The notes beneath the pieces are model-generated. The model was not told where the DNA came from and searched no databases. It saw only the letters and a program-made list of their open reading frames with translations. From positions 186,001-250,000 of the forward strand of contig NZ_JANIPD030000023.1 of NCBI RefSeq assembly GCF_024609215.1: a DNA stretch of 64,000 bases. Direction: 5' to 3'. Source of the stretch: Curtanaerobium respiraculi. GTDB lineage: Bacteria > Actinomycetota > Coriobacteriia > Coriobacteriales > Eggerthellaceae. Position numbers and translations under genes: made by a program. Positions 1 through 64,000 of the stretch are shown piece after piece (within the stretch, counting starts at the first letter, position 1; each line of letters starts with the position of its first letter).

Positions 1-125
1 GATCCTACGCTCGTGCCGCGTTCGATGACGAGAACGCCCTTGCCCCGCTTCGCGGCGACGTAGGCGGCGGTTGCGCCCGCAACCCCAGAACCGACGACGA
101 TGACGTCAAAGTCCCGTTCTTCCAT
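1..125 (-). CDS. FAD-dependent oxidoreductase, N-terminal fragment (cut by window edge)
   Basis: Only the first 41 codons are in the window. They begin with ATG at 125, preceded by a strong AAGGAGG ribosome site. The protein opens MEERDFDVIVVGSGVAGATA, a Rossmann dinucleotide-binding loop (GxGxxG) expected of FAD-binding flavoproteins, and runs into a second strand ending VLVIERG. The acidic/basic residue after that strand is where the ribose of FAD is usually bound. Substrate and subfamily cannot be told from this length. It lies downstream of leuA on the same strand, but a terminator-like hairpin at 256-274 separates them, so it is probably its own unit. Confidence 0.75.
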   Translation of the reverse strand, partial: MEERDFDVIVVGSGVAGATAAYVAAKRGKGVLVIERGTSVG

Positions 126-255
126 GCGGTTTCCTCCTTCGCAAAAGAATGCGTCTTGGTCTTCAACCGGGATAAACCTAGCATAGGGGGAACGGCGGGA
201 CGCGTCCGCCGTCCGCAACAGGGCGGCTGCGTCGGCTGCTGACCCGTTGATCAGG

Positions 256-274
256 AAAAAGCGGGGAATCCCCG
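256..274 (-). terminator. Probable rho-independent terminator of leuA
   Basis: On the minus strand a CGGGG/CCCCG stem with a three-base loop (262-274) is followed by CTTTTT (256-261). It begins 10 bases after the leuA stop codon. The stem is short, so efficiency is uncertain. Confidence 0.5.
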
Positions 275-283
275 ATGCGACCG

Positions 284-1816
284 CTAGCGGGCGGCAAGGC
301 GTCCGGCTGAGATCATGCGATTCAGGGCGTTCAGGTAGGCCTTCGTGCTGCTGACGATGATGTCCCCGTCGCTGCCGCGTCCGATGAATATCCTGCCCTC
401 GGGCCCCTTCACGCGGACCGTCACCTCGCCGAGGGCGTCGATGCCGCGCGACACGGATTTCACGCTGAAGCCCGCGAGGTCGGACCGTATCGAGACGATC
501 TTGTCCACCGTCTTATAGGCGGCGTCGATGGGCCCGGTGCCCACCTCGCACACGGTATGGGGCTCCCCCGCCTCGTCGCGCAGCGTCAACGTTGCCGTGG
601 GGATGAGGGGGAATCCGCAGCTCACCTGGAGGGATTCCAGCGTGTAGATGGCGTCCACGTCGCGCGCCGCCTCATTGACCAGGCTTTCCAAATCCTCGTC
701 GTAGACTTCCTTCTTGCGGTCCGCGAGCTCCAAGAACCTCTGGTATAGGATGTCGAGCGTGCCTTCATCGAACGAATAGCCCAGATCGTCCAAGCGGCTC
801 TTCAGGGCGGCATGGCCGCTTCGTGCCGTCAATATGATGCGGCTCCCCCATGCGCCCACCGTCTCGGGACTGATGATCTCGTAGGTCTCGCGGTTCTTCA
901 GCACGCCGTCCTGGTGGATGCCGGAGCTATGGGCGAAGGCGTTCGCGCCCACGATCGCCTTGTTGGCCTGGACGTTCATGCCCGTGATGGATGAGACCAG
1001 GCGCGATGCCCTCGTGATCTCGCGCGGATCGACCTGTGTGAACGCGTCCAACTCGGCGTCGTGCAGGCGGATCGCCATGACCACCTCCTCCATGGCGGTG
1101 TTGCCCGCACGCTCCCCCAGGCCGTTGATGGTGCATTCCACCTGGGTGGCGCCGTTCGCGACGCCCGCGAGGGAAAGCGCGGTCGCCATGCCCAAGTCGT
1201 TGTGGCAATGGACCGAAAGCGTGATTCCGTCGATGCCGTCCACGTGCTCTTCGAGGAAGCGGATCCGCCGGCCGAACTCATCGGGCATCGAGTACCCGGT
1301 GGTATCGGGGATGTTCACCACGGTGGCGCCCGCCTCGATGACCGCCTGCACGACGCGGGCGAGGAACTCGTAGTCGCTGCGCCCCGCATCCTCGGCGTAG
1401 AACTGCACGTCATCGCACAGGTTGCGCGCGTACTTCACGCAATGCACCGCGCGCTCGACGCACTCGTCCGGCGTGATATGGAGTTTGTCGCGCAAATGGC
1501 TGGGGGAGACGCCCAGGCCGGTGTGGATGCGGGGGCGGATGCAGCCCTTCAGCGCGGCGGCGGCTGAGTCGATATCCTTGTCGACCGCGCGCGTGAGGGC
1601 GACCACCGATGCCCGGTCGCCGACAAGCTCGGCGATGCGCTGCACGCTCTCGAAGTCCCCGGGCGACGACACGGGGAACCCCGCCTCGATGGCGTCCACC
1701 TGCAAACGGAGGAGCTGGCGCGCGATGACGAGCTTCTCCTCGGTGTCCATCGAGCAGCCGGGCGACTGCTCCCCGTCGCGGAGCGTGGTGTCGAGTATTG
1801 CGATTTTGCGTGTCAT
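284..1816 (-). CDS. leuA: 2-isopropylmalate synthase
   Basis: This 510-residue enzyme condenses acetyl-CoA with 2-oxoisovalerate in the first committed step of leucine synthesis in the cytoplasm. The [12 protein letters not shown] signature lies at residues 9-20, the metal-binding HCHNDLGMA near residue 203, and GLGERAGN near 232, all typical of the LeuA TIM barrel. The last 120 or so residues form the LeuA dimer/allosteric domain, so the length matches full, leucine-regulated LeuA. ATG at 1816 follows an AAGGA site. It is the last gene of an ilvB-ilvN-leuA run, 84 bases after ilvN, so supply of all branched-chain precursors is probably co-transcribed. Confidence 0.95.
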
Positions 1817-1900
1817 ACGTTTTCCTTCGAGGTGCGCGAGATGTCTAGGTTAGGGAAGTCAATGCGAGGGCGATCCCGGCGGCGGCAGTGCAGGCGCTCG

Positions 1901-2404
1901 TCAGAACGCCCCGCTTCTCGGCATGGCTATCTTGCCCGTGCGGATGATCTCGCGGATGCCGTAGGGGCGCAGCAGGTTCTCCAGGCCCGCCAGCTTGTTC
2001 TCATCGCCGGTCGCCTCGATGGTGACGGAATCCTTGCCCACGTCGATGATCTTGGCGCGGAAGATGTCCGCGATTTCGATGACCTGGCTTCGCACCTCGG
2101 GGAGCACGGAAACCTTGACCAACATAAGCTCGCGGACGATATCCACCCCGGAGGTCTGGCGCGTTATCTTGTACACGCTCACCAGCTTATTCAACTGCTT
2201 GGTGATCTGCTCGAAGGCGGCATCGTCCGCATCGACCACGATGGTCATGCGCGAGATGTCCGGATCCTCCGTGGGGCCGACGGCAAGCGATTCGATATTG
2301 AATCCGCGCCGAGAGATGAGGCCCGTCACGCGCGAGAGCACGCCTGCCTTGTTCTCCACCAGCACGCTGATGATATGGATGTTCGTCTTCTGGAAGCTGC
2401 CCAT
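1901..2404 (-). CDS. ilvN: Acetolactate synthase small (regulatory) subunit
   Basis: A 167-residue protein with an N-terminal ACT domain (IHIISVLVENKAGVLSRVTG near residue 8) and the C-terminal domain of the AHAS small subunit, ending GIREIIRTGKIAM. In this family the small subunit activates the catalytic subunit and confers valine feedback inhibition. The chosen ATG at 2404 begins MGSFQK and lies two bases after the ilvB stop, which implies translational coupling. A longer in-frame reading extends into ilvB but has no family support. Also called ilvH. Confidence 0.93.
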   Translation of the reverse strand: MGSFQKTNIHIISVLVENKAGVLSRVTGLISRRGFNIESLAVGPTEDPDISRMTIVVDADDAAFEQITKQLNKLVSVYKITRQTSGVDIVRELMLVKVSVLPEVRSQVIEIADIFRAKIIDVGKDSVTIEATGDENKLAGLENLLRPYGIREIIRTGKIAMPRSGAF

Positions 2405-2406
2405 CT

Positions 2407-4239
2407 CTACTCCTTGCCCGCATCCTGCCCATCTTCGTACATCTTCGAGATATCGCCGACGGAAACCGCCCCAATTTCGTCGTCGAGCGAGCTGCCGGGT
2501 GCGACCATGGGGAAGACGCTCTCTTCCTCGGGGATGAGGACCTCCAGCAGCGCGGGACCTTCGGCGGCAAGCAGCTTCTCGAGCGCGCCCTGCACCTGCT
2601 CGGGCCGGGAGATGCGCGCTCCGCCCCAGCCGTACGCCTCGGCGATTTTCAGGAAGTCGGGCACGTGCGCAAGCTCGGTGGCGCTGTAGCGCCCCCGGTA
2701 GAAGAGGCTCTGCCACTGGTGAACCATGCCCAAGGCTCCGTTGTTCAGCACGATCACCTTCAGGGGGAGGCCATGGACCGTGGCGACCGCCATCTCCTCG
2801 ATGCACATTTGGAACGACCCGTCCCCCGTGATGCAGACCACCTGCTTGCGGGGATTACCCACCTGCGCGCCGATCGAGGCGGGAAGTCCGTAGCCCATCG
2901 TCCCCGCCCCGCCGCTGGATAGAAACGAGCGGGGGCAGGTGCGCGCGATGTGCTGCGCCGCCCACATCTGATGCTGCCCGACATCGGTGACCACGATGCT
3001 CGATACTGGATCGAGTATGTCGGACAGGACGCGCATCAGGCCTTCGGGGGCTATACCCCCCTCGTAGGGGCTGGCGAGCTCGGCGGCGGGCAGCGGGTAT
3101 CCATCCCGCCAGGCGCGCACACGGGCGAGCCACTCCCCCGTTCTCGGCTGGATGCCCTGCTTGCCCAACTCCAGCAGCAGCGCCGCCAGCGCCGCCTTGG
3201 CATCGCCAACGATCGGAACGTCGGCGTGGCGGTTCTTCCCGATCTCCGCGGGATCGACATCGATGTGGATGACATTGGCGCGGGGCGCGAACGTGCTGAT
3301 ATCGCCCGTGACGCGGTCGCTGAAACGGGCGCCCACGGCGATGAGCAGATCGCACGAGGTGATTGCGAGGTTCGCGTATTTCGATCCGTGCATGCCGACG
3401 AGCCCCAGGTTGAAGGGATCGTCGGCGGGGAGCGCATCCTTGCCCATGAGCGTGGTGACGACCGGCGCCTGCAGCGCGCGGGACAGGGCGGCGAGCTCCG
3501 CGCTGGCGCCCGACGCCGCGATGCCGCCGCCGACGTAGAGGATGGGCGACGTCGATTGCCCGATCAGGTCGATCGCCGCGCGCACCTGGCGCCCGTTCGG
3601 CTTGCGCGTCGGCTTGTAGCTGGCCAAGCTGCTCGAATCGAAGTAATGGAACTCGATCTGGGCGGAAAGGATATCGCTGGGCATATCGACGAGCACCGGG
3701 CCCGGACGGCCGGTGGTGGCGATATAGAACGCATCGCGCACCGTTTGAAGCAGGTCGGCGGGATCCTTGACCAGGAAGCTATGCTTCACGATGGGCATGG
3801 TGATGCCGAAGATATCGCTTTCTTGGAAGGCATCGGTGCCGATGCTTTTTGTGGGCACCTGGCCGGTGAGCACCACGAGCGGGACGCTGTCCATATAGGC
3901 GGTCGCGATCCCCGTGACGGTGTTGGTGGCGCCGGGCCCGCTGGTCACGAGGACCACGCCCGGGCGCCCGGTCGCGCGCGCATATCCGTCGGCCGCGTGC
4001 GTCGCGCCCTGCTCATGGCGGGCGAGGATATGATTGAGCTGCGCGCTATCGTAGAGCGCATCGTAGATCTTGATGGCCTGGCCGCCCGGATAGCCGAAAA
4101 TCTCCTCGACCCCCTCGGCCTCCAACGCGGCGATGAGCGCCTGGGCGCCGTTCATGCGCCGCCCCTCGTTGGCGGTATGGCTTCCGAAGCGCGGAAGCCC
4201 CTTGCGATACCAGTCGAACCCCTGTTTTTCCTCGGCCAT
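2407..4239 (-). CDS. ilvB: Acetolactate synthase large (catalytic) subunit
   Basis: A 610-residue ThDP enzyme that makes acetolactate or acetohydroxybutyrate from pyruvate, the first shared step of valine, isoleucine and leucine synthesis. The N-terminal pyrimidine-binding domain carries GYPGGQAIKIYDAL, with the catalytic glutamate in LARHEQGATHAADGYAR. The central FAD-binding domain follows, and the C-terminal domain has the GDGSF to NNGALGMV ThDP/Mg motif. ATG 4239 has AGGAGG 11 bases upstream; a second possible start (MNGAQAL) lies 28 codons in. The first 28 residues are not part of the usual core. It is the first gene of the ilvBN-leuA operon. Confidence 0.95.
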   Translation of the reverse strand: MAEEKQGFDWYRKGLPRFGSHTANEGRRMNGAQALIAALEAEGVEEIFGYPGGQAIKIYDALYDSAQLNHILARHEQGATHAADGYARATGRPGVVLVTSGPGATNTVTGIATAYMDSVPLVVLTGQVPTKSIGTDAFQESDIFGITMPIVKHSFLVKDPADLLQTVRDAFYIATTGRPGPVLVDMPSDILSAQIEFHYFDSSSLASYKPTRKPNGRQVRAAIDLIGQSTSPILYVGGGIAASGASAELAALSRALQAPVVTTLMGKDALPADDPFNLGLVGMHGSKYANLAITSCDLLIAVGARFSDRVTGDISTFAPRANVIHIDVDPAEIGKNRHADVPIVGDAKAALAALLLELGKQGIQPRTGEWLARVRAWRDGYPLPAAELASPYEGGIAPEGLMRVLSDILDPVSSIVVTDVGQHQMWAAQHIARTCPRSFLSSGGAGTMGYGLPASIGAQVGNPRKQVVCITGDGSFQMCIEEMAVATVHGLPLKVIVLNNGALGMVHQWQSLFYRGRYSATELAHVPDFLKIAEAYGWGGARISRPEQVQGALEKLLAAEGPALLEVLIPEEESVFPMVAPGSSLDDEIGAVSVGDISKMYEDGQDAGKE

Positions 4240-4286
4240 AAAAGGTCAGCCTCCTACCGCGGTGCGCATTTCCCGGTCATAAGCCC

Positions 4287-4315
4287 ATACTAATGAAACC
4301 GGCGGGAAAGGTCAG
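4287..4315 (-). promoter_or_regulatory. Likely sigma-70 promoter of ilvB-ilvN-leuA
   Basis: On the minus strand CTGACC (4310-4315) and TAGTAT (4287-4292) are separated by exactly 17 bases, ending 47 bases before the ilvB start. I saw no T-box or leader peptide with runs of Leu, Ile or Val codons between it and the gene. Confidence 0.45.
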
Positions 4316-4439
4316 GCGGGGTTTGCCGTTTTCACACCTTGCCGACCGGAGAGAAGCTGTTCCGGCCAGGGAGACCGCCCTGCCGACTCGAACCCCGCCG
4401 TTTCGCGGGCGCTTCGCCGCCCGCCGCATCCCCCTCCAC

Positions 4440-4557
4440 AGGCTGTCTAGAAACTCCTATCAATCTGTTCAAACATGCATCATAGAGTATCTATATGTTT
4501 CTTGAAATACTATATGTCGTATAAGCAGAAGTATCAGAGGGGGTTTCCAGACAGCCT
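4440..4557 (+). repeat. MITE-like element, copy 1 of 3
   Basis: A 118-bp AT-richer element bounded by 15-bp terminal inverted repeats, AGGCTGTCTAGAAAC at the left and its near-complement (14/15) at the right. The core contains CTATATG and TATATGTCGTAT. The same layout and most of the same bases recur at 19062-19175 and 29143-29255. No coding capacity. It lies upstream of ilvB in otherwise GC-rich intergenic DNA. No target duplication is obvious at its ends. Confidence 0.8.
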
Positions 4558-4570
4558 CCCCCGAGCGCAC

Positions 4571-4604
4571 GTCGGGCCGGAAGCTTTCACGCTCCCGGCC
4601 CGAC
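4571..4604. other. Perfect 10-bp hairpin, possible terminator
   Basis: GTCGGGCCGG (4571-4580) pairs exactly with CCGGCCCGAC (4595-4604) around a 14-base loop. It lies 218 bases beyond the stop of the oxidoreductase gene at 4822. There is no clear T run on either strand, so a terminator role is only possible. The rest of 4605-4821 shows nothing I recognise. Confidence 0.35.
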
Positions 4605-4821
4605 TATCGAGCTCGCGCTGCGCTATCGCACTTGCGCGCTTCCCCTGATCTCCGCGACGCGGCGTCTGCCGCGGCAACCTAGGGAACCGCTGATATATTC
4701 CGCCAGCCCGGGAACGACATGCTGGCGCCGGAGCGGCTCGATCCTCGTTCGCGCACGTCAGTGCGCTCGCTCGCCTTTCGCCGCTCCGGCACTCAGCCCG
4801 CCGTCCCCGGCCAAGGCGGAA

Positions 4822-6927
4822 TTAATCAGTGCTTCCCTCGCTCAGAATCTTCAAAGCTCCCGTGGGGCAGGCTTCCGCGCATTTCTTGCAGCTCTTGCAG
4901 AAGTCGGCGTAATCCGGATCGACCGTGATGGTCTCGATCGACGTGGGGAACCCGCGGCCCTGCAGGCCGATGAACCCCTTGCCCACCTCTTCCTCGCACA
5001 TGCGCACGCACGTGCCGCACAGAATGCATTTGCCCTGGTCGCGTTCGATGCACACCAGGCTCTGCTCCTTGTACGCCTCGTGCATCTCGCCCGCGAAGCG
5101 CTCGGGATGGATCTCGTCGTGGTGGATGGTATCCAACAGGCGGCATTCGTAGCGGTCGAAGCACCCGCAGTCCAGGCAGCGCTGCGCCTCCTTCTGCATC
5201 ACCTCGTCGGTGAAGCCCAGGTAGACCGGCTCGAAGTTGGTTCTGCGCTCAGCAGCGGGCGCCACGGGCATCTTCGCCCGCGCCTCCTTCTGACGGCCTT
5301 CGGCGACTTCCTCCGCCGTGGGGTTGCGCTTCGAGTAATACGGCTCGGGAAGGACCAGGTCCATGCCGCCCAGGTACGCATCCACGACCTGCGCGCAGTA
5401 CCGACCCTCGGCGATCGCCTCGATGGCGATGCCGGCGCCGTCGTTGGTGTTGTCGCCGCAGGCGTACACGCCTTCGATATTGGTCTTATACGTGTTCTTG
5501 CCCGCCACGATGGTGCGCCAATCGGTCAGCTCCAAACCCTCGAAGCCGACCGTGCTCACCTTCTGGCCGATGGCGGCGACCATCGAGGAAACGGGAATCG
5601 TCTCCGTTTGCCCCTCGACCGGCACGGGACGGCGGCGGCCCGAAGCATCGGGCTCGCCGAGCTCCATGACCTGCAGCTCGACCTCGGACACACGCCCATC
5701 CGGGCCCGCGATGACGCGGTTGGGGTTGCGCAGGAAGCGGAACCGGACGCCCTCTTCGCGCGCTTCATCGATCTCCACCTGCTCGGCGGGCATCTCCGCC
5801 TCCGTGCGGCGGTAGACGACGCTCACGTTCTTCACCCCCAGGCGCACGGCAGTGCGGCAACAGTCCATGGCGGTATTGCCTCCGCCGACGATGACGACGT
5901 CGTCGCCCAAGTCGAGCTTCTGGCCCAGCGCGACGCGCTCGAGCAGGTCGATGCCGTCCCACACGCCGGGAAGGTCGTCCCCCTCGCAGCGGAGCTTGCT
6001 GCTGGTCCAGGCGCCGGTGGCCACGATCGTCGCGTCGAAGCCCTTGCGGAACTCCTCGAAGGAGATGTTCTTAGCAAACCCGTCGCCCTCGAACAGGGCA
6101 CGGAAATCCTTGCCCGGCTCGTCGACGCCGATATGGACGCCGTTCTCGTATGTGATCCCCAGGCTTTCGATCTCGGCCAGCTCGGCGTCGAGCGTCGCCT
6201 TGGGAAGGCGGTACTCGGGGATGCCGTAGCGCAGCATGCCGCCCATCTGGGGCATGGCGTCCACCACGGTGACCTGGTGCCCCGAAAGCGCCAGGAAGTA
6301 CGCGGCGGTGAGGCCGGCCGGTCCGCCGCCGATGATGCCGACGGTCTTCCCCGTGGCGGGGTCGGGTTCGGGCACGTAGCCGCCTTGGTCGATGACGCGG
6401 TCGGCTGCGGCCGCCTTCAAGAAGCAAATGCTGACCGGCTCCTCCACATATTGCCGACGGCATTCCGTCTCGCAGGGATGCGGGCACACGCGCCCGATGC
6501 TCGCTGGCAGGGGAAGCCGCTCCTTGATGATCTGGACGGCATCCCTATTCTGGCCATGAGCGATGGCCTGGATATAATCCTGGACATGCACATGATTGGG
6601 GCAGCCGTGCACGCAGGGCCCCAGGCAGTCGCCCGTATGGTCGCTCATGATCAGCTCGAGGGCGATCTTCCGGCTGCGCGAGGCGCGCTCCGTCTCGGTG
6701 GAGACAACCTGGCCATCGCGCGCCTTGGTCGCGCACGCGCGCAGCAGGCGGCGTCCGCCCTCTTCCTCGCACACGCACACGCTGCAGCCGCCGTAGTGGC
6801 CAAGTTCCCCATTATGGCACAGATTGGCGATATAGATGCCGTTCGCCTCGGCAATGTCCAAGATAGTCTGACCTTCGGTGCCCTTGCACACGTGGCCGTT
6901 GATAGTGACGGTGATCTCGTTGTTCAT
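4822..6927 (-). CDS. NADPH/FAD- and Fe-S-binding oxidoreductase (StnA/GltD-like)
   Basis: A 701-residue protein. Residues 1-80 are a plant-type [2Fe-2S] domain with CHNGELGHYGGCSVCVC. A cysteine-rich linker and a GltD-type N-terminal Fe-S domain follow (CVHGCPNHV, RVCPHPCETECRR). Next come an FAD Rossmann fold (VGIIGGGPAGLTAAY), an NADPH fold (VVIVGGGNTAMDCCRTA), and two C-terminal [4Fe-4S] motifs (CILCGTCVRMC, CKSCKKCAEAC). This architecture matches the StnA subunit of Sporomusa-type Nfn, which couples NADPH to NADH and ferredoxin. ATG 6927 lies 11 bases after the stop of the NuoEF-like gene. Alternative: electron-input subunit of another bifurcating complex, since no hydrogenase or formate dehydrogenase gene is in the window. 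Confidence 0.8.
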   Translation of the reverse strand: MNNEITVTINGHVCKGTEGQTILDIAEANGIYIANLCHNGELGHYGGCSVCVCEEEGGRRLLRACATKARDGQVVSTETERASRSRKIALELIMSDHTGDCLGPCVHGCPNHVHVQDYIQAIAHGQNRDAVQIIKERLPLPASIGRVCPHPCETECRRQYVEEPVSICFLKAAAADRVIDQGGYVPEPDPATGKTVGIIGGGPAGLTAAYFLALSGHQVTVVDAMPQMGGMLRYGIPEYRLPKATLDAELAEIESLGITYENGVHIGVDEPGKDFRALFEGDGFAKNISFEEFRKGFDATIVATGAWTSSKLRCEGDDLPGVWDGIDLLERVALGQKLDLGDDVVIVGGGNTAMDCCRTAVRLGVKNVSVVYRRTEAEMPAEQVEIDEAREEGVRFRFLRNPNRVIAGPDGRVSEVELQVMELGEPDASGRRRPVPVEGQTETIPVSSMVAAIGQKVSTVGFEGLELTDWRTIVAGKNTYKTNIEGVYACGDNTNDGAGIAIEAIAEGRYCAQVVDAYLGGMDLVLPEPYYSKRNPTAEEVAEGRQKEARAKMPVAPAAERRTNFEPVYLGFTDEVMQKEAQRCLDCGCFDRYECRLLDTIHHDEIHPERFAGEMHEAYKEQSLVCIERDQGKCILCGTCVRMCEEEVGKGFIGLQGRGFPTSIETITVDPDYADFCKSCKKCAEACPTGALKILSEGSTD

Positions 6928-6938
6928 TCCGGCACCCC

Positions 6939-9176
6939 CTACTCCACCGTGATAGCGCCGAAGTGGCACAGGTTATAGCATTGCTTGCAATGGATGCACG
7001 CATCCTGGTCGATGACGTGCGGTTCCTTGCGCTCGCCCGAGATGCACTGCACGGGGCATTTCCGCGCGCAGATATCGCATCCGGTGCATTTGTCCGGATC
7101 GATCGTGAGCGTGATCAGATCCTGGCATTCGTGCGCGGGGCATCGGCAGTCGCGGATATGCGCCTCGTATTCGTCGCGGAAGTACTTGATCGTGGTCAGT
7201 ACCGGGTTGGGCGCCGTCTGCCCCAAGCCGCACATCGCGCCGTCGCAGATGGCCCGTGAAAGCTCCTCGAGCTTCTCGATGTCGCCTTCCTCTCCCTTGC
7301 CCTCGCAGAGCCGCGTGAGGATCTCCAGCATGCGCTTGGTGCCGATGCGGCACGGCACGCATTTGCCGCAGCTCTCGTTGGCGGTGAAGTTCAGGAAGAA
7401 CTTGGCAGTGTTCACCATGCAGGTGTCGTCATCCATGACGACCATGCCGCCGCTGCCCATGATGGCGCCCGTGGCGCCCAGGGCCGCGTAATCGATCAGG
7501 GTGTCGTCCATGCTGGCGGGGATGCAGCCGCCCGAGGGGCCGCCCATCTGCACGGCCTTGAACTCGTGGCCCTCCTGCATGCCGCCGGCGATATCGAAGA
7601 TCACGTCGTGCAGCGTCTTGCCCATGGGGACCTCGACCAATCCGCCGTGCTTCACCTTGCCGGACACGGCGAATACCTTGGTGCCCTTGCTGCCTTCCGT
7701 GCCGATGGCCGCGAAGGCGTCGCCGCCGTGCTCAATGATCCATGTGATGTTGGCGTATGTCTCCACGTTATTGATGTTGCTGGGCTTGCCCATGTACCCG
7801 GACTGCGCCGGGAAGGGGGGCTTCAGGCGCGGCATGCCGCGGTTGCCCTCGAGCGAGGCCAAGAGCGCGGTCTCCTCGCCGCAGACGAACGCGCCGGACC
7901 CCATCATGATGCGGATGTCGCAGCTGAAATCGGTGCCCAGGATATGCTCGCCCAGGTAGCCCGCCTCGTGCAGCTGATCGATGGCCGCCTGCAGGCGCTC
8001 GACCGCGAGCGGGTACTCGGCGCGGATGTACACGAAACCCGTGTGGGCTCCGATGGCGTACGCGCCGATGAGCATGCCCTCGAGCAGGTTGAACGGGTCG
8101 CCCTCGATGACGGCGCGGTCCATGAACGCGCCGGGGTCGCCCTCGTCGGCGTTGCAGATCAGGTACTTCTCCTCCCCCTCGGCGTCGCGCGCGCTGCGCC
8201 ACTTAAACCAGGTGGGGAATCCGGCACCGCCGCGGCCGCCGATGCCCGACTTCTTCACCTCTTCGATCACGTCGTCGGGCGACATGTGCAGCACCTTGTC
8301 CAGCTGCTGGAATCCGCCGACGGCGCGGTAGTCCGCCAGGCTCGTGGGATTCAGTATGCCGCAGTGGCGCAGCGCGATGCGCGTCTGCTTGTTCAGGAAC
8401 TCGGCGTCCTCGTCCGTGATCTCCAATCGCTCGACGCGCTTGAAGTTGCCCGTGCGCAGGGCCGCCACGATGTCGAAGGCATCCTTCTCCTGCACCTTCA
8501 CGAAGCGATGGAGCAGCTTGTCGCCGTCGTACACGTCGACGATGGGCTCCAAAAAGCACATGCCGATGCAGCCGACGGGATGCACGCTGAAGCTGTCGGT
8601 CGCCGTCATGCACGCGCGGAGGACCCTTTCCACCCGTCCCGCGCCCGCCGCGATGCCGCAGCTGCCTTCGCCGACGGCCACGCGCAATCCGCCACCGTTG
8701 GCGATCGCCCGCAGCTCGCGCAGCGTCCTGATGGTCGTTTCCGGGGTAAGGTGGCCGTATGTCTGACCGTTGATCATCATGCAGGGCGCCATGCTGCAGC
8801 AACCCAGGCATGCGACCTCGGTCAGCGTGAACACGCCGTCCTCGGTGGTCTGGCCTACCGTGATCCCCAGCTCCTGCTGGATCGCCGTGACGATGCTATC
8901 CGCGCCGTTCACGTGGCATGCGGTGCCCTGGCACAGCAGGATCTCGTAGATGCCCACCGGCTCCAGCTTGAAGAAGCTGTAGAACGTCGCGATGCCGTAC
9001 ACCTTCGCCAGGCCCACACCCGCGTGCTGGGCGATCTCCTCCATCGCCCGCTTGGGAAGGTAACCGTAGGCTTGCTGCGCCATCTGCATGGCCGCGATCA
9101 GCTTGGAGTGATCGTCATCCAGCACTCTCAGCGCAGGAGCCAGCGGTTCCAAATCGATTACTGCCTGTTCAGGCAC
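6939..9176 (-). CDS. NuoE-NuoF fusion, NADH/FMN Fe-S subunit (StnC-StnB-like)
   Basis: A 745-residue fusion. Residues 1-150 are a NuoE-type thioredoxin fold with [2Fe-2S] cysteines (CQGTACH, CLGCC). Residues 160-270 form a second thioredoxin-like ferredoxin fold with GSCG and CIGMC. The NuoF core then has GIGGRGGAGFPTWFKW (FMN/NADH), CNADEGDPGAF and CGEETALL, followed by SLBB and the NuoF [4Fe-4S] site ESCGKCVPCR. A tail carries two further [4Fe-4S] motifs (CTGCDICARKC, CIHCKQCYNLC). Known homologues are NADH-oxidising subunits of HydABC, NuoEFG and StnABC complexes. GTG start at 9176 with AAGGAGG. It forms a two-gene unit with the StnA-like gene. Confidence 0.85.
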   Translation of the reverse strand: MPEQAVIDLEPLAPALRVLDDDHSKLIAAMQMAQQAYGYLPKRAMEEIAQHAGVGLAKVYGIATFYSFFKLEPVGIYEILLCQGTACHVNGADSIVTAIQQELGITVGQTTEDGVFTLTEVACLGCCSMAPCMMINGQTYGHLTPETTIRTLRELRAIANGGGLRVAVGEGSCGIAAGAGRVERVLRACMTATDSFSVHPVGCIGMCFLEPIVDVYDGDKLLHRFVKVQEKDAFDIVAALRTGNFKRVERLEITDEDAEFLNKQTRIALRHCGILNPTSLADYRAVGGFQQLDKVLHMSPDDVIEEVKKSGIGGRGGAGFPTWFKWRSARDAEGEEKYLICNADEGDPGAFMDRAVIEGDPFNLLEGMLIGAYAIGAHTGFVYIRAEYPLAVERLQAAIDQLHEAGYLGEHILGTDFSCDIRIMMGSGAFVCGEETALLASLEGNRGMPRLKPPFPAQSGYMGKPSNINNVETYANITWIIEHGGDAFAAIGTEGSKGTKVFAVSGKVKHGGLVEVPMGKTLHDVIFDIAGGMQEGHEFKAVQMGGPSGGCIPASMDDTLIDYAALGATGAIMGSGGMVVMDDDTCMVNTAKFFLNFTANESCGKCVPCRIGTKRMLEILTRLCEGKGEEGDIEKLEELSRAICDGAMCGLGQTAPNPVLTTIKYFRDEYEAHIRDCRCPAHECQDLITLTIDPDKCTGCDICARKCPVQCISGERKEPHVIDQDACIHCKQCYNLCHFGAITVE

Positions 9177-9263
9177 ACCAACCGCCTCCTTCTAAAGGGT
9201 TTCGGGGCACCTCGTCCTCGCCCCAGAGAAACACTTCATCTCCGCCGGACATTATGACGCAAG

Positions 9264-9305
9264 AAGCCGCACCGGGAACCCACTTTCTCGTGGACGGTGC
9301 GGCTT
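9264..9305 (-). terminator. Strong hairpin between pyrE and the NuoEF-like gene
   Basis: An 11-bp perfect stem, AAGCCGCACCG (9264-9274) with CGGTGCGGCTT (9295-9305), encloses a smaller CCCAC/GTGGG-type inner stem. It begins 42 bases after the pyrE stop. On the minus strand only CTTCTTG follows, so it is a weakly T-tailed terminator at best. Confidence 0.5.
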
Positions 9306-9347
9306 ACTAGGGGAATGACCTGCTGCGATCGATCCCGAGGGCGCGTA

Positions 9348-10028
9348 TTACGCTTTCGCGCCGTATCGGGCGTAGTATTCGTCGATCGCGGCCTTCATGG
9401 CATCGTCGATCACGATCCTGCCCCGGCACTCGCGATTGTGCAGGTACTCGGTCACCTCGGCCATGTTCACGATGCTCGCCGTGGGGAACCCGTACTTGTC
9501 GGACACCTCGTCGATGGCTGCCTTCGCGCCGCCCTTTCCCACCTCCATGCGGTTGAGGGACACCATGAGCCCCATCACCTGCACATCGGCAGCCGCGGTG
9601 AGGATGGGATAGGTCTCGTCGATCGACTTGCCGCTGGTGGTCACATCCTCGACCATCACGACCTTGTCGCCGTCGTGCAGGGAGGCGCCCAGGAGGTTCC
9701 CGCCCTCGCCGTGATCCTTTGCCTCCTTGCGGTTGCTGCAGTACCGGGCCTCCTTGCCGTAGAGCTCCTGCAGGCCCATCACCGTGACCACCGACAGCGG
9801 GATGCCCTTGTACGCCGGGCCGAACACCACATCGAAATCGAGTCCGAAGGTGTCGTGGATGGCGCGCGCGTACGCGAGCCCGAGCCGATGGAGCTGGTCG
9901 CCCGTCACGTAGGCGCCCGCGTTCATGAAGAATGGGCTCTGCCGCCCGCTCTTCAGCGTGAACGAGCCGAACTTCAGCACCTGCGACTCGACCATGAACT
10001 CGATGAAATCCCGCTTGTACTCTTCCAT
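9348..10028 (-). CDS. pyrE: Orotate phosphoribosyltransferase
   Basis: A 226-residue enzyme that joins orotate to PRPP to give OMP in pyrimidine synthesis. It has GRQSPFFMNAG near residue 28, FGPAYKGIPL near 69, and the PRPP loop VVMVEDVTTSGKS near 122. These are the hallmarks of PyrE, and the length is in the usual 210-230 range. ATG 10028 follows GAAAGG. It sits downstream of punA on the same strand with 67 bases between, so pyrimidine and purine base metabolism may be co-expressed here. Confidence 0.93.
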   Translation of the reverse strand: MEEYKRDFIEFMVESQVLKFGSFTLKSGRQSPFFMNAGAYVTGDQLHRLGLAYARAIHDTFGLDFDVVFGPAYKGIPLSVVTVMGLQELYGKEARYCSNRKEAKDHGEGGNLLGASLHDGDKVVMVEDVTTSGKSIDETYPILTAAADVQVMGLMVSLNRMEVGKGGAKAAIDEVSDKYGFPTASIVNMAEVTEYLHNRECRGRIVIDDAMKAAIDEYYARYGAKA

Positions 10029-10095
10029 TTACGCGCCTTTCTCTCGTCGAAGGCAGACGGCCGGCCGGGGGCGCCGCGGACCCATCGGAGGGGCT

Positions 10096-10956
10096 TTACG
10101 CCCGGGGCCCTTCGCCGTCTGCGAAAGCACCGGAACCCAAAATACCACGGATGAGGGTGCTGAATTGAGATTCGCGGGTTTTCGCCACGTCCATCACCTC
10201 GGCGCCGGTGGGGCTGGCCCCCTCGATGCCGGCGGCCATGTTGGACACCAGGCTGATCCCCAGCACGCGCATGCCCGAGTGCCGCGCGGCGATAACCTCC
10301 TCGCACACGCTCATGGCGACGGTATCCGCGCCGAGCGCCCGGAACGCGCGGATCTCCGCGGGGGTTTCGAAACTGGGTCCCAGGAGCCCCAGATACACCC
10401 CCTCGCGGGCGGCGATCCCCGCACGCGCCGCGACGTCGAGCGCCACCGCGCGCAGGACGGGGTCGTACGCGCCCGTCATGCTGAAGAAGCGCTCCGCCAT
10501 GCCGGCGGCATCCGCGTTGGCGATGGGATTGCGCCCCGTGAGGTTGATATGGTCGGACATCACGCAGAAATCGCCGGGGGATAACGATTCGTCGATGCCC
10601 CCCGCGGCGTTCGTGGTGACGAGGGTTGTCGCGCCCAGGCGGCGCATCAGCCATACGGGGAAGGCGACCTCGACGGCAGAATAGCCCTCGTAGCCGTGCA
10701 GGCGGCCCTGCATGGCGATCACGCGCACGCCGGAAAGGGCGCCCGCGACGAACCTGCCCACGTGCCCCTCGGCGGTGCTCGTCTTCATATGGGGCACATC
10801 GGCGTAGGGGATGCGAATCGGGCCCTCGATCTCCTCGGCAAGGGGGTTCAGCCCGCTTCCCAGCACAAGGGCGACGCGCGGCCGGAACGAACCGAGCCGC
10901 CCGCGAATGATCGCGGCGGCTTCATCGAGGTGCGAAGCGAGCATGTTCTGCGTCAT
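10096..10956 (-). CDS. punA: Purine-nucleoside phosphorylase (trimeric type)
   Basis: A 286-residue enzyme that phosphorolyses purine nucleosides to base and ribose-1-phosphate in salvage. Motifs of the trimeric 6-oxopurine-preferring family are all present: VLGSGLNPLAEEI, the phosphate-site EGHVGRFVAG, MQGRLHGYEGY, TNAAGGI, GPSFETPAE, and SLVSNMAAG with the base-binding Asn. The usual GMSTVPE motif is here AMSVCEE, a small departure near the ribose site. The start lies three bases after the prmC stop, so the two are coupled. Also known as deoD type II. Confidence 0.88.
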   Translation of the reverse strand: MTQNMLASHLDEAAAIIRGRLGSFRPRVALVLGSGLNPLAEEIEGPIRIPYADVPHMKTSTAEGHVGRFVAGALSGVRVIAMQGRLHGYEGYSAVEVAFPVWLMRRLGATTLVTTNAAGGIDESLSPGDFCVMSDHINLTGRNPIANADAAGMAERFFSMTGAYDPVLRAVALDVAARAGIAAREGVYLGLLGPSFETPAEIRAFRALGADTVAMSVCEEVIAARHSGMRVLGISLVSNMAAGIEGASPTGAEVMDVAKTRESQFSTLIRGILGSGAFADGEGPRA

Positions 10957-10959
10957 AAG

Positions 10960-12210
10960 CTATTCCTTTCCGATCTTTCGAGCCACGAGAACGCGCTGGC
11001 GCCCCGCCAGGTCGCAGGCGACGCGCACCTGGGCGAACCCGGCCGCCTGCGCCAGGCGGGCCGCCTCGTTCAAGCGGGTCTCATGCAATTCGACGGCGAG
11101 CACTCCTTGCGCGGAGAGCAGGCCGAACGCCTGCGGGAGCAGGCGGCGGTACAGATCCAGCCCGTCCCCTCCGCCGTCCAACGCGAGCCGCGGTTCGAAA
11201 TCGACCACTTCCGCATCCATCCGGCCCAGCACCCGCGTGGGGATGTAGGGCGGGTTGCTGATGACAAGGTCCGTCCTCCCCGCCCAGTCCGCGGGCAGGC
11301 CGGACAGCAGATCGCCCTCGACCACGCTCACGCGGTCGGACAGCCCCAAATCGGAAGCGTTCTCACGCGTTAGGGCGGTCGCCTCGGGCGCGATGTCGGT
11401 GGCGATGACGCGAGCCTCGGGGACCTCGCTCGCAATCGCGCATGCTACGCACCCCGTGCCCGTGCAGGCATCCACCACCCTTATCTCGGAGCGCGAGACG
11501 GCCCCGTCGCCTCCCGCAGATTCGGCTGCATCGGGGACGGGCGCGCCATTCCCGTCGGCTCCGTCTTCAACGGCATCTGCGGGCGCGTCGCCCGGGATGC
11601 CGTCGACGCCGAATGAGATGGTGGCTTCATTCCCGGCGGCGTGCGAGTGCGGGCCGGCGCCGGACCCTGCGCCCCGACCGTTCTCATAGCCGTGACCGCC
11701 ATCGGCGACGCGGGTGAAAGCGGCGCCCGCATCGGATCCGCCCTCAGCTGCGACGGCGGCGCCAAGCTCGGAGGAGCCATCGAGACCTTCGGCCCCCGCG
11801 CCACTCGCCGCGGCCAGCGATCTCAGACGCTCCGTCTCGACGGCATCGCGCATGGCCCTCAAACGCGGCTTCAGCTCTGCCAGGGCCTCGCTCACCAGGA
11901 CCTCGGTCTCGGGGCGCGGGATCAGCACCCCTTTGCGCACCTTTACCGTGATGAAGCGGAAGTCCGTCGTTCCCGTGATGTACTGCAGAGGCTCCCCCGC
12001 TGCGCGGCGACGGGTGTAGTCGCGAAGCACCGTGCGCTCCTCCCCGCTTAAGGGGCGCTCGAGATCGGCGTACAGCTGTATGGGGCTAACGGCAAGCGCC
12101 TCCGCCACCAGCCAGCGGGCCGAACGCTTCGCGCCCGCGTCGCCATGCTCGGCCAGGAACCCCTCGATCCATGAAAGGATCCGCCCGACCGTCCATATTT
12201 CCTCCGCCAT
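10960..12210 (-). CDS. prmC: Release factor glutamine methyltransferase with large insertion
   Basis: PrmC/HemK methylates the glutamine of the GGQ motif in release factors. The helical N-terminal domain (residues 1-110) includes GEPLQYITGTTDF and GVLIPRPETEVL. The SAM-binding domain has DACTGTGCVACAIA (about 248), and the substrate-gripping NPPY lies at 319-322. At 416 residues it is much longer than the usual 270-300. The excess is an Ala/Gly/Asp/Ser-rich stretch from about 112 to 243 placed between the two domains, with no recognisable fold. ATG 12210 follows GAGGAGAG. Its substrate gene prfA is 7 kb upstream beyond an island. Confidence 0.88.
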   Translation of the reverse strand: MAEEIWTVGRILSWIEGFLAEHGDAGAKRSARWLVAEALAVSPIQLYADLERPLSGEERTVLRDYTRRRAAGEPLQYITGTTDFRFITVKVRKGVLIPRPETEVLVSEALAELKPRLRAMRDAVETERLRSLAAASGAGAEGLDGSSELGAAVAAEGGSDAGAAFTRVADGGHGYENGRGAGSGAGPHSHAAGNEATISFGVDGIPGDAPADAVEDGADGNGAPVPDAAESAGGDGAVSRSEIRVVDACTGTGCVACAIASEVPEARVIATDIAPEATALTRENASDLGLSDRVSVVEGDLLSGLPADWAGRTDLVISNPPYIPTRVLGRMDAEVVDFEPRLALDGGGDGLDLYRRLLPQAFGLLSAQGVLAVELHETRLNEAARLAQAAGFAQVRVACDLAGRQRVLVARKIGKE

Positions 12211-12232
12211 ACGCTCTCCTCGTCGTCATGCG

Positions 12233-12432
12233 TGAAAAAACGCTCGAAAACTGAGCGGAATTTGGACTTAGGAGCCATTTTGAACGTCCATCCCACCCAA
12301 CCTCGCGCTCCGATTTTGCATTTCCCCAGGTCGCGAAAGCCAACCAAGACGCACCACGCACATTATCGCCGGTAATGAACCACCCGATGGCTCCTAAATC
12401 CAAATTCCACTCACAAAATCGCAGTTTTTTCT
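12233..12432 (-). repeat. 200-bp inverted repeat just upstream of prmC
   Basis: A 26-base arm at 12253-12278 (beginning GAGCGGAATTTGG) matches the reverse complement of 12387-12412 at 24 of 26 positions. Weaker pairing continues outward through A-rich and T-rich flanks to about 12233 and 12432. Both mismatches become G-U pairs if the minus strand is transcribed, which favours a minus-strand RNA or a decayed MITE. It starts 23 bases upstream of prmC. Confidence 0.6.
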
Positions 12433-12531
12433 CGTATAGCGCCTGGGAATCGGGAGGAGCCCCGCGGGATTCGGCACGTGCCATTTATTCAAAATAAATT
12501 GAAAGCGCTGGTAGATGCCCGCTTTTCTGGT

Positions 12532-12660
12532 AACCTGCGACCACTCCCCTCGGGGGACGGGGAGCTGCGGTGTCCCTGTTCCTGATTTGGTCCAGGATTT
12601 CCACCGCAGCCCCGGAGGTGTAGGTCCGATGGGAAGGTGACTACCAGCTAGGTGCAGGTT
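12532..12660. other. Compact nested inverted repeats, possible structured RNA
   Basis: AACCTGC (12532-12538) pairs with GCAGGTT (12654-12660). Inside it GCTGCGGTG (12564-12572) pairs perfectly with CACCGCAGC (12602-12610), and a CTCCCC/GGGGAG stem lies at about 12544-12563. A minus-strand open frame of 97 codons crosses this area and the inverted repeat beside it, but it has no domain or good start, so I treat the segment as non-coding. No known RNA family was recognised. Confidence 0.35.
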
Positions 12661-12687
12661 CTGGCACTGTTTTTGGGACACGGGCAT

Positions 12688-12710
12688 AAGAAAACCCGCT
12701 GGTCAGCGGG
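12688..12710 (-). terminator. Terminator downstream of the IS110 remnant
   Basis: On the minus strand a CCCGCT/AGCGGG stem (12695-12710) is followed by TTTTCTT (12688-12694). It lies 150 bases after the stop of the minus-strand transposase remnant. Confidence 0.55.
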
Positions 12711-12861
12711 CTTCTAGTCGGGGAGGAGGGGGAGCGTTAACAATAGAGACCAGCTAAATGATGTCAAGTGCTTTCTCGAGAATTTTTCCAATGCGGTTTT
12801 GGGCATGGCGAAGCGACCCACCACGGAGCGGAAGGCCCGATCTGCCGCTTTCACGTTTCGC

Positions 12862-14073
12862 TTATCCCGTCTGCCCCTGCGCCGACTGCACCGACGGCCT
12901 CCTCTCGTACGGCCTGCCCTCTTTCCACACGGCAAGCATGACGCCGGCGAGCTTGCGGGCCACGCCCGACAGAGCCACGTAGTGGTGCTTGCCGCGCGCA
13001 CGCATGGAGTCGTAGTAGTCGCCGAAGTACGGGTCGAACCTGCGCGCCGCGTCGGCAGCCATCATGAGCGCGTGGCGCAGGCGCGGCGAGCCGCGCTTGG
13101 ACATGCGCGCCTCGGCGCCCTCGAATCCGCCCGACTGCACCTTGGAGGCGTCTATGCCGGCGAAGGCGATCAGCTTCTTGGCATCCGCGAACCTGCCAGG
13201 GTCGCCGACCTCGGCGGCGATGACCGCCGCGTTCACGGGGCCTATGCCGGGGATGCTCTCGAGGACGTCGGCGCCGGTCTCGCGCAGGATGCGCGCGGCC
13301 TCGGCGTCCAGGTCGGCGACCTCGGAGTCCAGGCGCTCCACCAGCTCGACGATGTGCTTCATCGAAGGCGAACGCGCCCGAGGCGTATTTGACGCCCACC
13401 GACGACCTCGCGGCGTCCTTCAACGTCCGCGCCTCGGCCCTGCCGAGGCGCCCCATGCTCGCCTCGCGCAGCGCCTTCTCGAGCGTCCTGCGTCGGTGGA
13501 GGCGACCTCCTCGGGCGTGCCGTAGTCCCTGGCCACGGTCCTGAACGCCGCCGACTGCATGCCGCCGGGGAGCACCTTCGCGAGCTCCGGGAACAGCCTG
13601 TCCGCCAGCGCGGTCGCCCTGTTCTTCAGCGACGTGCGCTCGTCCACCAGGTGGGCGCGGTAGCGCGTGAGCTGGCGCAGGCCGTCGGCGGCCTCGGGCG
13701 AGACGGCCGAGGGGCCCAGCGCCTTGAACCTGGCGAACTGGGCGATCAGCACCGCGTCGATGTCGTCGGTCTTGGCCTTGCGGACCGCCTCGGCGCGCCT
13801 GAACGCGTCGGTCTGGATCGGGTTCACGAGCGCGAGCGCCCATCCTTCCGAGTCCAGGAACGGCCATAGGGCCAGCCAGTAGTGCCCTGTCGACTCCATA
13901 ACGACGATGTCCCCCGCCGCGTCGCAGCCGGCCCCGTCGAGGAACTTCGCAAGCTTGTCGAATCCCTCCGCGTCGTTGGCGAAGGGGAACGGGCCCCCGA
14001 TCAGCTCGCCGCGGTCGCTCACGGCGGCGGCGACGTGGCCGTTCTTGGCGATGTCGATCCCGATGTAGTTCAA
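12862..14073 (-). pseudogene. IS110-family transposase, double frameshift
   Basis: The N-terminal part begins at a TTG (14073) behind GGAGG and reads YIGIDIAKNGHVAAAV, the first acidic residue of the DEDD RuvC-like domain, followed by VMESTGHYW and KTDDIDA. The C-terminal Transposase_20 part has SIPGIGPVNAA, a serine in VQSGGFEG, and MSKRGSPRLRHALM. About 40 residues in the middle (beginning near TLEKALREA) are read only in another frame, so a shift near 13490 is undone by a second near 13365. Together they would restore a normal ~400-residue protein. Either two real indels inactivated it or the assembly has errors here. Confidence 0.85.
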
Positions 14074-14197
14074 GGCAGCCTCCCCGCACGAACCATATAC
14101 GTCGGGAACGCTTCCGGCACCGCCCGCAGCACACAAACTCGTCGGATATGCGACCCCTATCGGCCATCCAGCCAAATACGTGTCCGCCTGCGGGAGG

Positions 14198-14256
14198 GCC
14201 GGGCGCAAGACTCAATTACGAGGCTAGACCCCAGTGGGAGATACCTGCGCCCCGGC
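14198..14256 (-). ncRNA. Candidate bridge-RNA region of the IS110 element
   Basis: GCCGGGCGCA (14198-14207) pairs with TGCGCCCCGGC (14246-14256) with one bulge, about 125 bases upstream of the transposase start on its strand. IS110-group elements are known to encode a structured bridge RNA in the non-coding end upstream of the transposase. The location fits; the exact RNA boundaries and guide loops were not worked out. Confidence 0.3.
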
Positions 14257-14761
14257 GTTCCGCTAATCCGATTGACCCACACGCGGAAGGTGCGGTCAAG
14301 TGGATGTTTCCAATATACGAGTGGGAGTGACGGAAGAGCGCACTTCCCCAGGCCCTCGAACTAGGCTTGCTCCCAACCCGCTTTATTCGTTGGCTTCGCT
14401 TCGGCGACGCCTTTATGACACCGTGCCCCTGCGCTGCTTCTCACTCTTCTTCCTAACCGCCTCCAGTCCGTGCGTGCGCCCAATCGGTATATATTTCGCA
14501 GGGACATTCTCCCACGGGCGCTGCGGCACCGTAGGGCAGGATCAAACCCTAGCCTCGCTAAGCTACAGCAAGGCACACGGGGAGTTTGCCGATCGGGTCG
14601 GCGGTGGCATTTCTACTCCAGTACGAGCTCCCCGAACGCCGAGGCAGCTCAGAACAGCGCGGAAGCGCTGCATGAGGTGCTGACCATTCAGCCGTGCGTG
14701 GATGCGAGGTTTTGCGATGGCGATCAATGCATTCGTTGGAATCGTCGGGGATTCCGGAGGC
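14257..14761. other. Gene-free stretch between IS110 remnant and AbiE genes
   Basis: No open frame here resembles a protein I know, and base composition drifts to lower GC around 14380-14520. It probably contains the outer end of the IS110 element and debris of earlier insertions. Confidence 0.4.
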
Positions 14762-15754
14762 CTAGCCGTTCACCCTCTTCTCGAGCTCGCCGACAAACGA
14801 AAGGATCTCCTCGAGAGCCGGCGCCTCCCCGAATATTATGGGGAGCATTGCGTCGTAGTCGCGCCCCAGCTCGGGCACTCGGTGCTCGGGCGGGACGAGC
14901 TTCAACGTCCCCGGCTTGGCATCCGCAAGCTTCGACCAGGGCGTCCTGTAGAACTTCTCCTTGAAGGCGACGACCTTGGCGAGGAGTTCCGGATGCTCGA
15001 TCGCGCGTTCTGACACCTTGGAGTGGCCGAGTCTGTACATGTCGTAGTAATGGCGCGAATACCTGCGCGGCATCGCCTTGCCTTCCGGGCGGTTCGCCTC
15101 TTGGTGCAGAATCGTCGCCTTTTCCCAGAATGTGCGCTCCGGCACCGCTGTTCTTACCGTCGTCGACGGCGATGAGAAGACGTCCGGATGCCGCTCCGCC
15201 GCGTATGGCGTGATGGTCGCGTTCGATGATGGCAACCACGCCGCGAGCGGGCCGATCTCCAGCCTTATGACATCGAGCGTCGCCGTCGAAGAGAACGCGC
15301 GCGGGTAGGCGAAGATCACCGTCTCCTCCTCTGCCGCCGGGCGGATGTCGACCTCGACGCCCAGCTCTTCGGAGATGGAGCCTCTGATGGATGGGGCGAA
15401 CTTCCCGGCGAGGAATCTGTCGGTGCGCTCGATGGTTTCCAGCTTGAACTTGTCCTGCTTGGTGTTGCTGCGATCCTCCCAGGGCTCGTCGACTCCGTAG
15501 CCGATGAGGCGCCAGTCGAGGATGAGGTCGATGTCCTCGGAGAAGCGCTCGATGATGCGGTACGCCTTCGAGAGGCTCGTCCCGCCCTTGAAGACGATGG
15601 AGTCCCCGAACTCGCTGCGGTGGAACAGGTGGTCGAGCGTGTAGCAGACCCAGAAGTCCTTCTCCACGATCGCGGGCTGCATCTTCATCTCGCCCGCCAC
15701 CGTCCTGATGAGGTCCGAGCGGTCCTGCGCCGAGGCGCACGCTATCTCGATCAC
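14762..15754 (-). CDS. abiEii: AbiEii-type nucleotidyltransferase toxin
   Basis: A 330-residue protein of the nucleotidyl transferase AbiEii/AbiGii toxin family. Early residues VEKDFWVCYTLDHLF are followed by the nucleotidyltransferase core VFKGGTSLSKAY and then FSEDIDLIL, whose aspartates are the metal-binding pair. The Pfam-typical ERTFWEKATILHQEA and SRHYYDMYRL follow. Known members block growth, probably by transferring nucleotides to tRNA, and act in phage abortive infection. The GTG start at 15754 overlaps the antitoxin stop by four bases (GTGA) and has GGAAGGAG upstream. A longer reading through the antitoxin gene in another frame is not real. Confidence 0.88.
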   Translation of the reverse strand: MIEIACASAQDRSDLIRTVAGEMKMQPAIVEKDFWVCYTLDHLFHRSEFGDSIVFKGGTSLSKAYRIIERFSEDIDLILDWRLIGYGVDEPWEDRSNTKQDKFKLETIERTDRFLAGKFAPSIRGSISEELGVEVDIRPAAEEETVIFAYPRAFSSTATLDVIRLEIGPLAAWLPSSNATITPYAAERHPDVFSSPSTTVRTAVPERTFWEKATILHQEANRPEGKAMPRRYSRHYYDMYRLGHSKVSERAIEHPELLAKVVAFKEKFYRTPWSKLADAKPGTLKLVPPEHRVPELGRDYDAMLPIIFGEAPALEEILSFVGELEKRVNG

Positions 15755-16368
15755 CCTTTCGCTCCTTCCGCTATGGCTCGCGCCGACTCCCTGACCCACG
15801 CGGTCGCCTGCAGGGTCTCGTCGAGCAGCGCCCGCTTCTCCCCTTCGCTCAGCCTGGAGGCGATGCGCCTTGTGAGCTCCTCGCTGGCACGCCCCCTGCC
15901 GAGCGCCTTCAGGGCCTGCACCACCAGAAGCGTCGCGGGAGACAGGTTCGTGACGTCCTTGTTCGCCGTGTGCTTGAACCTCACCGGCACGCCGCCGATC
16001 ACCATGTCCGCGTAGGGGCCGTCGCTTATGTACTCGAATGTCGCCGGCACCTGCGTGTCCAGGCCGAGCCGGTTGAGGGCGGTCTGGCCGGACGGGGCTA
16101 TGGTCCAGCGCCTGGACCGGGCCACCGCGTGCGCCGCGGCGTCCACGTCGACCGGCACGGGCGCCCCGAGCAGCTTGCTGTATCGGGGCTTGTAATACAG
16201 GCCCCTCGCCGCGCGGCATATCGTGCCCTCGTCCGCCAGGTCCTTCAGGACGCGCCTGGATGTTTCGGCGCTGGCCACGTCCGCGAAGTCTTTCGAGGTG
16301 AAGGCCGAGTCCTCCGGGAGCGCTGCCACGCGCCGCTCGATGGCGCTCCTCATGCCCTTGTCGTTCAC
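15751..16368 (-). CDS. abiEi: AbiEi-family antitoxin (DUF6088-like), autoregulator
   Basis: A 205-residue protein: an N-terminal winged helix (TSKDFADVASAETSRRVLKD, then EGTICRAARGLYYKP) followed by the AbiEi/DUF6088 C-terminal domain (WTIAPSGQTALNRLGL). Antitoxins of this family neutralise AbiEii and repress their own operon through the winged helix. GTG start at 16368 with AGGAG. It precedes and overlaps the toxin, the standard order. An inverted repeat covering its promoter lies 16 bases upstream. Confidence 0.85.
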   Translation of the reverse strand: MNDKGMRSAIERRVAALPEDSAFTSKDFADVASAETSRRVLKDLADEGTICRAARGLYYKPRYSKLLGAPVPVDVDAAAHAVARSRRWTIAPSGQTALNRLGLDTQVPATFEYISDGPYADMVIGGVPVRFKHTANKDVTNLSPATLLVVQALKALGRGRASEELTRRIASRLSEGEKRALLDETLQATAWVRESARAIAEGAKG

Positions 16369-16383
16369 CTTCGGCTCCTTTCG

Positions 16384-16415
16384 AAATCACGTAAAGTATA
16401 CGATATTCGTGATTT
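16384..16415 (-). promoter_or_regulatory. AbiE promoter within inverted-repeat operator
   Basis: AAATCACG (16384-16391) and CGTGATTT (16408-16415) are perfect 8-bp arms, 16 bases apart. A minus-strand TATACT (-10) lies between them at 16395-16400. Binding of a repressor dimer to the arms would cover the -10, consistent with autoregulation by AbiEi. Confidence 0.65.
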
Positions 16416-16733
16416 TGAATCCAGCTCCGCCGTTTGGCTTGCTCATGGCTACGCCTCGTATCTTAATCATCGTCGCCTCCCGGCGACTTTCAGTCCTATA
16501 TTCCTGACGACCGGATATGGGGCATGATTTCCGTCAGGCGGGGGGTCGCGTGATGCCAGTCCGCTGGGGCTCCATCCCCTTCGGGGGGGGCTCGCGCCCC
16601 CGCCCGGCGGAGTTGCGCCAATCAGCCGGATAGCGGTTCATCGCTTTATATCGAACGAGGCTGCGCGCCGCCGGTGCGAGGGGGCAACCGCCCGTGCATC
16701 CGTCCATGCCGACTGGAAAGGGGCGGGCGAAAG

Positions 16734-17111
16734 ATGCACCGCATCGGAATCGACGCCGCCAAGTGCAAGCACCCGGCGGCAATCATCGGCGAAGGGGGAA
16801 AGCGGCTGCTGACGGGCTTCGAGCTCGCCAACGACGCAGACGGCTGCGACCCGTCGGCCTTCGAGTCGGGCGAGATGGCGGGGACGCGCGCGAAGATGTC
16901 CGAGCGCGGCTCGCCCTACCTCCGCTGGTGCCTTTGGCTCGCCGCCGACCGGGCACGCAGGTACGACCCGGCGCTCGGAGCGCACCACACCAAGAAGCGC
17001 GCCGGGGGAAAGTGCCACAAGGTCGCCGTCAGCGCCGTCGTGCGCAAGCTATGCTCGATCATCTTCGCAGTGCTGCGGGATAACAGGCCCTACGTCCGCC
17101 CCGCAGACTAG
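16734..17111 (+). pseudogene. Internally deleted IS110-family transposase
   Basis: A 125-codon open frame begins MHRIGIDAAKCKHPA, the first strand and first aspartate of the DEDD domain, then jumps at residues 38-45 to a C-terminal Transposase_20 segment (KMSERGSPYLRWCLWLAADR to KLCSIIFAVL). About 280 residues, including the other acidic residues, are missing in frame. The 16540-16630 leader holds GC-rich complementary runs (CCCC/GGGG types) that could be an IS110 RNA end. It cannot transpose by itself but might be mobilised in trans if its ends and RNA are intact. It differs from the 12862 copy in sequence, so it is a separate element. Confidence 0.8.
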
Positions 17112-17237
17112 GAGCTCCTGAAAACCGCCGATCGGAAGCGTCCCGCATGGGGCGCTGCGCCAGCATGCCCTGGCACCATCGCCAATGACATGGAAATCAT
17201 GTCCCATAGCGCATACCAGGTTCCCTTCTTTGCATCC

Positions 17238-17480
17238 TTATAGACCGCCATCTTCCTCGCCTCCTTCCCGGTGGTCGGGTTCCTGCTGCGGGGGCGCCTC
17301 TGTCGAGAAGTAGCGCTCCTCGAGGAAGGCGCTGTTCACCTTGCCGGGGATGGTGAGGATTCCTCGCTCGCGCAGGTCGCCGTTGAGCTTGCGGATGACG
17401 CGGTAGCCGTACGACCTCGACACCCCGAGGCGCTCGCACACCTCCTCCACTCCCAGCATCTGGCTCTTCTCTTCAGCCAT
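17238..17480 (-). CDS. Excisionase-like helix-turn-helix protein
   Basis: An 80-residue protein whose residues 10-45 (MLGVEEVCERLGVSRSYGYR) are a MerR/Xis-type winged HTH, as found in excisionases and plasmid or ICE DNA-binding proteins. The C-terminus is acidic and proline-rich (EAPPQQEPDHREGGEEDGG). The start chosen is ATG 17480 with GAAAGGAC; an upstream in-frame ATG at 17561 would overlap the operator region. It is divergent from the Xre gene at 17654. No integrase gene remains nearby, so it is probably a leftover of a mobile element. Confidence 0.65.
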   Translation of the reverse strand: MAEEKSQMLGVEEVCERLGVSRSYGYRVIRKLNGDLRERGILTIPGKVNSAFLEERYFSTEAPPQQEPDHREGGEEDGGL

Positions 17481-17556
17481 GTTCACCGTCCTTTCTTTTG
17501 CCGTCTGCGCTTCCGAAAGCTCACGTTTATGTGCGCTTTCTTGTGGTAAAGATAAA

Positions 17557-17599
17557 CTCACGTATTTGTGCTGTCAGCATACCTTTACAAATACGTGAG
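17557..17599. promoter_or_regulatory. Operator in the divergent Xis/Xre intergenic region
   Basis: CTCACGTATTTGT (17557-17569) and ACAAATACGTGAG (17587-17599) are perfect 13-bp inverted arms. A related half site, CTCACGTTTATGTG, lies just left at about 17520. Spacing and position between divergent genes suggest binding by the adjacent Xre regulator. Confidence 0.6.
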
Positions 17600-17653
17600 G
17601 TTTTTCTACAATGGGCATCACGTGGTACGAGGTGGTAAGGCAAGGGGTGGCCG

Positions 17654-18217
17654 ATGAGCGTTACCGGCAAGATCTACAGGCACAGAAAGAGGCTCGGGCT
17701 TACCCAGGCGGAGCTGGCCGAGAAGACGGGGCTGAGCGAATCGGCGATAAGGAGCTACGAGCTCGGCAACCGCATCCCGAAGCAACCCCACAGGGAGGCG
17801 ATAGCGAAGGCGCTCGGCATAAACCCGAAGACGCTCGACGACTTCTACGGCGAGGATGCCGACGCCACCATCCAGTGCCTCATGGACATGGAGGCCAACG
17901 ACCTGCTCCGTCCCGTGCTCATAGACGGCATCGCCTACCTGATGCCGATGCATGCCGACATGGAGACGGGCGTCCAGGAATGGGCTGAGAAGCAGCTCGA
18001 GTACGCCGCGCGAAGCCTCTCGGACGATGGCTACGCAGAGTGGAAGGACTCGTACAGGCAGGCTGGGACCCAGAAGAGGGCTAAGGCCAACGCTGTGAAC
18101 AGCCATTTCGACTTCGAGAAAGCGCGGGGAAAGCATATGGGGGAGGAACTCGCGAAGCTGCCTCTTGAAAGCGATCGCGAAAAGACGAGGACGATGCTGG
18201 AAGGCGGCGCCGGATAG
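17654..18217 (+). CDS. Xre-family transcriptional regulator
   Basis: A 187-residue protein with an N-terminal Cro/C1-type HTH at residues 5-60 (LTQAELAEKTGLSESAIRSY then LGNRIP), followed by a 125-residue tail of no known domain (IQCLMDMEANDLLRPVLIDG). The tail is mostly charged helix. AAGGGGTGG precedes ATG 17654. It probably binds the 13-bp-arm operator upstream and controls itself and the excisionase-like gene. Such pairs are common control modules of integrative elements. Confidence 0.75.
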   Translation: MSVTGKIYRHRKRLGLTQAELAEKTGLSESAIRSYELGNRIPKQPHREAIAKALGINPKTLDDFYGEDADATIQCLMDMEANDLLRPVLIDGIAYLMPMHADMETGVQEWAEKQLEYAARSLSDDGYAEWKDSYRQAGTQKRAKANAVNSHFDFEKARGKHMGEELAKLPLESDREKTRTMLEGGAG

Positions 18218-18260
18218 GGATGCGAGGCTGACGGGGCCTTCCTTGGTTATTACAATGCAG

Positions 18261-18274
18261 GTGGGATATCCCAC
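18261..18274. promoter_or_regulatory. Perfect palindrome in the promoter of the 18292 gene
   Basis: GTGGGATATCCCAC is a 14-bp perfect palindrome. It starts four bases after a possible -10 (TACAAT, 18251-18256) and ends 17 bases before the ATG, so a dimeric repressor here would block transcription start. Confidence 0.5.
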
Positions 18275-18291
18275 TAGATAAGGAACCTGCC

Positions 18292-18531
18292 ATGTCGCCC
18301 ACGAAGGAATACACTGCCCGACCGGACTCCAAGCGCCGCGTGACGCTGCGTGGGGCGAGCTACCCGTACTACCAGGTCAAGGAATACGAAAACGGCTGCA
18401 TCCTGCTCGAGCCGCGCGAGCTCTCGGCCCCCGACACCATCTCCGCCCGCACGCTCGCCGACATGGACCGCGCCGTCGCGAACTTCAGCGCCGGCAGGGC
18501 GTCCGGGCCAATCGACCTCTCCGCTTTCTAG
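18292..18531 (+). CDS. Small antitoxin-like protein of unknown family
   Basis: A 79-residue protein starting at ATG 18292 with AAGGAA. It reads as a beta-rich N-terminal half (RRVTLRGASYPYYQVKEYEN, then CILLEPREL) and a helical C-terminal half (ISARTLADMDRAVANF), ending GPIDLSAF. The layout, DNA-binding-like strands plus a partner-binding helix, resembles type II antitoxins, and the palindrome at its promoter suits autoregulation. No intact toxin follows: the next frame is the broken gene at 18544. The function is inference only. Confidence 0.5.
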   Translation: MSPTKEYTARPDSKRRVTLRGASYPYYQVKEYENGCILLEPRELSAPDTISARTLADMDRAVANFSAGRASGPIDLSAF

Positions 18532-18543
18532 AGGGCGGTGACG

Positions 18544-18843
18544 ATGGAGTTCGCCATACGGCTGGGCAGCGGCGTGCGCAACCTCTTCAAGTACTCGAGC
18601 CGCTACTCGGGCGCTGACCCCCGGTTCATCGAGGGCGACGTGTTCCGCACCATCCTCCCGCTCGACGACGACTACTCGTTCGATGCTCGCATCGGCGCCG
18701 ATGCGAGCGATAGGCAAGCGATAAAGTGGACGATGGGGATAGGTGGCTAGGTGACCGCCAGCGTGCGATTCTTGCGTATCTTCGGGAAAACGACGCGATT
18801 TCCACCGCGACAGCGGCCGAGATCCTGGGATTGAGCAGGACGC
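18544..18843 (+). pseudogene. C-terminal remnant of an AlbA_2/AAA_4 ATP-binding regulator
   Basis: Codons from 18544 give GSGVRNLFKYSSRYSGADP, then FIEGDVFRTILPLDD, the end of the C-terminal domain of divergent AAA (AlbA_2/RecG-like) regulators. After a frameshift near 18720 the reading resumes with DRQRAILAYLRENDAIST, then AAEILGLSRT, the winged helix that normally ends these proteins. The sequence is cut at about 18841, where homology to another broken gene on the opposite strand starts. The N-terminal two thirds are missing. Confidence 0.65.
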
Positions 18844-19061
18844 CGCCGCTTGCCCAGCTATCAGCCGAAACGGCGTACCACGCCCCGTTTGCGGGGAGGG
18901 CAACCGTTATCATCTGATTCCCGGTGTTCGCCACCGTTGCCGCCTGCGCCGTCGGCTGCCCATAGCCCGTCGTGGCGCTGCCGAAGTCGATGCTTTCTGG
19001 CGTGACGGATATCGCCCAGGTCTCCGGCTCGAAGACCATCGTCAGAGTCACATCGCCCGCC
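18841..19061 (-). pseudogene. Fragment of a secreted surface/adhesin protein
   Basis: The minus-strand reading contains ISVTPESIDFGSATTGYGQ, then TVANTGNQMITVALP, a beta-sandwich pattern (choice-of-anchor/Abfb-like 'DFGS..TVTNTG') repeated in large cell-surface proteins. It has no start or stop: one end abuts the AAA_4 remnant, the other the left end of repeat copy 2. It is about 73 codons long. Confidence 0.55.
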
Positions 19062-19175
19062 AGGCTGTCGAGAAACCCCTTCCATCCATTCAAGCACACA
19101 CATAATGTCTACCTGTTTCTTGAAACACTATATGCCGTATGAGCAGAAGTCTCAGAGGGGGTTTCTCGACAGCCT
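19062..19175 (+). repeat. MITE-like element, copy 2 of 3
   Basis: A 114-bp copy with terminal inverted repeats AGGCTGTCGAGAAAC and its exact complement at the right end. The internal CTTGAAACACTATATG and the right-hand GAGCAGAAGTCTCAGAGG match the other copies. It forms the outer boundary of the island, 129 bases downstream of the prfA stop on the plus-strand map. Confidence 0.8.
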
Positions 19176-19304
19176 CCCGTGGTCGCGTTTGAAAAATCAA
19201 CCTACGGTTTTCTCCGAGCGGCCCCGCCTAACCTCAATCCGCCGTATGCCGGGCAGGCGCACCCGGGTCCCCCTTCATGCGGGAAGGGGCGCGCGGACCC
19301 CCGC

Positions 19305-20378
<1,074 letters not shown>

Positions 20379-20498
20379 GTCTTCCTCCGTTACCTCGATC
20401 AGCGCCGCATGTCCGCACCCCGGCATCGGCCTCCAGCGCGCCGCCGGGGTGCGGCAATCCGGCAACGCACGGAAAAAGAGGCCGAAGCCCCTTCGAAC

Positions 20499-20536
20499 CG
20501 CAAGCCGCAACCCTGCGATCGGGATTGCGGCTTGCG
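20499..20536. terminator. 12-bp hairpin between trxA and prfA
   Basis: CGCAAGCCGCAA (20499-20510) and TTGCGGCTTGCG (20525-20536) are perfectly complementary with a 14-base loop, starting 14 bases beyond the trxA stop. No T run follows on the minus strand, so read-through into prfA is likely. Confidence 0.45.
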
Positions 20537-20550
20537 AAAATGCAGTTCAG

Positions 20551-20856
20551 TTAGAACAAGGAGAGAACGTTCGCCTTCGGCTGCGCGCCCAGGGTCTGAT
20601 TCTTGACCTCGCCGTTTTCGAACACGATGAGCGTCGGAATGCTCATGATGCCGTAGCGACCGGCGATATCGGGACACTCGTCGACGTCGACGCTGTACAC
20701 GGCGGCTTCGCCGGCCTTCTCCTTGGCGATCTCGTCGATGACGGGGGCCATCATCTTGCAGGGGCCGCACCACGTCGCGAAGAAGTCCACCAGAACGGGG
20801 GTTTTGGCCTTCAGGACCTTCTCCTCGAATTCGGCGGAGGTGATTTTCTGGGTCAT
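20551..20856 (-). CDS. trxA: Thioredoxin
   Basis: A 101-residue thioredoxin that reduces protein disulfides in the cytoplasm. It has the strand-loop VLVDFFATWCGPCKMMAP with the canonical WCGPC site at about residues 28-32, and the cis-proline in MSIPTLIVFENGE. ATG 20856 (MTQKIT) follows AGGAG; an upstream in-frame start is not supported by the family. It ends after a slightly shortened last helix (KANVLSLF). Confidence 0.92.
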   Translation of the reverse strand: MTQKITSAEFEEKVLKAKTPVLVDFFATWCGPCKMMAPVIDEIAKEKAGEAAVYSVDVDECPDIAGRYGIMSIPTLIVFENGEVKNQTLGAQPKANVLSLF

Positions 20857-21357
20857 CGTTTTCTCCTGTCCTGCCCCTTTTGGGCAACCGGTTTCGTCCG
20901 CGTGCAACTATACCACGGCAGCCGGCAGTTCAGCGATCCTGCATAACCCCGACACGCAGCCGTTGCCTACCGCGTCCGCGCGTAACTTTTCATCTCAAGC
21001 GCAACACTAGCGGGGTGCGGTCATATTGGAAGCTACCACCGCGCCCGGAGGGTCTGGAGGTTTTCATCCATGACTTCTCGGGAAACTTCCTCGGTTTCGG
21101 GAGAGGCCGTGATGCGAGAGCCCGACGAGGGTGGGCGGCATTTCCCGTTTCCTCGGAATCGGCACCATGGTCGGCGCCGTGTGCGACACCGGGACGGGCG
21201 AGAGGATGCGTTCGGACGATCGGCGGCAAGTCCCCCTGCTGTCGCGATGGTCTGGCACGAGGGATCGGCCCGCGGAAAGCCGGCCGCCCCGGAAGCCTGG
21301 ACGTGCAGCGCATCGCGGATGATCGGAGGCCCGAAGGCGGCACGTGCCGCCCGAGTT
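20857..21357. other. 500-bp stretch without a recognisable gene
   Basis: It should hold the trxA promoter near its left end (TTTTGGGCAAC to ACTATACCACG region). Between about 21050 and 21350 several GC-rich frames stay open by chance, none with a known domain or ribosome site. It may contain remains of a lost gene. Confidence 0.35.
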
Positions 21358-21873
21358 TCAGGCTCGGTCGGAAGAAGGGCCCGCCGCAGCGTCCCGCCCG
21401 CCTCGCCCCGCGAGCTTCATGTAATCCCGCATGGGCTCGAAGCCCGCCTTGGCGTACAGCGGCCGCGCCATATCGGTGGTCTCCAGATATATCTTCCCCG
21501 CCCCGGCACCGCGAGCCTGCTCCACCAGCCAATCGACAAGCGTCCCCGCCACCCCGCGGCCGCGGGCGGCGGGCAGGGTGAACACATTCATCAGGTACGC
21601 ACAACATCCGGTGCGATTATCCGGCGATGGCATCTCGTCGTACAGGCAGATCGCACCGCATCCCGCGGCTTCGCCATCGAGCAGCGCAAGCCCGGCGACA
21701 TGGCTGCCATCGGCAAGATGCTTCTCGTAGTACGCGCGGTTCATATCGAGCAGGCCTGCGTCCACGGGCTTCCCATCGGGAAGGTCGAACACGCTGCGCA
21801 GCACGCGCTCGCGCCACTCCATGAGCAGATCGAGGTCGTGCGCCCCCAGCCGCCTGATCGTCACGTCGCTCAT
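21358..21873 (-). CDS. GNAT-family N-acetyltransferase
   Basis: A 171-residue protein with the GNAT fold: MSDVTIRRLGAHDLDLLMEW at the N-terminus, central strands AGLALLDGEAAGCGAI, acetyl-CoA motif A (LPAARGRGVAGTLVDWL, about residue 101) and motif B (YLETTDMARPLYAKAGFEP). Its ATG overlaps the stop of the adenylation gene by four bases (ATGA), so the two are translationally coupled and probably act on the same metabolite. The C-terminal tail (GRGGRDAAAGPSSDRA) is disordered. Substrate unknown. Confidence 0.82.
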   Translation of the reverse strand: MSDVTIRRLGAHDLDLLMEWRERVLRSVFDLPDGKPVDAGLLDMNRAYYEKHLADGSHVAGLALLDGEAAGCGAICLYDEMPSPDNRTGCCAYLMNVFTLPAARGRGVAGTLVDWLVEQARGAGAGKIYLETTDMARPLYAKAGFEPMRDYMKLAGRGGRDAAAGPSSDRA

Positions 21874-23339
21874 GCGGACCTTCTCTCCACACGGGGCAGC
21901 GCATCATCGTCTACCTTGCCGTTCGGCGTGAGGGGCATCTTCTGAAGCTCGACGAACCTCTCCGGAATCATATAAGGGGGAAGCCGCTTCGCCATCTCGG
22001 CGCGCAGGACCTCTTCGGTGACATCATCGCTGGCAACATAATAGGCGACCAGATAGGATGCGAGCCCGCGTTCGTCTTGATAGGAGCGGACCACACCGGC
22101 CTTCACCTCGTCGCATCCGCACAGCACGCTTTCCACGCCTTCGGTCTCCACGCGCCTGCCCCATACCATGACCTGCGTGTCCTTGCGGCGAAGGAATGCG
22201 ATGTCGCCGCTGGGCAGCTCATAGCCCATATCCCCGGAACGGTAGATGCGCGTTCCGTCGGGCGCCTCGGTGAAATACGCCGCCTGCCTGTCGGCGTTGC
22301 CGATGTAACCGCGGGACACGCCGCCGCCTGTGATGCAGATCTCGCCGGTCTCCCCTTGCGCGACCGGCTTCAAATCGTCATCCAGGATATGCACGCCCGC
22401 CCCCGAGACCGCATGCCCCACGGGATAGGTGCCATCCGCCAACTCCGCGCCGGGCAGGCAGCGGAAATATGTTGCGCACACCGTGGTTTCGCTAGGGCCG
22501 TACGTGTTGTAGACAGCCGCCTTCCCCACCAGGTTCGCAACATAGCTCGCACGGAGCACGTCTCCCCCGCTGATGAGAAGCCGCAGCGAAGATGGGATCT
22601 CCGGCAACTCGTTCATCTCCATGAGCAGGTAGGGGAACCCCGAGAGCATCGTCACGCCGTGCCCTTCGATGAACGACATGAGCGAGCCCAGATCGTCCTT
22701 CGTGGCCGCGGAGGGGATGGCAAGCGACGCGCCGTTGAGCAGCGAGGCCAACACCTCCTCCACGAATATGTCGAACGAGCACACGGAATGCTGCAGCATC
22801 ACATCGCCCGGGCCGTTATGGAATTCGCGATTGAAGGCGCACGCGTAGTGGCATACATTGCGCTGCTCGACGGCCACGCCCTTGGGCCGTCCCGTGGAGC
22901 CCGACGTGTAAAGCACGTACGCCAGGTCCTCGGGACGGGAACGGGCGGGTTCGGGCAGGGTACCGGACGGCCCCGTATTCGGATGCACCAGCGCCAGCGG
23001 CGCGATTCCGGCCAACCTGCCTGCGTATTCCGCCTGCGTGACGATGGCACCCGCCCCGCAGTCCCCCATCATGAACCGTATGCGGTCCTCGGGGAAATTC
23101 GGCTCCACGGGCACATAGGCAGCACCCGCTCGCAGAACCCCCATGATCGCCGCGATCTGCATGGCGCCGTGGTCCATGACCACGCCTACCCGCCCAGCGT
23201 CTGCGGGGATCAAACCTTGCACGGTCGCGGCCAGCGCATCCAGCTCGGCGAACGTGAGGGAGCGGATCTCGTCTTCAACCGCAACCGCATCCGCCCGCGC
23301 CGCAACCTGTTCCGAAAACAGCCCGTATATCGTCTCCAC
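21870..23339 (-). CDS. Stand-alone NRPS-type adenylation enzyme
   Basis: A 489-residue ANL-superfamily enzyme that activates a carboxylate as its adenylate. Core motifs: A3 LYTSGSTGRPKGV (143-155), A4 CSFDIFVEEVL with the amino-group-binding Asp at 190, A5 NTYGPSETT (278-286), A7/A8 YRSGDMGYELPSGD and GRRVETEGVE, and the A10 lysine in PLTPNGKVD near 475. The Asp after Phe in A4 points to an amino acid substrate. There is no carrier-protein or condensation domain, and none is encoded nearby. I chose GTG 23339 (AGAGGGG upstream) because the family begins here; the frame stays open to 23582 without homology. Confidence 0.8.
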   Translation of the reverse strand: METIYGLFSEQVAARADAVAVEDEIRSLTFAELDALAATVQGLIPADAGRVGVVMDHGAMQIAAIMGVLRAGAAYVPVEPNFPEDRIRFMMGDCGAGAIVTQAEYAGRLAGIAPLALVHPNTGPSGTLPEPARSRPEDLAYVLYTSGSTGRPKGVAVEQRNVCHYACAFNREFHNGPGDVMLQHSVCSFDIFVEEVLASLLNGASLAIPSAATKDDLGSLMSFIEGHGVTMLSGFPYLLMEMNELPEIPSSLRLLISGGDVLRASYVANLVGKAAVYNTYGPSETTVCATYFRCLPGAELADGTYPVGHAVSGAGVHILDDDLKPVAQGETGEICITGGGVSRGYIGNADRQAAYFTEAPDGTRIYRSGDMGYELPSGDIAFLRRKDTQVMVWGRRVETEGVESVLCGCDEVKAGVVRSYQDERGLASYLVAYYVASDDVTEEVLRAEMAKRLPPYMIPERFVELQKMPLTPNGKVDDDALPRVERRSA

Positions 23340-23558
23340 CCTGTCGGTTCCCCTCTCGCGGATCCCGGTCCGACCGCCTATCAGGGCCGAACGCACTCCG
23401 TGATGATAACGCTCGCATCGGCCCGCCGCGTTCGCGATGGCCTCGCGTTTCGCGGCCGTCATTTTTCCCGCAGACGGGGATGATGGCGGCAGGAGGCGAC
23501 TATGATCATCGATACCGGCGCGGCTCGCATCCGTATGCCATGCCCGCAAAGAGGCTGG

Positions 23559-23663
23559 AACCATGAGATCGCCGCCGAACACGCTACTTCAGGAGAGACC
23601 GCTGGTTAGGGCGGCGCTGCCGTCGGGGAACCATGGGGTCGCCCTCGAACACGTTACTTCAGG
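23559..23663. repeat. Imperfect 35-bp direct repeat at the tetR 3' end
   Basis: Bases 23559-23593 (AACCATGAGATCGCCGCCGA...) recur as 23629-23663 with about five differences, 70 bases apart. The second copy includes the last codons of the TetR gene, so a local duplication of its 3' end is likely. Confidence 0.6.
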
Positions 23664-24331
23664 GTCGATTCGATTCCGTTGAGCATCGAGCGGATGATGA
23701 GGGTGAAATACCGGTCGCTCATCTCGCCGGCGCCCTCCCCCCGGTCCTGCTCGGCAAGCGGGGCCATGAACGTGGACAGAAACTCGGAAAGGGCTTGCGA
23801 GCCGGCCGCATGCTCCCCGAGCTCGCGCACCGTCTGAGCGAGGTCCACTTTCTGGTTCCGCTCGTTTGCCGAACGGTGGTCGCGCGCCGCGATCGCGCCC
23901 AAGGCCGTGTTCATGATCATCGCATACGCATACGGGGTCAGATCGCCGAAGCCCGCTTCCCGGAGCTTGCCGACGCCACCTTCGGCTATCGGCACTAAGC
24001 TGAGGGGAAACCGGTTGACGAGCAGGAGATCGGCCACCCCGTTGTGGGCGAGCAGCGCCTTCCTCATGCTGAGGGAGACAGCGAGAAACCAATCCTTCCA
24101 AGGCAGTTTGCTATCGGGAACCTCCACCATGGAGCCCACGCGTTCGAGAACGGCCGTGCAAATCGCCTCCCGGTTCGGGAAGTAATGGTACACGACCGAC
24201 GGGGAAACGTCCAATTCCGCAGCGAGGTCGCGCATGCTCCACCCGTTGATCCCCTTGCAGCCCGTCAGGCGGAGCGCCCCTTCGGCGATCTTATCCTCGT
24301 TCAAACCGGCTCGATAGCCCGTCGATCTCAT
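23654..24331 (-). CDS. TetR-family transcriptional repressor
   Basis: A 225-residue regulator. The N-terminal HTH runs through MRDLAAELDVSPSVVYHYF (about residues 33-51), a standard TetR recognition helix, and the helical ligand-binding domain fills the rest (TLIIRSMLNGIES at the end). ATG 24331 (MRSTGY) has GGGGGA upstream; a GTG five codons earlier is possible. It is divergent from the MFS gene, and the 37-bp operator lies between them. The adenylation and GNAT genes lie downstream on its strand, so it may control all four. Confidence 0.88.
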   Translation of the reverse strand: MRSTGYRAGLNEDKIAEGALRLTGCKGINGWSMRDLAAELDVSPSVVYHYFPNREAICTAVLERVGSMVEVPDSKLPWKDWFLAVSLSMRKALLAHNGVADLLLVNRFPLSLVPIAEGGVGKLREAGFGDLTPYAYAMIMNTALGAIAARDHRSANERNQKVDLAQTVRELGEHAAGSQALSEFLSTFMAPLAEQDRGEGAGEMSDRYFTLIIRSMLNGIESTLK

Positions 24332-24408
24332 ATCGTCCCCCGCCACGCCTGCTCATCCGAATGCGGGACCAACATGGTCGATCCCCATTGACTTTCTAGA
24401 ACTATGCC

Positions 24409-24445
24409 CTACTTTATACTAGAACATAGTTCTAGTATAAAGTAG
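24409..24445. promoter_or_regulatory. Perfect TetR-type operator between tetR and MFS
   Basis: CTACTTTATACTAGAAC (24409-24425) is followed, after the spacer ATA, by its exact reverse complement (24429-24445). It ends five bases before the MFS start codon. TATACT elements in both arms could serve as -10 boxes. A related half site, TTCTAGAACTATG, lies at about 24394-24406. Confidence 0.85.
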
Positions 24446-24450
24446 CAACC

Positions 24451-25686
24451 ATGAACGAACCGGAACCCACTCCCGTCTCGCCCGCCCGGAAAAAGCAGCA
24501 GACGGGGATCCTGCTCGTCGTCGTGGTCCTCGCCTACATGGGCCAGATGATCCTCAATCCTGTCCTCGCGCCGCTTGCGCGGACCCTCGGCATGGAAGAA
24601 TGGCACGTTGGAGCCATCATCTCGATGTCGGCCCTCGTCGTCACGCTGCTCAGCCGTTTCTGGGGTACGTATTCCCAGAAAGTCGGGGCGAAACGCGTGC
24701 TCATGATATCGATGCTCGGCGGATTCGCCTCGCTGGGGGCATTCGCGCTCGTCGCGCATTTCGCCGACCGGGGGTTGATAGCCGGGTTCTGGCTCGTATT
24801 CGGGGCGATCGCCACGCGCGGCGTCCTCTACGGCGGCTCCATCTTGGGCGTCATGCCCGCAGCGCAGTCCTACGTCGTCCTCCAATCGGAATCGGAACAG
24901 GAGCGCGTCAAATCCGTGGGTGCGCTGGGGGCGATGAACGGCCTTTCGGGAATCCTCGGATCGCTCGCCGGGGGCGCGCTCTCCATGATCGGGGGGCTGA
25001 TGCTCCCGCTCGCCGTGATGCCGCTCATGATGCTCGTCGCGTTCGCCGTCGTCGCGTTGGCGTTCAAGCCGGTCCGCGGGGCCGGAACCGCCGAGAATCC
25101 TCGCAAGGTCCGTTACTTCGACCACCGCGTGCTGCCCTTCCTCCTCGTCGGGTTCGCGCTCTTCCTCCTCTTCTCATCACTTCAGACCGTCTTCGGGTTC
25201 ATGGTGCAGGATCGGCTCGCCCTCGACCCGGCGCAGACGGCCGGCCACACCGCTGCCCTGATGATCGTCATGTCCGTGGTCATGATCGCATTCCAGGCTG
25301 CGATCGCCCCCAAGCTGGGGCTTCCGGCGAGAAGGATGATCCTCGTCGGGTTCGCGCTCCTGGTGGCGAGCGCGGCGATCTTCCTCTTCGCCGGCGATCT
25401 GCCCTCCATCGTCGCCGCCACGGTCGCGATGGGTGCGGGGACCGGGTTCGCCATGCCGGGCTACAATGCCGCGCCGACGATGGAGGTCGATGCCGATGAG
25501 CAGGGCGGCCTCGCGGGCCTCATCATGGCCAACAACAGCCTGACCTACATCATCGCACCGATACTCTCAACCTTCCTGTACGGCCTTGATCCGCTCTCCC
25601 CCTTCGTGCTCAACCTCGCGCTGGCAGCGGCCGGCCTGATCCTGTGCATCGCCCACCCCCGACTGCGTTCCGGCTCGAGGCAGTAG
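24451..25686 (+). CDS. MFS transporter, probable drug/metabolite exporter
   Basis: A 411-residue major facilitator with twelve predicted membrane segments, starting LLVVVVLAYMGQMILNPVLA. The loop between segments 2 and 3 (GTYSQKVGAKRVLM) is a variant of the MFS signature DRxGRR. The stretch DADEQGGLAGLIMANNSLTY in the C-half resembles siderophore and multidrug exporters. The start is ATG 24451, five bases past the operator, so expression is probably repressed by the divergent TetR. The pairing with an adenylation enzyme suggests export of its product, but this is inference. Confidence 0.85.
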   Translation: MNEPEPTPVSPARKKQQTGILLVVVVLAYMGQMILNPVLAPLARTLGMEEWHVGAIISMSALVVTLLSRFWGTYSQKVGAKRVLMISMLGGFASLGAFALVAHFADRGLIAGFWLVFGAIATRGVLYGGSILGVMPAAQSYVVLQSESEQERVKSVGALGAMNGLSGILGSLAGGALSMIGGLMLPLAVMPLMMLVAFAVVALAFKPVRGAGTAENPRKVRYFDHRVLPFLLVGFALFLLFSSLQTVFGFMVQDRLALDPAQTAGHTAALMIVMSVVMIAFQAAIAPKLGLPARRMILVGFALLVASAAIFLFAGDLPSIVAATVAMGAGTGFAMPGYNAAPTMEVDADEQGGLAGLIMANNSLTYIIAPILSTFLYGLDPLSPFVLNLALAAAGLILCIAHPRLRSGSRQ

Positions 25687-25724
25687 ACGCTGCCGGAGCG
25701 CGATGCGGCGGCCCTCCGCGGCTG

Positions 25725-27785
25725 CTACCGGCCGTGGCACCTGCGGTAGGGTTTGCCGCTGCCGCAGGGGCAGGGGTCGTTCGGCCCGATGCGCATCTCG
25801 CCGCCGTCCTCGTCGTAGAAGATAGTGCGCCCGGTAAGCCACTCGGTCAGCTCGCGCGGGGACCAACCGTTGTTCTCCCAGCTCGGGACATTGTTGTATA
25901 GCATCTCGATCAGCTGGGGCAGCTTAGACCGGTTAGAATCGCCTTCAAGGAGCCCCAGCTCGCGCACGTACTCGAGCGGCGCCTCGCTGTGGCCCGACTC
26001 GATCATGAGCATCACGATCTCCTCCACCACGCTCTCCGCGTAGAAGAAATCGTCCTGCCCGTCGGGCATGTGCTCGTCGATGTAGTTCCGCACGGCGACG
26101 GCAGCCGGCGCGCTCAGCAGCGCGGACATCGCATCGCCGGAGAGCATGTCCGCCGGAAGGGGCCGCATGGCGTAACGCTCGTGCTCGGCGACCAGGTAGA
26201 GCAGAAGCTCGTCGAGGCGGTCGAGGTCTTGCGCGACGGCAGAGCGGACCATCTCGTACATGCGGTTCGCCATCTGGTCGGGATTTTCGTCGGGCGCGGT
26301 GCTCTCGAAGTGGAAGGCAAGCTCCTGCTGGCGGCTGCCGTTCAGGGACTGGCGCGCCACGTAACGACGGTCGAGCGTGAAATGGATGATGAAGTCCTCG
26401 TCGGTCTGCGGGTTGCGCCACAGCTCGTAGGACAAATCGCCGAAGCTCGCCTCGTCGGCGAGGATGGCGGCGAACTCCTCTTCGTGGAGGGTGCCGGGGA
26501 AAGCGGCTTCGTACTGGGCGAACGCGTCGCCGAACGACACCGCTCCGCAGCATGTGGCGCATGCGTCGGCGATGCAGAGCACGTTCGAGACGAGGGCGCG
26601 GCGCGCCTCGGCCGCCCCGAAATCGACGTCGGCAAGCATCGCGAGCACCTCGGGGGGCACGACGAAGGAGAGCCCCTCGCCCTCTTGGATGAAGAACGAG
26701 TACGGCTCGATGGGCTCGAGGGGCGAAGGCCCGCCGATATCCTTGGGAAGCAGCGCGACCGCATATGCGGAAGCCTCCTCCCCCGAACCGCCGCCCGCGC
26801 GCGCCGCCTCGCGCATGCGGGAGAAGGTCGCCTCGCGCGCGTGGACCAGCGCATCGTCCAGCTGTTCGGGATGGGAGAGGACCGAGCTTGCGAGCGCCTG
26901 CGCGAGATGCGCCTTCCCCAACCGCGCCGCGGAGGGAATGCCCCATTCGACAGCCGCCTGAGACAGGCTCGCGCGGTCATAGCCGAGCAGGATTTTGGCC
27001 AGGGGGGCGGAGGACTCGACATTGAGCGCGATCTGCCGGTACGCCTGCATCACGCTCCCCCGCTCCGCCTGCTCGATCTCGCGCACGTGTCCGGCAAGCG
27101 CCGCGGCACGGTCCTCGCCCGCAAGGCCCGCGAGCGCGCCCCGGTGGAAGCCCTCGGGAAGGTCGACGGCCGAATCGGAGTCCCCCAGCCCGGCAAGCCA
27201 ATCGTCCATCTCGCGCGCCTGGCGCTCACGCTGCCATTCCCTCACGCGATGGATGAAGGCGGGGGCATCGGCGACGATTCCTTGGGCAACGCGCCGTTCG
27301 AATTCGTCCTCTATCTCGCGCTCGACGGCGAGGCCGACGTCGCCCGCCGTCAAGAACCCGTCATAGATGACCTGCCCCTCGAACGGCAGGAGCGTCGCCC
27401 GCACCGTCGCCGGGGCGCGGCCGATCACCTGGTCCATATCCTCATCGATGCCGCAGACCGCGAATATGCCGACCTCGCTCATCAGCAGCGCCCGCCCGGC
27501 TTGGTAGCGCACGAGCGTGAACGTGCCCGGCAGGGCGAGCTTCCAATCGGCCGCTGCGGTAAGGTCGCGCGCGGGCAGCCGGAAGGGGTTCTCGTGGACG
27601 AAATCGTCGATCACGGCGGTGTTGCGCCACAGCTCGGCGGCGATCAGCTGCGCCTTGTCCTCCGCCAACGGGTCGTCGTAGTCCATCGCGAAATCGGGCG
27701 TCACGTCGAAACGCCCGTTCACATACGTCAGCAACGCATCCATGATGTCGAAGAACCGATCGCCCTGCTCAAGCGAAAGATGCAC
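25725..27785 (-). CDS. SEC-C metal-binding-motif protein of unknown function
   Basis: A 686-residue cytoplasmic protein, mostly helical, with no enzyme motif that I can see until the C-terminus, where IGPNDPCPCGSGKPYRRCHG is a classic zinc-binding SEC-C motif. A second cysteine cluster, CIADACATCCG, lies mid-protein. The GTG start at 27785 (VHLSLEQ) follows GGAGG. SEC-C motifs occur at the SecA C-terminus and in many stand-alone proteins, where they may bind SecB or ribosomes. It is convergent with the MFS gene, 38 bases apart, with no strong terminator between. Confidence 0.75.
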   Translation of the reverse strand: MHLSLEQGDRFFDIMDALLTYVNGRFDVTPDFAMDYDDPLAEDKAQLIAAELWRNTAVIDDFVHENPFRLPARDLTAAADWKLALPGTFTLVRYQAGRALLMSEVGIFAVCGIDEDMDQVIGRAPATVRATLLPFEGQVIYDGFLTAGDVGLAVEREIEDEFERRVAQGIVADAPAFIHRVREWQRERQAREMDDWLAGLGDSDSAVDLPEGFHRGALAGLAGEDRAAALAGHVREIEQAERGSVMQAYRQIALNVESSAPLAKILLGYDRASLSQAAVEWGIPSAARLGKAHLAQALASSVLSHPEQLDDALVHAREATFSRMREAARAGGGSGEEASAYAVALLPKDIGGPSPLEPIEPYSFFIQEGEGLSFVVPPEVLAMLADVDFGAAEARRALVSNVLCIADACATCCGAVSFGDAFAQYEAAFPGTLHEEEFAAILADEASFGDLSYELWRNPQTDEDFIIHFTLDRRYVARQSLNGSRQQELAFHFESTAPDENPDQMANRMYEMVRSAVAQDLDRLDELLLYLVAEHERYAMRPLPADMLSGDAMSALLSAPAAVAVRNYIDEHMPDGQDDFFYAESVVEEIVMLMIESGHSEAPLEYVRELGLLEGDSNRSKLPQLIEMLYNNVPSWENNGWSPRELTEWLTGRTIFYDEDGGEMRIGPNDPCPCGSGKPYRRCHGR

Positions 27786-27887
27786 GTTTCCTCCCCTATG
27801 CTCGAAAAACGACCCGCCAAGATGGATGCCCATCCGGCAGGTCATTCGCGGACGGCCGCGGTGCCGCCCGCGCAGTTGCCTCGCCCG

Positions 27888-29006
27888 CTATGCGACCGTG
27901 ACGCCCAATTCGCGCTCGACCAGGTCGAACGCGGCATCGATGGCCTTGTCCATGTCGTAGTACTTGTACCCGCCCAAACGACCGGCGAACACGACCTCGC
28001 CCTCGGATTTCGCCAGGTCCTCGTAGCGCGCGTACAGGGCGGAATTCGCCTCGTCATTGATCGGGTAGTACGGCTCGTCGCCCGGCTTCCAGTCCGCCGG
28101 GTACTCGCGCGTCACCACGGTCTTGGGCTGCTCTCCGTACTCGAAATGCTTGTGCTCGATGATGCGCGTGTACGGCACCTCGCGCTCGGTGTAGTTCACC
28201 ACGGCGTTGCCCTGGTGGTTCTCCTCGTCCAAAACCTCGCTCTCGAAGCGCAGGCTGCGGTACTCCAGCCGGCCCAGCTTGTAATCGTAGAATTCGTCGA
28301 TAGGGCCGCAGTAGATGATGCGGTCGGCCGCATCGGGGTTCGCGGCGATGAAGTCGCGGTACTCGGTGTTCAAGCGGATCTCGGTGCCACCGAACATCCT
28401 CTGGACCATCTGGGTGTAGCCGCCCATGGGGATTCCCTGCCAACGGTCGTTGAAGTAGTTGTTGTCGAAGCGGAAGCGGCACGGAAGGCGCTTGATGATA
28501 CTCGCCGGCAGGTCCTTGCAATCGCGGCCCCACTGCTTTTCGGTGTAGCCGCGGATCAGCTTCTCGAACACGTCGCGGCCGACTAGGGAAAGCGCCTGCT
28601 CTTCCAGGTTCTGCGGCTCGACGATGCCGGCCTCGGCAACCTGCTCGGCGATTCGAGCCTGCGCTTGCGCGGGCGTGCGCACGTCGTGCCACATCTGGGC
28701 GAAGGTGTTCATGTTGAAGGGCAGGTTGTACAGCTCGTCCTTGTACACGGCCACGGGGCTGTTGATGTAGTTGTTGAACTCGGCGAAGCGGTTCACGTAA
28801 TCCCATACGCGGCGGATGCTGGTGTGGAAGATGTGCGCACCGTACGTGTGCACGTTGATTCCCTCGACGACCTCGCAGTATACGTTGCCCGCGATATGAG
28901 GGCGGCGGTCGATGACCAGGCAGGTCTTCCCCGTCTCGGCGGCCTCGTGCGCGAACACGGCGCCGGTGATGCCGGCGCCGACGACAAGATAATCGTATTG
29001 AGCCAC
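27888..29006 (-). CDS. glf: UDP-galactopyranose mutase
   Basis: A 372-residue flavoenzyme converting UDP-Galp to UDP-Galf, the donor of galactofuranose in surface glycans. It has the FAD fold YLVVGAGITGAVFAHEAA at residues 5-22, the substrate motif HTYGAHIFHTS (the flavin-facing histidine loop), FNMNTFAQMW, and GYTEKQWG. GTG 29006 is preceded by GGAAAGGA. It is the first gene of the surface-glycan region, so Galf is a likely building block of the polymer. Confidence 0.95.
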   Translation of the reverse strand: MAQYDYLVVGAGITGAVFAHEAAETGKTCLVIDRRPHIAGNVYCEVVEGINVHTYGAHIFHTSIRRVWDYVNRFAEFNNYINSPVAVYKDELYNLPFNMNTFAQMWHDVRTPAQAQARIAEQVAEAGIVEPQNLEEQALSLVGRDVFEKLIRGYTEKQWGRDCKDLPASIIKRLPCRFRFDNNYFNDRWQGIPMGGYTQMVQRMFGGTEIRLNTEYRDFIAANPDAADRIIYCGPIDEFYDYKLGRLEYRSLRFESEVLDEENHQGNAVVNYTEREVPYTRIIEHKHFEYGEQPKTVVTREYPADWKPGDEPYYPINDEANSALYARYEDLAKSEGEVVFAGRLGGYKYYDMDKAIDAAFDLVERELGVTVA

Positions 29007-29142
29007 AACTGGTCCTTTCCATAAGCAACGGGACCCGCGAGCCCCGTTGAAATTCCGCATATGCAACTATACACGCACCCATGCCAAACGCCGGCAGCTG
29101 CGCAAAAACTACCACCTGAGCAGCCCCCGCGAACCCCCCGCT

Positions 29143-29255
29143 AGGCTGTCTAGAAACTCCTATCAATCTGCTCAAGCATGCCTCATATAGTGTCTATATG
29201 TTCCTTGAAACATATATGCCGTGCGAGTAGCAGTCTCAAGAGTTTCTAAACAGCC
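29143..29255 (+). repeat. MITE-like element, copy 3 of 3
   Basis: A 113-bp copy. The left end AGGCTGTCTAGAAACTCCTA is identical to copy 1 and the right end is AGTTTCTAAACAGCC. The core ATAGTGTCTATATGTTCC and TGAAACATATATGCCGT are close to both others. It lies between glf and a broken lipoprotein gene whose stop is 20 bases away. Confidence 0.8.
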
Positions 29256-29274
29256 CCCCGCGGGTTTTGCCACG

Positions 29275-29472
29275 CTACTGCTCGGGAGCCGCCTGGGACT
29301 TGGCGGCCTCCTGCTCTGCCGCCACCGCCGCATCGAATCCGTCCACGGTGTTGCCACCGCGATCCGTATACGTCAGGTAACCGACTCCCTGCTTGAAGCA
29401 CACGTCCGCATTCGAAAGCCCCATCAGGTTGATATCGCGCAGCATGATGAGCGAATCGCCCGACGCTAACAT
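29275..29472 (-). pseudogene. 3' remnant of a lipoprotein gene
   Basis: About 65 codons with a proper stop but no start. The reading SGDSLIMLRDINLMGLSN, FKQGVGYLTYTDRGGNTVD, ending in an Ala/Glu-rich tail, aligns with the C-terminus of the intact lipoprotein at 45850-46452 (SLIFIREIDLANLKD, FENGIGYATYVDDSGHEVD). It is therefore a truncated paralogue. Confidence 0.7.
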
Positions 29473-29534
29473 CGGTCGGACACCACTAATCTTGGGCCGC
29501 AACCGTCATCCACCAGTGCGTCTGGATTATGCGC

Positions 29535-30077
29535 CTATCGCCTGCTTGGGGAGAAATCCTCCTCCAACATGCTGAACCAAATTAGGTCGACGAATCCAGC
29601 ACCGCCCTTATTCGCCATCCCATCTCGAGAAACGCCTTCCCGGAGGAATCCGACCTTGTCGTAGAACGCGATAGCCCGAGTATTGTCCGCCCTTACGTCA
29701 AGGAACACCCGATGAAGATGCAACTCTTCGAAGGCATAGCGGAGAACATCGATCGTCGCACCGTACGCAGCACCTGTCCCATGGGCGCACCTTCGGGTGC
29801 TGATCGCATATTCTGCACTTCGATTGACCATGTCGATGTGCTTCAGACTGACCGTTCCGAGATAAGCATCGTTCTGGTCCGTGATGGCAAAATGGCGCGA
29901 TTCGGTCGTTTCAGCGCTCTCCTCGATGAACCGTTCGGCTTCCGCGATTCCAAATGAAGAAAAATCGACTTGAAACCAATTGGCAACGTCGCCATCCCCC
30001 ATCCATTCGAGCATACCATCGGCATCTCGCTTCTCAAGCGGGCGGATGGAACCGTATGTTATTGCCTTATCGGACAC
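29535..30077 (-). CDS. RimJ/RimL-type GNAT acetyltransferase
   Basis: A 180-residue GNAT protein. GSIRPLEKRDADGMLEWMGD opens the fold, HFAITDQNDAYLGTVSLKHI is the central sheet, and LHLHRVFLDVRADNTRAIAF with YDKVGFLREG is the acetyl-CoA and C-terminal motif. The usual motif A RGKG is weak here (RRCAHGTGAAYGAT). GTG 30077 with AGGGG. Its place in a locus making a dTDP-3-amino sugar suggests N-acetylation of a sugar amine, although the known FdtC enzyme is a beta-helix protein. That role is a guess. Confidence 0.75.
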   Translation of the reverse strand: MSDKAITYGSIRPLEKRDADGMLEWMGDGDVANWFQVDFSSFGIAEAERFIEESAETTESRHFAITDQNDAYLGTVSLKHIDMVNRSAEYAISTRRCAHGTGAAYGATIDVLRYAFEELHLHRVFLDVRADNTRAIAFYDKVGFLREGVSRDGMANKGGAGFVDLIWFSMLEEDFSPSRR

Positions 30078-30114
30078 TATGAACCCCTAACAGATGCCAA
30101 TGAAAAGAACGATG

Positions 30115-31401
30115 TCACTGCCGTGCAGCATCACTAATGATATCTTCCAGTATCAATTGCGGCGCAGAGCTCAGCGTGTCGCCCCAAATTTCTTCAATAA
30201 TCTCGCGCCGCATATCCCGCAGCGGGTCTTCCCCCGCCGACAGCATCGTTACATAATCCGACACCTCATCGAAGGTGTGGGCAATATACATGCCATCGAG
30301 CATGCGGTTGAGGGTTTCCACGTAATCTGGAGCGCCTATGCCAGTCGGAGGGCAAAAGACCACTGGTTTCCCTGTGACAAAATACTCAAACAGCACACCG
30401 GAGATATCGGTAACAAGAGCATTCGAGCTCCAGAACGAAGCCGCATATTCACCGCTCTCGTCGAGAACGACATTGCTCAACGCCCTGCACGCCCGCCGAT
30501 ACTCCTTGACTTGCTCTGCTGTCATTTCCCCCGTTTTCACAAAATGCGGGAAGGTCAAGGGATGCGGTCTGAACAGAAAGCAAACATCCTCTCTACGCTG
30601 CGCCAGATCGAGAAACAGCTTTTCATAGACGAGGAAGTTGCTACCCCCTACGACTGGATCCGTCGACCAACGTGGGGTCCATATAACCTTGAACTGTCCG
30701 GTATGATTGCCCCACGCGCCGGAATCCGCAGAATCCTTCCGCTCCACCATATTGGTAACCCCTGGATAGCCTAGGAAAATCGACCTCTGAGCGGTGTTTC
30801 GCTGAATGTCGCTCTGGTAAAACTCAAGGTCCTCGGAAGTCGATGCATAATAGCAATAGCAGTATGCATAAAAATCCTTGTTCATCACGGGAGCAACCTG
30901 CGTCTTGTTTGTATGCATGCCATACAGAATGTTGCACACTTTTGAGTAGGAACTCACGACGCTGCTTCTATAACACCTGGGAAGATACACATTATACGGT
31001 CGTGAGTAGAACGTATATGCGCAGTTGAGTTCACGCAGGTCCAACCAACTTCCATCTGACTGCTTCGCGTTCACGCACTCATATCCCTTGCCTTGGAAGA
31101 ACCGAAGGACATCGTTCTCGTCCGGCGCGCACCCAAGGTCATTGGGAACGCATACGATGACAGGCCGCGTCCTCTCATCGGCAAGAAGCAACGCATACAG
31201 CGACTCGAACTTGTTCCAAGCTTGCACATATTGCATGAGAAAGCAAACCTTGACCGGCAGGACACCTGGTTGTACCCGTTCTTTTTCCAATCGGAACTGT
31301 CGACGCGCATGGAAATACGCGTAGCGATTCGCGGCCCTTCTGTAAAGACGGGCTAAGTCCGGAACAGCCGCCGCAAGCGCATCTTTAATATCACTTTGCA
31401 T
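30115..31401 (-). CDS. CDP-glycerol glycerophosphotransferase-family protein
   Basis: A 428-residue, GT-B-like protein. The C-terminal half has the family marks FLFRPHPLTFPHF (RPHP near 285) and ALVTDISGVLFEY (TDxSSV-type donor site), as in TagB/TagF/TarL teichoic-acid enzymes that polymerise glycerol- or ribitol-phosphate at the inner membrane face. No membrane segment is evident. ATG 31401 has GGAGG. It lies upstream of the acetyltransferase gene and 34 bases after the flippase gene. With a TagD domain encoded at 37243, a CDP-glycerol-type donor could be made locally. Confidence 0.72.
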   Translation of the reverse strand: MQSDIKDALAAAVPDLARLYRRAANRYAYFHARRQFRLEKERVQPGVLPVKVCFLMQYVQAWNKFESLYALLLADERTRPVIVCVPNDLGCAPDENDVLRFFQGKGYECVNAKQSDGSWLDLRELNCAYTFYSRPYNVYLPRCYRSSVVSSYSKVCNILYGMHTNKTQVAPVMNKDFYAYCYCYYASTSEDLEFYQSDIQRNTAQRSIFLGYPGVTNMVERKDSADSGAWGNHTGQFKVIWTPRWSTDPVVGGSNFLVYEKLFLDLAQRREDVCFLFRPHPLTFPHFVKTGEMTAEQVKEYRRACRALSNVVLDESGEYAASFWSSNALVTDISGVLFEYFVTGKPVVFCPPTGIGAPDYVETLNRMLDGMYIAHTFDEVSDYVTMLSAGEDPLRDMRREIIEEIWGDTLSSAPQLILEDIISDAARQ

Positions 31402-31435
31402 TATTCCTCCAACAAGCAGTTCGAAGCATTCAACA

Positions 31436-32872
31436 TTAGCGGATCTTTTCAACCAATGTCATAATCTGTTTTCTGCGGATCAGGCCGACAACGGCAAGCG
31501 CCGCAAGGGCGATCGCGCGCAGAAGCACATACGGGTACAGCGCCATTCCAACGAATCCCAATACAACGAACACGCCCAAAATCGCAAGAAGTTGATGCAA
31601 ATCATAGGCATCCTGTGCCTTCCCCTGGATAGACAGGGTCTGCTTCAGCGCCAGATAATTGCTTCCCGCAAACACAATATAACTGGCAAAAGTCGTATAA
31701 CCAGCTGCAACAAACCCGAATATCGGAATGAGCCACGCATTCAAGAGGATATTCAAAACCGCAGCGCCAATGGATGCGAAAACCAAATGGCGTTTCTGCT
31801 CGTAATAAAACTCGACATTGATGAAGAGCTGCGCGTAGAACAACAGCAGCAAGCTCATCGCAATCGGCGGAATCACGTAGGCGGCCTTGGCGTACCGGGA
31901 ACCGCCCAGAATGAAGACCAATTCGGGTGCGAGCCAATCGACCATCAGGACCAAAGCCGCCAGCAACCCCGCAATGGCGGTAGCGACCGGCTTGTTCTCG
32001 GATTGGGCTCCCACTTTGATTTTCCCATACAACCAGGGAATGTATGAGTTATTGATCGCATTCAGCAAAAACGTGAGCACCATCGCTATGTTGTAGGCAA
32101 CACCGTACAGAGCTGCCGCGTCCGGTCCGACAATCGCGTTGATCATGAGCCGGTCGGACTGGTTGAAAACCACCTGAGACAGGTAGTAGGCTAGCAACGG
32201 AATGTTGAACGCAAGCGCATACTTCCAAAAACGCTTCTCGAACACGCGCCTGCCCTGGACGAGGTTGAACACGAACACGGCACCGCCGAGCACGATATTC
32301 GTTATTGCAATCCCCAGGATGTACGCATAGCCCTTCTCGTTTGTATTCAATACCAGCAGCAGGGCCACGAGCGGGGCGATTGCGGCATTCGCCAGATTGA
32401 GCGCAACCACTCCCTTGTACTTGTATTCGAACTGTTTTTTACCGCACCATAAGGCGATGCCATACTGCCCTACGATTTCGAGCACCATCACGATAATCAG
32501 GGGCGTGGGCAAATCGAAAAGCATATTCCACAGGTCGGCGAAGGAAAGGTAGACCGCAACGAATATGGCGGCGAGGGCGAGGCAGATTCCCTCCACCGAC
32601 GCAATATAGGCATCACGCTCGCTTTCGAATTTGGCCATGGCGGGCGCGAACGACCCATACGCCAGATTTAGCGTGATGAAAATGCAGACAATGCTCTCCC
32701 ACGACAGGTAAATGGTGAACTGCCCGTACTGCTCAGTTGTGAGCAGGCGCGTGAACAGAGGGAGCGTGAGAAACGCAATACCCTTCTGCAAGATGCTAGA
32801 AACTGCGTACGCTGACGCAGCCTTAGCGGGCAAAGGAACATTTTGTGTTTTCCGTTTAAGAGCATTCAGCAT
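31436..32872 (-). CDS. Wzx-type oligosaccharide flippase
   Basis: A 478-residue MOP/PST-superfamily membrane protein with about fourteen hydrophobic segments. The N-terminus has AYAVSSILQKGIAFLTLPLF then TRLLTTEQYGQFTIY, a standard signature of polysaccharide flippases, and a matching internal repeat begins near WKYALAFNIPLLAYYLS. It should move undecaprenyl-linked repeat units across the membrane. A Wzx implies a Wzy polymerase elsewhere; none is certain in the window, although the multi-span protein at 48786 is a candidate for another role. Confidence 0.88.
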   Translation of the reverse strand: MLNALKRKTQNVPLPAKAASAYAVSSILQKGIAFLTLPLFTRLLTTEQYGQFTIYLSWESIVCIFITLNLAYGSFAPAMAKFESERDAYIASVEGICLALAAIFVAVYLSFADLWNMLFDLPTPLIIVMVLEIVGQYGIALWCGKKQFEYKYKGVVALNLANAAIAPLVALLLVLNTNEKGYAYILGIAITNIVLGGAVFVFNLVQGRRVFEKRFWKYALAFNIPLLAYYLSQVVFNQSDRLMINAIVGPDAAALYGVAYNIAMVLTFLLNAINNSYIPWLYGKIKVGAQSENKPVATAIAGLLAALVLMVDWLAPELVFILGGSRYAKAAYVIPPIAMSLLLLFYAQLFINVEFYYEQKRHLVFASIGAAVLNILLNAWLIPIFGFVAAGYTTFASYIVFAGSNYLALKQTLSIQGKAQDAYDLHQLLAILGVFVVLGFVGMALYPYVLLRAIALAALAVVGLIRRKQIMTLVEKIR

Positions 32873-32932
32873 TGTCGTAAAACCAGAAACAGAAGAGGGG
32901 TAGAAATTCGAATAAGTCCGTGCCGCAAAAGT

Positions 32933-34033
32933 CTAGCACCCGAAGGAATTAAGCGCGTCAACCACGTAGGTGATTTCTTCGTTGGTCATTCCATAATACA
33001 TGGGAATGCTGAGTTCAGTGCGGCTGATCTCCTCTGCTATAGGAAGCGAGCCCTCTCCCAGGCCCAGGTTCTTGTAGGCGCCTTGCAAGTGCATGGGGAT
33101 GGGGTAGTGCATATTGGTCGCAATTCCGTTGTCGGCTAAGTACGCGGCAAGCGCATCACGGTCGTTGCAGCGAATCGCAAAAATATGCCAGACAGGCACG
33201 ACATCGGGAATCACGAACGGAAGAACAAGCGCCTCGTTCGTGATCTCGTCCAAATACCGCTGGGCAATCCGGCGACGCTCCTCATTGACATGATCGAGCA
33301 GCGGAAGCTTGGCTGCCAGGAATGCTGCCTGCAATTCATCCAGACGGGAATTGTTCCCCTGATAGATATGGTGGTATTTATAGTCGGAGCCGTAATTCGC
33401 CAGCGCGCGAATCTTATCGGCAACTGCCCGGTCGTTTGCAACGACTGCGCCGGCGTCGCCCAAGGCGCCCAAATTCTTACCCGGGTAGAAGCTAAACCCC
33501 GCAGCAGCGCCAAAGGAACCGACAGTCTTACCCTTGTACTGCGCCCCATGAGCCTGAGCGCAATCTTCAACGACTTTCAGACCGTGCTGCTTCGCCACTG
33601 CGAGAATAGGATCCATATCGGCAGGCTGACCATAGAGGTGGACGGGCACGATCGCCCGCGTCTTGCTCGTGATCTTTTCCTCGATCCGTGCGGGATCGAT
33701 GTTGAACGTGCGGATGTCCGGCTCCACGAACACCGGCGTTGCACCAACGTAGGAAACCGCGAGCGCTGTGGCAATGAATGTATTCGAGGGAACGAGAACC
33801 TCGTCCCTCTCCCCAATGCCAAGCGCCTTGAGCGAGAGCAACAACGAATCCAGCCCGTTTCCGCATCCTACGCAATGCGAAACGCCGCAGTAATCGGCAA
33901 AAGCTTTTTCAAAGGCCTCGTCTTCAACACCCTCGATGTACCAGCTACGCTCGAACACGCGTTTAAATGCACCTCTGAGCTGGGAATCCAATTCCTTCTC
34001 CAGGGGTTTGAAGCTGACGAAGGGAATATTCAC
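32933..34033 (-). CDS. fdtB: dTDP-3-amino-3,6-dideoxyhexose transaminase
   Basis: A 366-residue DegT/DnrJ/EryC1-family PLP enzyme. The PLP lysine is K186 in [15 protein letters not shown], with EDCAQAHGA and [11 protein letters not shown] as further cofactor contacts. It transfers an amino group to the 3-keto sugar produced by the FdtA enzyme, whose gene precedes it with only a three-base gap. The product would be dTDP-Fuc3N (FdtB) or dTDP-Qui3N (QdtB); sequence alone does not decide. Confidence 0.85.
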
Positions 34034-34036
34034 AAT

Positions 34037-34441
34037 CTACTCCTGATCTACGGCGTAACGCAGGAATTCGTCGTAGTCCCTGATGTAATCCGCCTCATCG
34101 TATAATTCGGAAGCAAGCACCAGAAGCACTGCGTCGGGGGAAAAATCGTACATCTCGCGCCACATACTATTCGATACGTACACGCCTTCGTAGGGCTTCT
34201 CGAGGGGCACTTCCTTTTTCTCGTGCCCATTATCGAGCAAGATTTTGCAGCTGCCGTGAATGCACACAAGAATCTGTTCAAGCGATTTGTGCGCGTGCTT
34301 TCCGCGCACAACTCCCTCGCCCGTATCATACATGTAGTAGACACGCTTAATGCTGAACGGGATGTCCTTGAACTCTTCCAGGGCAACAAGCTGGCCGCGG
34401 TCGTCGCCATGCGGCTGAAAGACGTATTTCATTACTTGCAT
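34037..34441 (-). CDS. fdtA: dTDP-4-oxo-6-deoxyglucose 3,4-ketoisomerase
   Basis: A 134-residue cupin of the FdtA/QdtA (WxcM-like) family. RVYYMYDTGEGVVRGKHAHK holds the two active-site histidines (49 and 51) and the conserved Arg and Tyr; SNSMWREMYDFSPDA and YDEADYIRDYDEFL complete the family pattern. It converts the RmlB product to the 3-keto sugar, epimerised at C4 in FdtA and not in QdtA. ATG 34441 is preceded by GAGGTGAG. It pairs with fdtB and depends on rmlA (in the window) and rmlB (not seen). Confidence 0.88.
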   Translation of the reverse strand: MQVMKYVFQPHGDDRGQLVALEEFKDIPFSIKRVYYMYDTGEGVVRGKHAHKSLEQILVCIHGSCKILLDNGHEKKEVPLEKPYEGVYVSNSMWREMYDFSPDAVLLVLASELYDEADYIRDYDEFLRYAVDQE

Positions 34442-34569
34442 AAAATCTCACCTCATATGGACCGATGAGCCATTGTAGCGTGTTTTCGCAGCCGATTAAT
34501 ACGGGCTCCTAATCCACGGGGATTAAACGCAGTCGCTAGGCAGCACCACTCGAAACAGACGCGGTTCCG

Positions 34570-35556
34570 CTATTCGCCAAGAAGCCTGAGCTTTCGTCGC
34601 AGCATCAGCAACGCATCATAGGCAGCAAAGGGGAAATGGCTCAGAATGAGTCCCGTTTTCTGGGCAGCACTCATCGAGCTCCACCCGGTCTTTTTCAGAA
34701 AATAACGGCAACCGGCGCGCTGCAACGCGTTGTTCACCACCTGAAACATGCCATAGCGGGTGTCATTCGGGAAAATGTAGTCCTCGTAAATCGTCATCAT
34801 ATCCTTGAAGAACTGCTCATTGTAATTCCCGGTGCTCGTCGATCCACTCAACTTATAGTCGATCATTACTTCGTCGATAAGCCCGATGCGCACCCCATTG
34901 TGGGAAAGATTCAGCACAAAGGGATAGTCCTCCATCAGGCAGATCGATTCCGGAAAGTAACCGAACTCGTCGAATATCGATCTCTTCACAAACATCGCGG
35001 GCGCTGGTAGGCAGTTGTTCTTGAACAGACGTTGCTCCATCTGCACAGGAGTCAACGAACTCAAGGCCTCAAAATCACGGCCGCATACCCGGTGATTGTA
35101 GAGACGCTTGCCCTCCACCGTTACCGCGCACATCTTTCCGAAGCAGACGGAAAGGCCCGTCTCGACAAGATAAGAGACGTAATCCATGATTACACGTTCA
35201 TGCGTGAAACGATCGTCCGCGCCAATCAACTTTACATACTCACCATGCGAAGCTCGAATTGCTCCGTTGATGTTCTTTACCGTGCCCTTATTTTCCCGGG
35301 GATGAAGGATGATGGCATTCTGAATGTTTTGCCCTTTCTTTTCGTCGATATAACGACGCAGGGGCGCAACTTCGCCGTCGAAACCGGGAGTGCCATCATC
35401 GGCGATAATGATTTCGAGTGCGGGATAGATTTGGGAAAGGACGCTCTCAAGCGTCGTGTAAACCCCATCGGTATTCTTATACGAGAGAATAATGACGGTA
35501 ACTAAATTCAGCGGCTCATCGCCACCTGCAATAGCGCGCATTCCGGTATTATGCAT
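34570..35556 (-). CDS. Family 2 glycosyltransferase
   Basis: A 328-residue GT-A enzyme. VTVIILSYKNTDGVYTTLES is the nucleotide-binding start, followed by IIIADDGTPGFDGEVAPL, YVKLIGADDRF (the DxD-like metal site in GADD) and MEDYPFVLNLSHNG (acceptor/base region ED). No membrane segment. It should add one sugar of the repeat unit on the inner face of the membrane. Linkage and donor unknown. Confidence 0.85.
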   Translation of the reverse strand: MHNTGMRAIAGGDEPLNLVTVIILSYKNTDGVYTTLESVLSQIYPALEIIIADDGTPGFDGEVAPLRRYIDEKKGQNIQNAIILHPRENKGTVKNINGAIRASHGEYVKLIGADDRFTHERVIMDYVSYLVETGLSVCFGKMCAVTVEGKRLYNHRVCGRDFEALSSLTPVQMEQRLFKNNCLPAPAMFVKRSIFDEFGYFPESICLMEDYPFVLNLSHNGVRIGLIDEVMIDYKLSGSTSTGNYNEQFFKDMMTIYEDYIFPNDTRYGMFQVVNNALQRAGCRYFLKKTGWSSMSAAQKTGLILSHFPFAAYDALLMLRRKLRLLGE

Positions 35557-35658
35557 ATTCGCAAATCCTATTTGTTGAAATCATCAGCAAAATTGTACAC
35601 ACCGCAAGGCAAGGAACAACCCGTAAGCAATCCCCATCCAGGAAATTCACTTTAGAAA

Positions 35659-36119
35659 CTGCAGAGCATCGAGCTCGACGTTCTCTCCGTGATTGATCGG
35701 CTTTGCCGGGACAACAGCATCGATTACTTTATCGACAGCAACACTTGCTTGGGAGCCATACGTTACGGCGGATTCACCCCTTGGGGCGACGAAATCGATT
35801 TCGGGCGCGATAGCCCCCGAAATACTGCCCGCCGATTACTCGTTGCGTACTTCGCTCAATACGTCAGGATTTTCCACCCTATGGCCGAAAGTGTCCAAAG
35901 ACGGCACAGGATTAATCGATGACAACGCCGATGAGACGGGATGCGAGCAGGGCATCTCCGTGGACGTCTTCGCGTATTGCCAGCTCGACGAGAATCCAGA
36001 TAAAGAGAAGAAGCGATGCGGCAAGGCGCGCACCTCACAGCTGAAATCGTATCTGAAACATTTTCCCGCCCGAGAGCGGCCCTTACAAGCACGCTCCGCT
36101 CGTGCTCGACTTTGGTTGA
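35659..36119 (+). pseudogene. LicD-family transferase, frameshifted and internally deleted
   Basis: The first frame reads LQSIELDVLSVIDRLCRDNS, then IDYFIDSNTCLGAIRYGG, as in the intact LicD at 44837. After 35800 only another frame matches (VFAYCQLDENPD, SQLKSYLKHFPARE). It then jumps directly to YKHAPLVLDFG, corresponding to the last twelve residues of the intact protein, so about 115 residues are missing. The DDDID metal motif has become GDEID. Not functional. Confidence 0.8.
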
Positions 36120-36141
36120 ATGCGATCGAGGAACCGCAAGC

Positions 36142-37215
36142 TTAGAGCAGTCCGCGTTTGTTCATGTCGGCAAAAGCCGCTTCCAATGCGGCGGTGTCCT
36201 GAGCGGAAATCGTGCCGATGTGGCCCACACGGAAGACTTCGTCGGCAAGGGAGCCCCCGTTGGGGCACAACCAGATTCCGTATTCATCCTTCATGGTGTC
36301 GTTGATTGAGCGGGCGCCCACGTTCAGAGGATGCAGCGCTGTGACTGTGTTCGACGGACTTTCCGACACCAGCTCAAAGGGATAGTCGGCTATGAACGTG
36401 CGGAAACGCCGGGCTCGGCCGCGAATGACCGCCTGCTCGGCTTCGACACCGCCCGCCGCTTCGATTGACTTGAGACGTGCGTTGATTTCCAGCAGCGTGG
36501 TAACTGCCGGCGTGAAAGGAGTCTGACCGCGCGCGCCGTTGCTCAACGCCTGTTTCAAACTCAAGTACAGGCACTTCTCGGGATTCTTCTCCACCCATTC
36601 AATCGCCTGCGGGGCAAGCGCCACCACGGCAATGCCAGGATGCACGGCTAGGGCCTTCTGCGATCCCGTGATCACCACTGCCGCGCTCAGGGCCGTCATA
36701 TCGAGTTCGTCGGAAATGAAGGCGCTGATGGCATCGACCACCAGCAGCATGCCGTTCGCCTGACAGAACTCGGCGATCAGCGGCATGTCGTACAGCGTGC
36801 CAGAAGACGTTTCGTCCATATTCACCAACAGCGCGGTAAAACCCTGGCCGGTGCATTCCCCCAATTGTTCCGCACGTATCTGATGGCCGAATGGCACCTT
36901 GATCTCTAGATACTCCAAACCGTGCAGTGCGCACAGGTCCACGAATCGCTGGCCGAAACTACCGCCGTTCACCACCAGCACCTTGTCGTCGGCGCTGAGT
37001 ACGTTCATGACAACGGACTCCATGGCCCCCGTTCCCGACGTGGTCAGGAACACGCAACGGCTCCCCTTCGGCGCATGCAGGAATCGCAGCATAAGCCGCT
37101 CGTTCTCGAGCATGGTCTGGGAGAACTCGGGCGTGCGAAAGTACGGCGCGGACTGGCTGCCTACCTTCAGCACCTGGGATTCGGACATTACAGGACCTAC
37201 CGTGAAATTCAGCAT
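36142..37215 (-). CDS. Class V aminotransferase (PhnW/AgxT-like)
   Basis: A 357-residue fold-type I PLP enzyme. MLNFTVGPVMSESQVL and FLTTSGTGAMESVVMNVL are typical of alanine-glyoxylate and 2-aminoethylphosphonate transaminases. VDAISAFISDELDM holds the PLP-binding Asp, and the Schiff-base lysine is in ITGSQKALAVHPG. ATG 37215. It lies directly downstream of the cytidylyltransferase fusion gene, 27 bases apart. No phosphonate genes (pepM, ppd, phnX) are present, so a true phosphonate role is doubtful. An amination step giving an amino-alcohol phosphate or related head group is plausible inference. Confidence 0.8.
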   Translation of the reverse strand: MLNFTVGPVMSESQVLKVGSQSAPYFRTPEFSQTMLENERLMLRFLHAPKGSRCVFLTTSGTGAMESVVMNVLSADDKVLVVNGGSFGQRFVDLCALHGLEYLEIKVPFGHQIRAEQLGECTGQGFTALLVNMDETSSGTLYDMPLIAEFCQANGMLLVVDAISAFISDELDMTALSAAVVITGSQKALAVHPGIAVVALAPQAIEWVEKNPEKCLYLSLKQALSNGARGQTPFTPAVTTLLEINARLKSIEAAGGVEAEQAVIRGRARRFRTFIADYPFELVSESPSNTVTALHPLNVGARSINDTMKDEYGIWLCPNGGSLADEVFRVGHIGTISAQDTAALEAAFADMNKRGLL

Positions 37216-37242
37216 GGAAAAGCCTTTCGCACACATTCGCGC

Positions 37243-38589
37243 TTACGCCAGCTCGAACAAATCGTTCTTTGCGTAGAAGTCAGCAATGATCCCGGACGTC
37301 GCCAGCGAGACCGCATCGTCTATATATGCATCGGTTTTGCCAGTCTGAATCTGCTTCAGGAAATCGACGAGCATGTAACGGATTCCCTCGCCGTCCAACT
37401 TATAAAAATACCGCTTTGTATCGGCTAGGTCTTCGTAGCGCACTTCAAAATACTCGGTCTTCCACCAGGGCGACGGCACGTACACGTATCCGCACGTCCC
37501 GGTGATCACTAAGTCGCCTTCCGATTTGGCTCCCTTACCAACCTTGATCGAAGCGACAGCGTGGGGGTAAAGGAAGTCGATCTTGGTGAACGAGTCGAAC
37601 TCTTTACCGGGATCTGCAAAATGGGTGACGATACGTTTCGAGAGGTATTCCGTTCCCAGCAGTTGGAACACCGGTAGCAGTGCCGTAGGACCCCACTCGC
37701 AGATACTGTTCCACACGCGCGACATCTGGCGCTCGTCGTCAACATCGACCGCACGCAGGCTGGTGCAGGCGGCATCTACCGAGCGCACTTGGCCGATGCG
37801 TCCGCTCTTCACCAGCAGCAGCAAACGCTCGTAGGCCATGGAATAAGCTGTGCGCAGGGCGTTCACCAGCACGCAGCCCTTCGACTGCGCAAGAGAGCGC
37901 AGCTCGCGCTCTCGATCAGGGTCGGTAACCACGGGCGACTCGCACAACACATGCACGCCCGCCTCCAACGCCTTCCTGATTTGCTCGTAATGCTCGCTCG
38001 GGTGCGAAATCAGAAAGACCGCGTCTACGGAATCCAGCAGCTCATCGTAGTCCTCTGTGACCACCGGCAAATCCCGTAGATCTTCGGGAACGACTTCTAC
38101 ATCGCTCGAGAACACGCCTCGCACGTCGATTCCGTTCACATACGCGCTTTCCCGTAGGAACTTGGCCAAGTACGCATGGCTGCCGACCAGGCCCATGCGC
38201 AGTGCACGCTTGTCGGAGCGAATCTGCGTGCTGGAAACTCCCTGCGTGCGCGGCAGGTACACGACTTTGCAGAACTCGTTTAGATAGTCGAAATTCCCAA
38301 CCCAATCGTTGCCGACCGTGAAGATGTCGATGCCCAAGCGCTTGATGTCATCGATCTTCTGGCCTTCGTATTCTTCCACGATAATCTCGTCGGCAAGGCC
38401 GGTCTCACGCACGGCGGCAATGCGCTCAATAAGCGATTGCTGCACGTTGATTTTGCCGCGCGCACGGTCGAAGTCATCGGACGTTACGCCCACGACCAGG
38501 TAATCACCTAAGGCTTTCGCCCGCTCGAGCAAGCGAATATGTCCTCGATGGAGCAGGTCATAGGTACCGTAGGTGATTACCTTTGTCAT
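37243..38589 (-). CDS. TagD-like cytidylyltransferase fused to Gfo/Idh-like oxidoreductase
   Basis: A 448-residue two-domain protein. Residues 1-130 are a glycerol-3-phosphate-type cytidylyltransferase: TYGTYDLLHRGHIRLLERA with HxGH, and RTQGVSSTQIR. From about 133 on is a Gfo/Idh/MocA-like domain (LRMGLVGSHAYLAKFL, AVFLISHPSEHYEQIRKAL). In that family a lysine follows Cys-Glu in the EKP motif; here it reads CESPVV, so the catalytic Lys is absent. It abuts the NCS1 gene without any gap. I infer it makes a CDP-activated small alcohol, with the second domain modifying or sensing it. Confidence 0.8.
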   Translation of the reverse strand: MTKVITYGTYDLLHRGHIRLLERAKALGDYLVVGVTSDDFDRARGKINVQQSLIERIAAVRETGLADEIIVEEYEGQKIDDIKRLGIDIFTVGNDWVGNFDYLNEFCKVVYLPRTQGVSSTQIRSDKRALRMGLVGSHAYLAKFLRESAYVNGIDVRGVFSSDVEVVPEDLRDLPVVTEDYDELLDSVDAVFLISHPSEHYEQIRKALEAGVHVLCESPVVTDPDRERELRSLAQSKGCVLVNALRTAYSMAYERLLLLVKSGRIGQVRSVDAACTSLRAVDVDDERQMSRVWNSICEWGPTALLPVFQLLGTEYLSKRIVTHFADPGKEFDSFTKIDFLYPHAVASIKVGKGAKSEGDLVITGTCGYVYVPSPWWKTEYFEVRYEDLADTKRYFYKLDGEGIRYMLVDFLKQIQTGKTDAYIDDAVSLATSGIIADFYAKNDLFELA

Positions 38590-40026
38590 TTACACGATCT
38601 CCAAATCATCCCTGTCGCGCAGCATGATGTCCCTGAGTGAGGGGACCTTCGACGCGAGCCAATACAGGAATCCGCCGAACACCGCGGTGAAACCCGAGCC
38701 GGTGGTGAAGTTGAAGACCACGCTCTGAATCTCGCCAGTGACGGGGTTGTAGACCATGAACAGCGCAACGAACAGCGTGAGCAGGATCACCACAACGCCA
38801 ATCCAGTTGAACCCGCCCTTGAAGTCGTAGGCGTCGTGGCCTTCCTGGTAATAGAGGCTCTTAATCGAGAACCTGCGCTTGCGCAGGATGATGTAGTCCA
38901 CGAACATAATGCCGATGATGGGACCCTGGATGTAGGCGGCGATGGAGATGAACTGTCCGAAGTTCGCCGTAACCTGGCCGGAGTAGGTGAGCACGGCAAC
39001 GTAGATGGCGGAAAGCAGCACGAGCACCTTGTAGTCGACCTTAGGCCATGCGGCCTTGAGCACCATGTCGTTCACGTAGCCGCCCACGGCCTGGGTGCCG
39101 ATGTTCGCAAACGCGACCAGCATGAGGGACAGCAGAGCGACCTGCGGCCCCAAGGTTGCCAGCATGACGGTGGGGTCGTCCACATACACACCCGTGGTGA
39201 CGAACATGACGATGGCCATCACACCTCCGATGAACACAAAGAACGGCGCCACGATCGCATACCCTGCAAAGGTACCCCAGTAGCCGCCGCGCTCGGTTTT
39301 AGAAAGACGCGGCAGAACGATCGCTTGGGTGGACCAGCTGAAGGAGAACGCCGCCATTCCCTCGGCCGCCATTGCATACGCCTCAAAATTGTTGCCACCC
39401 ACGGATGACAAATCCGGCCTGTAAGCGATGACCTGATCTATCGGCGCTATGGTGAAGCACATAAAAAATACGATGACCCCGATGGCGAGCAGCAGCGTGA
39501 CCAGGATACGCGACGTCCATTTGATGGCGGAAGGACCGGCGATCGCGATAAGCGATCCTCCTGCCACGCTGATGATCGAAATCCACCGTACGGCCTTGTC
39601 CGGAACGATAATCCCGAATCCAGCGCAAATCTGAGCAATCGAGGATCCGAACATGTTCGCAGCAACCGCATACCAAAACCAGTTCCCCAGTATGACGAGA
39701 GTTGCGAACACCTTCACACCGTTCTTCCCCAAAACGGCGCGGAGATACACCCAAAGATCCACCCCATAGCGCACGGCGAAGATAACCGGCAAGCATTCAA
39801 TGATGAGGAAGATGCCGCCCATTGCGAATGTGACGATAAGCGTCTGCCAAAAATCGAGATAACTCGCAGAGAGGGCTCCCTGCGAATAGCACAAAGTTGC
39901 GATGGCAAAGCCACTCGTTACAAGAAGCGTATCCCAAAAACCGTACGAGCGCTCACTCTTCTTGACCGGAACGAGCCCGAATATGGTTTCCTGGTTGACG
40001 TATTCCTCCATGGTCTGCTTGGACAT
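38590..40026 (-). CDS. NCS1-family permease
   Basis: A 478-residue transporter with twelve predicted membrane segments. The N-terminal ERSYGFWDTLLVTSGFAIAT and IQGPIIGIMFVDYIILRKRR are hallmarks of the nucleobase:cation symporter-1 family (CodB/PucI/thiamine type). VGGYVNDMVLKAAWPKVD lies in the second half. ATG 40026 follows GGGAGGTGAG. It lies between a small membrane protein gene and the TagD fusion. By analogy with lic loci, where a LicB choline permease fills this slot, it may import choline or another head-group precursor; a nucleobase is the default family expectation. Confidence 0.82.
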   Translation of the reverse strand: MSKQTMEEYVNQETIFGLVPVKKSERSYGFWDTLLVTSGFAIATLCYSQGALSASYLDFWQTLIVTFAMGGIFLIIECLPVIFAVRYGVDLWVYLRAVLGKNGVKVFATLVILGNWFWYAVAANMFGSSIAQICAGFGIIVPDKAVRWISIISVAGGSLIAIAGPSAIKWTSRILVTLLLAIGVIVFFMCFTIAPIDQVIAYRPDLSSVGGNNFEAYAMAAEGMAAFSFSWSTQAIVLPRLSKTERGGYWGTFAGYAIVAPFFVFIGGVMAIVMFVTTGVYVDDPTVMLATLGPQVALLSLMLVAFANIGTQAVGGYVNDMVLKAAWPKVDYKVLVLLSAIYVAVLTYSGQVTANFGQFISIAAYIQGPIIGIMFVDYIILRKRRFSIKSLYYQEGHDAYDFKGGFNWIGVVVILLTLFVALFMVYNPVTGEIQSVVFNFTTGSGFTAVFGGFLYWLASKVPSLRDIMLRDRDDLEIV

Positions 40027-40038
40027 GCCCTCACCTCC

Positions 40039-40212
40039 CTACAGGAATTCGCCGATAACAAGCAGAATGAGGGAAACGATAGGGCAAGCGACGATCAGCG
40101 CCCAGTCCACCTTCCCCAACGCCCGGGGGAACTCATAACCGGACTCTTCCATGATCGCCAGGCGTTCGCGAACCTCGCGATCGAGCTCTTCTTCAAAGTT
40201 ATTATCCGGCAT
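40039..40212 (-). CDS. 57-residue single-pass membrane protein
   Basis: It begins MPDNNFEEELDREVRERLAI, an acidic amphipathic helix, and ends in one hydrophobic segment (WALIVACPIVSLILLVIGEF). ATG 40212 has an ideal AAGGAGAG site, and the stop lies 12 bases before the NCS1 start codon, which itself has its own ribosome site. The arrangement resembles small accessory subunits encoded next to secondary transporters. No family recognised. Confidence 0.75.
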   Translation of the reverse strand: MPDNNFEEELDREVRERLAIMEESGYEFPRALGKVDWALIVACPIVSLILLVIGEFL

Positions 40213-40283
40213 TAACTCTCCTTCGGCCGTCTCGGGGATTTTTTACGATGCGCCGCACGCAAGCGCCGCAGCACGCAGAAGAA

Positions 40284-42044
40284 TCAGTCGCTAAGGCACA
40301 GCTCCGCGTACCTCTTCGCCGAGCGATACCAGAGGTAAACCCACGACCCGACTTGACCGCCTTCAGACTGCTTGTAAAGAGCCCAGACGTACCAATAGTA
40401 CGAGCAGATAGCCACGTATCCGAAGCAATGACGCATCTCTTCGGGAGTCGGGGTTCGCCCGAAATATTCCCGCACGACGCCTTCCGCCTCCTTTGGGGTA
40501 TAGTCGGAACAGCATATGAACGTGCCCAAATCACTCGCGTAATCTGCCATCGCGGAATACTCCCAATCGATGAGATCCATCCCACTTGCGTGGACAAGGA
40601 AGTTCGGGGCGTACATATCATTGTGGCACAGGCACAGTCTGTCCGCATCGGAAGCGACCAGGTCATGCACTCGGTCGATGCTCTGGGTAAGGGAGTCAAA
40701 GTCGACGGGCTTCGGATACGATCTATCCTCTAGGGATTCGACGATCTCGCGAGCCTTTGCGTACACGTCGAATGACCACTCCGACTTGACATCGCAGGTG
40801 TGAAGCTTGCGAGCTATGCCGAGAGCGGCAGAAACGTGCGCGGGATCGTGGTAATCGAACGGAACGCAGTCCTTGATGAAATACGACAGTTTCCAACCGT
40901 GCTCGGAATCTTCATAGAGAAACGTCGAGTCGACACCCAGATCCTTCGCCACCTTCTGGGAGAATGCTTCGCTATCCCTGCAGATTATCGCCTCCGTGCC
41001 AGAACCGGGATGCCGATAGACATAGGTCTTTTCGCGAAGCGAGAATCGAAAGGAAAGGTTTGTGATCCCTTCCTTGATGGGAACGACGTTCGAAAGGTCT
41101 TCGCGATCGCACGAAAAGAAATTACAAATGTTGTCCAAAATAGATGAGTCGACATTCGCGAGGAAGTCTTTATCGAATGCTCGGACGTCCTCCAGCGAAT
41201 CGAACTCGAAAATTATACCTGACTCGTATTCTTTGCGTGCCATCGACAGTTCATGGACATGCTCAGCGAAGATATCCTCCCAGAGTTTCGGAGCAGTTTC
41301 GGGCAGATCGTATTCGGCTTCCAATATTTCGACGAACTTCTTCGAGAACGCCCGGTCGAAGTAGACATGCCCCAGCATGCACCACGCATCATTCCCCCCA
41401 TTCACACCAACCTTGGTGATACGTCCATGAGGTCCGGTTTCAACTACGTATTCGTCAGTCGGGCCCGCGAAAAAGACCGTCGAATAATACGCCCGATATA
41501 CGTAGCGCGTGAAGGGATTCTGGGTGAAATAGTCATCCGACGAGCAGATGTAGGTATTGCCGAGGATATTGCGCACCAGATGGAGGGTCGAATTATTGTT
41601 GCGCTCGGCAAAATGCTCATTGACAACGATCTTCACACCGAATAGGTCCTCCAGGTAGAAGAAAGCCTCTTTCATGTAGCCGACGACCAACGTGATATCC
41701 GTAATTCCGGCTTCGTGCAGCTGGCGAATTTGCCGTTCGATCAGAATCTCGCCCCGAATGCGCATCATACCCTTCGGTTTTTCGTACGATAGGGGAACGA
41801 AGCGTGAAGAGAGTCCTGCGGCCATGATTACTGCGTTTTCGACACGGTAGGGTTCGAGCGCAGTAACACCCGACTCGGTAATCCCCTCGCGGCCAGCAAG
41901 CCCGTCTTTCACGCATCGAGAGAACGCTTTGTTGACCGTACCCAACGAAAGACCCGTCATACGAGCCATCTCCCGCTGGGGCATGGAGGAGCCAGCGGTA
42001 TCCAACGCCTGGAGAACCTTGAATGAATTCTCATCAAGTTGCAC
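40284..42044 (-). CDS. HTH-LicC-LicA fusion: choline kinase/cytidylyltransferase
   Basis: A 586-residue three-part protein. Residues 1-65 form a winged helix (MPQREMARMTGLSLGTVNKA). Residues 68-300 are a LicC-type nucleotidyltransferase with AVIMAAGLSSRFVPLSYEKP and SSDDYF as metal site. Residues 320-586 are a LicA-type choline/ethanolamine kinase, with the catalytic loop LCLCHNDMYAPNFLVH and MDLIDWEYS. Kinase plus cytidylyltransferase would turn choline (or a similar alcohol) into its CDP form for a LicD transferase. GTG 42044 follows AGAGG. It heads the gene group running to 36142. Confidence 0.88.
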   Translation of the reverse strand: MQLDENSFKVLQALDTAGSSMPQREMARMTGLSLGTVNKAFSRCVKDGLAGREGITESGVTALEPYRVENAVIMAAGLSSRFVPLSYEKPKGMMRIRGEILIERQIRQLHEAGITDITLVVGYMKEAFFYLEDLFGVKIVVNEHFAERNNNSTLHLVRNILGNTYICSSDDYFTQNPFTRYVYRAYYSTVFFAGPTDEYVVETGPHGRITKVGVNGGNDAWCMLGHVYFDRAFSKKFVEILEAEYDLPETAPKLWEDIFAEHVHELSMARKEYESGIIFEFDSLEDVRAFDKDFLANVDSSILDNICNFFSCDREDLSNVVPIKEGITNLSFRFSLREKTYVYRHPGSGTEAIICRDSEAFSQKVAKDLGVDSTFLYEDSEHGWKLSYFIKDCVPFDYHDPAHVSAALGIARKLHTCDVKSEWSFDVYAKAREIVESLEDRSYPKPVDFDSLTQSIDRVHDLVASDADRLCLCHNDMYAPNFLVHASGMDLIDWEYSAMADYASDLGTFICCSDYTPKEAEGVVREYFGRTPTPEEMRHCFGYVAICSYYWYVWALYKQSEGGQVGSWVYLWYRSAKRYAELCLSD

Positions 42045-42421
42045 GTTTGCCTCTTCTCATATGGGCATCGAGCTGCACGTTCAGAAATGCCGAAAAGAGA
42101 ATAGACCCTGAACAAGCACGTGCGAATCGGTCCGACGATTATTCACTCAACCTTCAACCGAGAGGCGCAAAGGAAACGAGAATCGGGAAGAACCATAAAT
42201 CGTCCCCCGACCACTCAAGTCGGTTGAGCATTAGCCAATCCGGCGAATCGCAGCCTATGGCAAACCGCTCGCCGACCGGCGAGCACAGTTCCGCGCTCCT
42301 TTTTGCAGCCTAAGAATTTCTGCCCAACATTCGTACCATCTTCCAGTGGGGTACGATTTTCGCTTATCCAGCGCTTGGAACGCTTGCACCATAGAATAAG
42401 AACCGCACCTGCAAAATCAAT
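42045..42421. other. Intergenic region holding a perfect GC hairpin
   Basis: GCTCGCCG (42267-42274) and CGGCGAGC (42277-42284) pair perfectly around a two-base centre; no T run follows. The rest should include the promoter of the lic fusion gene, but no convincing -10/-35 pair was picked out. Confidence 0.4.
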
Positions 42422-44251
42422 CTAGTAGTACACGTGAACCGTCGTGCCTAGGGGAACGTTATCGTAAATCCATCGCGCATTATCGACATCAACGCGAACG
42501 CAGCCGTGGGAGAGATAACGATACGAGCCGAGCTCATTTCCAGTCCCCAGTATGCTGTGGATAAAATACGCCCCGTAGAACTGCGTGCACCACCGCGCTG
42601 TGTATGCAGTACTCAGGTGTGGCTTACGGGATAGTGTCGAGAACGTCCCCGTCACCGTTGGCGTAGAAGGCTTTCCCGGACTCGCCAGCCAATAGTACCA
42701 ATTTGACCAATTCCCCTGCGAACCCGAATAGATTCCCATCATCGCGGTTGAAAGATTGATCATGATGAGCTTGTCCGTCGCACTCCACAGCCCTTGCGCA
42801 GCCTGGTTCATGTACCAATGCGCAGGGGGCGTACTCTTTGTCAGAACGCCATCGTTATCGCTGTGGTACCAGGTAGACCCTTGGTTGATGAAGTCGTTTC
42901 GCAAGACGTAACCCTGGCCGCCTACTCCGTAGTACTTCTTTCCATCTACTTTGAAGAACGAAGTCCGCATAGCATGATCCGAACCAATGTAATAGTATCG
43001 TTGCCAACCCCCGTCGTACTTTTTCGTGACAAGCCAGCCGTCCTTACCATCGGGAGTACTGGCAAGAACGCCGTTTTTGTCGGCGACATAAACGCGAGCA
43101 TGCCCATTGTCCCACTTCCCACGAACGATACATCCGTCAGGCCTTGCGTAGGAATAGCAACCTGCCCCCTCTTCAGGGGTGATAAGGCGATCCTTCGCAA
43201 CCTGTGCATCCGAGGCAACCCACTGCCATTCTCGACCATGCGATGTGAGAGTGGTTAGCCATCGCGGCTCAAAAGGTAGTTTCACCCCGTCGACAGCACG
43301 CCAGGCAATCCCCTCGGGAATCCATCCAATGCGAGCAAGAGCACGATCTTCAACTTCGGAAGTGGTGAAGTTGTGAGCACCCGCTACCGCATTGGGATTG
43401 TATTGGCGCAGGACGGCAAGCCCCGACTCGTCATGCGAATACCAGCCGACTCCCTCATAGATCCAGCCTTTAGAGCGCAATGAATTCCGCTCTTTGACGG
43501 AAACGGTGTAATGATGGTCCCCGGCGTTGGGATTGTAAAGGCGGTACACGGGGAAAGACGACTTCTTCGGGGCAACCCAGCCGACCCCTTCCCACACCCA
43601 CCCCGCACGGGTCACATTCTCTGCCTCTTTCTCGCTCGAAGTGTAGAAATGCTCACCGCTATTTGGGTTGTAAAGGCGGATCATATTGACGCAGTTCTCT
43701 GCAGGATCAGATTTGGGAGCAGGCTTCGCAGCGGACTTCGCCATAGGCTTTGCAGAATCAATAGCGGCTTCATCAGTGGTTTTCTCCACCGCGTCAACCT
43801 TAGCGTGACTTTCTGCTTTTACGGAAGCCTTTGCGGAGCTCGAAGTCTCGTCAACCAATGCGCCAGCCGATGCCGATTTGGTCTCTCCCGTTACTTCGGA
43901 TTGCGGCTTGCTCGCCATCCCAACAGTCTTTTCGTCCTTCTTCACGGATGAATCGGGCGTATTTTGCGTATCGATCGCGGGTGCAATCGCATTCGAGTCC
44001 CCGGCCTGGGAGGCGGAGGAAGACGATCCGTTTTCGGATGGCTCGGAAGAAGGCTTGGCTTCGACGGCTCCAGAGGTACCAATTTTAGAAGGCGTATCAA
44101 TGATAACAGCCGGTTCATCCACTGATCTGGAAGAAGCAATCTCGTCAGCAAACGCGTACGATCCGCACGACAGCATTAAAGCTATAGCGATACATGCCGA
44201 AACGAAAACGAGAAAACTGGATGACAGGGTCTTTCGATTAGGACTGTTCAC
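42422..44251 (-). CDS. Secreted L,D-transpeptidase with triple DUF5648 wall module
   Basis: A 609-residue exported protein. Signal peptide about 1-35 (FVSACIAIALMLSCGSYAFA), then an acidic Ser/Ala/Lys-rich linker to about 185. Three DUF5648 repeats follow (YNPNSGEHFYTSS, YNPNAGDHHYTVS, YNPNAVAGAHNFTTS). Then comes a region of short wall-binding-like repeats (GKKYYGVGGQGYVLRNDF), and finally a YkuD domain with catalytic SHGCVRVD (Cys about 584, His about 582). YkuD enzymes form 3-3 peptidoglycan cross-links or attach proteins to the wall. It shares its repeat module with three other secreted proteins in the window. Confidence 0.9.
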   Translation of the reverse strand: MNSPNRKTLSSSFLVFVSACIAIALMLSCGSYAFADEIASSRSVDEPAVIIDTPSKIGTSGAVEAKPSSEPSENGSSSSASQAGDSNAIAPAIDTQNTPDSSVKKDEKTVGMASKPQSEVTGETKSASAGALVDETSSSAKASVKAESHAKVDAVEKTTDEAAIDSAKPMAKSAAKPAPKSDPAENCVNMIRLYNPNSGEHFYTSSEKEAENVTRAGWVWEGVGWVAPKKSSFPVYRLYNPNAGDHHYTVSVKERNSLRSKGWIYEGVGWYSHDESGLAVLRQYNPNAVAGAHNFTTSEVEDRALARIGWIPEGIAWRAVDGVKLPFEPRWLTTLTSHGREWQWVASDAQVAKDRLITPEEGAGCYSYARPDGCIVRGKWDNGHARVYVADKNGVLASTPDGKDGWLVTKKYDGGWQRYYYIGSDHAMRTSFFKVDGKKYYGVGGQGYVLRNDFINQGSTWYHSDNDGVLTKSTPPAHWYMNQAAQGLWSATDKLIMINLSTAMMGIYSGSQGNWSNWYYWLASPGKPSTPTVTGTFSTLSRKPHLSTAYTARWCTQFYGAYFIHSILGTGNELGSYRYLSHGCVRVDVDNARWIYDNVPLGTTVHVYY

Positions 44252-44680
44252 AGAGCACTCCTTCTACTTAACTGCGATAGCAACCATAGATGTATGTATA
44301 GTCTATCTTAATTTGGAAACACGTAAGCTAGAAAATTGATGCGACGAGTAGCGCCTCATCGAACTCGATTGCAGAGATTGCAGCAGCGCGATCAAACCCC
44401 CAGGGAAATCGATCTGATTTTCCAGCCTGCCCACCAAGATAGCATTCGCACCTTCTGCGCTCTTGCAACCTCTACAATGCGTCGCTCGGAGCGATATGGC
44501 AGCCGCGGGCACAATAGCATATGTATAGAAAATGCCGTATCGAACCTCACGTATCTATCTGCATTTGCATCGCTTTCTGTCTCTTCTTCATTGCGGAAGA
44601 TGGGCTCGAAGGACGGTGGATGATGGGCTGCTATACTTTCGTTCCACTACGAAAACCTCTTCAAGGAACGGGGAGTTGCC
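44252..44680. other. 430-bp intergenic region, divergent promoters expected
   Basis: It separates the minus-strand L,D-transpeptidase from the plus-strand glycosyltransferase remnant. A TATACT at 44632-44637 precedes the latter. No gene or strong hairpin was recognised; GC is lower than in the flanks. Confidence 0.35.
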
Positions 44681-44815
44681 ATGAGGATCCTCCATGTCAT
44701 TGGAGCCATGGACCAAGGCGGCGTCGAGACATTCATCATGAACGTCTATCGCAGAATCGATACATCGCTCCTTGAAGGCTTCTACGTTCGAGCTTATCAA
44801 GACGCAACCACCTAA
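44681..44815 (+). pseudogene. N-terminal stub of a GT4 glycosyltransferase
   Basis: 44 codons beginning MRILHVIGAMDQGGVETFIM, then NVYRRID, the donor-side GxGGxE-type opening of GT4/GT1 enzymes such as polysaccharide glycosyltransferases. The frame leaves homology at about TSLLEGFYVRAYQ and stops at 44815. It retains a start codon and GGAACGGGGAG ribosome site. The rest of the gene has been lost, with LicD now directly downstream. Confidence 0.65.
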
Positions 44816-44836
44816 TACGAGGATAAGGAATCTGAA

Positions 44837-45694
44837 ATGGGAGATAATCCCTATCCGAATTCAACTCTTCAACGCCTGCAAGACGTTGAACGTGAGATCT
44901 TGGCAATTATCGATAAGATCTGTCGGCGGAACGACATCGATTACTTTATCGATGGAGGCACTTGCCTAGGCGCGGTTCGCCATGGGGGATTCATTCCCTG
45001 GGATGACGACATAGATATCGGCATGCCTTACAGTGACTACATGAGGTTCTGCGAAATCGCCCCCCTCTTGCTTCCCGAGGGATACTCTCTTCATACTTCT
45101 ACGAACACAAAAGGGTTTTCCGCGCTTTGGGTTAAGGTGTTCAAAGATGGAACGCGTTTCATCGACGACAATGCCCAAGAAGCAGGCTGCAATCAGGGGA
45201 TATTCGTCGACGTATTCGCTTACTGCCAACTTAATGCAAACGAGAACATCGCGAAGAAGCAATGCGCACGCGCACGTAAGGCACAGGTGAAATCGTACCT
45301 CAAACATTTCTCTCGCCCCAAATTGCCCAAAGGAACCCCCGCGAGACATCTTGTTTCATTTGCATGCAAGCTTATACATGCAAGCGTTGCAAAATTATGG
45401 TCGCAAGATGAATTGCAGCGCGCATTCGACCGCTCATTCGATTCGAACAATCCGGGTAAGCGGTGGATTGAAGCAGCTTATCCCGATTGGGGATCGCATG
45501 ATGCAGAAACATTGTTCCCAACCCAGGATATACGTTTCGACGAACTCACCGTGCGAGCACCCCATAACTGCGACGCATATCTTTCGACGCTGTATGGCGA
45601 CTGGCGGCAGGTTCCCCCTTCTGATGGACGATACACCCATGCGCCTGTGATTCTGGATTTCGGAGACGGGGCCAACGTTATGGATGTGCGATGA
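44837..45694 (+). CDS. licD: LicD-family phosphotransferase
   Basis: A 285-residue protein of the LicD/fukutin-related family, which moves phosphocholine (or related phospho-alcohols) from CDP donors to glycans such as teichoic acids. The N-terminal core ILAIIDKICRRNDIDYFIDG, GTCLGAVRHGG and IPWDDDIDIGM, with the DDDID metal motif near residue 56, is intact. FVDVFAYCQL and the final HAPVILDFGDG are conserved. ATG 44837 follows AAGGAATC. It is the likely acceptor-side partner of the LicC-LicA fusion at 40284. A decayed relative lies at 35659. Confidence 0.88.
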   Translation: MGDNPYPNSTLQRLQDVEREILAIIDKICRRNDIDYFIDGGTCLGAVRHGGFIPWDDDIDIGMPYSDYMRFCEIAPLLLPEGYSLHTSTNTKGFSALWVKVFKDGTRFIDDNAQEAGCNQGIFVDVFAYCQLNANENIAKKQCARARKAQVKSYLKHFSRPKLPKGTPARHLVSFACKLIHASVAKLWSQDELQRAFDRSFDSNNPGKRWIEAAYPDWGSHDAETLFPTQDIRFDELTVRAPHNCDAYLSTLYGDWRQVPPSDGRYTHAPVILDFGDGANVMDVR

Positions 45695-45708
45695 ACGGGA
45701 TTCGAAGC

Positions 45709-45837
45709 TTATGAGCTGGCTGCCGGCTCCCCATCCTTCTTCGTCCTCATTTGCCGGGAAATATCCCATGCAAGCAAAACGGAAAGCAGAGCTACCGCCC
45801 CGATGCACGCCGCAATGCGAGCACATGGGGAATGCAT
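45709..45837 (-). CDS. Possible 42-residue membrane peptide
   Basis: MHSPCARIAACIGAVALLSV is followed by LLAWDISRQMRTKKDGEP: one hydrophobic helix and a basic cytoplasmic-type tail. It starts 12 bases after the lipoprotein stop. The ribosome site (GGAGGT) is about 15 bases away, which is far, so the call is weak. Confidence 0.35.
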   Translation of the reverse strand: MHSPCARIAACIGAVALLSVLLAWDISRQMRTKKDGEPAASS

Positions 45838-45849
45838 CGTAAGACGGAG

Positions 45850-46452
45850 TTACCTCCGCTCCTCGTTTGCCCGCTCGTTGGCGGCCGCTTGGGCCTCCGC
45901 CTCTTTGGCGAACGCCAGGTTATCTACTTCGTGCCCCGAATCATCTACATAGGTAGCATATCCGATTCCATTTTCGAAGCAAAAGGCGGGATCCTTCAAA
46001 TTGGCGAGATCGATTTCGCGGATAAAAATCAGGGAGCCGCCCTCCATGATCAATTTCACATCCAAGGACGAAGAGCCTCGCGCCGCAAAGGAAAGCGAAA
46101 ATTCCGACCCGGCAGGAATCGAAACATGTTCGAAGGTCTGATTATCCGAGAAATCCGCATCGGTATGGGGTTTGATGGCGATGCCGCGAATCTCCATTCC
46201 AGTGGCATTCACGATAGATGCAGTCGCATCCCCCGTTCCTATCGAGATCGCCGCCTTAGACGATGAGAATGGCGAGCCGACCGAAACGACCGATGATGAG
46301 TTGGACGACTCATACAACGGCAGCGAGGAAGACGTGGCTTCGTTCGCATCTTCACTCGTCGGGGAGCAACCTGCTGCCACGGATATGCATAATGCCCCGA
46401 ATGCAGCAACCATAAGGACCGCAGCCCATTTCATAACCAAGGTTTTCGTCAT
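45850..46452 (-). CDS. Lipoprotein of unknown function
   Basis: A 200-residue lipoprotein: MTKTLVMKWAAVLMVAAFGA, then a lipobox SVAAGC about residue 30, followed by a Ser/Glu-rich linker. The remainder is a beta-rich domain (VNATGMEIRGIAIKPHTDAD, SLIFIREIDLANLKDP) and an Ala/Glu-rich end. It should be anchored to the outer face of the membrane. A truncated paralogue is at 29275. No family recognised; the domain looks like a small beta sandwich. Confidence 0.75.
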   Translation of the reverse strand: MTKTLVMKWAAVLMVAAFGALCISVAAGCSPTSEDANEATSSSLPLYESSNSSSVVSVGSPFSSSKAAISIGTGDATASIVNATGMEIRGIAIKPHTDADFSDNQTFEHVSIPAGSEFSLSFAARGSSSLDVKLIMEGGSLIFIREIDLANLKDPAFCFENGIGYATYVDDSGHEVDNLAFAKEAEAQAAANERANEERR

Positions 46453-46509
46453 TCTCATCCCCTGTTCAAAATCGAAGCGTGGAAACATCATATACACGAG
46501 CCCGCACAT

Positions 46510-47661
46510 CTAAGAGATAGAAGAGAATACATTCTCCAAGAGGCGCACGGTATTCGACCATGAGCAGTTCTCGCGAACGAATTTGACAAGGCCTTCCCTT
46601 TCCTTAGCGGCATCCTCGATACCGCGTATTGCATCTGCAATAGCCGAAGGCTCGATCCCCGTCAGATAAGCTCCGTAACGGGGAGGATTCCCCATGACCT
46701 CGTCTGTGCCGCCGACGTGAGTCATCACAGGGGGTATACCCCATGCAGAGGACTCCAAGACGGACGTGCAGAATCCTTCAGAACGTGACGGAAGGCAGAA
46801 GATATCCGAATCTCGCAAGAGGGCAGACAGGTCAGCCTGGGAAAGATTGCCCAGAAGAGCGACATTGGGCAATCCCAGAGCCTCGATTTTTTCACGTTGG
46901 CCCCCCTCCCCCGCAAGAGCGAGGACATATCCTTTTCCAAGTTGCTCCGAAGAACGGGCGAATTCGTATACGCCTTTCTCCGGCTCGAGACGTCCTACGA
47001 GCGAAGCGAGCTTGCAACCGCTTGAAATGTCCAACTCCCTCCGAAAATCTCGTGGGGAGGCAATCGACTGGAATGCGTCAACGTCAATTGCGTTGGGAAT
47101 GACATAATCGGTCTCGATATCGAAATGCCGCAGCCAGACGGTGCTGGCACGGGATATGCCGGCGAACGTCGGGCGGAACCGCTTGACCCGCTCGGTGATG
47201 CCGTGCTCGTACCCTTCGACGAACCGATCGAGAAAGGCATTCCCTAGCGTGAGGTGGGCCGACCCGTGGTCGAGGATGACTACCGGCGCGCCCATCCGCC
47301 GGGCGAAGCGCAATCCCTCAAGCGAGTGCCGGTAGAACCGCGTGTTCACCAGAACCCGTGTAATCCTGCGTTGCTCGAGATCGCGCATCTCATGTTTATA
47401 CTCGCCGTTCTTGCGGGAAATGGGCAAGCGGCCCGCCATGAGGGAGAAACAGGGCAGGCGGTACACCTCTACCCCATCCGCCTGGACTTCATAAGCAGGC
47501 GAGTTGTCAAGAAGAGACGTTACGACAACCGCGCCATTCCCCTCGGCAACCAATTGGTGGGCAAGGCGCTCGGTAAAGGATTCGACTCCGCCTGCATGCG
47601 GGCGGTACTGGGCGGAGAACAGGGCGTAGACAGAACTCGGTTCCATAAGCGCCTTATTCAC
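46510..47661 (-). CDS. GT4-family glycosyltransferase
   Basis: A 383-residue GT-B enzyme. YALFSAQYRPHAGGVESFTE is the acceptor-side start, and the donor site has LVGRLEPEKGVYEFA and the E-x7-E motif PSRSEGFCTSVLESSAWG. ILDHGSAHLTLGNAFLDRF lies in the middle. Start GTG 47661 overlaps the DUF2304 stop by eight bases; ATG at 47646 is an alternative. It most likely extends the glycan repeat unit. Confidence 0.87.
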   Translation of the reverse strand: MNKALMEPSSVYALFSAQYRPHAGGVESFTERLAHQLVAEGNGAVVVTSLLDNSPAYEVQADGVEVYRLPCFSLMAGRLPISRKNGEYKHEMRDLEQRRITRVLVNTRFYRHSLEGLRFARRMGAPVVILDHGSAHLTLGNAFLDRFVEGYEHGITERVKRFRPTFAGISRASTVWLRHFDIETDYVIPNAIDVDAFQSIASPRDFRRELDISSGCKLASLVGRLEPEKGVYEFARSSEQLGKGYVLALAGEGGQREKIEALGLPNVALLGNLSQADLSALLRDSDIFCLPSRSEGFCTSVLESSAWGIPPVMTHVGGTDEVMGNPPRYGAYLTGIEPSAIADAIRGIEDAAKEREGLVKFVRENCSWSNTVRLLENVFSSIS

Positions 47662-48034
47662 GCAGCGAAGCCTCGCGGGATTCGGCCTGCTGCTCGAGAT
47701 CGCGCACCCGGTGCTCCAGCAGCGCCGAGGTCTGCACGAGGCTCCGGATGTACCGCGCTTGCCAGCTCACGACCATGCTGAGGCTGAGCGCAATGACAAG
47801 CACGGAAACGATGCCGACCGAGAATATGAAATTCGAGGAGTACTCAAACCCGAAGAATCCGGTCATCGCCGAAACCAGGGAGGGAAAGAGCGCGCAGACG
47901 ACCATAAGGACGACGAGGACCATCCAGAGCAGCGCATAGCGAATCTGCAAGCGTCCCCGGCCGATGAGGCGGAACACCGCCAGCAAGAGCGCCACGCAAA
48001 GGACAAGCAGGGTTATTCGAAGAGCAATCGTCAT
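47654..48034 (-). CDS. DUF2304 membrane protein
   Basis: A 126-residue protein with three hydrophobic segments (ITLLVLCVALLLAVFRLIG, YALLWMVLVVLMVVCALFP, FIFSVGIVSVLVIALSLSM) and a C-terminal coiled coil (HRVRDLEQQAESREASL). RLQIRYALLW is the DUF2304 hallmark. Such proteins are regularly encoded next to dolichyl-phosphate-type GT2 genes, as here, and may anchor the enzyme or flip its lipid-linked product. Confidence 0.85.
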   Translation of the reverse strand: MTIALRITLLVLCVALLLAVFRLIGRGRLQIRYALLWMVLVVLMVVCALFPSLVSAMTGFFGFEYSSNFIFSVGIVSVLVIALSLSMVVSWQARYIRSLVQTSALLEHRVRDLEQQAESREASLRE

Positions 48035-48041
48035 ATCGCAC

Positions 48042-48767
48042 CTACCGTCTGCGCCCTCGGGACAGCCTCGTCGTGATAATCGCCAGCGTAACGCTGATCA
48101 TATAATAGGCGCTTTTGAAGCCTCCGATGGACGAGGTACCACCCTGCCGCTCGTGCATGAGAACCGGAACTTCCCTAATGGAGAAGCCTCGATTGCCAGC
48201 GTACACTATCGATTCCGGCTCGGGATAATCGGCTGGATAATAGCTGCAGAACAGCTCGATCGCACGCCGACTGCAGGCCCTGAATCCCGAAGTCACATCG
48301 AGTACCGTAAGGCCCGTGCAAAGTCTGATCCAAAATGAAAGCCATTGTATGCCGACGCGCCTGAGCCATGTTGACTGGAAGCCCTCCGTCCTTTCGACGA
48401 ACCGCGATCCGATGACTAGGTCGGAGCCTTCCGAGATAGCCTCCAGCAAACGAGGAACATAGGAAACATCGTGCTGCCCATCCCCGTCAAACTGGATATC
48501 GACATCGTATCCGTGTTCGAGCGCATAGCGATGGCCTGCCTGCACCGCCCCTCCGATTCCGAGATTTTTTGAAAGGTTCAGATGGTTGAGGCGGTGCTCT
48601 CGGCAAATATCAAGCGTGCCATCGGTTGACCCGTCGTTCACGATGACGTAATCATACCCCGCATCCTCGATGCCGCGTGCTACCGTGAGGATGTTCTTTT
48701 CCTCATTATACGCCGGAACGATGAGGAGAACTTTGTATGGCCGTTTCGAATCTTGCATGGTAGACAT
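48042..48767 (-). CDS. Polyprenyl-phosphate sugar synthase-like GT2
   Basis: A 241-residue dolichyl-phosphate mannose synthase-like GT2. LLIVPAYNEEKNILTVARGI and YVIVNDGSTDGTLDICREH are the nucleotide site, and IQFDGDGQHD is the metal site. No membrane segments are in the protein, so the adjacent DUF2304 protein (stop and start seven bases apart) probably provides anchorage. The lipid-linked sugar could feed the GT-C protein encoded upstream. Confidence 0.88.
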   Translation of the reverse strand: MSTMQDSKRPYKVLLIVPAYNEEKNILTVARGIEDAGYDYVIVNDGSTDGTLDICREHRLNHLNLSKNLGIGGAVQAGHRYALEHGYDVDIQFDGDGQHDVSYVPRLLEAISEGSDLVIGSRFVERTEGFQSTWLRRVGIQWLSFWIRLCTGLTVLDVTSGFRACSRRAIELFCSYYPADYPEPESIVYAGNRGFSIREVPVLMHERQGGTSSIGGFKSAYYMISVTLAIITTRLSRGRRR

Positions 48768-48785
48768 GGTATCCGATTGAATCCG

Positions 48786-50393
48786 CTACGCGAGCAGAAC
48801 ACACGTGGAAATATAACTGAGGTATAGGAAGTTGAAACTTGCAAGCGTCAGAATGAGTGGAAAACCGGTGTTGGCGGTTATTTTCACGCAACGCGGACGC
48901 AAGGCGAGCAACCCCAGCGGCAACAATGGGATGAAATACCTACCTTGCACGCCTTCGATTACCCCAGATGTATCATACGTCCAGCCAATAGTTAAAGAGA
49001 GAAAAATCGCGAGGGCCCCCGCTGCGAAAACCAATCCGAACACGATGCGCATCCTCAGGGGGAGCACCTCGTCTGAGTCCAGGGACCGGACGACAGAAAG
49101 CACAAGAAGCATAAGGAGAGCAACGGACAATTGGGTTGGGAGCGCAATATCGCCTTGGAACCAGCCGAGCATCCCGCCGACAATCTGGACGAGATAACCC
49201 CAGCCATGAACTTCCAGCGTAGAGTCAAGCAATTTGAACGATGAGAGCGGATGGAGAAGAAGCCCCGAGAGCGTGTAATACGATCCACTTGTCCCATCAG
49301 CCCGTACTGCTTCGGGGCTGCTGCCGGTTGCGTATTCGACAAGTGCAGATAGGCGAACTGCGCCGATGAATATCAGGGGGACGATCAACACCCCCGCTTT
49401 AAACAGAATCGCTGACCGATGCGAAGAAAACCTCTGGGACGGAACGAAAAGAATAGCGATACCGAGTACGACATACACCACCTTGCAGGGGGCTAGAAGC
49501 GCCGCGACGACGATAATCCCCGCGCAGGACGCTTTCGAAATCTTCCCCGTCCCAAAAATCGCCTGCAAAAGCAACGCGGTGAGCAAGAAGGACATCCCGA
49601 TTATTCCGACATCATATGAGTACGAGCCCAGAAGATGCAATGTCATGGGAAGAAGCGCGAGCACTATGAACACGTTCTTCCCCACCGGGGTGATGCGGAC
49701 AGCTGCGATAATGAGAAAAACGCCGAAAAGCAGGTTCCCAAGCCGTCCTAGATAAAACAAGGGGACGGCTCCGAGTCCGAAAACCTTGGCAATCAAGATG
49801 CCTAGGGCGGCAGGGATCTCCAGCTGAACCGGCGAAAGCCCCATGTACACCACTTCATCATCCGCCGAAACCGAGATGGAACTTCTAGCAAACTCAGTAT
49901 CGATAAACGTCGTGCGGTCCGAGGCGAGCAAAGAAAAACCACCGGAAACCGCATCCCAATGTTCTGCGGTGACGCCGGCAGAAAGCTCCAATCCGTCATG
50001 CATGAAATCATAATCTGCGGAGCGCATAGTGTGAATATCTTGCAACCCGATGATGTTTGCATAGCGATAGGCGTTTTTAAAATGATAGGGCTCATCCGGA
50101 ATAGACCCCGGAGGGAAGAAGAGGGCAAAGCTCAAGGCACCCATCAGGAGAGCTATGGGAAACAAGCGCGTAGAAACCCATTCCGGACGGTTGGAAGAGC
50201 GATGATGCCACGCCCAAAATCCAACTACCACCATACATGAGAGCAACCCAAGGCCGGCAACACGGAGCGCATGCGCCTCAGAATAGAAATACAGCGTCTG
50301 GGAAAAGGAGGCGAGCAGCAATACGGCAGCCAGTGCATCGGTTTTCCCTACCTTTGCCCCGAGAGAAGAAACCTTACGCGTTAAGGTATTCAC
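48786..50393 (-). CDS. DUF2142 polytopic membrane protein (GT-C-like)
   Basis: A 535-residue protein with about twelve hydrophobic segments. Near residue 90 the periplasmic-facing motif LFFPPGSIPDEPYHFKNAYR is typical of DUF2142 and of GT-C transferases, where the acidic pair after the first helix binds the lipid-linked donor. MLGWFQGDIALPTQLSV and VQGRYFIPLLPLGLLAL lie near the end. I chose GTG 50393 (GAAAGAGGC upstream), 20 bases into the rmlCD 3' end; ATG 50423 is equally possible. It likely uses the polyprenyl sugar from the GT2 at 48042. Confidence 0.8.
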   Translation of the reverse strand: MNTLTRKVSSLGAKVGKTDALAAVLLLASFSQTLYFYSEAHALRVAGLGLLSCMVVVGFWAWHHRSSNRPEWVSTRLFPIALLMGALSFALFFPPGSIPDEPYHFKNAYRYANIIGLQDIHTMRSADYDFMHDGLELSAGVTAEHWDAVSGGFSLLASDRTTFIDTEFARSSISVSADDEVVYMGLSPVQLEIPAALGILIAKVFGLGAVPLFYLGRLGNLLFGVFLIIAAVRITPVGKNVFIVLALLPMTLHLLGSYSYDVGIIGMSFLLTALLLQAIFGTGKISKASCAGIIVVAALLAPCKVVYVVLGIAILFVPSQRFSSHRSAILFKAGVLIVPLIFIGAVRLSALVEYATGSSPEAVRADGTSGSYYTLSGLLLHPLSSFKLLDSTLEVHGWGYLVQIVGGMLGWFQGDIALPTQLSVALLMLLVLSVVRSLDSDEVLPLRMRIVFGLVFAAGALAIFLSLTIGWTYDTSGVIEGVQGRYFIPLLPLGLLALRPRCVKITANTGFPLILTLASFNFLYLSYISTCVLLA

Positions 50394-51819
50394 CCAATGC
50401 CTCTTTCCAATCAACGGGTTCATACCCAACCTCTTCGATCTTTCGAAGGGCAAGCCCGCTGTGCGTCGGACGCGGCGATACCGGACCTGGCGCATTCTTT
50501 GCATATTGGCTCGTAGATACAGGGGCGACCGCTTCGGGATTTCCGTTGACCCGCCTGAATACCTCCCGTGCAATCTCATACCAGCTTGCGATATCACCGG
50601 AATTCGAAACGTTATACGCACCGTACGGGACCCCTGCATCGAGCACATGCAAGATGGCTTCGGCGAGGGTATCGGCGAAGGTAAGGCGCCCGAACTGATC
50701 GTCCACGACGGTAATCTGGCTTAGGCGATTATCCACTTCGGCGGGAAGCGCGCAGCGATTCGAAAGAGACGCCATGGTGCGAACGAAGTTATTGCCTTCC
50801 CCGACAACCCAACTTGTCCGAAGTATGTAATGCCGGGGCACGCAGGAAACAACGCAGTCCGCCGCTGCTTTCGTTTGGCCGTACACCCCCAAAGGAGCGA
50901 GCCTCTCCTCCTCGGAATGAAGCTCTTGGACGCCATCGAACACGTAATCGCTTGATATATGGACCAGGGTCAAGTTATGCTCAAGGCAGATTTTCGCAAG
51001 GTTGGCAGGACCGGAAACATTCACCGACCACACCGTCGCCTTTTTTTCAGGAAGCTCGGCTGCATCGACCGCGGTGAATGCAGCACAATTGATCACCGTT
51101 CCGTACGCATCCCAGTCAAGGCGGGCGAGCGCTTCCGCATCGGTGATATCCAGCTCGTCCGCATCCGCAAACTCCCAGCCGACCAAGCTGCGCTGATCGG
51201 CAAGCTTCTTCAAAGCCGTCCCCACTTGCCCCCGTCCTCCGGTTACAAGCACGCGACGGGGATTCATGGGAATCGCGTTCTCCAAAGTCGGATGATTCTT
51301 ATCAGCTTCGCTCAAAATGGCGTCTTCGAGCGGGATAGGCCAATCTATACCCAGGGATGGATCCGCCAGATTCACGAAAGTGTACTCGCTCTTACGATCC
51401 GCCGACCAATGGGCGTTCACCAGGTACGAATACACTGTCCCATCTTCAAGAGCCTGATAGCTATTCCCCACACCGCGAGGAACATATATCGCCTTAGAGG
51501 GGTCGATCACGCACGTGCACACTTGGCCGAAGCTTTCACCGGGACGCAAATCAACCCATGCCCCGAAAACGCTGCCCGATGCAACGCTGATGAATTTATC
51601 CCAAGGTTCTGCGTGGATTCCCCGGGTGACTCCACGTTGAGCGTTAAAGCTCACATTATTTTGCACTGGGCCGAAATCGGGCAAACCTTCTTGGATCATT
51701 TTCGCCCGCTGCCAATTTTCCTTGAACCAGCCGCGCGCATCTCCGTGAACGGGTAGGTCGAACACAAGCATGCCCGGGATATTGGAAGCTCTTCCGATAA
51801 GCTCCTTTTCGAATTCCAT
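50374..51819 (-). CDS. RmlC-RmlD fusion: dTDP-rhamnose synthesis
   Basis: A 481-residue bifunctional protein. Residues 1-185 are an RmlC 3,5-epimerase cupin (ARGWFKENWQRAKMIQEGLP, FNAQRGVTRGIHAEPWDKF, VPRGVGNSYQAL). Residues 190-481 are an RmlD reductase SDR (RVLVTGGRGQVGTALKKLAD, ISSDYVFDG, YGQTKAAAD with YxxxK). It converts the RmlB product to dTDP-L-rhamnose. Fused RmlC-RmlD proteins are known in actinobacteria such as bifidobacteria. AAAGGAG lies upstream of ATG 51819; rmlA is 12 bases upstream. No rmlB in the window. Confidence 0.9.
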   Translation of the reverse strand: MEFEKELIGRASNIPGMLVFDLPVHGDARGWFKENWQRAKMIQEGLPDFGPVQNNVSFNAQRGVTRGIHAEPWDKFISVASGSVFGAWVDLRPGESFGQVCTCVIDPSKAIYVPRGVGNSYQALEDGTVYSYLVNAHWSADRKSEYTFVNLADPSLGIDWPIPLEDAILSEADKNHPTLENAIPMNPRRVLVTGGRGQVGTALKKLADQRSLVGWEFADADELDITDAEALARLDWDAYGTVINCAAFTAVDAAELPEKKATVWSVNVSGPANLAKICLEHNLTLVHISSDYVFDGVQELHSEEERLAPLGVYGQTKAAADCVVSCVPRHYILRTSWVVGEGNNFVRTMASLSNRCALPAEVDNRLSQITVVDDQFGRLTFADTLAEAILHVLDAGVPYGAYNVSNSGDIASWYEIAREVFRRVNGNPEAVAPVSTSQYAKNAPGPVSPRPTHSGLALRKIEEVGYEPVDWKEALGEYLNA

Positions 51820-51831
51820 TCGATTGCTCCT

Positions 51832-52734
51832 TTATGCGTGCTTCCTCGGAGGAATGATACCTCCCGCGGCGACCTCACGCAGGTGTTTGCCATATTCGCT
51901 CTTGTGATACTTTTCGGCAGCCTCTTCAAGCTGCCCGTGATCTATCCAGCCGTTTTCGTAGGCAATTTCCTCGATGACGGAAACCGGCATACCTTGGCTC
52001 CGCTCCACCGCCCTGACAAAATCGCCCGCCTCGTACAGGCTTTCCATGGTGCCCGTGTCCAACCAAGCATAACCTCGTCCGAGCGTAACTACATTTAAGC
52101 TGCCCGTATGCAGATACATTTGATTGAGCGTAGTGATCTCCAGCTCGCCGCGCTGGCTCGGTTTCACCTGCTTCGCAAAATCGCACACGCGCTCATCGTA
52201 GAAATACAGCCCCGTGACGGCATAGCTGCTTTTGGGGTGCGCGGGCTTTTCCTCGATGGAAACAACGTTGTAATTGGCATCGAACTCCACGACACCAAAA
52301 CGTTCGGGGTCGTCAACATGGTAGCCGAACACCGTTGCGCCGCCATTGCGCTCGGCGGCGTCGACCGCCGTGCGCAAGTGGCGCTTTAATCCGTTACCGT
52401 AGAAGATATTGTCGCCGAGAACCAGGGCGCACGGCTCCCCCGCGATGAAACTCTCTCCGATGATAAACGCCTGGGCAAGGCCGTCGGGAGACGGCTGTGC
52501 GGCATAGCTTAACGAAATGCCGAACTGGCCTCCGGTTCCCAGCAACCGTTCGAAATTCGGCAAATCATCGGGGGTGCTGATGATGAGGATGTCGCGAATA
52601 CCCGCCATCATAAGGACGGAGAGGGGATAGTAGATCATCGGCTTGTCATATACGGGCAGCAATTGCTTGCTGGTCACAGTCGTCAGCGGATACAGACGGG
52701 TACCGCTGCCACCCGCGAGAATAATGCCCTTCAT
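51832..52734 (-). CDS. rmlA: Glucose-1-phosphate thymidylyltransferase
   Basis: A 300-residue nucleotidyltransferase making dTDP-glucose, the parent of dTDP-rhamnose and of the 3-amino sugar made by FdtA/FdtB. The signature [20 protein letters not shown] (residues 3-22), [27 protein letters not shown] and [11 protein letters not shown] are all RmlA marks. ATG 52734 with AAAGGAG. Length is standard. Confidence 0.95.
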
Positions 52735-52860
52735 AAGACTCCTTTAATCGTAATAAGCAAACAGACCGGCAAGCCAGTATTTCTGCATCTCTCTATTGTA
52801 GAGCAAGGGAACGCCTGCCAACCGTAGTCGCAAGAACAAACAGAACGGCTGTTAAGGTAA

Positions 52861-55371
52861 TCAGAATTCCCAGTTAAGCCCGTAATACGCGGATCCTGCA
52901 GCGATATTCATTCCGTACAGCGGATCGCCCAAACCAAGATAGTTCGCCCATCGGGTTTGGAATTTGCCCGCTTCACGCGCATTGCGGACACGGCGCTCCT
53001 TTCCCACGTAATCGAGCCCACGCGATGCGGATTCAAAGTGGAATAACTCCGCATTGGGCTCCATCACCACATGATGCCCGCGATCTTGCAGGCGAAGGCA
53101 AAAATCCACATCGTTGTAAGCAACGGCAAATCCCTCGTCGAAGCCTCCAACATCCTCGAACGCCGAGCGTTTCACCATCATGCACGCGCCCGTGACCGCC
53201 GAAACCTCGCGCGCATTCTGCACGATCCCGAAATAGAAGGGATAATCGCTAGGGAGCGTGCAGGCAACATGCAACGGAGCGCTACGGGGGATGACAACGC
53301 CGATATGCTGGATGGTCCCATCGGGATAGAGGAGCCGCGCACCCGTGCACCCGACTTCCGGCCGCTGCATGGGACCCATCAGGCGCTCCATCCAATTCGG
53401 CGTGATGACCTCCATGTCATTGTTCAGGAACAGGAAGTAATCGCCGGAGGCACGCTCGGCTCCAAAATTGCAGATAGCCGAGAAATTGAACTTGCCCGAA
53501 TACGTCGCCACCTTCACCTGCGCATGTTCGCGTTGTGCGTGCTCATAATAGGCGAAGGTCTCATCGTCCTCGCTGTTGTTTTCAATCAGAATCACTTCGT
53601 AGTCATCGTACGTGCTTTTTTTGAATAAGGAGCGCAGCAGGCGGTCGAGCAGATCGGTATGGTCCTTCGTCGGGATGATAATCGAAACCCTCCCCGGATG
53701 ATCTGGAAGGATATAGTCGATCCGATGCATGTTCGCCGTATGCCCATCGGAAATCGAAACGGGAATGCCTATGCGGTCGAAATGACGCTGTACGGCCTTC
53801 TCCCCGGCGATATGCGTCCACGGCTTTGCATCGGCACCTGCCGCAGCGGAAGCAGCGTGCATTCGCCAATGGTAGAGCACCTTCCGCACATGGAAGATAT
53901 TGCGGGCCTTCTCAGCGACTTTCATCGTCATGTCCCAATCCTGAGCGCCTGAGACATCGTCATCGGAAAGCTCGACCTCATCGACTATCGACTTGCGGAC
54001 CGTCAATAAATGGCAAATGTAATTGTTAGTTGCAAGCAGCTCCCAGCTGAAGTCCGGCTTCAGGAAACCATCGACGTAATGCCCGTCACGAAGCTTATCT
54101 TCGTCGCAATACAGCAGATCCGTCTCCGGATAACGGTTGATCGCGCTCACGTACTCGAAAAGGATCCCCGGCTCAAGCACATCGTCATGATCGAAGAAGC
54201 AGAGGAAATCCCCACGCGCAGCCCGTATCCCCTCGTTCGTGTTCAGGGAAATTCCCCTATTCCCCTCGAGGGTGATCGACTTGATGCGCGAATCCCGCTG
54301 GACCGCCCCATCTACCGCATCGAGCAACTCCCCGTCCTCAGGAGAAGCGTTCACCAAGATAAGTTCAAACCGTCCATAGGTCTGAGATAGCACCGAGTCG
54401 AGCATTTCCTCGAAGAAATCACGAGGCGTTTTATAAAGCGGAACGATGATGGAAAAAAGAGGAACGTACTCGAAGCGAACCCGCCTTTGGGCAGCAAGCA
54501 TAACATTGGTTTGCCTCTGCCGCGCGAAAAACCATTTTTCGTATTCGCCAAACTGCCCTGTCCCCGTCACCTTCTCCGAGAACCGAATACGGGCCTCCTC
54601 TATAGACCACGGCTCCATGCCGACAAAACCGTCAGGCAATGCGCTCCCGGGGAATGCAACCCGCACGAAGAACGCATCCGACCCTGCTGGCTTGCGAAAC
54701 GATATCTCCATCCGTCGAACCAGGTAATCAGCATGTTCGTACACCGGCTCCACCGTATCATCCAGAACGGTAATACGCGTTGCATGCAGAAATTCGCCCT
54801 GACGGTCGAACACTTCCACATGCGGCGGCACATCTGCATCCTGCCTGGTCGAACATGCGACGGACACATACGCATGCACCAGTTCGCGCCCGTCGGCGAT
54901 ACCGAACCCGGTAATGCGATCGACCCAGATATAAGCTTCCTCTTCCAAAGCGCCCTCGTCGACATTCCGCACCCCGCCAACGTCGGCTTTACTTAGCGTG
55001 TTGTACTTCGAGGTAAGCGCGGACGCGATATGCCCCACCTTCCGTGTGGCAACCTCGCATGCAGCACCCATACGGTCCAGCACGGAAACCGTAATGGTTT
55101 GCTCCGTGCGCAATGCCGGCAGAATCAGCACGAAGTCTTCAACAGCATTCGGACGTTTTGCGAGAATAGCAGGCATATCGTTGCCGTTCGCACTCGTGCT
55201 GATGGCGGTTATCTTTCCACCCTCCGGGATTTCCGCTTCGACAACCTGGAAAATCTTGCCACGTCCGCGCGTAAGCGTACCGAATCGCATGTATCCGCAC
55301 TCCCCAATCAAATGAATGGATTCAACTGTCTCAGGATACCAGCCAGATGGGCAAACGAGTTTTCCAACCAT
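52861..55371 (-). CDS. Tandem-domain GT2 glycosyltransferase
   Basis: An 836-residue protein. Residues 1-300 are a beta-rich N-terminal region without a named domain. The first GT2 domain (about 305-550) has FSIIVPLYKTPRDFFEEML and DFLCFFDHDDVLEPG. The second (about 590-820) has VSIIIPTKDHTDLLDRLLRS, FLFLNNDMEVITPNW as metal site, and YNDVDFCLRLQDRGH as base/acceptor site. Both metal sites are intact, so it may add two sugars alternately, as in dual-domain polymerases. ATG 55371 has a weak ribosome site. Divergent from the related gene at 55461. Confidence 0.87.
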   Translation of the reverse strand: MVGKLVCPSGWYPETVESIHLIGECGYMRFGTLTRGRGKIFQVVEAEIPEGGKITAISTSANGNDMPAILAKRPNAVEDFVLILPALRTEQTITVSVLDRMGAACEVATRKVGHIASALTSKYNTLSKADVGGVRNVDEGALEEEAYIWVDRITGFGIADGRELVHAYVSVACSTRQDADVPPHVEVFDRQGEFLHATRITVLDDTVEPVYEHADYLVRRMEISFRKPAGSDAFFVRVAFPGSALPDGFVGMEPWSIEEARIRFSEKVTGTGQFGEYEKWFFARQRQTNVMLAAQRRVRFEYVPLFSIIVPLYKTPRDFFEEMLDSVLSQTYGRFELILVNASPEDGELLDAVDGAVQRDSRIKSITLEGNRGISLNTNEGIRAARGDFLCFFDHDDVLEPGILFEYVSAINRYPETDLLYCDEDKLRDGHYVDGFLKPDFSWELLATNNYICHLLTVRKSIVDEVELSDDDVSGAQDWDMTMKVAEKARNIFHVRKVLYHWRMHAASAAAGADAKPWTHIAGEKAVQRHFDRIGIPVSISDGHTANMHRIDYILPDHPGRVSIIIPTKDHTDLLDRLLRSLFKKSTYDDYEVILIENNSEDDETFAYYEHAQREHAQVKVATYSGKFNFSAICNFGAERASGDYFLFLNNDMEVITPNWMERLMGPMQRPEVGCTGARLLYPDGTIQHIGVVIPRSAPLHVACTLPSDYPFYFGIVQNAREVSAVTGACMMVKRSAFEDVGGFDEGFAVAYNDVDFCLRLQDRGHHVVMEPNAELFHFESASRGLDYVGKERRVRNAREAGKFQTRWANYLGLGDPLYGMNIAAGSAYYGLNWEF

Positions 55372-55460
55372 CGAAACGCCCGAATGTCCACGCGGCAATC
55401 GGGCCTCGGATATATAATATCCGCTCCGAGCAAATCAATCGAAGCTAGCAAGAGGCGACT

Positions 55461-57497
55461 ATGCACCGAAAGCACAGCACAAGCACCTGCGATTCAATGT
55501 GGCACGCGACTGACGACCAGATGCCTTTTTTCGACTTCGAATCGCTCATCACTTCATTGACCCCGGATGAACTCGCGGCCGGGGAAGCGCTCGGCATCGC
55601 ACGCATCGTCCGTGCCGAACTCGCTGAAAAGCATTTGATATGGGTCCTTCTCTATGTCACGAAACGCAGTGAAAAGCCGGACGCTCCGAGGCTCTGCGGG
55701 CTTTTTTCGATTATGAACGCCACAGTAACGATGCATCGCTCGGACACCCGAATCGTTCATGCCCCCGATTCGGACGAACCATGGTACGTGCATGAATTCC
55801 ACATGGTCGCACCTCATTACCTCATTGCGGCGAACATCGCATGCGGCAGCGCGCGCCTTGCTGTAGCCAAGCAGGATAAAGCGCGTCTGATTCAAGCACA
55901 TTATGCGGAAACGCGCTGTGCAACCGTTGACAACGCGTATCCGAACTGGTTGATCGCGCATCACGTGAAAATGGAACGCATCGCAACTCCCGTTTCTGGT
56001 CCCTTAATGAGCATCGTTTCCCCTCTGTACAAAACCCCGCCCCATTATCTGCGGGCGATGATCGATTCCGTGATTTCCCAGACGTATGGCAACTGGGAGC
56101 TCGTGCTCGTCAACGCAAGCCCTGATGATGACGGGATTGCCAACGTATTGGAGCAATACCGGGATGAGGCACGGATTGTAACCATCGACCACCCGGAAAA
56201 TGATGGGATCAACGGTAACACGAACTTCGGCATCGCGGCGACCCATGGCGATTACGTGAGCTTCCTGGATCATGACGACATCGTGGAGCCTACTGCATTG
56301 GCTTTGATAGTGGCGGCGATACAGGAAAATCGCGGAGAAGTCGACTTGCTCTATTGCGACGAAGACAGCCTGGACGGCACGGGCGCGTTCCGTCTTCCGC
56401 TCTTTAAGCCAGGGCTCAATGTGGATTTGCTGTACTCGAACAATTATGCAATACATTGGCTCACCGTCAGCCGGAGGGTTCTCGATGTTACCGCACGCTC
56501 CACTGGCGACCTCAACGGAGCACAGGATTACGATTTGACGCTGAAGGCCGCCGAATGTCGCGGCAAGGCGGTGCGAATCCCGTACGTGCTGTATCATTGG
56601 CGCATCCATCAGGGATCCGTGAGTGCGAACCCCGATTCGAAGCCCTATGCGCTTTATGCTGGAGCCCGCGCCGTGCAGCAACATCTTGACAGGCAGGGTT
56701 TGAAGGCGCATGTAGCGCCCGATGAAATCGTATTCACTTACAAAACGACGTTTGAAACGCCCCGGAGGGAGGAGGCCTCAATCGATATTGTGCTCAAGGG
56801 TACTGAATTGCCGCGCTCAGTGCGTATGGAGATCGATCGATATGCGGCAGAGTATGGAACGACCTGCACGGTGCATCTCCTGGACACCCTCCCCTTAGAT
56901 GGAGCCCTCATCGCCAATATGAACGGAAGCCTGCTGTGCGTGCTTCCTCCAGATATCGTATCGCTGTCACCGCATTTCCTGGACACTATGGCAGGATATT
57001 TCCAACGTCCGGAGGTTACGTGCGTCTCACCCCACATGCTCCGCGCCGATGGCCTGCATGACTACGCTGGATCATGCGTTTGCCCCGATGGGAACATCCT
57101 CGCGCTGAACCGGTTCCTTCCTGGGGAAGACGGCGGCTACGTGGGCCGTGCGCATCGGCCTCATGATTATTGCGCAATCAATCCCGCATGCTTCATGACG
57201 CGCACTTCGTCGCTCCATGGATTCGCACGTCAGAACAATCCGTTTGCGGGAGCGTCCTATCAAATTGCCAGGTACTTCATCGAGCAGCACGCCCAAGGCA
57301 ATCTGAATGTCTATACACCATTCGCAACTGTCCAGCTAACCGGTTTTCCCAGTTTGCTCGAATACGGCTTAATACGGGGAAAGCCCGCGGAGCGAAAGGC
57401 ATTTGCCGATCGGTTCCACGAGCTCTTCCCCAAAGGCGACCCCATGCACGACCCGAATTTTGCGGCATACTCTCCGTATTACCGTTTGAATCGTTAA
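55461..57497 (+). CDS. GT2 glycosyltransferase with degenerate second domain
   Basis: A 678-residue relative of the 52861 protein. The GT2 domain at about 175-430 is intact (SIVSPLYKTPPHYLRAMIDS, YVSFLDHDDIVEPTALAL). From about 435 on the fold continues, but the metal site reads NMNGSLLCVLPPDIVSLSP instead of the NNDME type, so the second domain is probably inactive and structural. CYINPAC-type cysteines (YCAINPACFMTR) occur near the end. ATG 55461 follows AAGAGG; TATAAT at 55413-55418 is a likely -10. Its stop codon abuts that of the next gene on the other strand. Confidence 0.85.
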   Translation: MHRKHSTSTCDSMWHATDDQMPFFDFESLITSLTPDELAAGEALGIARIVRAELAEKHLIWVLLYVTKRSEKPDAPRLCGLFSIMNATVTMHRSDTRIVHAPDSDEPWYVHEFHMVAPHYLIAANIACGSARLAVAKQDKARLIQAHYAETRCATVDNAYPNWLIAHHVKMERIATPVSGPLMSIVSPLYKTPPHYLRAMIDSVISQTYGNWELVLVNASPDDDGIANVLEQYRDEARIVTIDHPENDGINGNTNFGIAATHGDYVSFLDHDDIVEPTALALIVAAIQENRGEVDLLYCDEDSLDGTGAFRLPLFKPGLNVDLLYSNNYAIHWLTVSRRVLDVTARSTGDLNGAQDYDLTLKAAECRGKAVRIPYVLYHWRIHQGSVSANPDSKPYALYAGARAVQQHLDRQGLKAHVAPDEIVFTYKTTFETPRREEASIDIVLKGTELPRSVRMEIDRYAAEYGTTCTVHLLDTLPLDGALIANMNGSLLCVLPPDIVSLSPHFLDTMAGYFQRPEVTCVSPHMLRADGLHDYAGSCVCPDGNILALNRFLPGEDGGYVGRAHRPHDYCAINPACFMTRTSSLHGFARQNNPFAGASYQIARYFIEQHAQGNLNVYTPFATVQLTGFPSLLEYGLIRGKPAERKAFADRFHELFPKGDPMHDPNFAAYSPYYRLNR

Positions 57498-59021
57498 CTA
57501 GTAATTTGCATGCACCGCCTGGAACAGGCCGTATGCGAGCTTGCGAGCAAGCTTGTCGAAGTTTGCATTATATTTATCCATATCTTTGGCGTTGTCGATA
57601 AAGCAGATTTCCAACAACGTCGAGGGAAGCCCCCTGAGCACCACGAGATCATCGGTCTTCTCTCCCCGGTCGGCGATGCCCATACCGGCGACGAGTTGCT
57701 CGTGCATGATGCTCTGCAGCCCTGCTGACCGCACATGAGCCCCAGATTCGCGGCTATAGCTTTCGGAACCCGTTCCCCCGCCTGCGTTGAAATGGATCGA
57801 AACGAGTGAAGTGCAGTTATGGTTGACGGCATCGCTCTGCCGGTTCCAGAGGCTCACGCCTTTGTTGCTATTCGTGTACACGTCGAGTCCGTACGTGCTG
57901 CGCGCGTAGGAAGCAACCTTTTCGACCAGCTGGATGGTTAGATTCGCTTCGTAATAACCATTCCCTTCTGCTCCCGAATCCCATACACCCGGCTTGCGGT
58001 TGTTCATCCCATGTCCTGCGTCCAAATAGACTTTGTTCACTTCAACGGGGGAAACGGATTCACCCAGAGCAACCGCATACCAGCCGATGCCCTCGGCATT
58101 CCAGCCAACGGCAACGAGGCTGTCGTTTTCCACCTTGCTCGTCGTGAAATTATGGGTGCCCACGGATGCGTTCGGATTGTATTGACGATACACGGGAATT
58201 GCCTTCCCGTCATCGGAGTACCATCCGATGTGCTCGTAAATCCATCCCGCTCGAACCAGTTGATCACGTTCATATGCGCTGAGCGTGTAATGGTGGTCGC
58301 CGGCATTCGGATTGTACATGCGGTAAACGGGTGAATTTGAAAATGCAGGGGCGACCCATCCCACTCCTTCGTTGCACCATCCGCTGTAGATGCAGTACGA
58401 ACGCTCGTAAGAGCTGCTCGTGTAGAAGTGCTCACCGGAATTGGGGTTATACAAACGGAACATGGTGACGGTTTCAGCAGATGATCGAGCCGGCGCCAAA
58501 CTTGCCGAGACTGCTTTCATTTTGGACGCGGAAGTATCTTGCGTTGCTGAAGATCGCGCTGCATCGGAGATGTCAAGTTTCGCATCCAATGTCCGTTCTG
58601 ACGATTCAGCTGAATCGGCCAACCCTCTGCCCCGGGCATCTGCAGCAGGATTGTCAGCGACGGCAGGCGTTGCTTCCTCGATATCGACGGGAGCTTTGGG
58701 GGAGTCCTTCTCAATCAAAGGAGTTCTAGATGACTCCCCCTCGTTCGAAGCAGCGGAATCAACGGCACCCGCAGCATTATCCGTATCGGCTGGTACGGAC
58801 TTCGGCGTCGTCGAGGTCCCTTCGCTCGACGATTCCGACGGCTTTTCCTTCTCGGATGAAGGGGTTATCGCCGCTTCGTCCGAAATGGCAGACGTTTCAT
58901 CTGAAGTGGAAACTGGTTCCGTCATTTCTTCGGCAAACGCGGGGGCAACCGCGAAAAGCATCATGATCGTGACAAAGACCATCGCGAATACCATATTCAC
59001 CCATGTTGCTGTCTTACCCAT
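57498..59021 (-). CDS. Secreted N-acetylmuramoyl-L-alanine amidase with DUF5648 module
   Basis: A 507-residue exported enzyme. Signal peptide about 1-30 (VTIMMLFAVAPAFA), then an acidic Ser/Glu/Asp-rich linker to about 185. Three DUF5648 repeats follow (YNPNSGEHFYTSS, YNPNAGDHHYTLS, YNPNASVGTHNFTTS). The C-terminal Amidase_3 domain has zinc ligands in VYLDAGHG, YYEANL and VSIHFNA and the catalytic glutamate in LLEICFIDN. It cuts the muramic acid-peptide bond of peptidoglycan. ATG 59021 (MGKTATW) has GGAG. Like the 42422 gene it pairs a catalytic head with the shared wall module. Confidence 0.92.
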   Translation of the reverse strand: MGKTATWVNMVFAMVFVTIMMLFAVAPAFAEEMTEPVSTSDETSAISDEAAITPSSEKEKPSESSSEGTSTTPKSVPADTDNAAGAVDSAASNEGESSRTPLIEKDSPKAPVDIEEATPAVADNPAADARGRGLADSAESSERTLDAKLDISDAARSSATQDTSASKMKAVSASLAPARSSAETVTMFRLYNPNSGEHFYTSSSYERSYCIYSGWCNEGVGWVAPAFSNSPVYRMYNPNAGDHHYTLSAYERDQLVRAGWIYEHIGWYSDDGKAIPVYRQYNPNASVGTHNFTTSKVENDSLVAVGWNAEGIGWYAVALGESVSPVEVNKVYLDAGHGMNNRKPGVWDSGAEGNGYYEANLTIQLVEKVASYARSTYGLDVYTNSNKGVSLWNRQSDAVNHNCTSLVSIHFNAGGGTGSESYSRESGAHVRSAGLQSIMHEQLVAGMGIADRGEKTDDLVVLRGLPSTLLEICFIDNAKDMDKYNANFDKLARKLAYGLFQAVHANY

Positions 59022-59100
59022 AAAACTCCATTCTTGCTCTTTGCAGCCTGAAACGCTTCGCATGAGATCACATGTAGCCTTTCACCGTGAAAACCTTGGC

Positions 59101-60156
59101 TTACGAATAATTTGCCAGTTCATCCATGAGGCTCACTAGTTTGGTTCCGTATGAAGGATCTGAAGCCCATTTACCCGCCAACGCTTCAACCGTGGGCGCA
59201 GCGCCACGACCATACACACTCACGGCGGCATTCCACCGGGGATCGACGCAATCGTTATTCAACGCATCGGCAGACGCATACAGCTTCAGATGCTGCACTT
59301 GCGCTCGGATGCCGGTGCGCACATCGGGAAACGTCGCGCCGTGGACGCCTCCGCCAGTAGCGCCTAAACCTGCGAAATTGCACTGGCTCAAGCTCACATC
59401 TCCGCCAAACCCCAGCCAGCCGGTCTCAAGCATGGCCTGGCAGAACACAAGATCAGCTCGCACGCCCTCCGCATCGGCCTCCTCGACGACGATGCGTGCG
59501 AAGTCTTGAATGGCAGCTGCCCCATAGCCAGCAAGCTCAGAGGGATATGACTTGCCCTTCGCATTGAACAGGGCGGCCATAGCTTGAGCCGAAACGGGGC
59601 TCTTGCGCATAATGGGCGTACCCGATGATGGCGCACCGCTTCCCTCCGCCACCGCATACCAGGCAATGCCCTCTGCATTCCAGCCGATATTGACAAGACT
59701 ATCGTTTTCAGCCTGAGATGTCGTGAAATTATGAGCGCCCGCCCATGCGTTCGGGTTGTACTGCCGCAATACGGCAACGGTTTCGGCATCGTCGCTGTAC
59801 CAGCCGATACCCTCATCGCTCCAGCCAACTGAAATCAAGTGATCCCGTTCGTAGGCGCTCTTCGTGTAGTGGTGGTCGCCCGCATTCGGATTGTACAAAC
59901 GGTATACGGGGGTTTCGGACGTCGAAGGGGCCACCCAGCCTATCCCCTCCTCGTTCCAGCCGGCGGCGATCACTCGATCGCGCTCGTAAGCGCTACCCGT
60001 ATAAAAATGTTCGCCGGAATTGGGATTGTACAGTCGGTACATGCTGATATTCCCCTCATCTGCGAAAGTAGAGGGCGGCAGCGTGACAAGCACGCCAATT
60101 GTTGCAACAAAGAGCAACGCAAAGAGACCTGTCGCTATCTTCTGACTCGCATGCAT
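59101..60156 (-). CDS. Secreted GH73-type glucosaminidase with DUF5648 module
   Basis: A 351-residue exported protein: signal peptide about 1-33 (GVLVTLPPSTFA), directly followed by three DUF5648 repeats (YNPNSGEHFYTGS, YNPNAGDHHYTKS, YNPNAWAGAHNFTTS). The C-terminal domain has ADLVFCQAMLETGWLGFGGD, then SQCNFAGLGATGGG, the GH73 glucosaminidase/LytE-type pattern in which the glutamate of LETG is catalytic. VRTGIRAQVQHLKLYA follows. It should hydrolyse glycan strands of the wall. It lies 79 bases upstream of the amidase gene on the same strand, so the two hydrolases are likely co-expressed. Confidence 0.85.
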   Translation of the reverse strand: MHASQKIATGLFALLFVATIGVLVTLPPSTFADEGNISMYRLYNPNSGEHFYTGSAYERDRVIAAGWNEEGIGWVAPSTSETPVYRLYNPNAGDHHYTKSAYERDHLISVGWSDEGIGWYSDDAETVAVLRQYNPNAWAGAHNFTTSQAENDSLVNIGWNAEGIAWYAVAEGSGAPSSGTPIMRKSPVSAQAMAALFNAKGKSYPSELAGYGAAAIQDFARIVVEEADAEGVRADLVFCQAMLETGWLGFGGDVSLSQCNFAGLGATGGGVHGATFPDVRTGIRAQVQHLKLYASADALNNDCVDPRWNAAVSVYGRGAAPTVEALAGKWASDPSYGTKLVSLMDELANYS

Positions 60157-60264
60157 GGGATCCCCCTTTGCTCAAAAATGCGAAACTCATAATACAGGCA
60201 AAGCAAGGGCGATAAAAGCAGCAGCCCCCTCAAACGCTTTAAATCTTCGTTCTTCAGCGAACCT

Positions 60265-60603
60265 TCAGCGAACAATCGACTGCAATTGGCCAACGAATTC
60301 GGGGAGATCCTCGAATATGATCGTATTGATTATGTCCCAATCGGTGCCCTTATAATCGTGGACCAGCCTGTGGCGCAGGCCGGAGATTTTGGACCAGGGA
60401 ATATCGGGGTGCTCTGCTTTCAGGGGACGGGATATATGAGAGACAAGCTCTCCGATATTGTAAAGGGGAGTCGTGATCGCCCACTGCACGTAGCGTTGCG
60501 TCGACACCACTTCGCGCGTAATGCCCTGCTCGAAAATCATCTCGCCTAGTTGGCTGGCAAACTCGATGATGCGCGAGATCGCACGCTCGTCACCCGGTGT
60601 CAT
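60265..60603 (-). CDS. hepT: HepT-like HEPN ribonuclease toxin
   Basis: A 112-residue HEPN protein (DUF86). ISGLRHRLVHDYKGTDWDII carries the RNase motif R-x4-6-H-x-Y (RHRLVHDY). Helices ERAISRIIEFASQLGEMIF and AITTPLYNIGELVSHIS fit the HEPN bundle. Known HepT toxins cleave RNA and are silenced by MntA, which AMPylates the tyrosine of this motif. Its ATG overlaps the MntA stop by four bases (ATGA). Confidence 0.9.
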   Translation of the reverse strand: MTPGDERAISRIIEFASQLGEMIFEQGITREVVSTQRYVQWAITTPLYNIGELVSHISRPLKAEHPDIPWSKISGLRHRLVHDYKGTDWDIINTIIFEDLPEFVGQLQSIVR

Positions 60604-60899
60604 ACCAACACCAGTTCGTCGCGCTTGACACTTCGGTAGAAATCGGAGGCGGAATCGAGTTCGGACGCCTCGTAGACATCGACACGCTTGCCAGACGCCT
60701 GGTGGAGATCCTCCGCTATGGCGAAAATGTCGGTCGGATGGAACGAATCCCCGCCCTGTACCAGAACATCGAGGTCGGAATCCGGCGTCGCCTCTCCGCG
60801 AGCGTACGAGCCGAAGAGTACCGCTCCGGAGGCATTGTATCGCGCGAGGATAGGGACAAGCATCCCCCTGATCTCGTCTATGGTGTACACGGTATCCAT
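60600..60899 (-). CDS. mntA: MntA-like nucleotidyltransferase antitoxin
   Basis: A 99-residue minimal nucleotidyltransferase. AVLFGSYARGEATPDSDLDV is the GSx10DxD motif, with a third aspartate likely in KRVDVYEASEL. Antitoxins of this type transfer AMP to the HEPN toxin. ATG 60899 (MDTVYT) is preceded by an excellent AGGAGG; a longer frame upstream lacks homology. It precedes hepT with overlap, the usual MntA-HepT order. Confidence 0.9.
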   Translation of the reverse strand: MDTVYTIDEIRGMLVPILARYNASGAVLFGSYARGEATPDSDLDVLVQGGDSFHPTDIFAIAEDLHQASGKRVDVYEASELDSASDFYRSVKRDELVLV

Positions 60900-61080
60900 T
60901 GCCCCTCCTATTCTTCGCACCAGTGTAGCAGGTTCCCCTCGTCTCGATACGGAAATAGGAAGGGCAGGCAACATGCTTGCTCCGATTCCAATGGATCCCC
61001 AGTTATGGTTGTTAACGGAATTCCATCGTTCGCGCCGTATTTCTTCTTTACACTTCCTCAAATCGAAGAGAGGTTGAAAC

Positions 61081-62097
61081 ATGGCAAAATCTCATTGGAA
61101 CCAACCAGATGCTTTCCCGCGGTGCTTGCTTGCAATCATCCTGCTTGCCGTGACAGCTCTAATCATATGTGCATCGCCTGCGACGGCGCATGCTTCATCG
61201 GCCCCACAGGGGATTCTCAATAATAGCATGGACGGCATCGAGATCGATATCAACGCCGCGCCCTATACCACGTTCGCCGGCTATTCCTACGGAAGCTACG
61301 CTTATACGAGCGAAGGCTGCGCCTGGTTCGCGTCCGCTCGAGTGAACGATTTGACCGGTAAAGGCAACAGGATATGGAGTGGGCGGAACTGGTATACCAC
61401 GCAATATGCGGAATATGGGCTCTCTCGCGGCCAAGAGATACAGGCAAAGGCGCTCGCTTGCTATGAAAACCATGTGGTGGTCATCGAGAAGGTATCCGGC
61501 ATCATCGTCACCATCAGCGAAGGAGGCCGTTCTTCCGCAGGGGTGGAGCACGGATGTTGCCAAATCACGCACATGACGGTAGACCAGGTCAAACAGGGGG
61601 TTAGCGGGTACGGCCGCTTCCTGGGGTTCGTTTACTTGCAATCGGCTTCCAACAATGATGATGAAGACGATACAGACGATCCCGGCAATGGCAAATCCAT
61701 GTATCGTCTGTACAATCCCAATTCCGGCGAGCATTTCTACACGTCGAGCACTTACGAACGGAACCATGTGAGAGCTGCGGGATGGGTATACGAGGGCGTA
61801 GGGTGGACCGCTCCTGCAAAGAGCACCGCACCGGTGTACCGCTTATACAACGGTAACGGCGGCGAACATCACTACACCATGAGTATCGAAGAACGAGATT
61901 CGCTCGTCTCCGTCGGCTGGTCCGATGAGGGAATCGGCTGGTACAGCGATGACGATGAAACGACTCCGCTCTATCGCCAGTACAACCCCAATGCGTTTGC
62001 CAACAACCATAACTATACGACGAGCGTGGTCGAGAGAGACAAGCTTGTCTCTCTAGGATGGATCCCCGAAGGTATCGGCTGGTATGGCATCGGATAG
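61081..62097 (+). CDS. Secreted CHAP-like peptidase/amidase with DUF5648 module
   Basis: A 338-residue exported protein. Signal peptide about 1-38 (LLAVTALIICASPATAHA). Residues 60-190 resemble a CHAP/NlpC-type cysteine hydrolase: TSEGCAWFASARVNDLTG carries the nucleophile Cys, ACYENHVVVIEKVSG the His, and ISEGG the following strand. An Asp/Asn-rich hinge leads to three DUF5648 repeats at the C-terminus (YNPNSGEHFYTSS, YNGNGGEHHYTMS, YNPNAFANNHNYTTS). Here the order is reversed: catalytic head first, wall module last. ATG 61081, divergent from mntA. Confidence 0.82.
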   Translation: MAKSHWNQPDAFPRCLLAIILLAVTALIICASPATAHASSAPQGILNNSMDGIEIDINAAPYTTFAGYSYGSYAYTSEGCAWFASARVNDLTGKGNRIWSGRNWYTTQYAEYGLSRGQEIQAKALACYENHVVVIEKVSGIIVTISEGGRSSAGVEHGCCQITHMTVDQVKQGVSGYGRFLGFVYLQSASNNDDEDDTDDPGNGKSMYRLYNPNSGEHFYTSSTYERNHVRAAGWVYEGVGWTAPAKSTAPVYRLYNGNGGEHHYTMSIEERDSLVSVGWSDEGIGWYSDDDETTPLYRQYNPNAFANNHNYTTSVVERDKLVSLGWIPEGIGWYGIG

Positions 62098-62128
62098 CCA
62101 GGCAGCGAAGCACCCGGTACCCCAATCC

Positions 62129-63514
62129 CTATCTGCCCGAGAAGCAGCCGTCGAACAATTCGACCAGACGGGAGATCCCCTCTCGATACGCGTGGGCCAT
62201 CCCTTGGGCCAAGAGCTTGTTGTTCTCAACCATCTGGAAACGCTGATGCGCACCGGGAAGCAAGCCCGCCTCGAGATCGTCAACCGACACTCCTTGCATA
62301 CCCAATTCTCGAAAATCACCGATATCGTCGCTGAGCAGGATCGGAATAACGCCGCACGCACAATACTCGACTAATTTGGTCGGGCACGCAACTTTGTTCA
62401 CGACGGAGTCATCGCGAAGCACGAATCCGAAATCGCAGGACGAATATCCCTCCACGACCTGGCTGGGAGAAGCCGTGCTAACCTCAAGAGCTGAAGGAAG
62501 CTGCCTTCCATCCCATTCGTTCCAAAACGCAGGAATATCAGGGGTAAAAATCCTGTACGTGCATGTGTCACCGGCCTTCTCGATTGCATCGCACATTCGA
62601 GGAATCATCTGCCACGCCTGCATCCCACCGGCATACACAACAACCGGCTTCGATACCGTACTGACGTCGGAGCGATTAAGAGGCTCATCACACACCTGCA
62701 GAACGGGTTCGTCAAAAATTGGAATTGTGATGAATCTCGCGTAGCACGAAGGATATTTCCCAACGATATGCGCTCGCATCGCATCGGTGACGGTAATAAT
62801 CACATCGGCGTGCTCAACCCCGTACCTTTCTCTGCCAGATAGAACAGGAACCATTCGCTCCTCCCCCATCATCTCCACCTCTTCAGGGGCAACACCATGA
62901 AAATCAAGCATCAGGCTGCAGGTTGCGGATTCGACGATAGGGGGGATGAGGTGGTAGGCGCTTTGACAATAAACGAGATCCGCATGCCCCACGACGGGAG
63001 CAAGCAGTTTTGCGAAGTTCTCATTTGAGATCGAACCGAAAAGCGCAACGTGAGCCTCATCGAAGAATTTTAGCGATACCTTCCCGGCAGCATTTTCGCC
63101 CCCGATGTACACCCTCAGCGCCTCTCTCGGGAATAACCTGTCAATCGCATGGACTCTACGGAAAAATCCATCGGATAGGTTTTCCGGCGTGAACATGGGC
63201 GCCATAACCACGATGGCGCTCTGCCCCGCCGCATGCCGCATTTCCATGAGGTCGACTACAAGGGATGCCAATTCGGACACTCGTGAATCTCTCAAATCGT
63301 ACCATCGTTGAACACAGGCATCGACCGAACGACGCAATTCGTCGGCGGGAGCATCGCTCTCGACAAGCATTCGCGCTTGATGGAATGAGGCAATCGCCTG
63401 GCGTGGATGCAAGGGAATCGCAGCCCTGCAATCAGCCAATCGATCGCGCATGGACGTCCTTGCCATCGTCCAAGATTCCAAAGCGGTGTAGAGAGCATAT
63501 AATGATTCATCCAC
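62129..63514 (-). CDS. GT-B glycosyltransferase
   Basis: A 461-residue protein. The first 90 residues are a helical extension (VVDLMEMRHAAGQSAIVVM at the junction); the catalytic part has SLMLDFHGVAPEEVEMMGEE, VVVYAGGMQAWQMIPRM (donor-domain start) and CPTKLVEYCACGVIPILLSD, the GT4-type E-x-x-A-C-G donor loop. It ends GCFSGR, 31 bases from the convergent CHAP gene. It begins seven bases after wecB, so it is part of the same unit. Donor unknown. Confidence 0.78.
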   Translation of the reverse strand: MDESLYALYTALESWTMARTSMRDRLADCRAAIPLHPRQAIASFHQARMLVESDAPADELRRSVDACVQRWYDLRDSRVSELASLVVDLMEMRHAAGQSAIVVMAPMFTPENLSDGFFRRVHAIDRLFPREALRVYIGGENAAGKVSLKFFDEAHVALFGSISNENFAKLLAPVVGHADLVYCQSAYHLIPPIVESATCSLMLDFHGVAPEEVEMMGEERMVPVLSGRERYGVEHADVIITVTDAMRAHIVGKYPSCYARFITIPIFDEPVLQVCDEPLNRSDVSTVSKPVVVYAGGMQAWQMIPRMCDAIEKAGDTCTYRIFTPDIPAFWNEWDGRQLPSALEVSTASPSQVVEGYSSCDFGFVLRDDSVVNKVACPTKLVEYCACGVIPILLSDDIGDFRELGMQGVSVDDLEAGLLPGAHQRFQMVENNKLLAQGMAHAYREGISRLVELFDGCFSGR

Positions 63515-63520
63515 AGATGA

Positions 63521-64000
63521 TCACCTCTCGCAATCGAGGAAAGATGCTACTGCACGGAGAATGCGCTCCGAAGCATGCCCATCGCCATAGGGATTGACCG
63601 CGTGGGCCATCGCAGCGTATCGCGCTGAATCGCGGAGCAGCGCTCCAACTTCTTCAACGATGGTGTGCGTATCGGGATGCACCAAAATCGCAGTTCCCAC
63701 CTCAATTGCCTCCGGCCGCTCGGTCTCCATGCGAAGGACGGCTACCGGCTTGCCAAAATGAGGTGCCTCTTCTTGCAAACCACCCGAATCTGTCATGACA
63801 AGATGGATGCGCGGTAAAAGATTATGCATATCGAGGATATCTATCGGGCCTGTCAAGATCACATGCGAATCATTCCCCAATAGCCTATGCACCGCATCAT
63901 GAACGATGGGATTCGGATGGACAGGATAAACAAATCTGATATCCGGGAATTCGCATCCTAACTCGGTGATCGAGGAGCAGATGGCCTCCAAATTACGGCC
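63521..64000 (-). CDS. wecB: UDP-N-acetylglucosamine 2-epimerase, C-terminal part (cut by window edge)
   Basis: The last 159 residues. FVYPVHPNPIVHDAVHRLLG, LVMTDSGGLQEEAPHFGKP (the UDP-binding motif) and LRMETERPEAIEVGTAILV are characteristic of the non-hydrolysing epimerase that makes UDP-ManNAc. The gene runs off the window end (the first visible codons read GRNLEAICSSI). ManNAc is a common component of teichoic-acid linkage units and capsules, so it fits the surrounding glycan genes. Confidence 0.9.
   Translation of the reverse strand, partial: GRNLEAICSSITELGCEFPDIRFVYPVHPNPIVHDAVHRLLGNDSHVILTGPIDILDMHNLLPRIHLVMTDSGGLQEEAPHFGKPVAVLRMETERPEAIEVGTAILVHPDTHTIVEEVGALLRDSARYAAMAHAVNPYGDGHASERILRAVASFLDCER

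Follow-up and report, generated by a model that had tools for sequence, protein, structure and literature searches.

Two adjacent, probable CDP-activation modules beside surface-glycan genes in Curtanaerobium respiraculi

Results

Gene content of the locus

The window analysed here is a stretch of 64,000 nucleotides from contig NZ_JANIPD030000023.1 of the gut bacterium Curtanaerobium respiraculi. It holds a minus-strand run of five genes, spaced by 71, 12, 0 and 6 bases, which constitutes two separable, adjacent CDP-activation modules beside surface-glycan genes. The open reading frames named in a first-pass annotation all lie where it placed them, and the named genes score above their Pfam cut-offs, supporting these as real genes. 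The features are listed below.

40284..42044, minus strand: HTH-LicC-LicA fusion of 586 residues, combining a winged helix, a CTP:phospho-amino-alcohol cytidylyltransferase and an amino-alcohol kinase (module 1)
40039..40212, minus strand: 57-residue protein with a single hydrophobic segment that consistently accompanies the NCS1 permease (module 1)
38590..40026, minus strand: NCS1-type permease, putative ethanolamine or choline importer (module 1)
37243..38589, minus strand: fusion of a TagD-like cytidylyltransferase (residues about 1-126) with a Gfo/Idh domain (about 127-448) that has S218 in place of the EKP lysine (module 2)
36142..37236, minus strand: class V aminotransferase, top solved-structure match 3f0h (module 2)
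44837..45694, plus strand: LicD-family transferase, candidate user of either CDP product
30115..31452, minus strand: PF04464-type enzyme resembling CDP-glycerol transferases, which may use the module 2 product
31436..32872, minus strand: Wzx-type flippase of the glycan locus (Polysacc_synt; 50% identical gene in locus L095)
32933..34033, minus strand: DegT-type sugar aminotransferase for a 3-amino-6-deoxysugar (Pfam; 69% identical in L095)
34037..34441, minus strand: FdtA-type sugar 3,4-ketoisomerase (Pfam; 82% identical in L095)
29535..30077, minus strand: GNAT acetyltransferase of the glycan block (43% identical in L095)

The locus probably serves a surface glycan with a 3-amino-6-deoxysugar. 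LicD (PF04991, 131.3 bits) sits 2,792 bases (2.8 kb) from the LicC-LicA gene and 6.2 kb from the TagD-Gfo gene. The enzyme at 30115 matches PF04464 weakly (30.8 bits against a cut-off of 22.1). Its relatives lie no more than 1.2 kb from TagD-Gfo at six further loci (L063, L078, L079, L081, L089 and L095), which favours an earlier suggestion that it may use a second CDP product.

Distribution of the two modules

Among 296 Coriobacteriia genomes, all five genes occur together in two, the window's own and G002, with the blocks in a different order; G011 and G292 have the pieces split between different contigs. LicC-LicA matches (E <= 1e-50) are present in 103 of these genomes, the TagD-Gfo fusion in 20 and the NCS1 homologue in seven. 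The first-pass annotation had treated the five genes as one set and proposed checking whether it recurs across Coriobacteriia with licD always present. Because of the observed distribution, the set is rejected as a single unit, and recurrence holds for each module separately. LicD is a frequent rather than a constant companion: matches above 100 bits lie within 6 kb of TagD-Gfo in 14 of 20 Coriobacteriia loci and in 39 of the 68 loci that extend 5 kb or more in both directions, counts that score the window's own LicD as a miss and become 15 and 41 when weak matches are included.

Module 1: a LicC-LicA fusion with an NCS1 permease

The fusion matches HTH_24 (32.9 bits), NTP_transf_3 (38.5 bits) and Choline_kinase (63.6 bits, cut-off 29), as well as the structures 1jyk (LicC, E = 1.5e-36) and 4r77 (1.4e-23). 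Equivalents of LicC Asp107 and Glu216 and of LicA Asp176 and Asp194 are intact. At the position of Spn-LicC Trp136, which we take to belong to the choline box, the window has Tyr199.

The permease beside LicC-LicA varies between LicB-like EamA, EutH and NCS1 types. For 79 genes in fetched loci, mostly from the upper part of a match list that the genome scan extended, the neighbour is EamA in 50, EutH in ten, NCS1 in five and none of these in 14. The EamA label denotes a tblastn match to two EamA-cluster proteins; compared with Pfam, one of two cluster members is EamA (57.9 bits) and the other has no match. On a tree built by a quick method, the window's gene belongs to a starred set of 27 that takes in nine of the ten EutH-linked genes, all five NCS1-linked genes, 11 of the 14 with none of these permeases and two of the 50 EamA-linked genes. 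The exceptions are these two, which fall inside the EutH set, and one EutH-linked gene outside it on a long branch. The Trp136 position is W in all 52 sequences outside the starred set, and inside it, with a permease-less clade of seven genes excluded, Y in 16 of 20 (the window among them) and W in four.

Since the clade of the window's gene takes in nine of ten EutH-linked genes, the module 1 substrate is more likely ethanolamine than choline, in keeping with the earlier remark that the amino-alcohol was perhaps not choline. In Spn-LicA, Trp251, Trp254 and Tyr197 hold choline (PMC4364537). These residues are retained in nearly all members of both LicC-LicA groups, which keeps choline a possible substrate and led us to reject the LicA pocket as a discriminator between the two. 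At the LicC Asp192 position, too, nearly every member of either group has Glu, so this change does not separate them.

The permease matches Transp_cyt_pur (63.4 bits, cut-off 23.5) and scores below the TIGR00800 subfamily threshold (65.5 versus 353.1 bits). It adjoins LicC-LicA in place of a LicB-type permease, with no EamA match within 1.2 kb of the window's gene. This substitution, noted in the first-pass annotation, is a recurrent arrangement: the five of seven NCS1 homologues that have at least 73% identity, the window's included, each have a LicC-LicA gene no more than 0.5 kb away. The 57-residue protein has no Pfam family; at all seven loci with an NCS1 homologue, a match to it (E <= 4e-9) is found immediately upstream of the permease gene.

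Module 2: a TagD-Gfo fusion lacking the EKP lysine

The second fusion matches CTP_transf_like (67.6 bits) and GFO_IDH_MocA (55.6 bits). Its TagD domain is closest to 1coz (E = 4.3e-34; 124.5 bits), far above 3elb (53.6 bits), and falls below the TIGR01518 model for glycerol-3-phosphate cytidylyltransferase (112.2 versus 165.4 bits); HxGH is intact in all 83 sequences. The second domain has the Gfo/Idh fold in a model with a pLDDT of 90.9, and the EKP lysine, which we take to be catalytic in Gfo/Idh oxidoreductases, is Ser218 in the window and K in four PDB relatives.

This lysine is missing in 101 of 102 aligned sequences and in 104 of the 106 fusions examined, a ratio biased by lysine-less queries in the main scan and by keeping the best 80 of at least 579 relatives. 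Only seven of 83 sequences retain the second glycine of the GxGxxG loop. The domain is otherwise strongly conserved, with K355, E357 and WW..YFE invariant, and on these grounds it may still be catalytic. The lysine-present class consists of two sequences, from E. coli (E04) and G320, the latter being the one further case in samples of 396 and 296 genomes. Neither stretch has a class V or HisC-like match; E04 carries a DegT-type PLP enzyme, which is assigned to its amino-sugar.

The fusion also occurs in Bacteroidota, Clostridia, Elusimicrobia and Methanobrevibacter, and the record names include Prevotella/Segatella, Faecalibacterium prausnitzii, Ruminococcus albus, Lachnospiraceae and Methanobrevibacter; many of the loci come from metagenome-assembled genomes. 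A plasmid search returned only a lysine-less R. albus copy, and three unannotated faecal contigs in phage records all carry lysine-less fusions. In R. albus 7, plasmid pRUMAL01 has the gene order LicD-AT5-TagDGfo-LicD-GNAT-LicD, where AT5 is the class V aminotransferase. No relative was confirmed when viral contigs were scanned with the fusion from E. coli. Within E. coli, DNA searches, which miss distant copies, found the fusion in one of 5,426 genomes, and five others matched solely over 114 bases of a TagD gene.

Module 2: exchange of the PLP partner

A PLP enzyme lies within 3.2 kb in 92 of 100 TagD-Gfo loci (class V in 61, HisC-like in 29, both in two). In 78 of these 92 it shares the strand of the fusion gene and either overlaps it or is separated from it by no more than 200 bases. 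Two lysine-less fusions (L079 and L263) have SDRs instead, 58% identical to each other, and four of 97 loci with room upstream have none of the three partner types. Class V and HisC-like partners swap freely on the TagD-Gfo tree: this tree, also built by a quick method, requires 22 changes of label, at least 11 of them forced by starred branches, compared with 24.7 for shuffled labels.

The window's aminotransferase (Aminotran_5, 50.5 bits) has a presumed Schiff-base lysine, K194; of 50 aligned homologues, 49 have K at this position and one has X. Its nearest models are BhcA and PhnW, and it scores below the PhnW-AepZ (2-aminoethylphosphonate aminotransferase) threshold (129.9 versus 360.8 bits). 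The BhcA and PhnW families act on aldehydes, so a primary amine would fit as well as serinol. The HisC-like partner scores higher with the HisC model (237.2 bits) than with CobD (155.3 bits). Three GNAT or methyltransferase families (above 150 bits) occur within 3 kb in 20 of the 100 loci, which we take as support for an amine product of module 2.

Discussion

Proposed mechanism and alternatives

Each module seems to couple an amino-alcohol to CDP so that it can be attached at the cell surface, and the gene content supports the general proposal of the first-pass annotation that an amino-alcohol is CDP-activated for the surface glycan. We give about even credence to an overall reading in which module 1 performs salvage and module 2 de novo activation, with the Gfo catalytic lysine lost. 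In module 1, the NCS1 permease and its small membrane partner would import the amino-alcohol, LicA would phosphorylate it and LicC would convert the phosphate to a CDP derivative. Regulation of the unit is the probable role of the fused winged helix. In module 2, the aminotransferase would generate a small, three-carbon amino-alcohol phosphate, the best candidate being 2-aminoglycerol (serinol) phosphate from dihydroxyacetone phosphate, and TagD would convert it to a CDP derivative. The Gfo domain may serve as a binding or shaping domain, and LicD, the PF04464-type enzyme or both could transfer the phospho-amino-alcohol to the glycan. For glyceramide or glyceric-acid phosphate as an alternative product, a literature search returned nothing on point.

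A different order of steps is also conceivable, with TagD forming CDP-glycerol, Gfo oxidizing this to a ketone or aldehyde still linked to CDP, and amination by the aminotransferase then yielding CDP-aminoglycerol. GnnA/GnnB and WlbA/WlbE pair a Gfo/Idh protein with an aminotransferase in this way on UDP-sugars. However, the near-complete absence of the EKP lysine and the rarity of the second loop glycine argue against such an oxidation, leaving it a doubtful though serious alternative. Somewhat less probable is a single CDP-ethanolamine product for both modules, through LicC-LicA salvage on one side and, on the other, amination of glycolaldehyde phosphate followed by TagD acting as a phosphoethanolamine cytidylyltransferase. 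The resemblance of the aminotransferase to families understood to aminate aldehydes, the CobD match of the HisC-like partner (CobD-type decarboxylation would yield a primary amine) and the 3elb match of TagD are consistent with this product, whereas the higher HisC score, the much closer 1coz match and the occurrence of the modules apart speak against it.

The integrated choline pathway framed by the first-pass annotation draws on the tight packing of the five genes, but with so few genomes holding all five and the modules recurring separately, we regard it as improbable. A phosphonate (Pnt) route to CMP-aminoethylphosphonate is the least credible. LicC-like and PhnW-like genes do occur together here, as in PntC-AEPT, which likewise joins a cytidylyltransferase to a PhnW-like aminotransferase for surface tailoring (PMC6697681). 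In contrast to that system, the cytidylyltransferase paired with the aminotransferase here is TagD-like, the PhnW-AepZ score is low and the window's genome has no PEP mutase match above the family cut-off of 31.5 bits (the best reaches 18.9), for which reason the route was rejected.

Relation to known systems

Two-module activation of this kind, as we prefer to read the locus, shares elements with several characterized pathways. Like the Lic-1 phosphocholine pathway (LicA, LicB, LicC, LicD), it includes a LicD, and its kinase and cytidylyltransferase domains retain their catalytic residues. Unlike Lic-1, LicA and LicC are fused with a winged helix, an NCS1 permease and 57-residue protein replace LicB, and the clade is shared with EutH-linked genes. 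The TagD domain has the HxGH and RTxGxS(S/T) motifs and the top structural match of glycerol-3-phosphate cytidylyltransferase, but is fused to Gfo/Idh, paired with a PLP enzyme and below the TIGR01518 cut-off. As in GnnA/GnnB and WlbA/WlbE, a Gfo-fold protein (by fold match) accompanies a PLP enzyme in a glycan locus; here, in contrast, a CDP-forming domain is fused, the catalytic lysine is lost and the partner is class V or HisC rather than DegT. Campylobacter jejuni also places small amino-alcohols, serinol and ethanolamine, in surface polysaccharide, presumably made by PLP enzymes. There they are amide-linked to glucuronic acid, whereas the present amino-alcohols would be CDP-activated and transferred by LicD or PF04464-type enzymes.

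Implications

More tentatively, and at clearly less than even confidence, we suggest that these genes represent an undescribed, widespread CDP-amino-alcohol pathway in gut bacteria and methanogens. TagD, a retired Gfo domain and an exchangeable class V, HisC-like or SDR "functional-group" enzyme would produce CDP-2-aminoglycerol or a relative, which LicD or PF04464 enzymes would attach, sometimes after N-acetylation or N-methylation. The rare lysine-keeping forms would need no partner, and the NCS1 permease with its 57-residue subunit would be a new type of ethanolamine importer replacing EutH and LicB.

Phosphocholine and similar zwitterions, when displayed on surface glycans, influence host recognition. 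A second, de novo CDP-amino-alcohol module in common gut groups would predict new phospho-amino-alcohol decorations, for which it would also supply a marker gene. A testable rule for distinguishing LicC-LicA units of the ethanolamine type from those of the choline type follows from the permease-swap tree. Should the association of the Gfo lysine with the partner enzyme persist when more sequences are sampled, it would be a clear case of enzyme retirement.

Organization of the gene run

The genes named in the first-pass annotation were all found in the window by ORF and Pfam searches, and its gene calls were right. Transcription on the minus strand proceeds from HTH-LicC-LicA through a 57-residue membrane protein, an NCS1 permease and TagD-Gfo (TagD fused to a Gfo/Idh domain) to a class V aminotransferase, with successive intergenic gaps of 71, 12, 0 and 6 bases. 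LicA, LicC, TagD and the aminotransferase all retain their catalytic residues. LicD lies on the opposite strand, 2,792 bases from LicC-LicA; between the two is an L,D-transpeptidase with a DUF5648 domain (42422-44251), and a YkuD-protein match is also found near the module of genome G002.

The surrounding glycan block (29.5-34.4 kb) encodes FdtA, DegT, a GNAT, a Wzx-type flippase and a PF04464-type transferase, families that together point to a glycan containing a 3-acylamino-6-deoxysugar. At about 28-30 kb G+C drops from 0.63-0.69 (1-28000) to 0.51-0.58 (30000-64000), which makes the glycan locus look foreign to the DNA around it.

Two modules in one run

The five genes had been proposed to form a single CDP-amino-alcohol pathway. 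The amino-alcohol idea is reasonable, but the run is two modules, not one: the LicC-LicA unit with its permease, and the aminotransferase with TagD-Gfo. Across 296 evenly drawn Coriobacteriia genomes, the window's own included in every count, LicC-LicA matched in 103 (E <= 1e-50), TagD-Gfo in 20 (E <= 1e-50) and the NCS1 homologue in 7 (E <= 1e-80). LicC-LicA was also present in 12 of the 20 TagD-Gfo genomes, versus 91 of the remaining 276. Only the window's genome and G002 showed the complete complement together, and in G002 the same two blocks are permuted (aminotransferase, TagD-Gfo, LicC-LicA, 57-residue protein, NCS1); in G011 and G292 the pieces are split over separate contigs. Four genomes of a single genus (G092, G103, G115 and G215) carry LicC-LicA about 1 kb from TagD-Gfo, with EamA as the permease.

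Permease and likely substrate of the LicC-LicA module

Permeases within 1.2 kb were tallied for 79 LicC-LicA genes from fetched loci: 50 had EamA (LicB-like), 10 EutH, 5 NCS1 and 14 none of these. Pfam scored three EutH proteins at 387-409 bits (cut-off 25); one of two EamA-cluster proteins matched EamA and the other had no match. Each of the five NCS1 homologues with at least 73% identity, the window's among them, has LicC-LicA within 0.5 kb, and two at 54-55% identity lie on contigs different from those of the listed LicC-LicA genes. The 57-residue protein is directly upstream of NCS1 in all seven loci and therefore looks like a dedicated small subunit.

In a tree of the 79 proteins, built by a quick method, one set with SH-aLRT support of 99 unites 9 of 10 EutH-linked, 5 of 5 NCS1-linked, 11 of 14 permease-less and 2 of 50 EamA-linked proteins. 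The four permease labels require 14 changes, versus 27.4 when shuffled, a value equally low in none of 200 shuffles. EutH is an ethanolamine permease (Pfam: ethanolamine utilisation protein), and since the window's unit shares this set, it more likely handles ethanolamine than choline.

One pocket position agrees with the ethanolamine reading. It aligns with Trp136 of pneumococcal LicC, part of the choline box; the window's group has Tyr there in 16 of 20 proteins (a tally that omits a seven-gene permease-less clade), whereas all 52 of 52 proteins outside that group and clade have Trp. PMC6697681 describes a choline-binding aromatic box in LicC, cites an earlier study in which phosphocholine was preferred 2700-fold to phosphoethanolamine, and names Asp105, Arg129, Asp192 and Glu216, which the numbering offset used here fits. 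Counting against ethanolamine, the aromatic pocket residues of LicA named in PMC4364537 are retained in nearly all members of both groups. Term counts for the survey PMC10434233 gave zero words starting with EutH or ethanolamine. EutH- or NCS1-linked LicC-LicA was absent from titles and abstract openings among the matches listed in a literature search with subscription journals largely outside its scope.

The omitted clade is supported, has none of the tested permeases adjacent, and mostly lacks Trp at the Trp136 position.

Members of the permease-less LicC-LicA clade (locus:coordinate)
L182:8439
L221:3001
L240:2989
L244:2992
L245:2998
L246:2965
L247:3025

TagD-Gfo and its PLP partners

A genome scan with the TagD-Gfo alignment found at least 579 relatives; the best 80 and the 20 Coriobacteriia loci gave 100 loci for examination. 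Record titles assign the best 80, many from metagenome-assembled genomes, to Bacteroidales, Clostridia, Erysipelotrichaceae, Elusimicrobia, Methanobrevibacter and others. Within 3.2 kb of TagD-Gfo, 61 of the 100 loci have a class V aminotransferase alone, 29 a HisC-like class I enzyme alone, 2 both and 5 neither, with room too short in 3; if the two types were used independently at these rates, about 20 loci should have both. In 78 of 92 cases the partner gene shares the strand of TagD-Gfo and overlaps it or lies no more than 200 bases away. Mapped onto the TagD-Gfo tree, partner type switches 22 times, 11 of these being forced by starred branches, against a mean of 24.7 after shuffling; some close sisters, for example L165 and L169, have different partners. 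Given this rare co-occurrence and these swaps, the same step appears to be served by either of two unrelated PLP folds. The HisC-like partner scores 237.2 bits against HisC and 155.3 against CobD, each under cut-off. The same literature search, limited likewise to titles and abstract openings among the matches listed, returned no description of the TagD-Gfo/PLP pair or of CDP-serinol.

The fusion match at L178 (G215) covers query 150-441 without the TagD part, has no PLP partner match, and is perhaps a decaying copy. A faecal contig (L264:1-917) has its aminotransferase match split in two, perhaps by a sequencing error or in a broken gene. A glycan locus of E. coli E04 (L250:6757-18364) with IS elements at both sides and a TagD-Gfo that has the EKP lysine of the Gfo domain occurs in 1 of 5,426 E. 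coli genomes.

Of the 68 loci with 5 kb either side, 39 have a LicD scoring above 100 bits within 6 kb of TagD-Gfo, as do 14 of 20 Coriobacteriia loci; the window's own LicD, 6.2 kb away, is scored as a miss. Six loci (L063, L078, L079, L081, L089 and L095) have a relative of the window's PF04464 gene no more than 1.2 kb from TagD-Gfo. Pfam placed four of five checked over cut-off (L078 fell below, L079 was outside the set, and the L081 check concerned a second copy 2.2 kb away). L095 repeats the block FdtA-GNAT-DegT-flippase-PF04464-TagD-Gfo, and plasmid pRUMAL01 of R. albus 7 has the order LicD-AT5-TagDGfo-LicD-GNAT-LicD, AT5 being the class V aminotransferase.

Candidate product of the TagD-Gfo module

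The 604-aa product of L113:3985-5799 joins a LicC-like NTP transferase to a CobD/HisC-like PLP enzyme. Its gene shares a locus with a HisC-like enzyme and TagD-Gfo and is near LicC-LicA; it is possibly a third CDP-amino-alcohol route. Four loci with the class V aminotransferase and TagD-Gfo (L037, L038, L040 and L055) also contain a second gene with weak resemblance to LicC and an additional class V match, perhaps a phosphonate-type pair.

TagD most resembles glycerol-3-phosphate cytidylyltransferase (1coz, 124.5 bits, versus 3elb, 53.6 bits). A second TagD-like gene elsewhere in the window's genome (G000:C6:116014-116388, L117), 47% identical to the TagD domain, means that TagD-Gfo is not the sole candidate CDP-glycerol maker. 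Some class V (SerC) and class I (HisC) enzymes aminate a ketone adjoining a phosphorylated carbon. Dihydroxyacetone phosphate is the smallest common metabolite of the required shape, and the PLP partner would convert it to serinol phosphate, which a PLP enzyme reportedly makes in C. jejuni capsule synthesis. In 20 of 100 loci, members of three GNAT or methyltransferase families are encoded no more than 3 kb from TagD-Gfo, as expected if the product bears an amine. The TagD-Gfo module, with serinol phosphate from dihydroxyacetone phosphate as the inferred product of its PLP enzyme, is the more interesting part of the run.
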